Made by a program: the position numbers and the translations under genes
Assembly: GCA_015063235.1 (NCBI GenBank)
Contig: SUSW01000030.1
Span: forward strand, 1 to 41,366
Length of the DNA: 41,366 nt
Direction: 5' to 3'
Source: Thermoplasmata archaeon
GTDB lineage: Archaea; Thermoplasmatota; Thermoplasmata; Methanomassiliicoccales; Methanomethylophilaceae
Shown here: positions 1-41,366 of the stretch, piece by piece
How the letters are laid out: every line of letters begins with the position of its first letter
Numbering within the stretch: the stretch's first letter is position 1
Notes under the pieces: model-generated
What the model saw: the letters and a program-made list of their open reading frames with translations, nothing else
Told to the model about the DNA's origin: nothing
Databases searched by the model: none

Positions 1-225
1 ACGATCACCAATGATTCGAAAGTACTGGTCAATCTAGCTGACGGACATTATCAGGTGCGTCTCGTTCCATCGGATAGCTCGCTGAAGACCCTGGAATTCA
101 ATTTCGATGTCAACAGTGATGTGTTCTCCTCCGACGGGTTCAAACTGATAGCGATATTCATCGGATTCTGCATACTCATGGCTGTAGCAGTAATAGCAGG
201 ACGTATTTACCGCGGAAAATGGTGA
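1..225 (+). CDS. C-terminal end of a membrane-anchored (probably surface) protein, partial
   Basis: The frame is open from the first base to the TGA at 223-225, giving 74 residues without a start, so the gene begins outside the window. The last part holds a hydrophobic stretch (roughly residues 47-68, LIAIFIGFCILMAVAVIAG) followed by a short basic tail RIYRGKW, the arrangement of a C-terminal membrane anchor with the preceding beta-rich, Asp/Ser-rich segment outside the cell. No family can be named from this fragment. A hairpin at 448-466 could end its transcript. If the downstream element (552-12529) were removed, this gene would lie directly upstream of the MscS-like gene. Confidence 0.7.
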   Translation, partial: TITNDSKVLVNLADGHYQVRLVPSDSSLKTLEFNFDVNSDVFSSDGFKLIAIFIGFCILMAVAVIAGRIYRGKW

Positions 226-246
226 TTCAATCAAGTGACAACTGGT

Positions 247-291
247 CAGGCATGGCCATCGATGGATACTTCGATCGATGGCACTGGCCTG
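247..291. repeat. Imperfect long inverted repeat (hairpin)
   Basis: Arms GCCATCGAT (255-263) and ATCGATGGC (274-282) are perfect 9-bp inverted repeats with a 10-nt spacer. A further CAGGC (247-251) pairs with GCCTG (287-291) after an internal loop. No T-run follows, so it is not an obvious terminator. The stretch 226-551 holds no credible gene; this hairpin and the one at 448 are its only structure before the direct repeat. Confidence 0.5.
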
Positions 292-447
292 CTTATCGAC
301 CTGACGTCATCTTGTGAACGATCGACCTTAAAAAACCAACGTCTGTTTGCCCCATCATCTCATCTCGGGCAACAGCCGTACGGTTCATTTCAGACGGTGT
401 TTGCACGGCATGTCATCATGATAAACGATCAGAAATGATCTAACTTA

Positions 448-466
448 CCGGCCCATTATGGGCCGG
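448..466 (+). terminator. Strong GC hairpin, probable terminator
   Basis: Stem CCGGCCC (448-454), loop ATTAT, stem GGGCCGG (460-466), followed by a moderately T-rich AAGATACTTTCTTC. It lies between the partial plus-strand gene and the minus-strand operon and could serve either. A similar hairpin (CCGGCC/GGCCGG) follows the MscS gene at 13773. Confidence 0.6.
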
Positions 467-485
467 AAGATACTTTCTTCATACC

Positions 486-785
486 TCACGCATCGCAACT
501 GTGCGGCAATGGTTTTCCTCTGACTGCCGATTGCGCCTCAACGATATCCGCAACCACAATCATCTTTTTGTCTAAGAACTGAATTGACGCTCCCATGAAT
601 AAGAGAAAACTAATCGCCATCACGGTAATCCTGATGACGGTTACGATGATGGCTCCGATCGCATCGGACAGCTCGTCATCGGTCAGACTGTCGGCAGAGC
701 CTGAATCGGATAGGATGTCGATAAGGGTACTCAGAGTTCCGTCCGAATCCAGATGCTCCAGGATCTCCGTCTTGCGTCCGTTCAT
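486..785 (-). CDS. Small predicted membrane protein, last gene of the surface operon; chimeric 3' end
   Basis: 99 codons. The ATG at 783-785 overlaps the signal peptidase stop as ATGA, so it is translationally coupled to that gene. The N-terminal 40 residues are acidic and Ser/Asp-rich (LDSDGTLSTLIDILSDSGS), then a hydrophobic segment (about 43-66, GAIIVTVIRITVMAISFLLF). The hydrophobic part is encoded by the antisense strand of the direct repeat at 552-668, that is, the complement of the MscS signal-peptide region, and the C-terminus lies beyond the repeat in presumed chromosomal DNA. The N-terminal half is probably the genuine element-encoded part and the rest a fusion created by integration. 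It may be non-functional. No family recognised. Confidence 0.45.
   Translation of the reverse strand: MNGRKTEILEHLDSDGTLSTLIDILSDSGSADSLTDDELSDAIGAIIVTVIRITVMAISFLLFMGASIQFLDKKMIVVADIVEAQSAVRGKPLPHSCDA
552..668. repeat. Left copy of 117-bp direct repeat (candidate attL); orphan 5' end of the MscS-like gene
   Basis: Matches 12413-12529 base for base at an offset of 11861. I find mismatches at 554, 588, 622, 633 and 663 (then 666), with identical runs of 33, 33 and 29 bp. In plus orientation it carries the leader, ATG (595) and signal peptide MNKRKLIAI.VILMTVTMMAPIAS of the MscS-like gene, but the frame then runs into unrelated DNA (the complement of the operon's last gene). It is therefore a 5' remnant, not a gene. 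Confidence 0.85.
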
Positions 786-1366
786 GCGGACCTCTCCTTC
801 TTGATTATCCTGTATATCTCCGAGATGATCAGGAGCACTGCTATGGCGCAGATGATCAGGATGAAGTATTCCTTGACGAAAGAGATGATCATGCCGAGGA
901 AGTGGTCCTTCCCCACGACTATTCCTCTGATATCTTCATACTTCACCGATTCGGATACGAGGGCATTGTCCCCTTTGGTGACCACCTTCCCGGAAGCGGG
1001 GTCGTTGGATACGATCCTATGATGGTTGAGCAGTCCGTGGTAATCGAATTGGATCACGTCGCCTGTCTTCAGATCGGGTTTCTCATCGTCGCCGATGAGA
1101 CGGACCATGACCAGGGAATCCTTCTCTATCGTGGGGATATCGTAATCGGTGAGTTCGCCGTCCATGGAGTCGGTGACGATTATGCGGATGTCCCTGTCTG
1201 TGAAATCCAGGGACCATCCGTTGAGATGGATCATGCAGATGGATGCGAGAACTATGATGATGACGGCCACTAGGATGATGGTAGGGGGACTATTTCTCAC
1301 CCTGCGGCCGTCTTTAAGACGGATGGGTGCTGGGCACCCATCGGTTTGAGTAGGTTGTTGGTCCAA
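782..1366 (-). CDS. Signal peptidase I, archaeal/SipW-like (S26B)
   Basis: 194 codons. It cleaves signal peptides at the outer face of the membrane. Visible features are an N-terminal membrane helix (about residues 29-47), the catalytic serine motif VTDSMDGEL, a GDVIQF box, the HHRIV motif where ER/SipW-type enzymes carry the catalytic His instead of the bacterial Lys, a TKGDN box and a C-terminal membrane helix ending KKERSA. Its place after TasA-like genes suggests a dedicated peptidase for them. The longest frame starts with TTG at 1366, 4 nt after the BspA stop and just after a GTGATC. A GTG at 1298-1300, downstream of two hairpins (1308-1342), is an equally plausible start giving a shorter cytoplasmic end. 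Confidence 0.88.
   Translation of the reverse strand: MDQQPTQTDGCPAPIRLKDGRRVRNSPPTIILVAVIIIVLASICMIHLNGWSLDFTDRDIRIIVTDSMDGELTDYDIPTIEKDSLVMVRLIGDDEKPDLKTGDVIQFDYHGLLNHHRIVSNDPASGKVVTKGDNALVSESVKYEDIRGIVVGKDHFLGMIISFVKEYFILIICAIAVLLIISEIYRIIKKERSA
1308..1342 (-). promoter_or_regulatory. Two adjacent hairpins at the BspA/signal peptidase junction
   Basis: GATGGGTGC (1322-1330), loop TGG, GCACCCATC (1334-1342) is a perfect 9-bp hairpin. CCGTCTT (1308-1314) and AAGACGG (1316-1322) form a second, directly adjacent. In the minus-strand transcript they lie just after the BspA stop codon. They could attenuate or process the message so that peptidase is made at a lower level than the surface proteins, and they bear on which peptidase start is used. 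Confidence 0.55.
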
Positions 1367-1370
1367 GCGA

Positions 1371-4300
1371 TCACATCGTAGTCGTCAGCGATGCTGTGTA
1401 GGTGTTGGTGCTCGATTCATAACCTGCAAGGTTGCCTAGAGTATACGACTTGCCATCTTCGAATGATGTCACCCAATTGCCTTCGGAATCGGCCCATATC
1501 GGCAGGAACGTTGTGCTCGTCACGGGAACGATCATCAGATTTCCAGCCTGTATGAACTTGTATGCATCCGGGACCATGAAAGTGAACTCGCCCACATCCG
1601 TCTTTGAAGTTAGTGTCTGAATATCTGCATCCTTGAATGCGTCGGCACCCATTGTAAATGCATTAGACCTCATGTATACTTTAGTGGCTGCGAAAGCATT
1701 TCCGTTCAGAGATACGGTTTTCAGAGATGTGCATCCCTCGAAGGCTCCAGATCCCAGTGATATCAGCGATTCAGGCAGGTCCACTTTATAAACATAGGTG
1801 CATCCTTTGAAAGCGTTCGTACCCACGGATGTCAAAGTATCCGGGAACGAGATCGAGACAAGATGGTTCTTGATCCCGTCCTGTGTGAACAGGTCCGTTG
1901 ATATTGAGCTAATACCCGCGAACACAATGGTTGTGATCCTCAATCCATCCCACGCACTTTTATCGGCAGACTGCAAATCTTCATAATTATAGAAGTCACC
2001 AGAGCCAATAACAACCATGACATCTTCGCTAACGAAAGCCCCTATGCTTGATCCAACAGATATGGCACCGGAACTGGACTTTATCCAGACTGTCTTTTTA
2101 GGTATACTTTCAGTGATTGCTTGAGCATCGCCTTCTCCGTTCAGTTTGAACTCAATATCGGTGTACGTCGGAGTACCGTCGAATGTGGAGAACACATTAG
2201 AGCCGAAGGTCACATTTCCCGATGAACCGAGGATTATCACTGATCCGATCGCACCGTGTCCTGCGAATGCATAGTCCCCTACACTGTTCAGGGAAGAGCC
2301 GAGTACCAGAGACGCTATCGTCCCTGATGAAGCGCTGGAGCTTCTGATAAAAGCACTGGCCCCTATGGATGTTACAGAATCAGGAATCGCTATAGATCCT
2401 GTCAGATTGTTGTTAGCGAATGCATTGTTCCCGATGGTCTTCAGATTGTCTGGTAAAGAGATGCTTTCAACAGATGTCATTCCGTTGAAGACATTGTTTC
2501 CCAAATTGGCAAGTGCTGGAGCGTAGAATGATATTTGTTCGATTGATGACAAGTAAGAACTCCATCCTCTGTCATCCGGATCGATTGTAAAGTCCTTCAT
2601 CCGTTGAGTAACTGCTGTCGGGTCCTTGCTTATGATGATTAATGACTTGCTTTCTTTTACGTAGACGGCATACAGAGTCTTATCCGAACCATATGATATA
2701 TCGTATGATGTGTCAGGGAGCTGGTCCGAGGTGGAGTAAATGTGCCCTCTGCTCACACTGCTGTAGTCTACAGTACCTCCTGTAACAATCGGAACCACGA
2801 AGTCCTTATACCATTGTACCGACGCCGGGATCGAATCGGTCTTCCATGTGATGGCACCCTCTCCGGTACCAGACTCAAGTTGGAATGATCCCAGGGTAGC
2901 CGGGAATGCTCCCGACCCGATATTTCTAACATTGACACCTACTATGATGCTATTCAATTTACCGCAATCCGCGAACACGTAATTCCCGATATTTACGGTG
3001 GAACCCAATATAGCGGAGCTGATGTCTCCACCATAGAAAGCATAATCGTCCAGAATGGCAGTGTTTGAAAATCCTACGGAGGTCAAGGTTGTGTTGGCAA
3101 AAGCGTGTTCGCCCACCGTGGAAGCATTATCTGGGATGGTGTAAGATCCTGCCTTTCCTTCAGGGCATAGAATGACCTTGGCACCCGAATTCGCCTTTGT
3201 AAGGACAACACCCTCCTCAGTACCGGTGTAATGATCATTTCTGTCTGAGACAATCAGTTTCTCCAGGTAGGTGCATCCTGCGAATGCCTGCGGGTCCAGA
3301 TAAGTCACGTTGCCAGGTATGAACACGTAATCAAGATATGGTGAACTGGTTACCCCGCTCCCGCAGTCCTTAAACGCGTATTTGCCGATTGTGGTGCAGG
3401 AGTATGGTATGCATAAAGCCGTTAGATTGACTAGCCCAGAGAATGCACCTTCGCCTATACCCGTGATCCCCTGCTGTAGCATGAGATACTTGATAGAAGA
3501 TGCGTAAGAAGCCCAAGGTGCTGACGCTGTATGATCGATGACCACATCATTGCCTAAGATGACTAATGTATCCTCGTTAAGAATGAACCACCAGAAGCTA
3601 CCCCCAACCTTATTGGTGGCGTGATGAATGGCAAGGTCCCCTTGTGTGGATAAGAATGTGCGGGAAAGTCCGTCCGTTGATTGATGCGACAAAGTGCTGA
3701 TTACACGACTCGAATCCACAGTCCATTCCGTTCCAGATAAACTATAGGTATACCAATTGCCTTCAACATCATTCCTGAATTGGAAATTGCCTTGATCTGC
3801 AGGGAGCAGTATAACGGTGCTATTCTTGGAGTTGAAATAAATGCGATATGGCGAGAACGTATCTATGCCAGTGTCTGAGACGTTTGCAATCGAGAGCACA
3901 CGGGTCGGTCTCGTCTCTCCATATCCATTTACGCTGTAAGGGTGATGTATCGCATTCCCTAATTGGATGAGGGGAGCCGTCAACCTCGGACCATTTTGAT
4001 TCGTTACATACAATTCACGCAATGATTCTGGAGCAATGAATGAATTCTTATTGTGCAGAGAAGAAGAGCTTTCAAACGACGCTCCCGGTTTCACTATAGT
4101 ATTCACTTGATCGCTGGAGCTGGAATATCTGTACCCATCCACATATAAGCATCCCATATAGGATTCAAACGTGTCATTATCATCAGACACGACGATCTCA
4201 ACAATATTCTGACCCTTGTAAAACGGAGTAAGAACCGCGCTTGAGGAAGCTGGGCCATCCATGCTTTCCAAATTTCTGTGTAAATAGAGAACAGGGATAT

Positions 4301-6248
4301 TTTTACTGGTCATGAGCTGATCTTCTAGAAATGTAACAGATTCGGGGATGTACAGGTAACCGATCGATGAACCTCTGCAAATTTTTTGGCCGGTACCTGT
4401 AATACCGTACTGAATCATAACATATGCAGGTTTGTTATGTTCGTAAAAACCATAGCTATCGCTGCCACAATCTAGCATGTTCCCTAAACCAGCATAGAGA
4501 CCAAACTTGATTGTCCTTCCAGAAGCATCAGCATACCATTCATGAGTCTGAATCGTAGCCTGTGAATGGTATGATGCCCAACCTTGCGAGCTAGAAAGGT
4601 CGGATTGGGAACTCCCCAGGTCCAGACGTGAATATACCGTACCAGCTGTCAGAGAAGAGAGGGCGGCACTTTGTCTTACATAACCGCTGCTGGCAGAACT
4701 GAAAGAATAATATTGGTCCGCAGCAAATGCCGGAAAGCCTCCGCTGCATGTAACACTCGATGGTTCGGATTGTAATGAGGAAGAATCCGGGTAATCCACG
4801 ACAATCACAGTAAGTCTGGCGCATCCGCTGAAAGAATCTACAGGAACCGAGGTTAGATTATTGGTGATCGAGGCCATCAGCATCTGTCCACACCCTTTGA
4901 AAGTTTCCGATCTCGGCACATTATCATAACCGACCTTCGTTGCAAGGGTCGTCATACCATGGTTGAATTGTACCATTTCCAGCGAGGAATTCATGAATGC
5001 CCTGTAGCCCAATCTGGTAAGACTTTCAGTGAATGTGCAATATTTGAGGGGTGAACCGAAGAATGCGTAATCTCCAATCTCTGTTGTCCCGTACGGGATT
5101 ATATAGATTTTTGTACCTGTAGTATCCGTTCTTTTTACCCCGTCACCCATATGGGCGTAGGGATACTTCACCAGCATAAATCCCGTAGGAGTGTCCTTGC
5201 TTCCGATATACTTGAAAAGCACACCATCCTTAGAATAGTAAGAAAGGTTGCTGGGTTCTACATTTATCTCCTTCAGTCCAGTACATCCGTCAAAGGCGAA
5301 CACGCTGACGGAGTTGCATGCTGAGGGGATATCCAAGACGGTTATTTCGGTGCATCCGCAGAATGCGAGGTCGCCAATCGTGTTAACGGTGAAGGGCATC
5401 GATATCGATGTGAGATTGCTGCCACCCATGATGGCTCCCGCGGATATCGTCTGGCATCCAGTCAGAATCGAGAACGAAGCCGCTGTTCTGGCTGCAGGGT
5501 ATGCATACAGAAGTCTCTTATCCTTCGAGTAAAGTGCATCGGAGTCCATGTAGAAGTTCTCATTATGCCCGGTGTTGGTAAACTTTGTCAGATTCTTGGC
5601 CCCTGCGAAGGCACCGCCTTGGATCGAAGAGAGCGTGTCAGCGGAGAAAGGGGATGATGTAGGGACATCGAATGAGGTGCCCGATTTTGCACAGGGGTAT
5701 GCGACCAGCGTAGCATAATCCGAAGTGTATAGGACATCATTCACTGCCACGAAAGAGGAGTTCCCGGTCGCGACAGTGAATGAGGCGAGATTGCTGCATC
5801 CTGCGAATGCTCCGTTCCCTATCTCCGTTATGTTGGCCGGAACCTGATAGGAAGTGAAACCTGCATTGGTGAATCCGTAGAACGCATATGCTCCTATGGA
5901 TGTGATCGCACGTCCCTCTTCCGCACCTATGGTGATCGCGGTTATATCGGCACGCTGGTCGTACCAAGGGGCCTCACCCGGCAGGTAGTCCGGCATAGTG
6001 CCGCTCGAAGTGCAACTGATCGTGAGCGTGCCGCTGGTTACATTATATGACAATCCCTCGGCCGGCACGGCCTCGGACTCCTCTCCGATAACGATGAAAG
6101 CAGCTGCAAACACCACCAGAATCGCCGTCATAGAAACGATGAGAGCCTTCTGGGGAGTCATCACACCCTTTGTTTGAGCATCCCTGCTCGACACATCCCT
6201 GTCATCGGAGACTTTTGTTCTTCCTTCCACTTTATTACGAGAATCCAT
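1371..6248 (-). CDS. Giant BspA-type leucine-rich-repeat surface protein
   Basis: 1625 residues. It has a short cytoplasmic N-terminus, a hydrophobic signal/anchor (about residues 34-55, ALIVSMTAILVVFAAAFIVIG) and then long arrays of BspA/TpLRR (LRR_5) units with the signatures GAYAFYGF, GNGAFAGCSNL, IGDLAFCGCTEI, IGEGAFSGL and VGTNAFKGCT. The arrays are grouped in blocks opened by a Trp-containing segment (APWYDQ, GWASYHS, APWASYAS, GWSSYLSS), suggesting internal duplication. No C-terminal membrane helix or sorting motif is seen, so retention would depend on the N-terminal helix or on partners. BspA proteins mediate binding to host matrix or other cells. The start is firm: AAGGAGGA lies 8 nt upstream, and the ATG is one base after the stop of the InlB-repeat gene. 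Confidence 0.9.
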   Translation of the reverse strand: MDSRNKVEGRTKVSDDRDVSSRDAQTKGVMTPQKALIVSMTAILVVFAAAFIVIGEESEAVPAEGLSYNVTSGTLTISCTSSGTMPDYLPGEAPWYDQRADITAITIGAEEGRAITSIGAYAFYGFTNAGFTSYQVPANITEIGNGAFAGCSNLASFTVATGNSSFVAVNDVLYTSDYATLVAYPCAKSGTSFDVPTSSPFSADTLSSIQGGAFAGAKNLTKFTNTGHNENFYMDSDALYSKDKRLLYAYPAARTAASFSILTGCQTISAGAIMGGSNLTSISMPFTVNTIGDLAFCGCTEITVLDIPSACNSVSVFAFDGCTGLKEINVEPSNLSYYSKDGVLFKYIGSKDTPTGFMLVKYPYAHMGDGVKRTDTTGTKIYIIPYGTTEIGDYAFFGSPLKYCTFTESLTRLGYRAFMNSSLEMVQFNHGMTTLATKVGYDNVPRSETFKGCGQMLMASITNNLTSVPVDSFSGCARLTVIVVDYPDSSSLQSEPSSVTCSGGFPAFAADQYYSFSSASSGYVRQSAALSSLTAGTVYSRLDLGSSQSDLSSSQGWASYHSQATIQTHEWYADASGRTIKFGLYAGLGNMLDCGSDSYGFYEHNKPAYVMIQYGITGTGQKICRGSSIGYLYIPESVTFLEDQLMTSKNIPVLYLHRNLESMDGPASSSAVLTPFYKGQNIVEIVVSDDNDTFESYMGCLYVDGYRYSSSSDQVNTIVKPGASFESSSSLHNKNSFIAPESLRELYVTNQNGPRLTAPLIQLGNAIHHPYSVNGYGETRPTRVLSIANVSDTGIDTFSPYRIYFNSKNSTVILLPADQGNFQFRNDVEGNWYTYSLSGTEWTVDSSRVISTLSHQSTDGLSRTFLSTQGDLAIHHATNKVGGSFWWFILNEDTLVILGNDVVIDHTASAPWASYASSIKYLMLQQGITGIGEGAFSGLVNLTALCIPYSCTTIGKYAFKDCGSGVTSSPYLDYVFIPGNVTYLDPQAFAGCTYLEKLIVSDRNDHYTGTEEGVVLTKANSGAKVILCPEGKAGSYTIPDNASTVGEHAFANTTLTSVGFSNTAILDDYAFYGGDISSAILGSTVNIGNYVFADCGKLNSIIVGVNVRNIGSGAFPATLGSFQLESGTGEGAITWKTDSIPASVQWYKDFVVPIVTGGTVDYSSVSRGHIYSTSDQLPDTSYDISYGSDKTLYAVYVKESKSLIIISKDPTAVTQRMKDFTIDPDDRGWSSYLSSIEQISFYAPALANLGNNVFNGMTSVESISLPDNLKTIGNNAFANNNLTGSIAIPDSVTSIGASAFIRSSSASSGTIASLVLGSSLNSVGDYAFAGHGAIGSVIILGSSGNVTFGSNVFSTFDGTPTYTDIEFKLNGEGDAQAITESIPKKTVWIKSSSGAISVGSSIGAFVSEDVMVVIGSGDFYNYEDLQSADKSAWDGLRITTIVFAGISSISTDLFTQDGIKNHLVSISFPDTLTSVGTNAFKGCTYVYKVDLPESLISLGSGAFEGCTSLKTVSLNGNAFAATKVYMRSNAFTMGADAFKDADIQTLTSKTDVGEFTFMVPDAYKFIQAGNLMIVPVTSTTFLPIWADSEGNWVTSFEDGKSYTLGNLAGYESSTNTYTASLTTTM

Positions 6249-6249
6249 T

Positions 6250-8667
6250 TCAGTTCCTCCTTTTGAAATACAGTGCGGTTATCACCAGACATAATACCAC
6301 AGCGATGGCGATCAATATCCACCATGGGAATCCGCCGTCCTTGCTGTCGATGTCCTCCGCAGTCGCCAGATATACGGAGAAGTGCGTAACGGTGAACGAC
6401 ACCTCCCCTGTTTTCGTATCATAGGACGATTCCACGATCTCGTGGGAGCCGTCCTCCTGAATGTAATAAACGAAGATGTTTCCTTCCAAACCCGGTTCAA
6501 GGGCTATCGATGCCTTTCCTCCGATGTCGTGCACCTGCTCCGTGCCGCGCATCATCGTCACGACGACGGCGAACCCGTCGCCTACGACATTCAGCTGCTC
6601 AGGAGTGAGGTTCTCGGGGGTGCCTCTCTCCATCCTGATGACGGTATCCTCTCCGGCCGATGCGGCTGTAGAGATCACGCTCTCATCGAGATACATGCTT
6701 CCCGAATCCGTGATGATATACAGCCCGTAGCCCTCATCGGACAGCGATGCCAATGCGTCCGAGCCTATGGTCAGAGCGCTGGACACATCGAAGGTTAGCG
6801 TAGGCTCGGCCTTTACACCGTGAGTCTCCAGGAATTCCCTTCCGGAGCCGGCCTGCGACAATACCTTTTCGATTATCTCGTCGGTCACGGCATCATATTC
6901 GACAACGGCATCCAGAGTCTTCTCCGATGGATCGTAGATCGTTGTCACGGACGTATCATCGAGATGATCGGTCACTTCGTATGATATCATCGTGACATCC
7001 CCGGATGCGTTCTTGTTGACGGCCTTGTCCTCCTTCGTGATGAACTTCCCTTCGGGATCGGCCATTATCCTCTCGTATGTGTACTCTGTGGAGGAATCGG
7101 GATGCGTGGCTAGTGTCTCTTCGATATGCTCCGTCCTTCCGTCGGGATATATCCTGTCGATGGTATCCTTCTCGATGACCGTGCCGTCGGGGAGTTTTCT
7201 ATCCTCATGCTTCTCCTTCTCCTCTCCGGAGAATTCCCACTGGGCATATATGGTGACATCCGTCTTTCCCATCCGTGTGGATGAGGTTACCTCGGATCCA
7301 CCTTCGCGGGAGTCGAACCATCCCTTCAGGATGTAGTCCTCGCGCTCAGCGGAAGGGAGCGTCCCATACTGTGAGCCTTCGGCTATCGTCCTGGACGTTT
7401 CCGAAGGCGTTCCTCCGTTCCCGTCGAAGTACAGCATATGCTTCTCGGCCTCGCCCCACACCGCGTAGAGAGTTGTCGTGTCGGCCACGATTATCTCGCT
7501 TCCTCCGTAGTAGCTGGGGCTTCCGGTTGGTGTCAAAGCCCAGCCTTTGAACGAGCTACCGTCCTTGGTCGGCTCCTTTTCGGAAACGATGAAAGTATGA
7601 ACGGCCTCCTCGCTGGTATAGCTCTGCGTTCTCGGAGCGTCCTTTCCGCCGTTCGCGTTGTATTTCAATGTGAATGTCTTGTAATCGGGTCCCGGACCGG
7701 GCTCCTCCTCCCACTTCGCCTGGAGGTTCATGTCAGTCGTGCCCATCAGGGTGTCCTTGGTGACATATGCTGTTCCATCATGCCATCCTATTAGCTCGTA
7801 TCCCGACCTGCTCACCGAAGGGAGATCGCCGATCGGCTCTCCTTCGGTCATATATTTGCTGGGGATCTCGGAAGGCGTTCCTCCGTTGCTGTCGTAGGTC
7901 ACGAGGTGCTGATCCGTCCAATGGGCCTTGAGCGTGACATCCTCGGTGCCCATCACGGTATCTGCATCCACCTTGGTATCGCCGTCGTACCATCCGGCGA
8001 ATACCGCGGCGGTCTTGGTGACTGTCGGGAGCTCCCCGTATGCTGCGCCTGCTTCGAGATATCTGCTCTCAGGCATCGGTTCTCCGCCGTCGGGATCGAA
8101 TGAAAGCTTGTAGACTCCGTCTGTCTCCGCTCCGAATATTATGCTGACCGAGGGATCGCGCGGAACGTCGGTCATCTCGTAGTATTCTGCCGTCTTCAGA
8201 ACGATGTAGTAATTCGTATCCCTCTGGAATTCTGTTTTCTCTCCATCGGTCTGGAAGAACACCAGATCCTCCGTGAGGTTGGCTACCGATGTTCCCAGGA
8301 GGGTTGTCCTCTCCTTGTCCGAATAAAGTTCGGCTTTTACCTTTGTGTGCTGCAGGAACTGCTGGGCGCCGGTGACGGCGAATCCTATGTAGCATTTCTT
8401 GTCGATGGGATAATGGACTTTTACGTAAGAGGGGTCCGTCGGGATAACAGTGTCCGCCGGTATCAGAAAGACTCCATCCTTATTGTTGACTTGAATAGAC
8501 CCATTGATCAGCACATCGCCATCGGTATAGGCTGTGCCGTCGTCGTGGTATATCCCTGTACCGATATCACTCTCTTGAGCATCGGCGGACGGGACGATGA
8601 ATGTGAGCGATGCTACAACAAGTAGCATGACCAGAGCCGAGGATGCGATGACGGATCTTCTCATCAT
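6250..8667 (-). CDS. InlB B-repeat surface protein with C-terminal membrane anchor
   Basis: 805 residues. A signal peptide (VIASSALVMLLVVASLTFIV) is followed by a beta-rich domain (about 35-190). Four Listeria-Bacteroides (InlB B/flg_new) repeats follow, each with a (D/N)(G/P)(N/D)GG start, a central GW and a closing W (FAGWYDG, LIGWHDG, FKGWALT, LKGWFDS). Then come about 300 residues of unassigned beta-rich sequence and a C-terminal helix WWILIAIAVVLCLVITALYF ending KRRN. This is a typical membrane-anchored stalk/adhesin. The ATG overlaps the stop of the preceding TasA-like gene (ATGA) and has GAGGTG upstream; a second ATG follows immediately. The repeats match those of the surface protein at 33949, outside the element. 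Confidence 0.88.
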   Translation of the reverse strand: MMRRSVIASSALVMLLVVASLTFIVPSADAQESDIGTGIYHDDGTAYTDGDVLINGSIQVNNKDGVFLIPADTVIPTDPSYVKVHYPIDKKCYIGFAVTGAQQFLQHTKVKAELYSDKERTTLLGTSVANLTEDLVFFQTDGEKTEFQRDTNYYIVLKTAEYYEMTDVPRDPSVSIIFGAETDGVYKLSFDPDGGEPMPESRYLEAGAAYGELPTVTKTAAVFAGWYDGDTKVDADTVMGTEDVTLKAHWTDQHLVTYDSNGGTPSEIPSKYMTEGEPIGDLPSVSRSGYELIGWHDGTAYVTKDTLMGTTDMNLQAKWEEEPGPGPDYKTFTLKYNANGGKDAPRTQSYTSEEAVHTFIVSEKEPTKDGSSFKGWALTPTGSPSYYGGSEIIVADTTTLYAVWGEAEKHMLYFDGNGGTPSETSRTIAEGSQYGTLPSAEREDYILKGWFDSREGGSEVTSSTRMGKTDVTIYAQWEFSGEEKEKHEDRKLPDGTVIEKDTIDRIYPDGRTEHIEETLATHPDSSTEYTYERIMADPEGKFITKEDKAVNKNASGDVTMISYEVTDHLDDTSVTTIYDPSEKTLDAVVEYDAVTDEIIEKVLSQAGSGREFLETHGVKAEPTLTFDVSSALTIGSDALASLSDEGYGLYIITDSGSMYLDESVISTAASAGEDTVIRMERGTPENLTPEQLNVVGDGFAVVVTMMRGTEQVHDIGGKASIALEPGLEGNIFVYYIQEDGSHEIVESSYDTKTGEVSFTVTHFSVYLATAEDIDSKDGGFPWWILIAIAVVLCLVITALYFKRRN

Positions 8668-9686
8668 AACACCTCTTCGGTGGTCTCCAGCATCGTCAGA
8701 GTGATGCTTGCCGGTGATCCGGTCGAAAGCTGATGGGGGCTCGTGCTCGATGAGTCCTTACCTATCGATTGTATCTCCAGCGATCCGTAGAACGCTCCTC
8801 CGGTGAGCTTCACCGGGAGGGTGACCGTCCATTTGTTCTCTGAATCGATGTAGCATGATTGCGACACCGAAGTGCCCCTTATAGAATCGTACAGGATGGC
8901 AGTGACCATTCCCCTGTAGCTTTCGCTTGCATACCAGGTGGAATCGTATGTGGCCTCCAGCTTCAGTACCGCGAGGTCGGAGCCTGTGGCGGGAGAGTTG
9001 GTGTATGATATGTTGGACGTGGTGGCGTATGAGCCGGACGATCCCGTGGTGGTCATGGATGATGCCTTCAGCATCCCAGTGGCCGTGAGATCGGTGTGAT
9101 ATGCCGTCATGGTTATGGCGGGCGATGATATGTTGATGTCCCTTGTTGCGTAGGGCGTGATCATCAGAGCTATCCTTCCGATGAAGGAGCTCTTCTCGTC
9201 GCCTTCGGAGGCGACGGTGGAGAAGGAGTTGCCGACTATGGTGCATCCTCCGTCCGATATGACCGATGTGGCCGAGGATCCTCCGATCCTCAGCGTGACT
9301 GTGGATCCGTTGAGATCCGATAATCCTGAAAGGGTCACCTGGAGCGCAATTATCGTTCTGTCTCCTCTCACCACGCCGCTTCCTTCCTCTGCGGGCGTTC
9401 CGGTGAGCTCTTCGGTGTCCCTGTATGCCAAATAGTAATGCGTATCTCCGTCCGACGATGCGTCGAAGGTCTCGCCTGCCGTGACGCTGTCGGGCATGTT
9501 GGAGAACAGATTCGACACAGGGTATTCCTGCGTTCCTGTGGAATCCGAGACGTACAGGATGGAATAACGAGTGTCCACGCTGTTATCGTCCACGGTAGTT
9601 ACTCCGCTGTAGTACGCATACCCCACAGCCATACTCATGACGGCTACGCAAACGATTGTTGCGATGATCATTGTGCTTGTTTTCAT
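8664..9686 (-). CDS. TasA/SipW-substrate-like secreted beta-sandwich protein 2
   Basis: 340 residues from the chosen ATG (9684-9686), which has GGGAGG about 8 nt upstream; an upstream GTG that overlaps the previous gene would add 23 residues without signal-peptide character. The signal segment TMIIATIVCVAVMSMAVGYAYYS leads into TTVDDNSVDTRYS, resembling SipW-dependent signal peptides (hydrophobic core, AY-aromatic-S, then T...DN). The rest is Ser/Thr/Gly-rich beta sequence with no membrane anchor, fitting a secreted fibre subunit. The first gene of the operon has the same junction motif, so the two are paralogues. Assignment to the TasA/camelysin/archaeal bundling-pilin group is inferred from this motif and the adjacent SipW-like peptidase, not from an alignment. 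Confidence 0.65.
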   Translation of the reverse strand: MKTSTMIIATIVCVAVMSMAVGYAYYSGVTTVDDNSVDTRYSILYVSDSTGTQEYPVSNLFSNMPDSVTAGETFDASSDGDTHYYLAYRDTEELTGTPAEEGSGVVRGDRTIIALQVTLSGLSDLNGSTVTLRIGGSSATSVISDGGCTIVGNSFSTVASEGDEKSSFIGRIALMITPYATRDINISSPAITMTAYHTDLTATGMLKASSMTTTGSSGSYATTSNISYTNSPATGSDLAVLKLEATYDSTWYASESYRGMVTAILYDSIRGTSVSQSCYIDSENKWTVTLPVKLTGGAFYGSLEIQSIGKDSSSTSPHQLSTGSPASITLTMLETTEEVL

Positions 9687-9714
9687 TCTTCGTTCCTCCC
9701 ATCCATGGTGGGGT

Positions 9715-9730
9715 CCGCCCCGAAGGGCGG
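9715..9730 (-). promoter_or_regulatory. UUCG-tetraloop hairpin between the two TasA-like genes
   Basis: In the transcribed (minus) strand the sequence is CCGCCC-UUCG-GGGCGG, a very stable 6-bp stem with a UUCG loop, just after the stop of the first gene. No T-run follows. It may protect the 3' end of the first message or reduce read-through, so that the first subunit is made in excess. Confidence 0.6.
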
Positions 9731-9751
9731 TAATATGTTTGATTCGAATCA

Positions 9752-10750
9752 TCACGCAGTCACGTCGTATGCTCTGTAGAAGACGTCATCTCCGCCGTTC
9801 GCAGAGAATGCAACGATAACCTTTCCATTAGCAGTGCCGGTCTTTGCGACGCCCGTGATACTATGGGAAGCGGTGTTTGCGGTTGCATTCGCTCCGTTCT
9901 TGTATGCTATGGACAGCTCGAACGCACCGTCCTTGATCAAATCCGTAATGACATATTCGGTTCCAGATGCATCTTTGTCACCGTTCGCTACGTATGTGAT
10001 GGTGCCTGAAGTGATTGTTTCAGTCTTGGCGATGTGCGTAACGATTCCCTGGAATACGATATCTCCGGAAACGTTACATTTTGCATCATTAACATGTTCG
10101 AGAGTCGTCTTGGTAGGGGTCGCTGCAGTTTCCATCGTATCCTCTCCAAGATACACTGTAGCGTAGCAGTTCTCATTTGCCTTGATGTGGTATCCCTTGC
10201 TGAGATCAGTCGCATCAACTTTGTCCAGTGCAGGTGCAGGGATGATCGCAACATAAGTGTTGGTTCCGCTGTCATTGTTAGTCACCGGGAAGAACTGAAT
10301 GTAAGATGTGACTGCACTGTTGGTAGCCCCCAATCCAAGCCAGAGGCTAGCGTTTGATCCGATGCTGACATTTTCGATAGTAACCTGGAAGTCGAACTTT
10401 CCTGTAAGGTCCGTGGGCGCCTTGATATCATATGCAGTAGCGGCGGAGAGCACTGTCATCATTTTTTCAGTTGTAGTATTGTAGGTAAAGTTAGATCCGG
10501 ATGGGGAGATCTCAAAATATGCTTTGTTTTTGTAGGGAACAGGTGCGTCAGAGTCTGCTACATGATATGTGGTATTAAATTCCAGATCCTTCTGTATCGA
10601 AGCCATATCGGTTTCGACAGAAAGATATTGAACATTCACCGCGTTGTCTTCAACGGTCGTCTGTCCCCAGTAGGCTGCAAATCCTGCACCTACGATGGCG
10701 ACAGCTGCGACCGCCAGGATGGCGATCATTGCGATTGATCTTGTATTCAT
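9752..10750 (-). CDS. TasA/SipW-substrate-like secreted beta-sandwich protein 1 (first gene of operon)
   Basis: 332 residues from the ATG at 10748-10750, preceded by AAGGTGA; longer in-frame starts up to 10840 add only charged sequence. The signal segment SIAMIAILAVAAVAIVGAGFAAYWG runs into QTTVEDNAVNVQYLSVE, the same junction as its downstream paralogue (TTV-D/E-DN-A/S-V). The mature part is Asn/Thr/Ala-rich beta sequence (for example KFDFQVTIENVSIGSNASLWLG) with no anchor or cysteine-rich region. A secreted fibre or matrix subunit processed by the peptidase at 782-1366 is the best reading. It ends with an ATGA/GTGA-type overlap with the next frame, and a UUCG hairpin follows. Confidence 0.65.
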   Translation of the reverse strand: MNTRSIAMIAILAVAAVAIVGAGFAAYWGQTTVEDNAVNVQYLSVETDMASIQKDLEFNTTYHVADSDAPVPYKNKAYFEISPSGSNFTYNTTTEKMMTVLSAATAYDIKAPTDLTGKFDFQVTIENVSIGSNASLWLGLGATNSAVTSYIQFFPVTNNDSGTNTYVAIIPAPALDKVDATDLSKGYHIKANENCYATVYLGEDTMETAATPTKTTLEHVNDAKCNVSGDIVFQGIVTHIAKTETITSGTITYVANGDKDASGTEYVITDLIKDGAFELSIAYKNGANATANTASHSITGVAKTGTANGKVIVAFSANGGDDVFYRAYDVTA

Positions 10751-10967
10751 TTTTCTCACCTTTTCGTGTATAGAATCGTCAGATTCCATTCGGACAGAAA
10801 GCATGGATCTGCCTCTATCCTGAGGTTCCTTGACAGTCAAAGCCGTGTTATTAAATCCGAAAATAAAATTAGTGAAATCGTAGAAAATTCGATAATTTCA
10901 AATGTAATCATCAAAAATTCTACGATAATAATCAATAATACCATTTTTGATAAAATCATGGAATCCG
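10751..10967 (-). promoter_or_regulatory. AT-rich promoter region of the surface operon with inverted repeat
   Basis: This strongly AT-rich gap precedes the first TasA-like gene. It contains a perfect 9-bp inverted repeat, ATCGTAGAA (10877-10885) and TTCTACGAT (10918-10926), with centres 41 bp apart, a spacing suited to a dimeric or looping regulator. Several TATA-like A/T runs are present and I cannot choose the one used. No gene is seen in this gap. Confidence 0.5.
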
Positions 10968-12062
10968 TTAAATACGCTGAAATGGTGCTGATGTTGAGGA
11001 AAAAGCAACGGTCAAGGTCATGTGACTAGTCACATGGTTCGAATCTTCGGATTTAATAACTTCGGGGTACCCTCCGCCCTCGATTTCTTCTTTGTTGGTC
11101 TCAGGAAATTTACCATCTCCGCCGTCTTCAGGTGTAACCATCACAGGCACCTTGTCCAGCCATCCGAAGCCGGTATAATCGTCGGAATCGTCGTTGATAT
11201 GCTCCGACAGCTCCTCACAGCAGATCTCCGTCCATTCGTCTGTCCTCAGGCCGCTGGGCCTGATGTAGCATTCAAGCGTGGTATTGATATCGGAGTGCCT
11301 CATGAGATGCTTTATCGTCTCAAGGGGGCATCCGCACTCTGCCAATGTGGAGCAGTACAGCCTCCTCAATGAATGACAGGACACCTCGATGCCCAGTCTC
11401 CTGCCCAGCCTTGAGATCCTGTTCGACATGGCCGGCAGATGCCTGTACATCGGTATCGCTCCGTGCTCGGACACCATGATGATCAGATGGTCCTCCTCAT
11501 CCTCTGCATACTGCAGCCTCCATTTGAGATATCCCTCGATCTCGATCCTGATATGATCCGGCATCGGCTGTTGAACAACCAATCCGTTCCTCCCGTGGCC
11601 TTTGCCCGAGACCCTGATCCTGTTGATCCCTATGTCGCCCAGCCTTATCGCCCCGATCTCCTTCCTCCTCAATCCCATGTATGCGCCCAGCATCAGGACC
11701 ATCCTCTCCGACGGGTCGGCCGCGTCCAGCAGACGGTTGAACTCGTCCTTGTCGATGAACTTCCTCGTGACCTCATCCCTGTTCCAAAGAATGTCCATCC
11801 TCTTCACAGGATTTCTTCCCGTGTGATATTCGCAGAACCTGCCGATGATGTTCATCGTATTCTTCATGGTGTTCTCGCTCATTTCCAGGATCGACATCAG
11901 CAGAGCGATGGATTCCTCCCCTATATCCTCCGGTTTGATAGACATCTCGTTCTCGGCCAGGATGCCCAGGCACCTGCCTATGACGAATCTGTAATGCTCT
12001 ATGGTGGTAGGCGATCTGTTCCTTCTCTCCAAATGCGTAAGATAATCCTCTATGCAGTCCAT
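10968..12062 (-). CDS. Tyrosine recombinase/integrase
   Basis: 364 residues from the ATG at 12060-12062, which has AGGGGGA upstream; a start at 12086 would add 8 residues. The N-terminal SAM-like core-binding domain (about 1-95) contains IEDYLTHLERRNRSPTTIEHYR. The catalytic domain carries Arg132 (GLRRKEIGAIRL), Lys154 (SGKGHG), His230/Arg233 (CHSLRR), His256 (MRHSDINTT) and the nucleophile Tyr266 (LECYI). All catalytic residues are present, so it is probably active. After Tyr266 comes an unusual tail of nearly 100 residues, rich in Asp/Glu and Gly, whose last part spans an 18-bp palindrome (11019-11036). It lies beside the right direct repeat, which fits an element integrase; control of surface-gene inversion is an alternative. 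Confidence 0.93.
   Translation of the reverse strand: MDCIEDYLTHLERRNRSPTTIEHYRFVIGRCLGILAENEMSIKPEDIGEESIALLMSILEMSENTMKNTMNIIGRFCEYHTGRNPVKRMDILWNRDEVTRKFIDKDEFNRLLDAADPSERMVLMLGAYMGLRRKEIGAIRLGDIGINRIRVSGKGHGRNGLVVQQPMPDHIRIEIEGYLKWRLQYAEDEEDHLIIMVSEHGAIPMYRHLPAMSNRISRLGRRLGIEVSCHSLRRLYCSTLAECGCPLETIKHLMRHSDINTTLECYIRPSGLRTDEWTEICCEELSEHINDDSDDYTGFGWLDKVPVMVTPEDGGDGKFPETNKEEIEGGGYPEVIKSEDSNHVTSHMTLTVAFSSTSAPFQRI
11019..11036. repeat. Perfect 18-bp palindrome CATGTGACTAGTCACATG
   Basis: The sequence reads identically on both strands and lies inside the 3' end of the integrase frame (coding for NHVTSH). As RNA it gives a 7-bp stem with loop CUAG, and a T5 run occurs about 20 nt further along the minus-strand transcript. 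It could be a recombinase or regulator binding site, or a terminator for the integrase message. Confidence 0.7.
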
Positions 12063-12412
12063 GTTATTCCCCCTGTCTGATGGCATGCGTCTCCGGATTC
12101 CCCCGGAGCGCTTGTTCCCATCGTCAATTCCATCAAACGTTGAGACATAATTGGTATTCAGCGGTTCCCTTACCGAACGTTAGGCGCGATGTCGGAAACA
12201 TATGTTGTTTTCTTCCGGGACGGCCAGTCATAGGTACAACAAACAAACCGGCTGCCTCGCGCGTCGCGTATATATCTATCAAATCCCCTGCATTCCGAGG
12301 GATTGCCCCGGGAACCCTTTGACCCTCAGGACTTGGAGAAGGGGTCCGTGGCCAACCGCTATCCGTCGGGCCCCTGAAGAAGTTTCAGGTATCGCCGTTC
12401 CACCATAGGCAT
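12063..12412. other. Right-end non-coding region of the element with hairpins
   Basis: About 350 bp without a credible gene. It contains a hairpin at 12091-12108 (CTCCGG/CCGGAG) just upstream of the integrase start, a TATA-like GCGTATATATC near 12266-12276, and a strong hairpin at 12340-12375 whose arms AGGGGTCCG and CGGGCCCCT pair fully with one G-U. The last hairpin lies about 37 bp from the direct repeat and could bind recombinase or shape the MscS leader. Confidence 0.5.
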
Positions 12413-12529
12413 AATCACAATCATCTTTTTGTCTAAGAACTGAATTGATGCTCCCATGAATAAGAGAAAACTAATCGCCATCGCGGTAATCCTAATGACG
12501 GTTACGATGATGGCTCCGATCGCCTCCGA
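12413..12529. repeat. Right copy of 117-bp direct repeat (candidate attR)
   Basis: This copy forms the leader, start codon and first 24 or so codons of the intact MscS-like gene and matches 552-668 with 5-6 mismatches. One mismatch changes Thr to Ala in the signal peptide, one is silent, and one lies in the leader. Confidence 0.85.
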
Positions 12530-13724
12530 AGGCACCGAAGCGATCAGCCAGAACGATTACAGCATCGTCATCGCCGGATACTACGATTCGGATCACAAGC
12601 AGGATGTGAACATAGATCTGACCAACGGACAGAACGTCGAATCGTCATTGTACATATACAACAAATATGACAAGGACCTCGACATCCAGTTCACGGTCCG
12701 TTCCTACGCGGACGAAGTACAGTTCACATCCGTTCCGGGAACGACGATGGTCAAGGCCCATGATATGACCCGCCTGACATTCTCCATAGCAGTCGTACCG
12801 ACCTGCAACTCGATGAAGGACGTGAATCTCAAGATGGGGATAACGATTACAGAACTGCCGGATAACGTCTCCGTTACCGAAATCATCAATTTCAATGTCA
12901 ATGTCATCTCAGAATACGATTCGGACGGATCCTACAACAAATTCTTCGGCTTCATAGAGAACAACCTTCCAGAGCCCTTCAACACCTCGATAACGCCATT
13001 CATAGCGTCTATGATCGCATACATTTTACTGTCATACCTGGCTTGCATAATTATCGTACCTAGGCTGGCGAACTTCTTCAACCGTATGACCGTGCACGAT
13101 GATCAGAAGAAATTCGAGAAGATCTTTACCTCGCTCGTGGTTCTGTCCATCGGAATAGTGACGATCAATCCCGGATTGGTCATACTTGGTGCGGATGCTT
13201 CCATCCTGGACCTCGCATTCAGGCTCACCATGACCTTCGTCATAATTACGGCATCGTTCGCCATCTGGAAGATCTACATCTACATTGTGCAGAACCTCCT
13301 GTATGAATACGAAAAAATGGACGATTCTGTCCTGGACACCTCCCTCATGCCGGTATTCAGCACCTTCGGAAAGCTCATAATCTGCGTGTTCGCCGCAGCG
13401 TGGCTGATGTACCTGTACGGATTCAATCTACAGGGCATAATAGTAAGTGCCGGTCTGATCTCATTGGGTATAACGATGGGTGCTCAGAGAGTACTTTCCC
13501 AGTTCTTCAGCGGAATCTCGCTGCTGCTGACGAAACGTTTCCGCAGAGGAGACCATGTGAAGATAAACGGTGACGATTTCATCGTCAAGAAGGTCAAACT
13601 CATGTACACCGAGTTCACCAACAAGGACATGAGCGAGGTCATCACCATCCCCAATGACAGAGTTGAATCCGCCGTGATCCGCAATTCCGATGCGGATCCG
13701 AATGCGGAAGAGGATGAGGAGTGA
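12456..13724 (+). CDS. MscS-family mechanosensitive channel with extracytoplasmic N-terminal domain
   Basis: 422 residues. A signal peptide (KLIAIAVILMTVTMMAPIAS) is followed by an extracytoplasmic beta-rich domain (about 28-165) and a membrane region of about four helices (about 180-335). The MscS pore and beta-domain follow: GLISLGITMGAQRVLSQFFSG is the pore helix, then RRGDHVKINGDDFIVKKVKLMYTEF and a TIPND motif. The frame stops soon after the beta-domain with an acidic tail (DADPNAEEDEE), so the usual C-terminal alpha/beta vestibule is missing. MscS channels open under membrane tension and release solutes during osmotic downshift. The start is supported by the signal peptide; no Shine-Dalgarno is evident. 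Its 5' end is the duplicated segment. Confidence 0.88.
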   Translation: MNKRKLIAIAVILMTVTMMAPIASEGTEAISQNDYSIVIAGYYDSDHKQDVNIDLTNGQNVESSLYIYNKYDKDLDIQFTVRSYADEVQFTSVPGTTMVKAHDMTRLTFSIAVVPTCNSMKDVNLKMGITITELPDNVSVTEIINFNVNVISEYDSDGSYNKFFGFIENNLPEPFNTSITPFIASMIAYILLSYLACIIIVPRLANFFNRMTVHDDQKKFEKIFTSLVVLSIGIVTINPGLVILGADASILDLAFRLTMTFVIITASFAIWKIYIYIVQNLLYEYEKMDDSVLDTSLMPVFSTFGKLIICVFAAAWLMYLYGFNLQGIIVSAGLISLGITMGAQRVLSQFFSGISLLLTKRFRRGDHVKINGDDFIVKKVKLMYTEFTNKDMSEVITIPNDRVESAVIRNSDADPNAEEDEE

Positions 13725-13772
13725 TCCCGACAGTATAAACGACAAGCGTCTGCATACGCGATAAACATATTA

Positions 13773-13804
13773 CCGGCCGATAACAGGCCGGATGTATTCC
13801 TTTT
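13773..13804 (+). terminator. Terminator after the MscS-like gene
   Basis: Stem CCGGCC (13773-13778), 7-nt loop, stem GGCCGG (13786-13791), followed by ATGTATTCCTTTTT. Confidence 0.8.
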
Positions 13805-13953
13805 TATGTGTGATTGGAAGAACCGGATCCGAACTGTCAAAGCCTGTAGATCATGAATAGATAAGGCACTGAACAGATACTGAATTCAACGGTCTCGGGT
13901 CAAGGTACTGTCAAGAACCATGTCTTTTTAAAGTTGGAAAAACGAGGGGAATG

Positions 13954-13972
13954 AAGCCGGGAGACCCGGCTT
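13954..13972 (-). terminator. Terminator after the DUF308 gene
   Basis: AAGCCGGG and CCCGGCTT pair around a 3-nt loop. On the minus strand a GTTTTTCC run follows about 15 nt downstream. Confidence 0.7.
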
Positions 13973-13979
13973 AATATGT

Positions 13980-14459
13980 TTACCTCATGCTGTAAAGGGT
14001 CATAAGGTTCAGGATTCCTGCAACGAGCATGACTCCACCGAAGAGCTGGAATGCAATGTCCATATCCAGAAGGATGGAGACTCCTGCAACGATGATGAGG
14101 ATTCCGACGAGAAGACCGATGATCTTGGGGTTCTTCTCTTCTGCCTTGAAGGAGTTGAGGGTCATGAGTCCTCCGACGAGGATTGCGACGACTCCCAGGA
14201 TGATCTTGGCGACATCACTGAAGAAACTGGGGATCAGTATGAGGAACAATCCCAATACGATCAGCAGCACACAGAAGAGATTCATATCCTTAGCCTGAAT
14301 CATGGGGACCAGACCTACGATGATAAGGCTGATTCCTGCCACGATAAATCCGATGTCGAGTGCAAGATCCTTATCGACGATAAAGAAGATACCGATAATG
14401 ACCATCATTATCGAACTGACGATAAGGTTCGCCTTCGACTGTACGATGTATACTTCCAT
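13980..14459 (-). CDS. DUF308/HdeD-type integral membrane protein
   Basis: 159 residues, almost wholly hydrophobic, with six predicted membrane helices in three similar pairs: LIVSSIMMVIIGIFFIV, IGFIVAGISLIIVGLVPMI, LFCVLLIVLGLFLILI, IILGVVAILVGGLMTL, IIGLLVGILIIVAGVSIL and LFGGVMLVAGILNLMTL. The recurring G-I/V-L-I-V-G-x pattern is that of DUF308 repeats found in HdeD-like proteins. HdeD is linked to acid resistance in enterobacteria, but no role is established for archaeal members. It is a single-gene unit: a TATA-like TTATATTTTTA lies about 40-50 nt upstream and a terminator follows at 13954. Confidence 0.75.
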   Translation of the reverse strand: MEVYIVQSKANLIVSSIMMVIIGIFFIVDKDLALDIGFIVAGISLIIVGLVPMIQAKDMNLFCVLLIVLGLFLILIPSFFSDVAKIILGVVAILVGGLMTLNSFKAEEKNPKIIGLLVGILIIVAGVSILLDMDIAFQLFGGVMLVAGILNLMTLYSMR

Positions 14460-14525
14460 AGTATAACCTAAAGGGTCGGATGTGTGCTACTGATTAAAAA
14501 TATAACGCGTAATCGACATTTCCAT

Positions 14526-14626
14526 AAGAACCCCCAGGACAAGAACTAGTGTTCCAAAGCTTACCTTGTCCTGGAAGCGGTCCGGCTATTGTCCGAACTG
14601 CTAAGATGGTTCGTATCATAACGAAC
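14526..14626. repeat. Three-hairpin repeat unit, copy 1
   Basis: H1 pairs CCAGGACAAG (14534-14543) with CTTGTCCTGG (14565-14574). H2 pairs GCGGTCCGG (14577-14585) with CCGAACTGC (14593-14601), with one G-U and one mismatch. H3 pairs GTTCGT (14609-14614) with ACGAAC (14621-14626). The unit differs from copy 2 at only two bases (14546 and 14617), both in loops. Confidence 0.85.
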
Positions 14627-14865
14627 AGGGACTTCTTGACGTTCGATGTTCTAAAAACTCGCTCAACCATCTTTGCTTACCGAACATACGATAGTTCCGA
14701 GAGCCTAAGAATTGAAAAGCTAAGATAAAGGGCTCATGCTTATACTGCAGAAGAGATTGTATCGGTTTGCCAGGCAAGGAGGATGTCCAGCACGTGAGGA
14801 CATCCCTTGTGTAGCTGGACAGAGTCCTGTCCTGAGAACTGAATCGGAGGTGAGAACCTATGAGG

Positions 14866-14966
14866 AAGAACCCCCAGGACAAGAAATAGTGTTCCAAAGC
14901 TTACCTTGTCCTGGAAGCGGTCCGGCTATTGTCCGAACTGCTAAGATGGTTCGTATAATAACGAAC
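14866..14966. repeat. Three-hairpin repeat unit, copy 2
   Basis: Identical to 14526-14626 at an offset of 340 apart from two loop bases (14886 and 14957). A UUCG hairpin (14969-14986) follows immediately. Confidence 0.85.
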
Positions 14967-15055
14967 CAGAGCCCCTTCGGGGGCTCACACTCTCGTGCTC
15001 TTAGCAAGTCATCGCCGTATAGCATATATAACTAGCTCTCCGGCTTCCAGCCCTG

Positions 15056-15445
15056 TCAGCACAGGCTGTCGAGGGCCGCTTCGAAGCTTTCGAAGGATGA
15101 GAACACCTCCAAACCGCGGGATCCCATCTCACCTTCGCATCCGGATACAGCGATGAACCTAACCGGCTCCATGACCCTTCTGGCCTTCTCCTCGCCGTAG
15201 TATCCGATGATGTTGTCCATGAAGATCCCCACCTGCTCCGGCTCTTGGAATATCATGGATTGTATGTTCCCCCTCTTCATCTGCATGAACAGGTGTAGCT
15301 GGGCGTTGCTGGCCTTGATGACATCATGCTTTCCGTCCCCGTCCTCGATGACCGATACGCCGTAGGCCTCCAGACCCTTGGCCGTGGCCGTCTCCGACTG
15401 TTCCTTAATCCTGCTAGTGGTGGTCGTGAAGCCTATGGCTGCCAT
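15056..15445 (-). CDS. Uncharacterised protein coupled to the EFR1-type gene
   Basis: 129 residues from the ATG at 15443-15445, 4 nt after the stop of the upstream redox gene; an in-frame ATG at 15472 would overlap that gene. It begins MAAIGFTTTTSRIKEQSE and contains HVIKASNAQ-like and FMQMKRGNIQSMIFQEPEQVG segments with a single GCEGEMG near the end. It has no membrane helix, no cysteine cluster and no motif I recognise. The mixed alpha/beta pattern suggests a small soluble domain. Close coupling implies that it works with, or is made with, the flavodoxin-ferredoxin protein. Confidence 0.6.
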   Translation of the reverse strand: MAAIGFTTTTSRIKEQSETATAKGLEAYGVSVIEDGDGKHDVIKASNAQLHLFMQMKRGNIQSMIFQEPEQVGIFMDNIIGYYGEEKARRVMEPVRFIAVSGCEGEMGSRGLEVFSSFESFEAALDSLC

Positions 15446-15449
15446 GATA

Positions 15450-16265
15450 TCAGAACCTGTAACCCTCATCATACTTCTTGAAGTCTTCGTACTTGTACGG
15501 CGGTTTGACACCGAGGCTCCACATATGGTAGGTCGGATGGAAGTATCTTCCGCGGTCCTTGGTGACCTCTCCGAACTGCAGCGCCTGTTTGGGGCACATG
15601 TTGATGCAGCTCATGCACATGGAGCACTGGATCTCGTCCCACACGGGCTTGCGGTGGTATACCTTGATGATCTGCTCCGGGCATACGTGCTCGCATATCC
15701 TGCACTCTATGCACCTGTCGTCGTAGGTGAAGGGCTCCGTATTCCTGAAATCCATGTACTGCCCCCAGCCTTCCTCATATCCGGCGTGGGATGCCATCGT
15801 GCGGAAATCGCCCTTGTCCTTGTTCCTGATCCTCTCTATGATGCCGTCGATACAGATGTCTGCGGCATCGTTGATCCTCTTGGCCTCCTCCTTGTCCGGC
15901 ACATCCTCATAGAAGACGGCGTTCTCCGGCATCTCGACATCGAAGAACGCATCCACCTTCAGCCTCTTGCCGAGGATGTCCTGGAGCTGCTCGCATGCCG
16001 CTCCGGATTCTCCCGCACATGTGGTGACGCAATAGACGTATCCGGGCCTGATCACCTCGACCGTCTGCAGGAACTCCTCCACGATCGAAGGGACTGCATG
16101 GAAGTACACGGGGAACACGAATCCCACCGACTGGAAATCCGCGTTGTAGGACCTGCGGTTGTATCTGACGGCCGCGGCCATCTCGACCATGTCCTGCTGG
16201 AATGCAGTGGCTATGCGCTTGGCGGCGTGGTAGGAATTTCCCGTTCCCGAGAATACGAAGATCAT
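15450..16265 (-). CDS. EFR1-type flavodoxin/ferredoxin fusion protein
   Basis: 271 residues. The N-terminus MIFVFSGTGNSYHAAKRIA is the FMN phosphate loop of a flavodoxin-like fold. Two [4Fe-4S] cluster motifs lie near the C-terminus, CIECRICEHVCP and CSMCMSCINMCP. This EFRO/EFR1 architecture passes electrons between ferredoxin-type clusters and FMN; the partner is unknown. The chosen ATG (16263-16265) has CTTATATC centred about 25 nt upstream, the geometry of a leaderless archaeal transcript. The longest frame starts at 16298 and would place that TATA box inside the gene. It is divergent from fprA, with which it may share redox functions. Confidence 0.85.
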   Translation of the reverse strand: MIFVFSGTGNSYHAAKRIATAFQQDMVEMAAAVRYNRRSYNADFQSVGFVFPVYFHAVPSIVEEFLQTVEVIRPGYVYCVTTCAGESGAACEQLQDILGKRLKVDAFFDVEMPENAVFYEDVPDKEEAKRINDAADICIDGIIERIRNKDKGDFRTMASHAGYEEGWGQYMDFRNTEPFTYDDRCIECRICEHVCPEQIIKVYHRKPVWDEIQCSMCMSCINMCPKQALQFGEVTKDRGRYFHPTYHMWSLGVKPPYKYEDFKKYDEGYRF

Positions 16266-16360
16266 GACTGATGAATCGGCAGCAGGGATATAAGCCATGG
16301 GATGGAAGCTTCGCCGAGTTTCCTAGATAACTAATTCTAATATCAAGGCTATTCGCACCC

Positions 16361-17575
16361 ATGGCATTCACCAAGGACAGCGAGATAAAGATCAAAGAGG
16401 ACATTTTCTGGATTGGCGGGGACGACAGGACAGCGGGGCTGTTCGAGGGTTCTTTCCCCATCCCTGAAGGGGTTTCGTACAACTCCTACGTCATCCTGGA
16501 CGAGAAGACCTGCCTTCTGGACACGTGCGACATCTCGATCTCCGCGAAGTTCTGGAGGAACCTGCGCCATGCCCTCGACGGAAGGAAGCTGGACTATCTG
16601 GTGATCGACCATATGGAGCCGGACCACGGAGCGGCCATCGTTCAGGTCATCGAGACCTATCCCGACGTCATTGTGGTGGGGAACAGCAAGACCTTCGACA
16701 TGCTGGACAACTTCTACCAGCTCAAACCGGCCAACAAGCTGGAGGTGAAGGAAGGCGACGTCCTCTGCCTTGGAAAGCACACGCTGAAGTTCGTGTTCGC
16801 GGTCATGGTCCACTGGCCCGAGGTGATGTTCGTCTACGACGAGAAGGACAGGATACTATTCTCAGCGGATGCCTTCGGTACCTTCAAGACCCTCTCCGGT
16901 GCGCTATACTCTGACGAAATTGACTTCGACAGGGACTATCTGGATGAGGCGAGGAGATACTACGCCAACATCGTCGGAAAATACGGATCCAAAGTACAGG
17001 CCGTGTTCAACAAGCTCGAGAACGTCCCAATAGACATGATCTGCCCTCTCCACGGACCCATCTGGAGGGGAGAGAACATCGGATACATCATGGAGAAGTA
17101 CATCCTCTGGAGCACCTACGAGCCCGAGGAGAAGGGAGTGGTCATCGCATACACCTCCATGTACGGCAACACCGCCGCAGTGGCCGATAAGCTCGCTCTG
17201 ATGCTCAAAGCCAAGGGTGTCGAGAACGTGACCATGCACGATGTCACCAGGGTCCATCCGTCCTATGTTGTTGGAGATGCTTTCAGGTTCTCGAACATCG
17301 TCCTGGCAGCCCCCACGTACAACAACAATCTCCATCCCACCATGTCCGCGGTGCTGGAGGATATGGAGATCATGACGGTGCAGAACAGGAAGTTCTCCGT
17401 TATCGGAAACGGCTCATGGGCCCCTCAGTCCCCCAAGATCATCGAGGAGAGGCTGTCCGCCATGAAGAACATGACCAAGGTCGGAGAGACATTCGTGATC
17501 AAGTCCTCCATGAGGCCCGAACAGCTCCCGGAGCTGGAGAAACTTGCCGAGGACATCGTAGCGTCCATGCAGTAA
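16361..17575 (+). CDS. fprA: A-type flavoprotein (FprA; diiron flavodoxin-like oxidoreductase)
   Basis: 404 residues, the usual family length. The N-terminal metallo-beta-lactamase-like diiron domain shows ligands His84, Glu86, Asp88 and His89 (DHMEPDHG), then HWPEVMFVYD, an Asp in FSADAFGTF and His in CPLHGPIW. The C-terminal flavodoxin domain binds FMN (YTSMYGNTAAVADK, APTYNNNLHP, GNGSWAPQ). In methanogens FprA uses F420H2 to reduce O2 to water, an oxygen defence; related enzymes reduce NO. A TATA-like CTAATATC about 25 nt before the ATG suggests a leaderless message. A strong hairpin follows the gene. Confidence 0.95.
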   Translation: MAFTKDSEIKIKEDIFWIGGDDRTAGLFEGSFPIPEGVSYNSYVILDEKTCLLDTCDISISAKFWRNLRHALDGRKLDYLVIDHMEPDHGAAIVQVIETYPDVIVVGNSKTFDMLDNFYQLKPANKLEVKEGDVLCLGKHTLKFVFAVMVHWPEVMFVYDEKDRILFSADAFGTFKTLSGALYSDEIDFDRDYLDEARRYYANIVGKYGSKVQAVFNKLENVPIDMICPLHGPIWRGENIGYIMEKYILWSTYEPEEKGVVIAYTSMYGNTAAVADKLALMLKAKGVENVTMHDVTRVHPSYVVGDAFRFSNIVLAAPTYNNNLHPTMSAVLEDMEIMTVQNRKFSVIGNGSWAPQSPKIIEERLSAMKNMTKVGETFVIKSSMRPEQLPELEKLAEDIVASMQ

Positions 17576-17607
17576 TAGAATTAAGCTTACAGCTTTATTT
17601 TTACAAT

Positions 17608-17625
17608 GGGAGGATACATCCTCCC
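17608..17625 (+). terminator. Hairpin after fprA
   Basis: GGGAGGAT (17608-17615) and ATCCTCCC (17618-17625) around AC, followed by GATATTCTATTATA. A TTTATTTTT run precedes it at about 17596-17602. Confidence 0.65.
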
Positions 17626-17632
17626 GATATTC

Positions 17633-17640
17633 TATTATAA
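17633..17640 (+). promoter_or_regulatory. TATA box for the zinc-ribbon/TPR-like gene
   Basis: TATTATAA is centred about 26 nt before the ATG at 17662, consistent with a leaderless transcript. Confidence 0.6.
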
Positions 17641-17661
17641 CGGTCCGCCGATTTCTGAGCT

Positions 17662-18663
17662 ATGGCGTTCACCATATCAATCTGCCCGTATTGCGGAGCA
17701 GATATCGACCTGGACGACAACGGCAATTACGTCTGCAAGGAATGCGGTAAGCGCACACTCAGGTCTAGATCGAACTTCAAGGGATTCCTGATCAACAAGC
17801 CGTATGAGAAGGAGTATTCCGATATCATCAGCCTTTCCGAGGAGAAGCCGGCGGAAGCGCTGAAGATGATCAACGCCATAATAGATGATGCTCAGGAGGA
17901 GAACGCGGACATGTACTTCCTCCGCGGGATAGTATATGCCACCCTCGGCGAGGAAGGGAAGGCCGGGATCGACTGGAGGAAAGGACTCAATCTCATCACC
18001 GACCTCCGTTTCATCGATTACTATATCGTAGCGGTCTGCAAGAGGATCGTCGAGCTCATCTTCATGAAAGAGCGCGAGTTCATGGATTTCAACCCTACGG
18101 AGTACATCGACCTTCTGGCCACAGAATTCAGAATCAAGGCCGACGTACCTTGCAAAGGTATCTTTTACATAACCATCTACAGGAACTTCAGAATGGACCT
18201 GCAGGCCGGGGAGTTCACCATCAACGACGATGTGTACCAACCTACCATCAACAAGGTACTGAACAGGATCCTGGCGTATGGGCGCAACTTCAAGACCACC
18301 TGCGGTATCGTTGAGGAAATTCTGGAGGATTTAGGATACAACCCGGAGACATACATCGAGGATGACAACCTCAGGCTGCACATGTGCTCCCTTCTGATAG
18401 GCAGGTACGAGGAACTGTCCAAGAACTTCTCCGATGATCATCTGCTCCGTATTTTCAGGCACTGGAATGACGAGAACATGTTCGAGATGGAATACTGGGT
18501 CGACCAGCTTATGAAGTCTGTTAGGGACAATACGATCCTCCAGTCGCTCAGACGCTTCTCCTTATCCGACAAAGAGGAGTTCGACTTGGACTCCGCCGTC
18601 GATGATTATGCGAGGAAATACCTACTGCTGTCCGAGACTGGCGAGGACCTGTCACTGGAGTAA
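17662..18663 (+). CDS. Zinc-ribbon protein with TPR-like helical region, function unknown
   Basis: 333 residues. The N-terminus is a zinc ribbon with CPYCG (near residue 8) and CKECG (near 25). The rest is alpha-helical. One TPR-like unit appears early (EEKPAEALKMINAIIDDAQEENADMYFLRGIVYATLGEEGKAGIDWRKGL contains the typical small/aromatic pattern), followed by helices without further recognisable repeats. No catalytic motif or membrane helix is seen. A scaffold or protein-interaction role is plausible but not shown. Its 3' end overlaps the convergent mntP by 12 bp. Confidence 0.75.
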   Translation: MAFTISICPYCGADIDLDDNGNYVCKECGKRTLRSRSNFKGFLINKPYEKEYSDIISLSEEKPAEALKMINAIIDDAQEENADMYFLRGIVYATLGEEGKAGIDWRKGLNLITDLRFIDYYIVAVCKRIVELIFMKEREFMDFNPTEYIDLLATEFRIKADVPCKGIFYITIYRNFRMDLQAGEFTINDDVYQPTINKVLNRILAYGRNFKTTCGIVEEILEDLGYNPETYIEDDNLRLHMCSLLIGRYEELSKNFSDDHLLRIFRHWNDENMFEMEYWVDQLMKSVRDNTILQSLRRFSLSDKEEFDLDSAVDDYARKYLLLSETGEDLSLE

Positions 18664-19209
18664 GTGCTCCAGAAGGATCTTTACCCCCAGAAGGATGAGT
18701 ATAACCCCGCCCAGGATCTCCGCTTTGGAACTGTACCTGTCTCCGACCACGCTTCCCAGTTTGACACCTGCCGCCGATATCAGCAGTGTAACAACTCCGA
18801 TGAGCGCTGCAGGCATCAGCACATCCACTCTGTCCATGGAGAAGGATATCCCCACTGCCAATGCATCGATGGATGTAGCTATGGCCAAAAGGAACATTAT
18901 TTTCACACCGATATCGTCGCTCTGACCATCCTCCTCCTTGCTTAAAGCCTCGCGAATCATATTCAGACCGATAAGCAGAAGAAGTATGAAAGCCACGATA
19001 TAGTCGAATTGGGAGATGTATTGATGGAACGATTCTCCGAGATAGTAGCCTATAATGGGCATTATGGCCTGGAAGGCTCCGAACCACAGCCCTACGATAA
19101 GCATCTGCTTCAATGAGGGTGTGCGCATGGCCAGACCCTTGCAGACCGATACGGCGAAGGCGTCCATCGCGAGACCGATTGCGATCAGCAGAACAGAGAC
19201 AGCATCCAT
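18652..19209 (-). CDS. mntP: Manganese efflux pump MntP
   Basis: 185 residues, typical of the family, with six membrane helices. Family signatures are GLAMDAFAVSVCKGL (helix 1, conserved Asp), GAFQAIMPIIGYYLG, and the second-half counterpart ATSIDALAVGISFS with another membrane-embedded Asp. MntP exports Mn2+ and protects against its excess. The ATG at 19207-19209 is chosen because homologues start just before helix 1 and an AATAAATATG TATA box lies about 27-30 nt upstream; a longer frame from 19257 runs through that promoter. The DtxR-type regulator at 23539 is a candidate controller, but I see no copy of its putative operator here. Confidence 0.92.
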   Translation of the reverse strand: MDAVSVLLIAIGLAMDAFAVSVCKGLAMRTPSLKQMLIVGLWFGAFQAIMPIIGYYLGESFHQYISQFDYIVAFILLLLIGLNMIREALSKEEDGQSDDIGVKIMFLLAIATSIDALAVGISFSMDRVDVLMPAALIGVVTLLISAAGVKLGSVVGDRYSSKAEILGGVILILLGVKILLEHLLQ

Positions 19210-19335
19210 CGGGTGCCCATATCGCTGCACATATTTATTATCAATATAAATAGCCAAGAAATTAAGTCTTATTTAAAAACCCCATATCCAGAGCATAAAT
19301 GCTGTGCACTTAATATTTTATAGTGGTAATCTATG

Positions 19336-19352
19336 TTGGATGTATAATCCAA
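19336..19352 (+). promoter_or_regulatory. Inverted repeat TTGGAT-N5-ATCCAA, candidate operator
   Basis: Arms TTGGAT (19336-19341) and ATCCAA (19347-19352), 11 bp before the ATG at 19363 and downstream of a TTTTATA box (about 19314-19320), so it would cover the transcription start. The same core occurs at 24434 and 30357. Confidence 0.6.
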
Positions 19353-19362
19353 TAGGGGTAAT

Positions 19363-19764
19363 ATGCAGACGAAAAGCTTAACCGAGAAACGCTGCGGAAG
19401 ATGCGGCCATGAATGGACGAGCGGTATCGAGATGCCTGCCAGATGCCCGCATTGCGGTACATATCACTGGCACGGCGAATCCACATCGTACAGCTGCGTG
19501 GTCTGCGGACACAGCTGGTTCTCGCGCACCACCAAGACCCCTATGAGATGCCCAAAGTGCAAGACCCGTTCCTGGCAGAACGGTCCCAGGCGCTTCAATC
19601 CTAAGAGCGTGGACACAGAGAATTCCGACATCCATACCATTATGGACCTCTATCTCCACGGAAAAGGGTGCGTAGCCATCGCCATGCAGACAGGCGTGGC
19701 GCTGTCTTCGGTCATCGATATCGTGAAGATCACGGTATGCGAAGGCCGCCAACCCAGGATGTAA
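19363..19764 (+). CDS. Double zinc-ribbon protein with C-terminal helix-turn-helix
   Basis: 133 residues. Two consecutive zinc ribbons share the pattern CxxCGH-x-W...CPxC: CGRCGHEW with CPHCG, and CVVCGHSW with CPKCK. They read as a tandem duplication of about 38 residues. The C-terminal part (IMDLYLHGKGCVAIAMQTGVALSSVIDIVK) looks like a resolvase/Hin-type helix-turn-helix. It is probably a DNA-binding regulator or a transcription-associated factor. GGGGT lies just upstream of the ATG, and the candidate operator at 19336 suggests autoregulation or a shared regulon. Confidence 0.75.
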   Translation: MQTKSLTEKRCGRCGHEWTSGIEMPARCPHCGTYHWHGESTSYSCVVCGHSWFSRTTKTPMRCPKCKTRSWQNGPRRFNPKSVDTENSDIHTIMDLYLHGKGCVAIAMQTGVALSSVIDIVKITVCEGRQPRM

Positions 19765-19788
19765 ACATCTTCTCTTTCTGAAATAAAT

Positions 19789-19806
19789 GAAGGGGTCTCC
19801 CCCTTC
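19789..19806. terminator. Bidirectional terminator between convergent genes
   Basis: GAAGGGG (19789-19795) and CCCCTTC (19800-19806) with loop TCTC, followed by GTTTAAAA. It serves the zinc-ribbon gene and the rib operon. Confidence 0.7.
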
Positions 19807-19815
19807 GTTTAAAAT

Positions 19816-20226
19816 TCACTCCAGCCTCTGGAGCATCTTCACGACAGCATCGACGACATCTCTGCCCTTCTCGATCCTGTCCATTGCCTGGAGCTCAGTC
19901 ATCCCGGGCCCGGTGACTCCGAAGCCGACGGGTTTGCCGTACTCGAGGCCCAGATCCATAATCTTCCTTGACGCCTGCGCGATGACGACCTCATCATGCT
20001 TGGTCTCTCCTGTGATGACCGCACCGAGCGTGATGACCGCATCGATGTCCTTGTCCTCGAGGAGCTTCTTGGTCGCCATAGGGATCTCGAAGCATCCGGG
20101 GACCTTGATCTCCTTGGTGATTTTGACACCCAGGAAGTCCGCCTCCGCTTTGGCCCTCTCGAGCATAAGGGATGTCACTTCGTAGTTGAACTCTGCCACA
20201 ACGGCTCCGATCTTGTATGCTTTCAT
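19816..20226 (-). CDS. ribH: 6,7-dimethyl-8-ribityllumazine synthase
   Basis: 136 residues, the standard size. It condenses 5-amino-6-ribitylaminouracil with 3,4-dihydroxy-2-butanone 4-phosphate, the penultimate step to riboflavin. Family signatures are VVAEFNYEVTSLML (substrate loop), VPGCFEIPMATKKLL, LGAVITGETKHDEVV with the catalytic His, and GFGVTGPGMTELQAM, where bacterial enzymes have GV-LT-x-T-x-EQA. It is the last gene of ribB-ribL-ribC-ribH, 9 nt after ribC, with GAGGT upstream. It is a distant homologue of the preceding RibC. Confidence 0.95.
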   Translation of the reverse strand: MKAYKIGAVVAEFNYEVTSLMLERAKAEADFLGVKITKEIKVPGCFEIPMATKKLLEDKDIDAVITLGAVITGETKHDEVVIAQASRKIMDLGLEYGKPVGFGVTGPGMTELQAMDRIEKGRDVVDAVVKMLQRLE

Positions 20227-20235
20227 TTCAATACC

Positions 20236-21128
<893 letters not shown>

Positions 21129-21129
21129 G

Positions 21130-21837
21130 TCAGAGCTCCGGGTGGTCCTTCTTGAATTCTTTCCATTTGGCGATGACCTCGTCTCCGTCGATGATCTGGA
21201 TGCCTTCCTTGGCCGCATACTCTGCTACGCTGGATTTAGACCTGGAACCGAAGTCGTCGCCCATCATCTCGCAGATGGTGGCCGAGGGCATGACACCTGC
21301 CATGTACATCAGGGCGGTGCACAGCTCGGTATGTCCGAAACGGCTCTCGAGGATCTTCTCCGACGTGTTGAGCAGATGGATGTGGCCGGGAGCCCTGAAG
21401 TTGGTCCCGATATCCTTCTTCACTTCCTCGATGGGCTTGTCTGCGAAGATCGTCTTGGCGTATTCACTGGCTGTGAGCGCACGATCCTTATCGGTGATTC
21501 CGGTGTAGGTCTTCCTGTGGTTAATTGTGAGACCGAAAGATGATTTTGTCCTGTCGTAAGGGATGTCGGTTGGGGCCATTGCCCTGAGAAGAGGGTACTT
21601 CTCGCAATCATCCCAGTACACATCGGACATGAACGGAAGTCCGAGCTCCATAGCCCTTGAGTAAGGTGTTGTGACGCAAATGAGGCCTCCCGCCTCCTTC
21701 CTCATCTTCTGGATTACCTCGGGTGTGACGAACTGAGTGGCGACGGTCATGTCGCATTCCCTCTCCCTGTCGTCGAAGTCGTAGACAAGGATCGGTTTCC
21801 CTTTTCTGATATCCTCCAGAATGCTTTCGAAATCCAT
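21130..21837 (-). CDS. ribB: 3,4-dihydroxy-2-butanone 4-phosphate synthase
   Basis: 235 residues. It converts ribulose 5-phosphate to dihydroxybutanone phosphate and formate. The signatures DFDDRERECDMTVATQFVTP (acidic metal site), RAMAPTDIPYDRTKSSFGLTINHRKTYTGI and RAPGHIHLL...RFGHTELCTALMYMAG are all present. It is the first gene of the flavin operon; a TATA-like CTTATTATATAC lies about 30-35 nt upstream and leaves a short leader. No riboswitch is evident, as expected in archaea, where CTP-dependent regulators do this job. The flavins made serve FprA, EFR1-type and F420-related enzymes. Confidence 0.95.
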   Translation of the reverse strand: MDFESILEDIRKGKPILVYDFDDRERECDMTVATQFVTPEVIQKMRKEAGGLICVTTPYSRAMELGLPFMSDVYWDDCEKYPLLRAMAPTDIPYDRTKSSFGLTINHRKTYTGITDKDRALTASEYAKTIFADKPIEEVKKDIGTNFRAPGHIHLLNTSEKILESRFGHTELCTALMYMAGVMPSATICEMMGDDFGSRSKSSVAEYAAKEGIQIIDGDEVIAKWKEFKKDHPEL

Positions 21838-22055
21838 ATGAACACTTGCACTTACGATTGCCCGTGTATATAATAAGAAATTTGTAATTACCTAAAAACT
21901 GGTTGCGTTTATATAATCTACAATCAGAGTCCCGCATTCAAGCTGTTTGCACCGGTTAATTGGAGGTTTTTCCAGCCGAAACGGATGCATGAACCATAGG
22001 AGAACCTAACCGAACACCGACCTGCAAGGTAATCTGATGAAATCGATTGCACCGA

Positions 22056-22075
22056 AACCGCATCATCAGGCGGTT
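22056..22075. repeat. Small hairpin upstream of glyA
   Basis: AACCGC (22056-22061) and GCGGTT (22070-22075) with an 8-nt loop, about 15 bp before the glyA TATA-like TTTTTATT (22088-22095). A 10-bp palindrome ATTGGCCAAT (22097-22106) lies between that box and the start. Either could be an operator. Nothing else is seen in 21838-22113. Confidence 0.35.
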
Positions 22076-22113
22076 GATGGGCAACCCTTTTTATTGATTG
22101 GCCAATACTGAAC

Positions 22114-23409
22114 ATGATCACAATGGCCGTAGAGGACGCAAAATTCATCAGAGAGAACGTTAAGGCCCATAACAAGTGGTTCGAGGAGTGCATCCCCATG
22201 ATCGCTTCCGAGAACCTCATGAGCCCGTTAGCCAAGGAGATGCTTATCTCCGACTTCGCAGACAGGTACGCTGAGGGACTTCCCGGAAAGCGCTACTATC
22301 AGGGAAACATCTACGTGGACAAGGTCGAGCTGAAAGCGATCGAACTTGCCAAGAAGGTCTTCGACTGCGATTTCGCCGACCTCAGGCCTATCTCGGGAAC
22401 CGTTGCCAACATGGCCGTCCTCATGGCATTCGCCAAGCCCGGAGACATCGTCACCACATGTGCTCTGGACCAGGGTGCGCACATCTCCACATGCGAGTTC
22501 GGCGCATTCGGACAGAGGGGAGTCAACTCGGTGAACTACCCCTGGAACGAGTCCGACATGAACCTGGACATCGACGGAACCATCAAGGTCCTCAAGGCCG
22601 CCAAACCAAAGATCGCACAGTTCGGTCTGTCGGTATTCCTGTTCCCTCCGCCGATCAAGGAGCTGCAGGACACCTTCAACGAGATTGGATGTCTTGTCTG
22701 GGAGGACTGCGCGCACGTCCTCGGACTCATCGCCGGAAAGCAGTTCCACGACCCCCTCAAGGAGGGTGTGAACGTCGTCTCCGCCTCCACGCACAAGACA
22801 TTCCCCGGACCCAACCACGGAATCCTCCTCGGACAGAACCTCACCGACGAGCAGGAGAAGAAGCTCCAGCACGCCGCGTTCCCCGGAGTGACATCCAGCC
22901 ACCACCTCCATGCAATGGCGGCACTGGGAATCACCCTTGCGGAGATGGATGTCTTCGGAAGGGAATACGCCGCACAGGCATGCAAAAACTCCCGTGCGCT
23001 CGGACAGGCCCTCTACGAGCTCGGAATCCCCGTACTCTGCCCCGATCTCGGATTCACCAGGTCCCACGCGATTGCAGTGGACGTTTCCGAATTCGGAGGA
23101 GGAAAGCTCTGCGCTCAGCTTCTCGAGGATGCCAATATAATCTGTAACAAGAACATGCTCCCCAGGGACACCAGCTCAGTCAATCCGTCCGGACTCAGGC
23201 TCGGATCGCAAGAGATGACACGTCTCGGAATGAAGGAGAGCGAGATGAAGCAGGTCGCCGAACTCATCGCCAGGGTCGTCAAGAAGAAGGAGGACCCAGC
23301 TAAGGTCAAGGAGGATGTGAAGGAGCTCAAGAAGGACTTCGCCACGATCCAGTACTGCTTCCACGCAGGCGAACCCGCCTACAAGTTCCACGACCTCGTG
23401 GACTTCTGA
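22114..23409 (+). CDS. glyA: Serine hydroxymethyltransferase (glyA-like)
   Basis: 431 residues, PLP-dependent fold type I. It interconverts serine and glycine with a tetrahydrofolate or methanopterin one-carbon carrier. The sequence shows MIASENLMSP, DRYAEGLPGKRYYQGN (substrate region), WEDCAHVLGL (Asp to PLP ring nitrogen), the Schiff-base Lys228 in SASTHKTFPGPNHG, and NPSGLRLGSQEMTRLGM (carboxylate-binding Arg). It diverges from bacterial GlyA, as archaeal members do, so a related aldolase activity is possible. Its codon use is strongly biased, suggesting high expression. The start is either 22114 or the ATG at 22123; TATA spacing slightly favours 22114. Confidence 0.88.
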   Translation: MITMAVEDAKFIRENVKAHNKWFEECIPMIASENLMSPLAKEMLISDFADRYAEGLPGKRYYQGNIYVDKVELKAIELAKKVFDCDFADLRPISGTVANMAVLMAFAKPGDIVTTCALDQGAHISTCEFGAFGQRGVNSVNYPWNESDMNLDIDGTIKVLKAAKPKIAQFGLSVFLFPPPIKELQDTFNEIGCLVWEDCAHVLGLIAGKQFHDPLKEGVNVVSASTHKTFPGPNHGILLGQNLTDEQEKKLQHAAFPGVTSSHHLHAMAALGITLAEMDVFGREYAAQACKNSRALGQALYELGIPVLCPDLGFTRSHAIAVDVSEFGGGKLCAQLLEDANIICNKNMLPRDTSSVNPSGLRLGSQEMTRLGMKESEMKQVAELIARVVKKKEDPAKVKEDVKELKKDFATIQYCFHAGEPAYKFHDLVDF

Positions 23410-23430
23410 GCTGGATAAAACTATCCGGAG

Positions 23431-23457
23431 CCTGCATCCGTCTGGGTGCAGGTCCTT
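23431..23457 (+). terminator. Terminator after glyA
   Basis: CCTGCATCC (23431-23439) pairs with GGGTGCAGG (23444-23452) with one G-U, loop GTCT, followed by TCCTTTTTCTATT. Confidence 0.85.
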
Positions 23458-23516
23458 TTTCTATTATACTATTAATCCAACTTAATTCCGTCCGTTTTAT
23501 GGGCTATTATTATATC

Positions 23517-23532
23517 GCTAATCTTCATTAGC
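23517..23532 (+). promoter_or_regulatory. Inverted repeat GCTAAT-CTTC-ATTAGC, probable DtxR-type autoregulatory operator
   Basis: Perfect 6-bp arms (23517-23522, 23527-23532) lie between the TATA box ATTATTATAT (about 23506-23515) and the ATG at 23539, where a bound repressor would block initiation of a leaderless transcript. Confidence 0.65.
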
Positions 23533-23538
23533 TATTCA

Positions 23539-24195
23539 ATGACATCCGACAACCGCGAGGATTACCTCATCAGCATCCTCAGACTCAGCGACGGAGAGAG
23601 GAATGTGAAGACCACGGAGCTCGCCAACTTCATGGGCGTTTCCCCAGCCAGCGTGACCGAGATGACCAAGACTCTCGCGGCAGAAGGACTTGTCGTCTAT
23701 GAGAAGTACAAAGGCATCAGGCTGTCCGAAGAAGGTCTCGCCGTCGCAAGGCAGGTCCGTAAGAAGCATCATGTGATCGAACAACTTCTCGTGAACTGTC
23801 TCGGGATGGACCATCAGGAGGCGCATGAAGAGGCGCACAAGATGGAGCATACCATATCGGACAGCACCAGTATCAAGATCTGCAACATGGTCGGCAATCC
23901 CGTCGATGAGGACTGCCAATGCTGTTCCGAACCCTGCAAACGCTACAGTCAGGGAATCACCAACGTAGTTCAGCTGAACAAGATGGCAAAGAACAAGAGC
24001 GGAGTAATCTGCTTCATCAAATCGGAAGACCCCGACGTCATCAAGAGACTCGGCACCATCGGCTTCGTACCCGGAAGGGACGTCAGGATCGAATCCATCC
24101 TCATGGACGGCGGCGACAGAGTGATAAAGATTGGCGACAGCCTCATAGCGCTAAGCTACGACCTCGCATCTGCAGTTTACGTGGATCTTAACTGA
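23539..24195 (+). CDS. DtxR/MntR-family metal-dependent regulator with FeoA-like domain
   Basis: 218 residues. The N-terminal winged helix (NREDYLISILRL...TTELANFMGVSPASVTEMTKTLAAEGLVVYEKYKGIRLSEEG region) is characteristic of DtxR/IdeR/MntR. The metal-binding dimerisation domain follows (KKHHVIEQLLVNCLG, EEAHKMEHTIS). The C-terminal SH3/FeoA-like domain (about 145-218) contains RLGTIGFVPGRDVRIESI. An unusual cysteine-rich linker DEDCQCCSEPCKR separates the last two and may bind metal. It represses iron or manganese genes when metal is bound; which metal cannot be told from sequence alone, but mntP in the window makes Mn a reasonable candidate. Confidence 0.92.
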   Translation: MTSDNREDYLISILRLSDGERNVKTTELANFMGVSPASVTEMTKTLAAEGLVVYEKYKGIRLSEEGLAVARQVRKKHHVIEQLLVNCLGMDHQEAHEEAHKMEHTISDSTSIKICNMVGNPVDEDCQCCSEPCKRYSQGITNVVQLNKMAKNKSGVICFIKSEDPDVIKRLGTIGFVPGRDVRIESILMDGGDRVIKIGDSLIALSYDLASAVYVDLN

Positions 24196-24511
24196 TTCCT
24201 CTGGAAATCCGCATTTCCCTTATTCGATAATCACATACTGACGACAGTCTCAAAAATATTGATAGTTTTTCTATGTATTTCAACAAATACCTTAATATAC
24301 TGATGGCGATAAATAAGAAATAATCGGAACAAATCGGAATGATAATATTTAAATTAATCCAATAAAATCGTGTGCAATACAATGTTTTTATTTATATTCT
24401 CAACAATATGATATATAAATTTTGACTGAAATTATGGATAGTTCATCCATCCAAGTATCGGTTTAAATACGCTCCCAACACGTAGTACAATCACAAAGGA
24501 GGAAAAAAGTC
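24196..24511 (+). promoter_or_regulatory. Long AT-rich promoter/leader region of the methyltransferase operon
   Basis: A 316-bp gap with no gene. A good TATA box, ATATATAAAT (24411-24420), would place the start near 24441, inside the inverted repeat at 24434-24450. A second box, TTTAAATA (about 24472-24479), is possible but would leave almost no leader ahead of the Shine-Dalgarno AAAGGAGG (24496-24502). The length and composition suggest a strong, regulated promoter. Confidence 0.6.
24434..24450 (+). promoter_or_regulatory. Inverted repeat ATGGAT-N5-ATCCAT, candidate operator
   Basis: Perfect 6-bp arms with 5-nt spacer AGTTC. It shares the core TGGAT-N5-ATCCA with 19336 and 30357 and overlaps the predicted start site of the methyltransferase operon. 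Confidence 0.6.
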
Positions 24512-25621
24512 ATGCAAGAAATGACACCAGCAAGACGCGCGCTAGCAGGAGTACTCGGAGGACGTGTAGACTACGTCCCTCCGGCGAACCCGTTGGCACA
24601 GACGACAAAGGAACTCATGGAGTGGTGTAACGCTTCATGGCCGAAAGCACACAGAGACCCGAAGATGATGGCAGATCTGGCGGCTGCCCCCTACGAGGTC
24701 TGCGGAATAGAGGCTGCAAGGCCCCAGTTCGACATATCCCTGGAAGCTGAGGTCCTGGGATGCAAACTGGACTGGAACAAGCCGGACAGGCCCCCTGTCA
24801 CCGGACCAGCATACACGAACCCCAAGGACATCACCTGGGACGACAAGTTCTACGAGAAGGACAGGGCCAAGGTCGTATTGGATGCGATAGACATCCTGAG
24901 GACCAGATACTGCGGAGACCTTCCGATCATCCCTGTCATCACAGCGCCCTTCACGGTCGCAGGACACATTATGGGTGTAGAGAAACTGGTGATGATGACG
25001 GTCACCGACCCCGAGAAGGCACATGAGGCCATTGCGGCAGCGACGGATTTCTGTATCGAATACGGAAGGCAGCAGGTCGCGGCAGGAGCGCACATCCTGT
25101 TCCCCGCGGACCCGTCGGCATCGGGAGACCTGATCTCGCCCGAGACATACGAGGAGTTCGTACTGCCTTACCACAGGAAGTTCGCAAGGGCTGTCAGCGC
25201 ACCGAAGATCCTGCACATGTGCGGACACACCGAGAAACTTCTGCCTCTGATCAAGACCAGCGGAATGGACTGCTTCTCGTTCGATGCTCCCCCGGCATGG
25301 TTCGTCAGGCAGGAACTAGGAAACGAGATGACCTGCCTTGGAAGCCTGGACGTCATCGATCTGATGCCCAACGGAACCCCCGAGGAGGTTTACGCAAGGA
25401 CTCAGCAGTGCATACGCGAGGGAGTCAACGTCGTAGGAACCGCCTGCGATGTGTCCAACGGAACCCCCCTGGCCAACCTCAAGGCGTATGTGCAGGCATG
25501 CAAGGACACGCCTGTACCGGATGCTGCGGATGCCGACGACTGCGTAAGAGCATACGGACGCGCCAAGGCGAAGTACCTGAAGAGTCTTGGTGACGTTCCT
25601 ATCGAAGGAGGTGTTTTCTGA
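24512..25621 (+). CDS. UroD-fold corrinoid methyltransferase (MtaA/MtbA/CmuA family)
   Basis: 369 residues. Enzymes of this family use a zinc-bound thiolate or activated substrate to move methyl groups to or from a corrinoid protein; MtaA and MtbA methylate coenzyme M. The zinc ligands of the family (H-x-C...C) are visible as His235 and Cys237 (ILHMCGH) and Cys312 ([11 protein letters not shown]). It is longer than typical MtaA/MtbA (about 340). It is coupled to the corrinoid gene by TGATG and has a strong AAAGGAGG site. Two readings are open: a CoM methylase dedicated to the neighbouring corrinoid protein, or a substrate-specific methyltransferase/O-demethylase of the same fold. No MtaB, MttB, MtbB or MtmB homologue is in the window. 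Confidence 0.88.
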
Positions 25622-26436
25622 TGCAGATGGATATAGCAATGCAGCTTGTCGAGAAGATGCGCGTGGAGGACCCCGTGAGGTTCAACAAGCTCGTCAACGA
25701 GGGAATGGCCATAGAGCTCGGCATCATCTCACCAGCGGATAAGAAGGCTAAGAGCGCGGAGAAGCTCAAGGAGGAGTTCTTCCCCAACGATGCGGAGTAC
25801 CGCAAGGTCGCACAGGGAGTGCTCGACGGAAAGAGGGCTGTCGTCGTACCGGCGGTCACAGCACTCGTGGAGAGCGGAAAGGATCCGGTAGATGTCGTCA
25901 CCAACGCACTGATGCCCGGAATCACCGTGCAGTGCGAGATGTACGACCTGGGATTGTCGTTCGTTCCCGAGATCCTGATGTCTAACGATGCCATGCAGGC
26001 TGGAATCAAGATCTGTCAGGACAAGATCGGACAGGTCCCCAGCAAGGGTGTCATCGCATCGTTCGTGGCGCAGGGAGACCTGCACGACATCGGAAAGAAC
26101 ATCTGCGCAGCCATCCTGAGGGCAAACGGTTACACGGTGATCGATATCGGAAGGGATGTCCCCAAGGAGAAGGTCCTGGAGATCGTGAAGGAGAACAACG
26201 TGAAGCTGGTCTGCGGATCGACCCTGATGTCCACCACCAAACCCGGACTCGTGGACACCTCGCTCCTGCTGGAGCTGGAGAAGACCGGAGTGTCCGTTGC
26301 ATGCGGAGGAGCAGCTGTCTCCAAGGCGTTCGTGGACACCTTCAGGAACTCGCTGTACACCAAGTCGCCTCTAGAGACCGTGCACACCGCGGCCAAGATC
26401 ATGGAAGGACAGACCTGGGAACAGATAAGGTCCTGA
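25621..26436 (+). CDS. Methyltransferase corrinoid protein (MtaC-like)
   Basis: 271 residues. The N-terminal helical cap domain (about 45-135, with ESGKDPVDVVTNALMPGI and PEILMSNDAMQAGI) precedes the B12-binding Rossmann domain with Asp153-x-His155-x-x-Gly158 (GDLHDIGKN), where His is the lower cobalt ligand, then CGSTLMSTT and ACGGAAVSK. The cap and RANGYTVIDIGRDVP segments resemble MtaC, the methanol corrinoid protein, more than the methylamine ones. It carries the methyl group between a substrate methyltransferase and CoM. About 45 extra N-terminal residues precede the cap. GGAGGT lies inside the end of the upstream gene. Confidence 0.92.
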   Translation: MQMDIAMQLVEKMRVEDPVRFNKLVNEGMAIELGIISPADKKAKSAEKLKEEFFPNDAEYRKVAQGVLDGKRAVVVPAVTALVESGKDPVDVVTNALMPGITVQCEMYDLGLSFVPEILMSNDAMQAGIKICQDKIGQVPSKGVIASFVAQGDLHDIGKNICAAILRANGYTVIDIGRDVPKEKVLEIVKENNVKLVCGSTLMSTTKPGLVDTSLLLELEKTGVSVACGGAAVSKAFVDTFRNSLYTKSPLETVHTAAKIMEGQTWEQIRS

Positions 26437-26450
26437 GAACAAACGAAACA

Positions 26451-26465
26451 GGGGCCCCAGGCCCC
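26451..26465 (+). terminator. Attenuator-like hairpin between corrinoid gene and activator gene
   Basis: GGGGCC (26451-26456), loop CCA, GGCCCC (26460-26465), followed by ATTCTTTTA. Partial termination here would make much less activator than corrinoid protein, as expected for a catalytic reactivase. Confidence 0.65.
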
Positions 26466-26482
26466 ATTCTTTTAGGGATACT

Positions 26483-28054
26483 ATGGGCAGAGAAGCCATC
26501 GCATTGGACATAGGCACTAGCGGAATCAGAGGACAGCTCCTCGATCTCGAGAAGAAGAAAGTCGTACGCACATGCATCACATCGAGGAACCCGATCCCCG
26601 GATGCAATGTGATGGACCACATGTCCTTCGCAATCCAATACGGACAGGAGCTCGCCCATTCGATCCTTGCGGACGCCGTCCGCAGCATAATCGACAGACT
26701 GGGGCCGAAGGACCTGGTCAGGATAGCCGTGTGCGGCAACCCCATCCAGCTGTCGCTTTTCGAGGGAATAGACATCCGCGACCTCGCATACGCCGGGGAG
26801 AGCAAGATCATCAGCGAAGGCATAGAGAGGAAGGACCGCAAGGGACATGTGGCCGATGGTGCGATCGTAGGCCTTCCCGGGATCGATATAATCATCCCTC
26901 CTGCCGTGAAGCATGAGATAGGCGCGGATGCCCTGGCGATGATGCTGAAATCTGGATTCCTAGACGACGACATGTGCATGGTCACGGACTACGGGACCAA
27001 CGCCGAGATGGCTCTGAAAGTGAAGGACAAGATCTACACCGGATCGGCATCGGCAGGTCCTGCGATGGAGGGGCAGCAGATCCACAACGGGATGATAGCC
27101 GGACCCGGGGCACTGAGCGACATGGTCCGCACACCGCTGGGATGGCAGACCAAGGTCCTCAACAGCAGGCTGATCCCTGAGGACGGCCCCGTGCTCAACA
27201 TACGCAGCGACATCTCCAGGAACTCCGGTGTGGCCCCCACCGGGATCACAGGCACCGGCGTGGTCGCCATGATGTATGCGCTGCATGAGGACGGACGCGT
27301 GGAGGATGCGAAGATAAAGAACGATCCCGTCAGGGTGACCCGTACGGTGAGGTTCGATACCGAAGATTACAAGGAGGCCGGGAAGGCCCTCGGAGCCATC
27401 AGGGCAGGGCATCTGACGCTGATGATCATGGCAGGCGTCGAACCCGAGAAGATCACGAAGATGTACATGGCAGGCGCGTCGGGAACGTATGTGGATCCGG
27501 TGAAGGCGAAAGCCGTCGGACTGGTGCCTCCGGACAGCATAGACATCAAGCAGGTCGGGAACACATCTCTTGAATTGGCAAAGGACCTCGCGTTCGACCC
27601 CGATATGCTTGGAGAGCTGGAGGGACTCAGGAAGAAGCTGGTAACAGACCACATAATGTTCGCATCCTGCGACACCTTCCGCGACCTGTATACCTATGAG
27701 TTCGGATACTGGAACGACGGCATGCCCCTGAACCGCTACAGGAGAGGGCTGGAGAGGTACGGCCTGGAAGGCTACCTCGACAGGACCACGCCCACCAACA
27801 TCACCAAGCTATACGAGACCGACATCCACGATGTCGGAGAATCGTTGGAGATACTGGACATCTCCCCTGTAATGACGTCCTCATGGGATTGCTCGCAGTG
27901 CGGCAAATGTGTTAGGGGATGTCCGGAGAAGGCCCTGACCATGGATGATGGTAAGTTCACCATAAGGACAGGTTTCTGTCTGGGGACCAGCTGTCAGAAG
28001 TGTCAGGAGAACTGCCCCGAGCGGAAGTTCGATTATCAGTCTTTCAGAATGTGA
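26483..28054 (+). CDS. ramA: Corrinoid-protein reductive activase (RamA-like)
   Basis: 523 residues. RamA-type proteins use ATP to reduce inactive Co(II) to Co(I) in methyltransferase corrinoid proteins. The N-terminal and central parts show the ASKHA-like ATPase features ALDIGTSGIRGQLLDL, VTDYGTNAEMAL and AGASGTYVDP. The C-terminus carries two [4Fe-4S] motifs, CSQCGKCVRGCP and CLGTSCQKCQENCP. The length is close to known RamA (about 540). It follows the methyltransferase and corrinoid genes after a possible attenuator, which ties it to them. The site before the ATG is weak (AGGGAT). Confidence 0.93.
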   Translation: MGREAIALDIGTSGIRGQLLDLEKKKVVRTCITSRNPIPGCNVMDHMSFAIQYGQELAHSILADAVRSIIDRLGPKDLVRIAVCGNPIQLSLFEGIDIRDLAYAGESKIISEGIERKDRKGHVADGAIVGLPGIDIIIPPAVKHEIGADALAMMLKSGFLDDDMCMVTDYGTNAEMALKVKDKIYTGSASAGPAMEGQQIHNGMIAGPGALSDMVRTPLGWQTKVLNSRLIPEDGPVLNIRSDISRNSGVAPTGITGTGVVAMMYALHEDGRVEDAKIKNDPVRVTRTVRFDTEDYKEAGKALGAIRAGHLTLMIMAGVEPEKITKMYMAGASGTYVDPVKAKAVGLVPPDSIDIKQVGNTSLELAKDLAFDPDMLGELEGLRKKLVTDHIMFASCDTFRDLYTYEFGYWNDGMPLNRYRRGLERYGLEGYLDRTTPTNITKLYETDIHDVGESLEILDISPVMTSSWDCSQCGKCVRGCPEKALTMDDGKFTIRTGFCLGTSCQKCQENCPERKFDYQSFRM

Positions 28055-28057
28055 AGG

Positions 28058-28075
28058 GAGGGCCTGACGGCCCTC
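28058..28075. terminator. Terminator between convergent ramA and gltX
   Basis: GAGGGCC (28058-28064), loop TGAC, GGCCCTC (28069-28075), followed by ATTGATTAGATTGA. Confidence 0.75.
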
Positions 28076-28092
28076 ATTGATTAGATTGATAT

Positions 28093-29772
28093 TCAGCGGT
28101 GAGCGAATATCATGCCGACGGACTTATCGTTCTTGTTCTCAATCCTAACGAATCCTATCCTCTCGAGCTGGACCATGTCGTTCTTCTCTTTGAGGATCTC
28201 CGGTTCCGCTTTTCCTTTGAGGACGCTTCCGTCGGGCATGATGAGCGTGGCATTTATACCGTCGGCCGCGACCCACTGGACCGCACGTACGCCCTTCTTC
28301 AGGATGGACACGTCGTTGCCGTTGTACTTCACAGGCTTTCCGAACTTGACGTTGCACAGGTCCTTAAGCCTGATCTGGCCGTCGGTCTCGAGGATCTTGT
28401 AATCCTCTCCTGCGAGGCATACCGTCCTGGGCGCTTTGATATCATACTCCCTGTTCCCTCTCTCGGGGTGGTCGGGATGCTTGGGCGCTGCGCCTTTGAT
28501 CTCGTCGATGCCCTCGATGTCGAAGGATACGGGGTCCTGAACGTAGAAGTACCTGTTGGCATCGGTATCGATGATGTCCCTGTTCATACCGTAGAGGTTG
28601 GGCCACGAGAACTCTATGTCGACCGATTTGATACCAGATTCCACCCAGTATCTCCTGATGGCCTCGGGCCTTATTCCGCGTCTCTTCATCGCCCTTACCG
28701 TACCGGTCCTGACGTCATCCCATCCGGTATACTCCCCGTCCCTGATGCTCTGCTTGATGATGGAGGTCTTGAGGACGGTGTCGGGGATATTGACCAGACC
28801 GTAGTGGTAGTACTCGGGCTTCTTCCATCCGAAGTAGTCGAAGATGTACTCCTGCCTGAACGTGTTGTTGAGGTGGTCCTTTCCCCTGATGACGTGCGTC
28901 ATTCCCATCTCGTGATCGTCGATGGCGACGGAGAGGTTCATCATGGGGTATGCGATGTATTTCTCTCCGGTACGGGGGTGGGGGTGCCTTACCAGCCTGA
29001 GGGCCACGAAATCCCTGACTGCCGGGTTGGGGTGGCAGATATCAGTCTTCACAACGACGACAGCCTCACCGTCAGCGTAGTCACCAGCAAGGAACTTGTC
29101 GTACCTGTCCAATTGGGTCTCGACGGGAAGGTCGTGGCAGGGGCATTTCTGCTTCTTCTCCTTCAATGCCCTCCAGTCGTCCCCGTTGCATGTGCAGACG
29201 TATGCATGGCCCATCTCCAGGAGCTTCCTGGTGTAATCGTAGTACATCTCGAACCTGTCCGACTGGATGTACTGCTTGTTGCACTTCACCCCGAGCCAGT
29301 CCAGATCCTCAGGGATCATGTCGTACGCATCGGGGTCGATCTTCTCTGGATTGGTATCCTCGAACCTGAGGATCAGGTCTCCGCCGTATCTCTTGACGTA
29401 CTCGTCGTTGAGGATGGATACGCGTGTGTGACCGATATGCAGAGGTCCGGACGGTCCGGGAGCTATACGCATCACCACTTTGCCGTCGACGTTCTTCAGG
29501 TCCGGAAGCTCGTACTTCCTCTCCTTCTTCTCCTTCACGAGAAGGGACGAATCCATCTCCTCCAGGGCCTTGGTCTGGGCCTCGAGACCCATCTGGTTGA
29601 CCTCTTCCACAATCTGATTGATGAGAGGTGTGATCTCTCCCGCCTTGGACCTGAGCTCCGGGCAGCTGCCCAGAATCTTTCCAACAACGGCTTTCGGATT
29701 CGCTGTACCTTTGAAGAACACCGCGTTCTGCAGTGCGTATTTCCTGATCGTCTGCTCGATCTCGTCGGACAT
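28093..29772 (-). CDS. gltX: Glutamyl-tRNA synthetase (archaeal GlxRS)
   Basis: 559 residues, class I synthetase. The archaeal N-terminal helical domain (1-90) precedes the Rossmann core with RIAPGPSGPLHIGHTR (HIGH at 112-115), LRFEDTNPEKIDP, and VIRGKDHLNNT; the C-terminal part is the beta-barrel GlnRS-like anticodon domain. It charges tRNA-Glu, and tRNA-Gln for later amidation. The KMSKS-equivalent loop reads VLKTSIIKQSI, whereas archaeal enzymes usually show LSTSKI, so the second lysine is displaced. The start has AATATAAATA about 27 nt upstream (leaderless). A long open frame antisense to it is a codon-bias shadow. Confidence 0.95.
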   Translation of the reverse strand: MSDEIEQTIRKYALQNAVFFKGTANPKAVVGKILGSCPELRSKAGEITPLINQIVEEVNQMGLEAQTKALEEMDSSLLVKEKKERKYELPDLKNVDGKVVMRIAPGPSGPLHIGHTRVSILNDEYVKRYGGDLILRFEDTNPEKIDPDAYDMIPEDLDWLGVKCNKQYIQSDRFEMYYDYTRKLLEMGHAYVCTCNGDDWRALKEKKQKCPCHDLPVETQLDRYDKFLAGDYADGEAVVVVKTDICHPNPAVRDFVALRLVRHPHPRTGEKYIAYPMMNLSVAIDDHEMGMTHVIRGKDHLNNTFRQEYIFDYFGWKKPEYYHYGLVNIPDTVLKTSIIKQSIRDGEYTGWDDVRTGTVRAMKRRGIRPEAIRRYWVESGIKSVDIEFSWPNLYGMNRDIIDTDANRYFYVQDPVSFDIEGIDEIKGAAPKHPDHPERGNREYDIKAPRTVCLAGEDYKILETDGQIRLKDLCNVKFGKPVKYNGNDVSILKKGVRAVQWVAADGINATLIMPDGSVLKGKAEPEILKEKNDMVQLERIGFVRIENKNDKSVGMIFAHR

Positions 29773-29875
29773 GAATTCCGCGATTCGATAGGCCTATTTA
29801 TATTGTTAGAGAAAAAGGAGAACGGCCGGTTCGTTGGACACGAATAGAAAGTACTTTCAGAACGATTGAATAAAA

Positions 29876-29889
29876 GGCCCGTTAGGGCC
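29876..29889 (-). terminator. Terminator after the TerB-like gene
   Basis: On the minus strand GGCCC/GGGCC pair around a TAAC loop and are followed by TTTTATTC. Confidence 0.65.
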
Positions 29890-29897
29890 AGTTTGTA

Positions 29898-30326
29898 TCA
29901 TCCGATGAGACTGGTGAGCCAAGCCTCCTCGTCGATGGCGAGCTCTCCGTCGACGCAGGCGAATGCGATGAGGAACATGACGATATCCACTTTCATGTAG
30001 TCGGGGAGCATTGCGAACTGTGCCTCCTCGATCTCGGAGTGGGAACCGTCCTTCACGAACTGTGCGAGCGTAGCGGCGAAGTGCTCTGCCTTGAAAGGCA
30101 TCCCTCCGTGGTACATGTTCAGTGCCTGCATCATAGCGAACTCGTTGACATCGAGGATCCCGTCGATGGAGGCGATCTTCTTGAGGAAAACCTCCAGGAT
30201 GTCGCTGAGCATCGGCTGGGCGAGACAGTATCCGTCGATAGTCTGGACCTTGGCGAGGAAGAATCCTCCGCGGTCTGCAGGATCCATACTTGTGTACTCC
30301 TTGAGTAAGACTTCTAGGTTAGTCAT
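29898..30326 (-). CDS. TerB-like (tellurite-resistance-type) helical protein
   Basis: 142 residues, all-helical. Two segments, KKIASIDGILDVNEFAMMQAL and AFACVDGELAIDEEAWLTSLI, show the A-x-x-DG-x-(L/I)...E motif of the TerB/DUF533 fold, suggesting an internal duplication with acidic metal-binding positions. The function of archaeal members is unknown; TerB proteins are linked to membrane-associated stress responses. A TATA box (TTAAATAC) about 26 nt upstream indicates a leaderless transcript, and the inverted repeat at 30357-30373 abuts that box. It is a single-gene unit. Confidence 0.6.
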   Translation of the reverse strand: MTNLEVLLKEYTSMDPADRGGFFLAKVQTIDGYCLAQPMLSDILEVFLKKIASIDGILDVNEFAMMQALNMYHGGMPFKAEHFAATLAQFVKDGSHSEIEEAQFAMLPDYMKVDIVMFLIAFACVDGELAIDEEAWLTSLIG

Positions 30327-30356
30327 GAAAACTGAATTGCTTTTTAAAGTATTTAA

Positions 30357-30373
30357 TTGGATTTCTCATCCAA
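30357..30373 (-). promoter_or_regulatory. Inverted repeat TTGGAT-N5-ATCCAA, candidate operator
   Basis: Arms TTGGAT (30357-30362) and ATCCAA (30368-30373) are identical to those at 19336. On the minus strand the repeat ends directly at the TATA-like TTAAATA of the TerB-like gene, where it would occupy the BRE. Confidence 0.6.
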
Positions 30374-30562
30374 CTCGCATCCTCCAAACGGCCAACGCAT
30401 AACAGTCTGGGTTGCATGCAATTCTATTTCATGCGAATAAAACCTGTTTAAAAACTTCTGAGGATAGATTTTCCGTCCGGCATTAGACGGCAATATGACT
30501 TCCCAGCATGCTGTATAGACATATGGCAGACTTTTTTTATCGAATCATCAATCCTTAAAGGG

Positions 30563-31510
30563 ATGATAAACGGCGAAGCGATGCGCAATTTCCTCTTCAC
30601 GCTTAGCCGTTACTATACAAAGATACTGATCAAGGCCATGGCTATCTGCATGTTGGTCTACTCGGTGGCGAACATCTACCTGCAGCTGAATTACAACCTT
30701 TACGGCGGAGATTTCATAGTCGTCGCCTACGGGATCACGCTGATTGTATCCGTGATCGCCCTGTTCACCAGGAAGGTGGATGTGTTCAGACTGGTCGGGA
30801 TTTTCGCACTGATGCTGGCGTTCCAAAGGTTCTATGCCAAGCTGGTAGTCTTCTCATGGGACGATTCGGACTTCACCATCACGATGAACCTTATATTCAT
30901 GGGAATGGCCGCCAACATGATGATCACAGGCGTATCCTTCCTGATAGGGAAGGTCATCAGACGCACATCGATGATGGCCACCTCCATGATCATGGCCGTT
31001 TACGAGTTCCTGCTACTGGAATACTTCATGATCCCCTATGGGATCACCGAGCCCTGGGTGTACTACACCGCAATGCTGTGCCTCATAGGCATGTACCTGT
31101 GCATAGTCGGCCTGATGGATATCGATTCGATCAGATTTTCCACGAAGTTAGCGAAATACTCCAAATCCCTGGAATCCTTCCGCAACGAGCATCAGTACGA
31201 CCGCGGTTCGGCCATCTCCCACGATGCCGCCAGAGCGCTTGTCGACAGCAGGTCTCCCCTGTGGAAGCCCGGGAACGGAGGGCCTGTGGAAGCGGAGCTG
31301 CATTTCGTCATTGAGGGATTCAGCACGAACGCCAATGTCACCGTCCAGAAATGGTACAATGATGACAGACTTTTCTTCACGGTGCACGACCAGCCCGGAA
31401 GCATACTGTTCGCCAACAGGTTCGCTGTCGACACGATACAGATGCTTGACAACAAAGTCCGCCTCGTGGGTAAGGACGGGACTGATGCGACACTCTGGGT
31501 GAGGGATTGA
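30563..31510 (+). CDS. Multi-spanning membrane protein with cytoplasmic C-terminal domain, unknown
   Basis: 315 residues. About six membrane helices (20-190: ILIKAMAICMLVYSVANIY, FIVVAYGITLIVSVIALF, VGIFALMLAFQRFYA, ITMNLIFMGMAANMMITGV, SMIMAVYEFLLLEYFMI, YYTAMLCLIGMYLCIVGLM) are followed by a soluble alpha/beta domain of about 120 residues (VEAELHFVIEGFSTNANVTVQKWYNDDRLFF). No family recognised. The downstream gene has the same layout with different sequence, so they may be distant paralogues forming one complex. The ATG lies about 26 nt after TTTTTTTATC, fitting a leaderless start; an ATG at 30581 is the alternative. Confidence 0.75.
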   Translation: MINGEAMRNFLFTLSRYYTKILIKAMAICMLVYSVANIYLQLNYNLYGGDFIVVAYGITLIVSVIALFTRKVDVFRLVGIFALMLAFQRFYAKLVVFSWDDSDFTITMNLIFMGMAANMMITGVSFLIGKVIRRTSMMATSMIMAVYEFLLLEYFMIPYGITEPWVYYTAMLCLIGMYLCIVGLMDIDSIRFSTKLAKYSKSLESFRNEHQYDRGSAISHDAARALVDSRSPLWKPGNGGPVEAELHFVIEGFSTNANVTVQKWYNDDRLFFTVHDQPGSILFANRFAVDTIQMLDNKVRLVGKDGTDATLWVRD

Positions 31511-31511
31511 T

Positions 31512-32522
31512 ATGAGTTTTGTAGATTCCTGGAAGGATCATCAGACCAACAAGGGCTTCAACCTCTACTCCAGAGCGGTAACGGTCGTTCTGGGGATTGT
31601 GATGATAGTCGTCGGTGTGCTGAGCCTGATAAAGCTGATCTCGGTTCTCGACCAGAACCTATCCATCCACGGATATCCACTCATGATCCCCGCAGGCATA
31701 TTGGTGATACTGACATCCAGGAAACCGCCGAAGTATGCCGTCATCATAACAAGCGTGACGCTGGCGCTGTGCGTTCTGATAAAGCTGTTCACAACCCCAT
31801 ATTCCCGTCCCATCACGGATATCGTGATAACACTGGTCTACTGCGCGATACTGCTGATGTCGGCCATATCATACTGCATGGGCACCCGTCACAGCGCCTG
31901 GAGGATAACCATCCTGGTGGCCATACATGCAGTCCTGTGCATAGGGAACATAGCATTCTCCCTCTACCTTACCGTCCCCTGGCAGGACCTGTGGAAGGAA
32001 TGCACCGAGGAGTTATTGGCGCTGGTGTTCTGCGCCACATTCATCTACTACCTACAACAGCCTGCAGTGAAAGAGGACTCCGTCAACAAACTGATGAAGA
32101 CCGGTGTCGGTTCGCTCGAGGCCGTCGCCGTATCCCGGCCCAGCATATTCATCAGGGAGTCCGCACTCAAAGAGATGCTGGGAGAGACCACTGCCACCTG
32201 GAAGTTCTACAAGGACGGCCCTCTTGTCAGCGAGGGTGTGTCGGAGATCGTGGATCAGAAGAAGGTCTTCAGATGTTCCAGCAAGGTTTGGAGGGGAGAG
32301 AACTTCATCCGTGTATCCTTCGACCGCGTGGCCAGCGACAGCACCTACGGCAACGGTTTCGAGATACGCAACATCGTCTACTCCAATGAGGATCTGGGAA
32401 GATTCGTATATCTGTACGGCAGGGAGGGCTTCTTCATCAAACTGAGAGTCGTCAGCGAGGAAGAGGAGATGGAACAGAACGAGGATGAGACGGAACGCGA
32501 CGATTCAGTGGAAGTCAGATGA
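31512..32522 (+). CDS. Multi-spanning membrane protein, partner of the preceding gene, unknown
   Basis: 336 residues, starting one base after the upstream stop. Five or six membrane helices (about 20-180: AVTVVLGIVMIVVGVLSLIKLI, LMIPAGILVILTS, YAVIITSVTLALCVLIKLF, DIVITLVYCAILLMSAISYC, ITILVAIHAVLCIGNIAFSLYL, ELLALVFCATFIYYL) precede a cytoplasmic domain (about 200-315) and a highly acidic tail (EEEEMEQNEDETERDDS). No family recognised. Its stop overlaps the start of the UbiD-family gene (ATGA), so all three genes form one operon. Confidence 0.75.
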   Translation: MSFVDSWKDHQTNKGFNLYSRAVTVVLGIVMIVVGVLSLIKLISVLDQNLSIHGYPLMIPAGILVILTSRKPPKYAVIITSVTLALCVLIKLFTTPYSRPITDIVITLVYCAILLMSAISYCMGTRHSAWRITILVAIHAVLCIGNIAFSLYLTVPWQDLWKECTEELLALVFCATFIYYLQQPAVKEDSVNKLMKTGVGSLEAVAVSRPSIFIRESALKEMLGETTATWKFYKDGPLVSEGVSEIVDQKKVFRCSSKVWRGENFIRVSFDRVASDSTYGNGFEIRNIVYSNEDLGRFVYLYGREGFFIKLRVVSEEEEMEQNEDETERDDSVEVR

Positions 32523-33838
32523 TGCGGGCGGGGAACACCCCATATTTCTTATCTGTCCACGGCATGCCTAGGGACATGTCGGTTAAGGATTCGCTGTTCG
32601 GCGATGTCGTGAAAGTCAGCGGGCACATAGAATCGGAGTCCAAGGAAGTCTCCGCCAAGCTCATGGAGGATCAGAACAGGACCTGTGTCTTCGAGGACCT
32701 GAACGGCGGGAAGGCCGCAGGGAACATATTCTCCACCAGGGAGAAGATCGCCAAAGCCATGAACATCCTCAAGGACAGTATCGTCGATCACCTTCTCGAT
32801 GCGATAACCAATCCGAAACCGTACGAGATCATAGACAAACCTGCGTTCCGCCAATGCGCCGCGGATGTGGACCTCATGAAACTCCCCATCCCCAAGTACT
32901 TCCCCGAGGACGGAGGGCGCTACATCACATCCGGAGTTATCGTCGTGGATTACAAGGGGAAGAAGAACGTGTCCTTCCATAGGATGATGATAATGGATTC
33001 CAGACACATCGCTGTCAGGCTCGTTCCCAGGCATCTCTTCACCATATTCAACATGGCCAAGGAGAACAAGGAGGAGCTGAACATCTCCATATGCGTCGGA
33101 GCTCAGGCAGAGGTATTGCTTTCGGCCGCGACCTCGATGGACTTCGGAGCGGATGAATTGGAGGTGGCTTCTGCGATGTGCATCAAAGGCCACGGCACCC
33201 CTCTCAAAGTGGGAAGATGCGACAACGGGATCTGCGTGCCCGCCGATACAGATTATGTGATGGAAGGCAGGATAACGTTCGAGGAGACATCTGAAGGACC
33301 GTTCGTGGACATCACTGGAACCTACGACTTCAAAAGGCAGCAGCCCGTGATCGAGATAGACAAGATCTGGACTGTGAAGGACCCGGTTTTCCATCTCCTC
33401 CTGCCGGGAGGATACGAGCACTTCATGCTCATGGGACTCCCCAGGGAACCTATGATCCTCAAGACCGTCAGGCAAGCAGTTCCGAGGGTTAAGAACGTCC
33501 GCCTCACGGAAGGCGGATGCTGTTGGCTGAACGGGATCGTCTCCATCAAGAAGAACAAGGAGGGAGACGGCGTCAACGCCATCATGGCCGCATTCACAGG
33601 GCACCCCTCCATGAAGAACGTGATCATAGTGGATGACGACATCGACATATTCAACGACCGCGAGGTCGAATGGGCGGTAGCTACCAGGATGCAGGCCGAC
33701 AGGATCATCAAGATCCCCGGAGCGGCCGGATCGTCGCTGGACCCCAGCTCCCACGGCAAGACCACATGGAAGGTGGGATACGATGCAACCATCCCCATGG
33801 ATGCGGACAGATCTCTCTTCACGAAGATTGGTCTTTGA
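32519..33838 (+). CDS. UbiD-family decarboxylase (prenylated-FMN dependent)
   Basis: 439 residues. UbiD enzymes decarboxylate unsaturated or aromatic acids with prenylated FMN made by UbiX. Recognisable regions are LPIPKYFPEDGGRYITSGVIVV, VSFHRMMIMDSRHIAVRLVPRHL (conserved Arg), GADELEVASAM, EGPFVDITGTYD with the acidic active-site residues, and VDDDIDIFNDREVEWAVATR. In many archaea a UbiD homologue acts as anhydromevalonate-phosphate decarboxylase in isoprenoid synthesis; that role is plausible here but not shown. The ATG overlaps the upstream stop. An internal ATG at 32576 (MSVKDSLFGD) could be the real start, since the first 19 residues do not look like the family. Confidence 0.88.
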   Translation: MMRAGNTPYFLSVHGMPRDMSVKDSLFGDVVKVSGHIESESKEVSAKLMEDQNRTCVFEDLNGGKAAGNIFSTREKIAKAMNILKDSIVDHLLDAITNPKPYEIIDKPAFRQCAADVDLMKLPIPKYFPEDGGRYITSGVIVVDYKGKKNVSFHRMMIMDSRHIAVRLVPRHLFTIFNMAKENKEELNISICVGAQAEVLLSAATSMDFGADELEVASAMCIKGHGTPLKVGRCDNGICVPADTDYVMEGRITFEETSEGPFVDITGTYDFKRQQPVIEIDKIWTVKDPVFHLLLPGGYEHFMLMGLPREPMILKTVRQAVPRVKNVRLTEGGCCWLNGIVSIKKNKEGDGVNAIMAAFTGHPSMKNVIIVDDDIDIFNDREVEWAVATRMQADRIIKIPGAAGSSLDPSSHGKTTWKVGYDATIPMDADRSLFTKIGL

Positions 33839-33928
33839 ACGGTGGTCTCAATCTAAAATCCCTAGATAAAGCGTGCACGCTCTTAATACTCGTTCATGCA
33901 GTACCTCATGCGAACCATCGAACTTGGT

Positions 33929-33946
33929 TTGCATCGGGTGATGCAA
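33929..33946 (+). promoter_or_regulatory. Hairpin enclosing the ribosome-binding site of the large surface protein
   Basis: TTGCATC (33929-33935) and GATGCAA (33940-33946), loop GGGT, two bases before the ATG at 33949. The GGGTGA Shine-Dalgarno lies in the loop and 3' arm, so folding could mask it. Confidence 0.6.
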
Positions 33947-33948
33947 TA

Positions 33949-36900
33949 ATGAACAAAACCATAGCGATGATCGCGGTGATACTTACAGTATTCACCGCCT
34001 TCTTCGTGATGAACATTGATACTGAAGAATCCGACGGAGCCGCATACGTTACGGGTCCAGGGATGAAGAAATACTACACGATTGACGATGCGGACACCAC
34101 CGTCTACACCGACGAGATGCTTTCCGCCATAACCACCACAGGGAGATTCTACATCGCCAGCGAAACCATACGCGACGATGCCTTCAGGGGATGCACCAAG
34201 ATCAGCTACGTGCTGCTCAGAGTCACAACCTCCATAGGGAACAGCGCATTCGAGGGATGCACCAAACTATACGGTGTGATGTCGCAAGATAAACTCGCAT
34301 CTATAGGCAACAACGCATTCAAGGATGCCGACCATCTGATGGAGGCCTCTTTCACATCGGACCTCACAGCAATCGGCACAGGGGCGTTCCAAGGATGCAC
34401 AAGCCTTCTTGGACCTGTCCTCTTCGGCACGTCCGTGACCTCTATAGGGAACAGCACGTTCGCAGGGACCTCCATAGCGGTGGAGGATCTGAGGAACGTC
34501 ACATACATCTCCGGCACGGCCTACTCCGGCACTGATTTGAAGGCACAGATCCTAAGGGAAGGACAGACCGCAAAGGTAGCCGGAGTACAGGCTGTTTACG
34601 TAAGGGACTTCGATATCCAGAAGCTAGTTACCATTTCGGATAATTCAGGCTATACGCTGAAGATCCGCGTGGATGATAGCATCTCCCTGATGAGCAGGAT
34701 GTCAGGGGACGTGTCCGCGTTCAACTCCGAAGGGGAGACGTGGGTAGGGACGGATCACTACTGCAACATCTTCCTCGACGGGACGGACCTGCACCTCGAA
34801 CTGCTGAAGTACAGGATACACTTCGAGGATTATCTGGGGATGAACGATGTAGTGCACATAAGCGGGGACGGGACCTATACCATGCCCGTCCCTACTGTCG
34901 GGGCATCCATTTTCAAGGGATGGAGGATCAACGGATTCTCCGGATACGTAACACAGCTCACGGAGAGCGACTTCCAGAGCGCAGGGATGCTCATCGAACC
35001 CGCGGCGGAGTTCGAACAGCTCACGGTGACCTTCGACCATTCCGCAGTGTCCTCCTCTCCGGGTTATGCGGGGTTGACCCCGTCCATGACATTCTCGATA
35101 AACGGCACATATCCTTCTCTATCGAATATCACGGGATACACCTTCTCTGGATGGAAGGTGGGCAATGCATTCTACAGCGCAGGATCCAAGATCACCAACC
35201 TCTCTAACCACACTGCCAAGAGCGTGTGGAATGCGGAGATGCTCACACTGACCCTCGTCCATGCAGATAAGAGCACTACGGCACAGCAGATCGAGGCAGG
35301 CTCCACCGTTTACCTTTCCAGCCTCGTGACATCGGAACCCGATTCCAAGAGGTTCATCGGATGGAGCACTGCTGAGAACGGTTCCGTCCTCATATCGGAC
35401 CCGGTCATGGATTCGGATAAGATGCTGTACGCAGTATTCTCGGACAGAACGGTTTACACGGTGAGATTCCTGGACGGCTCCACCGTGCTTGATACGCAAT
35501 CGGGATACGAAGGGAGGAATGTGGTGTTGGACATGGATGATCCGTCTGCCGAAGGAAAGGTGTTCGTGAAATGGATGCTTGGAGACACCGAAGTGGAGAG
35601 AGGCGATTCGATTCTCCTTGAGGGGGATGCCGATATCGTCTCCGTATGGAATACAATCACACTGAACATTACATACCACATAAACAGCAACGAGATCAGG
35701 ACATACAGCTACGGAGAGGAAGCAGCAATAGAATGCGATACAGGAACGATGTTGGGATACACATTAGCAGGATGGTCCACAACAGAGAACGGACCTGTGA
35801 CACACACCGTCGGAGACATCATCTCCGTTAAGGCCAATTTGGACCTGTACCCCTGCTGGGTGAGCAACGGGAAGTATGTCGTCACACTCCATGACTACAT
35901 GGGAAGATCCTCGCAGACCGAGACGGAACCCAATGCTTCTTATACCATACCGAACCCGACGCAGCGCGAAGGGAAGACGTTCTCCGGATGGAGCGTCACA
36001 TCGAGAGGCGATGTCGCATACCAGTCGAGTAACACTTTCACAGTCACGGATAACACCGACCTTTACGAGGTATGGACGGACATCATGCACTGCACGGTCA
36101 CCATGCACCGCTCGGACTCCTCAATGGATACGAGCATCGTAGTCTCCGGAACCGATTTCACCATCCCTGCAGTCGCTTCTAGAGAGGCCTATGATTTCAA
36201 AGGATGGGCCGTCTCTCCGAACGGGAATGCAGTCTACAGGGACGGCGAATCCATCAGGATAACAGCTGATGCCGACCTATATGAGGTATGGACGGAGAAG
36301 GCCAAGTTCACGGTCACCGTGCACTCCGAACCGGCTGTCACCGAGACGGCGTACGCAGGACAATCCATCACAGTTTCCCTGCCGTCGATGTCCAGGACAG
36401 GTTACGATCTGGCAGGTTGGAGCACTTCATCCGAATCGTCATCTGCACAGTACGGTCCGCAATCGGATGCCACGGCCACTTCCACCACGGATTTCTATCC
36501 GGTATGGATCGCCAAATCAATCTGCACTGTGAAAGTGCATATGACAGGTTCCGAGACCTCTGATTACACGGTCTACGAAGGGGAATCTGTCACACTCCCG
36601 GCATCCATGGGCAGATCGGACGGAAGGACGCATGAGGGATGGACGGCCAACAGCGACGGAACAGGAAAGTTCTACACCGCCGGATCCACATTCTACCCTT
36701 CCGGTTCCCTGGAGCTTTACGCTTACTGGTCCGAGCCGGAGATGGCCAAGCTGTATCTGAAGGACGGTAACACGAATCTGTCCGTGATTAACATCCAGAA
36801 GGGCGGATCGTTCGACCTGTCGGAATACGCTGCTGAAAAGGAAGGATATATCCTGAAAGGATGGTCCAAGAACAGGACGTCCACATCTCTCGCATACAAT

Positions 36901-37386
36901 ACCGATGCGAAGATAACCGTATCGAACGATACGACCATCTACGCCGTATGGGAGAAGCTGATCTCCGTGAAATTCATCGACGGTGATTCCGTAAGGGTCG
37001 TGTACGCTCAGAAGGATTCGCAGGTGGAGCTTCCCGTCCTTTCGAAGGACGGATATGAGTTCCGCGGATGGACACTGAAAGGTTCGGAAACGATATTGGA
37101 ATCCCTTACGGCAACGCAGGATACGGAACTGTCCTCCTCGTGGAAATCGGCGGAGCCCCCTGTGATCCAGGAGCCACCGGTGACAGAGACGGAGCCGGCT
37201 GCGGAAGAACCCGAAGATGAAACACCGGAAATACCTGCGGAAGACGGGCCCGCTAAGACCGAACCCGTTGCGGATACGTCCTCATCCGGAGGAGGTTCCG
37301 GAATCACCGTCGGAGCGGTGGCGGCAGGAGCGGCCATAGCCATCATCTCAACGGTACTGATAGTGTTCCAGATAAGACGCGCCTAA
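33949..37386 (+). CDS. Large LRR/InlB-repeat surface protein with C-terminal anchor
   Basis: 1145 residues from the ATG at 33949; the frame is open further upstream but that part overlaps ubiD and lacks a signal peptide. A signal peptide (IAMIAVILTVFTAFFVM) is followed by a short BspA-type LRR array (about 60-190: DAFRGCTK, GNSAFEGCTKL, GNNAFKDADHL, GTGAFQGCTSL). Then come about eleven InlB/flg_new repeats (300-1080), each with a central GW and closing VW. A Pro/Glu-rich stalk (EPPVTETEPAAEEPEDETPE region) leads to a C-terminal helix ITVGAVAAGAAIAIISTVLIV ending RRA. It combines in one chain the two modules that the element encodes separately at 1371 and 6250. Confidence 0.9.
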   Translation: MNKTIAMIAVILTVFTAFFVMNIDTEESDGAAYVTGPGMKKYYTIDDADTTVYTDEMLSAITTTGRFYIASETIRDDAFRGCTKISYVLLRVTTSIGNSAFEGCTKLYGVMSQDKLASIGNNAFKDADHLMEASFTSDLTAIGTGAFQGCTSLLGPVLFGTSVTSIGNSTFAGTSIAVEDLRNVTYISGTAYSGTDLKAQILREGQTAKVAGVQAVYVRDFDIQKLVTISDNSGYTLKIRVDDSISLMSRMSGDVSAFNSEGETWVGTDHYCNIFLDGTDLHLELLKYRIHFEDYLGMNDVVHISGDGTYTMPVPTVGASIFKGWRINGFSGYVTQLTESDFQSAGMLIEPAAEFEQLTVTFDHSAVSSSPGYAGLTPSMTFSINGTYPSLSNITGYTFSGWKVGNAFYSAGSKITNLSNHTAKSVWNAEMLTLTLVHADKSTTAQQIEAGSTVYLSSLVTSEPDSKRFIGWSTAENGSVLISDPVMDSDKMLYAVFSDRTVYTVRFLDGSTVLDTQSGYEGRNVVLDMDDPSAEGKVFVKWMLGDTEVERGDSILLEGDADIVSVWNTITLNITYHINSNEIRTYSYGEEAAIECDTGTMLGYTLAGWSTTENGPVTHTVGDIISVKANLDLYPCWVSNGKYVVTLHDYMGRSSQTETEPNASYTIPNPTQREGKTFSGWSVTSRGDVAYQSSNTFTVTDNTDLYEVWTDIMHCTVTMHRSDSSMDTSIVVSGTDFTIPAVASREAYDFKGWAVSPNGNAVYRDGESIRITADADLYEVWTEKAKFTVTVHSEPAVTETAYAGQSITVSLPSMSRTGYDLAGWSTSSESSSAQYGPQSDATATSTTDFYPVWIAKSICTVKVHMTGSETSDYTVYEGESVTLPASMGRSDGRTHEGWTANSDGTGKFYTAGSTFYPSGSLELYAYWSEPEMAKLYLKDGNTNLSVINIQKGGSFDLSEYAAEKEGYILKGWSKNRTSTSLAYNTDAKITVSNDTTIYAVWEKLISVKFIDGDSVRVVYAQKDSQVELPVLSKDGYEFRGWTLKGSETILESLTATQDTELSSSWKSAEPPVIQEPPVTETEPAAEEPEDETPEIPAEDGPAKTEPVADTSSSGGGSGITVGAVAAGAAIAIISTVLIVFQIRRA

Positions 37387-37394
37387 ACATAATT

Positions 37395-37417
37395 GCGGCT
37401 CCCGTCAATGGGGCCGC
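37395..37417 (+). terminator. Terminator after the surface protein gene
   Basis: GCGGCTCC (37395-37402) pairs with GGGGCCGC (37410-37417) including one G-U; TACCTTTATCC follows. Confidence 0.65.
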
Positions 37418-37525
37418 TACCTTTATCCTGCCAGAACAGAGGAACGTATCGGGATCGTCCAGAGCAGCGAACTGCACTGTCTGTAAAGATATATAGGAAC
37501 AAGACTCTGGGGAAGCCTGGTCAAC

Positions 37526-39457
37526 ATGGCAGCTATCAGATTGGGAAAGAACCATCTCAGATGGTGTTACGAATGCAACCTCCCCATATTGGAGAAGGAG
37601 GAATGCCCGGTCTGCGGCTCGCCTACCAAAGAGGTAGTCCTGACTCCCCCCGGAGATTCAAGACCCGCCTTCCAGCACGACATCGATCTTCTCAGAGAGA
37701 CACTGGACAGGGACTACGGTCCTGGTGCAGGAAAGGCCGTCATACCTGACAACCACATCGTTATACTCAGCAAAGCACCGTCCCTCGACAGGATGGACGA
37801 GGTCGTTATAGATGGTGAGGTGATCGCATCCTTCAGATATGACATGGGCTCCGGCTGGAAGTTCGTGGCGAGGATGCAGGGGGCCTACCGCATAGGAAAA
37901 TGCTATTCCAAAGGATTCGTCGTGTGCCATCCGGATGCTGTGAAGTTCGTTCAGGAGAGCAAGAACCTGATGGCCCCCGGCGTTGTGGATGCGGATCCCG
38001 ACATCAAGTTCGGCGATGAAATAATAATCGTCACCCCCGACAGACAGATCGTCGCCACGGGAATGGCCAAGATGACCGGCCCGGAGATGGTAGAATCCAC
38101 GAAAGGAGTGGCAGTCAGGACAAGATGGTACAGGCCGGAAGAATTCAACGACCTGACCGACAAGGAGAATTCATGGGATTCCGCCGTGAAGGCGAACGAA
38201 TCCGTCATCAAGAGGAGGGTCGACGAGGCCACCTCGTTCATAAAGAAGACGATCGAGAAGAACAAGCTCCCGGCGATAGTGTCGTTCTCGGGAGGGAAGG
38301 ACAGCCTTGCATCGTTGCTGCTGACGCTGGATGCGGGACTGAAGCTCCCCATCCTGTTCGTGGACACAGGTCTCGAGTTCGATGAGACCGTAGCTCATGT
38401 CCATGATGTATGCCAGAGGCACGGGCTGCAGCTGATCGAGGAGAAGGCGCCCACAGATGCGTTCTTCGGGAACCTGGTCTACTTCGGCCCGCCCGCCAAG
38501 GATTACAGATGGTGCTGCAAGACCAACAAGCTCGGCCCTACCGTAGGCGCCATCAACAAGCACTTCCCCGACGGGGTGCTTTCTTTCATAGGGCAGAGGA
38601 AGTACGAGTCCGAGCAGAGGAACTCCAAACCGCGTGTGTGGAGGAACCCCTGGACGCCCGGACAGGTAGGTGCCTCGCCTATCCAGAACTGGTGCGCCAT
38701 GCACGTCTGGATGTACATCTTCTACAAGCAGGAGCCGTACAACGTTTGGTACACCCGCGGACTGGACAGGATCGGATGCTTCCTGTGCCCCGCATCCGAC
38801 CTCGCGGAGTTCGACATCGTATCCGGAGGGAGCAGCAGATGGGGCCAGTGGAACGATTATCTGGAGAAATACATGGAGGAGCGCGGACTCCCGAAGGAGT
38901 GGAAGGAATACGGACTCTGGAGATGGAAGTCAGCTCCCAAATCTATCAAGGAAGAGGTGCAGAGAGTGTCAGGTAAGGATGTCTCCGAATTGACGAAGCA
39001 GACCAAGGCTCCTGAGAAGGGGCCGATAACGATCAAGGTGCAGGACGGGTACTCCCCGTGCGTGGTCGGATACAGCATCGAAGCGGCACTTTCCAGGCCG
39101 ATAGATCTGGAGAAGGTCAGACCCTTCGCCCATGCGATAACATGGATAGTACCTGACAAGATCGAGGGCGACTACCTGGAGATGGGAGGAGCCACACTCT
39201 ACGCCGAGGGATCCATAATCAGCAAATCCGGATCGGAACTGGATGCGAGGAGGACCATCGACCATGTGTTCCAGCTCATCATGCGTGCGGAGCAGTGCGT
39301 GGGATGCGGATTGTGCGCTGCGAGATGCAGGCCCGGAGCCCTATACATGGAGGACGGTAAGGTACACATCCATGAGGACGAATGTATATTCTGCAGGGAG
39401 TGCTTCGGCCCCTGCCCGTCCGTGAACTTCGCCAGAGGCGAAGAGTTCGAACAGTGA
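37526..39457 (+). CDS. Zinc ribbon-PUA-PAPS reductase-like-ferredoxin fusion protein
   Basis: 643 residues with four modules: a zinc ribbon (CYEC near 14 and CPVCG near 27), a PUA-like RNA-binding domain (about 130-205, IKFGDEIIIVTPDRQIVATGMAKM), a PP-loop ATPase/PAPS reductase (CysH) domain with SGGKDS at 255-260 and the cysteines RWCCKTNKL and GCFLCPAS, and a C-terminal ferredoxin with CVGCGLCAARCRP and CIFCRECFGPCP. CysH relatives act in sulfate assimilation, but the PUA domain points to RNA, so tRNA or rRNA sulfur modification is a reasonable alternative. An AGATATATAGG TATA box lies about 33 nt upstream. The AMP phosphorylase gene follows in the same unit. Confidence 0.88.
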   Translation: MAAIRLGKNHLRWCYECNLPILEKEECPVCGSPTKEVVLTPPGDSRPAFQHDIDLLRETLDRDYGPGAGKAVIPDNHIVILSKAPSLDRMDEVVIDGEVIASFRYDMGSGWKFVARMQGAYRIGKCYSKGFVVCHPDAVKFVQESKNLMAPGVVDADPDIKFGDEIIIVTPDRQIVATGMAKMTGPEMVESTKGVAVRTRWYRPEEFNDLTDKENSWDSAVKANESVIKRRVDEATSFIKKTIEKNKLPAIVSFSGGKDSLASLLLTLDAGLKLPILFVDTGLEFDETVAHVHDVCQRHGLQLIEEKAPTDAFFGNLVYFGPPAKDYRWCCKTNKLGPTVGAINKHFPDGVLSFIGQRKYESEQRNSKPRVWRNPWTPGQVGASPIQNWCAMHVWMYIFYKQEPYNVWYTRGLDRIGCFLCPASDLAEFDIVSGGSSRWGQWNDYLEKYMEERGLPKEWKEYGLWRWKSAPKSIKEEVQRVSGKDVSELTKQTKAPEKGPITIKVQDGYSPCVVGYSIEAALSRPIDLEKVRPFAHAITWIVPDKIEGDYLEMGGATLYAEGSIISKSGSELDARRTIDHVFQLIMRAEQCVGCGLCAARCRPGALYMEDGKVHIHEDECIFCRECFGPCPSVNFARGEEFEQ

Positions 39458-39461
39458 TAGG

Positions 39462-41018
39462 ATGAAGCTCCAGGCAAGACAGGCCGACATCGTCACCTCG
39501 GGACCGATCGCGCTGCTGAACAGCAACGACTGCCTTAAGCTGGGTGTCGGCGAGAACGACCGCATCCGCGTCACCGGGAAGGATTCAGCGGTATGCACCG
39601 TCATCATAACGGACAGATACATCCCTGAAGGCCTGATCGCACTGACGGAGCAGACGATGAACAAATGCGGTTCAAAGGACCGCGAGGATGTGGAGGTAGC
39701 CTACTCCCCCATGCCCGAATCCGTCAGGTCGATACGCTCCAAGATAAACGGCGGGACCCTCTCCAAGAAGGAGATGGATGCCATCGTATCGGACATAATG
39801 CAGGGTAACCTCTCCGAGATGGAGATAATTGCTTTCGTCTCGGCGTTCAACGTAAACAACTCCGACCTCACGGAGATAGCGTATCTGACCAGGTCCATGG
39901 CGGCCACCGGGAAGATGGTAGATCTCGGCGTGAGGCCTATATTCGACTTCCACAGCCTCGGAGGCGTGCCTGGGAATAAGATCACTCCGACAGTGGTATC
40001 CATAGTCGCGTCGGAAGGGCTGGTCATTCCCAAACTCTCCTCCCGTGCGGTCAGCAGCGCCTGCGGCACATCCGACTATGTAGATACGTTCTGCGATGTG
40101 GAGATGGATACTCGTAAGCTCGTGGACACCATATCGGAGTGCAATGGCGTTTTCGCCTGCGGGAACAAGGATTATGCTCCAGTGGGCAGCCTGATAATAA
40201 AGGCGGAGAACCCGATGGGCATCGACCCCAGACCGATGATGATGGCCTCCATAATGAGCAAGAAGGTCGTCATCGGTACCACACATCTCCTCATCGACAT
40301 CCCGATGGGCGAAGGTTCCAAGATACCCGATATCAAATCCGCAAGACAGTTCGCGAAGGACCTGATTGATCTGGGTTCCATCCTGGGCATGCATGTTGAA
40401 TGCGCGGTGTCCTGCGCGGACCAGCCCATCGGACGCATGATCGGACCTGTGCTCGAGGCCAAGGAATGCATAGGCATCCTGGAAGGCCACGGCGGCGACC
40501 CGTCCGTGGTTGACAAGGCATGCGGCATGGCCGGGATCATACTTGAGATGGCAGGAGAGAAGGACGGCTATGCGAGGGCGGTTGAGATACTTCGCTCAGG
40601 CAGAGCCCATAAGAAGTTCTTGGAGATCGTCAGGGCACAGAACGGCAGTCCCGTTCTGAAATCCACAGACCTTCTGCCCGGACAGTTCGTAAAGGACATC
40701 CATGCCAAGAGGTCGGGCTACGTTCAGTATGTGGATAACGCCTGCATGGTCGCCATCGCCAAGGGGGCAGGGGCTCCCAAGGACATCGGTGCGGGGATAG
40801 AGCTCCTGCACAAGAGAGGAGACTATGTGGAAGAAGGCGAGGTGCTTTTCAAGATATACGCCGACAACCAGAGCAAACTGGACCGCGCCATAGAATCCGC
40901 AAGGTCCAGACGCCCTATGCTGGTTAAGGATGCCGAGGTCAAGGCCGAGAAGGACATGATCCTCGAGAGGATCCCTTCAAAGGAGATGCTCGATCTCATA
41001 AGGTTCAGGAATCTCTGA
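39462..41018 (+). CDS. deoA: AMP phosphorylase
   Basis: 518 residues, near the archaeal length of about 503 and longer than bacterial thymidine phosphorylase. It phosphorolyses AMP (and other NMPs) to ribose 1,5-bisphosphate and base, the first step of the archaeal nucleotide-salvage route that leads through ribose-1,5-bisphosphate isomerase and form III RuBisCO. The archaeal N-terminal domain (1-85) precedes the phosphorylase core with LTRSMAATGKMVDLG, FDFHSLGGVPGNKITPTVVSIVA, KLSSRAVSSACGTSDYVDT and HKRGDYVEEGEVLFKIYAD near the end. The partner genes are not in the window. It starts 4 nt after the preceding stop. Confidence 0.93.
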   Translation: MKLQARQADIVTSGPIALLNSNDCLKLGVGENDRIRVTGKDSAVCTVIITDRYIPEGLIALTEQTMNKCGSKDREDVEVAYSPMPESVRSIRSKINGGTLSKKEMDAIVSDIMQGNLSEMEIIAFVSAFNVNNSDLTEIAYLTRSMAATGKMVDLGVRPIFDFHSLGGVPGNKITPTVVSIVASEGLVIPKLSSRAVSSACGTSDYVDTFCDVEMDTRKLVDTISECNGVFACGNKDYAPVGSLIIKAENPMGIDPRPMMMASIMSKKVVIGTTHLLIDIPMGEGSKIPDIKSARQFAKDLIDLGSILGMHVECAVSCADQPIGRMIGPVLEAKECIGILEGHGGDPSVVDKACGMAGIILEMAGEKDGYARAVEILRSGRAHKKFLEIVRAQNGSPVLKSTDLLPGQFVKDIHAKRSGYVQYVDNACMVAIAKGAGAPKDIGAGIELLHKRGDYVEEGEVLFKIYADNQSKLDRAIESARSRRPMLVKDAEVKAEKDMILERIPSKEMLDLIRFRNL

Positions 41019-41104
41019 TAAGCGCGATGCCGGAATCGTTGCTCAACTTTTGTCCGTTTCAGTGTCCCGTATCGGGTAGCCAGCAATACAGAATGGTCGA
41101 TAAT

Positions 41105-41116
41105 CTAAAGATAAGA
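41105..41116 (+). promoter_or_regulatory. Probable promoter of the last gene
   Basis: AGATATATACTG-type TATA sequence (about 41115-41127 by context, within ATAAGAGATATATACTGAC) lies some 45 nt before the ATG at 41168, leaving a short leader that contains GTAGGAGTG. Positions of the box are approximate. Confidence 0.4.
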
Positions 41117-41167
41117 GATATATACTGACATTTCGGTCAAACCTTATAGACTGTAGGAGTGTACGGT

Positions 41168-41366
41168 ATGACCAACATTTCACTGGTAGAAACAGGATTG
41201 AGACACTCGCCTGGCATCAAGGCGATGGCTGTCCTCATAGTGCTCGCTCTTTCATTCGCAACATTCGCCCTTTGTATCGGAAATTCTCCGGATGCGGATG
41301 GATATGATGTTAAAGTGAACACCTGGGGCGAGCTTAAAGATGCGTTGGTGAACAGCGAGGTAGGCT
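41168..41366 (+). CDS. N-terminal part of a secreted/surface protein, partial
   Basis: 66 codons are visible before the window ends in frame. After a polar start (MTNISLVETGLRHSPGI) comes a signal-peptide core AMAVLIVLALSFATFALCI, then a mature segment with VNTWGELKDALVNSEVG. The pattern T-W-x-E-L-x-x-A-L is common at the start of parallel beta-helix, adhesin-like proteins of methanogens, so another surface adhesin is likely but not proven. TAGGAG about 14 nt upstream may be the ribosome-binding site. Confidence 0.65.
   Translation, partial: MTNISLVETGLRHSPGIKAMAVLIVLALSFATFALCIGNSPDADGYDVKVNTWGELKDALVNSEVG

Follow-up and report, generated by a model that had tools for sequence, protein, structure and literature searches.

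A surface-protein operon and its tyrosine integrase, probably integrated at the 5′ end of an MscS-like gene in a methanogen of the Methanomethylophilaceae

The DNA described here is one whole contig (C29, 41,366 nucleotides, which we call the window) from a Thermoplasmata archaeon, a methanogen of the gut and a relative of Methanomethylophilus, whose genome belongs to the same genus as the 30 relatives we searched. Our evidence is comparative and MAG-derived. Near the left end of the window lies a direct repeat of 117 bp (552-668), the partner of which sits at 12413-12529. A sequence-only reading of this stretch had picked out the pair, and it is real: the copies are 95% identical over 117 bp, with 6 mismatches, 3 of them in a 106-bp core (557-662). 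Together they enclose an 11.9-kb element whose genes, a surface operon of six and a tyrosine integrase, are all encoded on the minus strand. This is much as that reading had described it, a surface-protein operon with a complete recombinase beside the right repeat.

The operon begins with two secreted fibre-like proteins that have similar, SipW-type N termini. The first (9752..10840, minus strand) occupies the same operon position in two other genomes, G012 and G028; close homologues of the second (8664..9755, minus) occur only in those two genomes, in both cases within the same operon. A structure model of the second protein, built without an alignment, reached a pLDDT of 37. Then come an InlB-repeat (Flg_new) surface protein (6250..8667, minus; Pfam PF09479, 4e-45), with a C-terminal membrane anchor read from its sequence, and a BspA-type leucine-rich-repeat (LRR) surface protein of 1625 aa (1371..6248, minus; Pfam LRR_5, 1e-95). 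A SipW-like signal peptidase (782..1366, minus) matches the NCBIfam SipW model at 1.5e-5, which is below the family cut-off, and in G012 and G028 its homologues likewise close the operon. After the signal peptidase, the ORF list adds a small reading frame (486..785, minus) with no convincing family match, the first 39 codons of which are element DNA while the remainder reads into the left repeat. The Bacillus TasA/SipW matrix-fibre operon also pairs secreted proteins with a SipW-like signal peptidase of their own (PMC10151520), but neither of our fibre-like proteins matches a solved structure in the PDB by sequence, and we claim no homology.

The integrase (10968..12086, minus; Pfam Phage_integrase PF00589, 1e-17) lies 327 bp from the right repeat. 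In alignment, its catalytic residues are complete, and the R-K-H-R-H-Y set (R140, K162, H238, R241, H264, and Y274) is invariant in four relatives. The intergenic stretch from the integrase toward the repeat (12087..12401) is 90% conserved in RGIG3602, a goat-rumen MAG labelled Candidatus Methanomethylophilaceae that is the nearest named relative. A TATA-like motif lies at about 12268. Around it, a 45-nt motif (12236-12280, with the core CTGCCTCGCGCGTCGCGTATATATCTATC) is 81 to 96% conserved in five congeners whose surroundings are otherwise unrelated; in one of the genomes, G029, it lies just past the 3′ end of an HTH gene resembling one we describe below. The conserved stretch 12290-12412 was considered as a folded RNA, but it folded no better than shuffles on either strand.

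We found no relaxase, type IV secretion, or replication gene among the window's ORFs between the repeats. A tRNA or other RNA gene as the target was set aside, the window having no tRNA gene and nothing above threshold in Rfam. Nor did we find a known ancestry for the element. Viral contigs held no relative, the integrase being 37% identical to that of Methanomassiliicoccales virus vir215, and plasmid matches reached only about 25% identity.

What the element adjoins is an MscS-like channel-type gene (12456..13724, plus strand; Pfam MS_channel_2nd, 3e-10). The right repeat (12413..12529, plus) opens its full reading frame of 422 aa, start codon and signal peptide included, as the sequence-only reading had proposed. 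The left repeat (552..668, plus) carries the same 43-nt leader and 24 codons, after which its reading frame departs from the MscS sequence, at codon 25. It is thus the orphan 5′ end that the reading took it for. That reading also held that the promoter is restored. The repeat contains only 43 nt before the MscS ATG, in which we saw no clear TATA box by eye, and restoration of a promoter there is something we infer.

The repeat might have been a widely mobile signal-peptide module. It is not: among 60 genomes (the archaeon's own, the 30 congeners, and 29 more distant ones) it occurs only at the present locus, with no third copy. If an element had entered at this point, some relative should have the left flank, a single repeat, and the right flank joined together, as the sequence-only reading predicted. 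The MscS 5′ region of RGIG3602, used as a query against that MAG, led to contig G060:C239, which is just such an uninterrupted site. It matches 446-668 of the window at 97% identity and 12413-12908 at 93%, and the two matches overlap in a single repeat copy, so that the left flank (446-551) runs through one copy straight into the MscS gene, as far as 12908. The flank shared to the left of the repeat is only 106 bp (446..551, plus); it begins with a terminator-like hairpin, is contiguous with the single copy, and would be the original chromosomal neighbor of the MscS gene. At this site the MscS gene itself has decayed, with ATA for ATG and a truncation after about 150 codons (L113, G060:C239, about 4760-5280), which leaves the junction argument unaffected.

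The empty site also disposes of one alternative almost completely, namely that an MscS paralogue was once duplicated, leaving the left copy as its remnant, and that the operon just happens to lie between two paralogues. The archaeon does have further MscS-family genes, four in all, including a tandem pair on contig C23. These are only 34 to 37% identical, whereas the repeats are 95% alike with sharp ends on both sides, and the contig in RGIG3602 has the left flank connected to the right gene by one copy. We regard this explanation as scarcely credible.

A three-way comparison of the left copy, the right copy, and the empty site around the start codon is more telling still. Wherever the copies can be told apart between 535 and 588, the left one matches the empty site, save at one position where the empty site stands alone. 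From 12530 onward, the match is with the right copy, save for a few positions at which one sequence differs from the other two. Between 588 and the equivalent of 12530, the informative positions disagree: the right copy is favored at 622 and 663 and the left at 633 and 666, and positions 622, 633, and 666 depart from a single clean crossover. Read from the alignment, this switch is the signature of an attL and an attR, with the crossover within the MscS 5′ end, at 588-663. Since the left copy matches only to 588 and the right copy later, the leader of the present MscS gene, and possibly part of its first codons, would be derived from the element. The reading frame runs intact through this 5′ sequence.

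Our preferred explanation, which we hold to be highly likely, is that an integrative element entered the 5′ end of the MscS-like gene by site-specific attP × attB recombination. The attB would consist of the 43-nt leader and about 23 signal-peptide codons of the gene, and the attP of the element would carry a near-copy of it. Integration would leave an orphan MscS 5′ end at the left, while at the right the gene would acquire an element-derived leader, and possibly first codons, in frame with the original gene. The integrase beside attR most likely carries out the reaction. Its action at this site is inferred, as are excision, expression, and transfer.

On another RGIG3602 contig (L064), an integrase 91% identical to ours lies directly upstream of a second MscS gene, the protein of which is 77% identical to that in the window. 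An HTH gene lies between the two, and of this gene the window retains only the last codons (12385..12401, minus; alignment of L064 4162-4390 with the window), the rest being deleted. Similarity between the window and L064 ends at 12401. A near-identical copy of the L064 MscS gene occurs on RGIG3602 contig C269 with different upstream DNA, including a peptidyl-prolyl isomerase gene, and the divergence begins about 80 bp before the ATG. With so similar an integrase upstream of a diverged MscS paralogue, the MscS 5′ end looks, on these alignments, to be a recurrent integration target.

Within the MscS 5′ end, there is a feature that an integrase could recognize. A dyad of two 11-bp arms separated by 11 bp begins 16 bp after the A of the ATG, spans codons 6-16, and is common to both MscS types. 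The arms are TAACCGCCATC/GATGACGGTTA in one and TGATTGCCATC/GATGACAATCA in the other, three pairs differing by compensatory changes. Pairing is 10/11 in both the empty site and the L064 paralogue, 9/11 in the left copy (611..643, plus), and 8/11 in the right (12472..12504, plus). None of 400 column shuffles reached the observed dyad with its compensatory changes, and a 10/11 dyad was absent from all 34 other MscS starts (the two RGIG3602 copies were left out). Such conservation suggests a protein-binding site, and we predict that the dyad, a candidate so far, is likely to be the core site that the integrase binds. An inverted repeat at 616-653, found in the left copy alone, was weak by comparison (12/300 shuffles) and was dropped.

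These observations bear on the main rival explanation, in which a circular plasmid with an MscS 5′ fragment was integrated by homologous recombination, Campbell-style, with the integrase as a passenger. Homology over 117 bp would give the same junctions, and on contig C37 of G028 a Rep-like gene with an HUH-like motif is found next to a related module. Yet the integrase abuts the site, another genome has a near-identical integrase next to a different MscS copy and at the equivalent position of the gene, and the candidate binding site is conserved. We think homologous recombination unlikely.

Integrase and operon recur as a unit in G012 and G028. Close relatives of the second fibre-like protein occur in 3 of the 60 genomes (G000, G012, and G028), which are also the three with the closest integrases; after the window's own, these are 67% and 58% identical. 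The gene order (integrase, fibre-like proteins 1 and 2, InlB, LRR, signal peptidase) can be read directly on contig C35 of G028. In G012, it is read on C21 up to the InlB gene, the end of the LRR gene and the signal peptidase being on C3. The part from InlB to signal peptidase occurs again on C7 and C37 of G028, and integrase starts lie at the ends of C38 and C37. We found no gene for the second fibre-like protein in RGIG3602, which is a fragmentary MAG. Around the related modules (G028 C35, G028 C38/C7, and G012), a search for direct repeats gave chance-level matches only, so that a shared target in the wider family is no more than a possibility. A second integrase on C35 of G028, 3 kb from MscS genes, was also rejected as a parallel, for it is separated from them by other genes and shares no linking repeat with them.

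G028 itself has at least three related integrase/adhesin modules, on C37 (L065/L083), C38 (L066), and C7 (L103). On C37 and on C38, one terminus lies in an integrase start, the two starts being identical over their first 127 bp; a terminus of C37 and one of C7 fall within near-identical InlB repeats. The shared ends suggest several near-identical copies and perhaps a circular plasmid; C37 may be circular, though its ends fall in repeated genes. C37 also holds a second integrase-family gene and, at L065 5753-7171, a Rep-like protein of 472 aa with an HFH (HUH-like) motif and CxxC pairs. The protein has no Pfam or PHROG match, and a relative adjoins the integrase module on C35. It is possibly an undescribed rolling-circle Rep, and G028 is the only genome where such a gene neighbors related modules. 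With a Rep-like and a second integrase-family gene on C37, related modules may travel on plasmids.

Could the integrase instead excise and reinsert the operon as a reversible switch, giving phase variation within one lineage rather than transfer between lineages? Direct repeats permit excision, and the cargo consists of surface proteins. The patchy distribution across species and the different loci in relatives point to transfer, however, and the present copy shows no replication or retention function for an excised circle. We consider such a switch very improbable. With integration as the preferred explanation, the SipW-type signal peptidase, the two proteins with SipW-type N termini, the InlB-repeat protein, and the giant BspA-type LRR protein would together alter the surface of the recipient. 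The swap of a whole surface programme, as the sequence-only reading had it, is a possible outcome, and host-associated methanogens could in this way gain adhesin sets as one unit.

How unusual is the site? The same reading had called a protein-gene target unusual for archaea. That part does not stand as put, for 14 of 68 mapped integrated elements in Thaumarchaeota lie in protein genes (PMC6563490). What does stand out is the position: those elements, also archaeal and also defined by direct repeats and empty sites, are all 3′-distal, whereas ours is at a 5′ end (PMC6563490, PMC8371274). Archaeal elements of the SSV, pNOB8, and pT26-2 types share a tyrosine recombinase, att repeats, and a restored target gene (PMC8371274), but their targets are tRNA genes and their att sites about 40 to 60 bp, against a repeat of 117 bp here and no tRNA. 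For archaea, we met no such 5′-end integration in a protein gene in the literature searched, which was not exhaustive.

Bacteria do offer precedents, in which 5′-end targets, prfC and dusA, receive a new N terminus (PMC8409611). The SXT/R391 ICEs at prfC and IMEVchUSA3 at dusA carry an integrase, use the 5′ end of a protein gene, and supply an in-frame start and N terminus through attR (PMC4344509, PMC8409611). They differ in being bacterial and large, conjugative or mobilizable, and in having had their promoter activity measured; the target here encodes the signal peptide of a membrane protein. A clean archaeal case, backed by a genuine empty site, of an element entering a protein gene at its beginning would mean that the prfC/dusA strategy reaches into archaea. 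A 2021 review of archaeal recombinases describes protein-gene att sites as untested and asks whether they have dyad symmetry (PMC8371274), a question on which our locus also bears. Here is one dyad, with compensatory changes. More tentatively, and we would sooner bet against it than for it, an integrase lineage in the Methanomethylophilaceae may have specialised on the signal-peptide start of the multicopy MscS-like family, recognizing a dyad in coding sequence and using these sites as docking points for the exchange of whole surface-adhesin operons between gut methanogens.

Downstream of the MscS gene, a separate observation concerns an ORF-free, highly structured candidate RNA at 14520-14985 (plus strand). 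It matches no Rfam family, has a folding energy z of −6.7, and includes a duplication (98%) of a 101-nt module. Relatives are present in several congeners as well as on contig C44 of the same genome, and an alignment of 11 sequences gives 22 pairs, 9 of them with compensatory changes.
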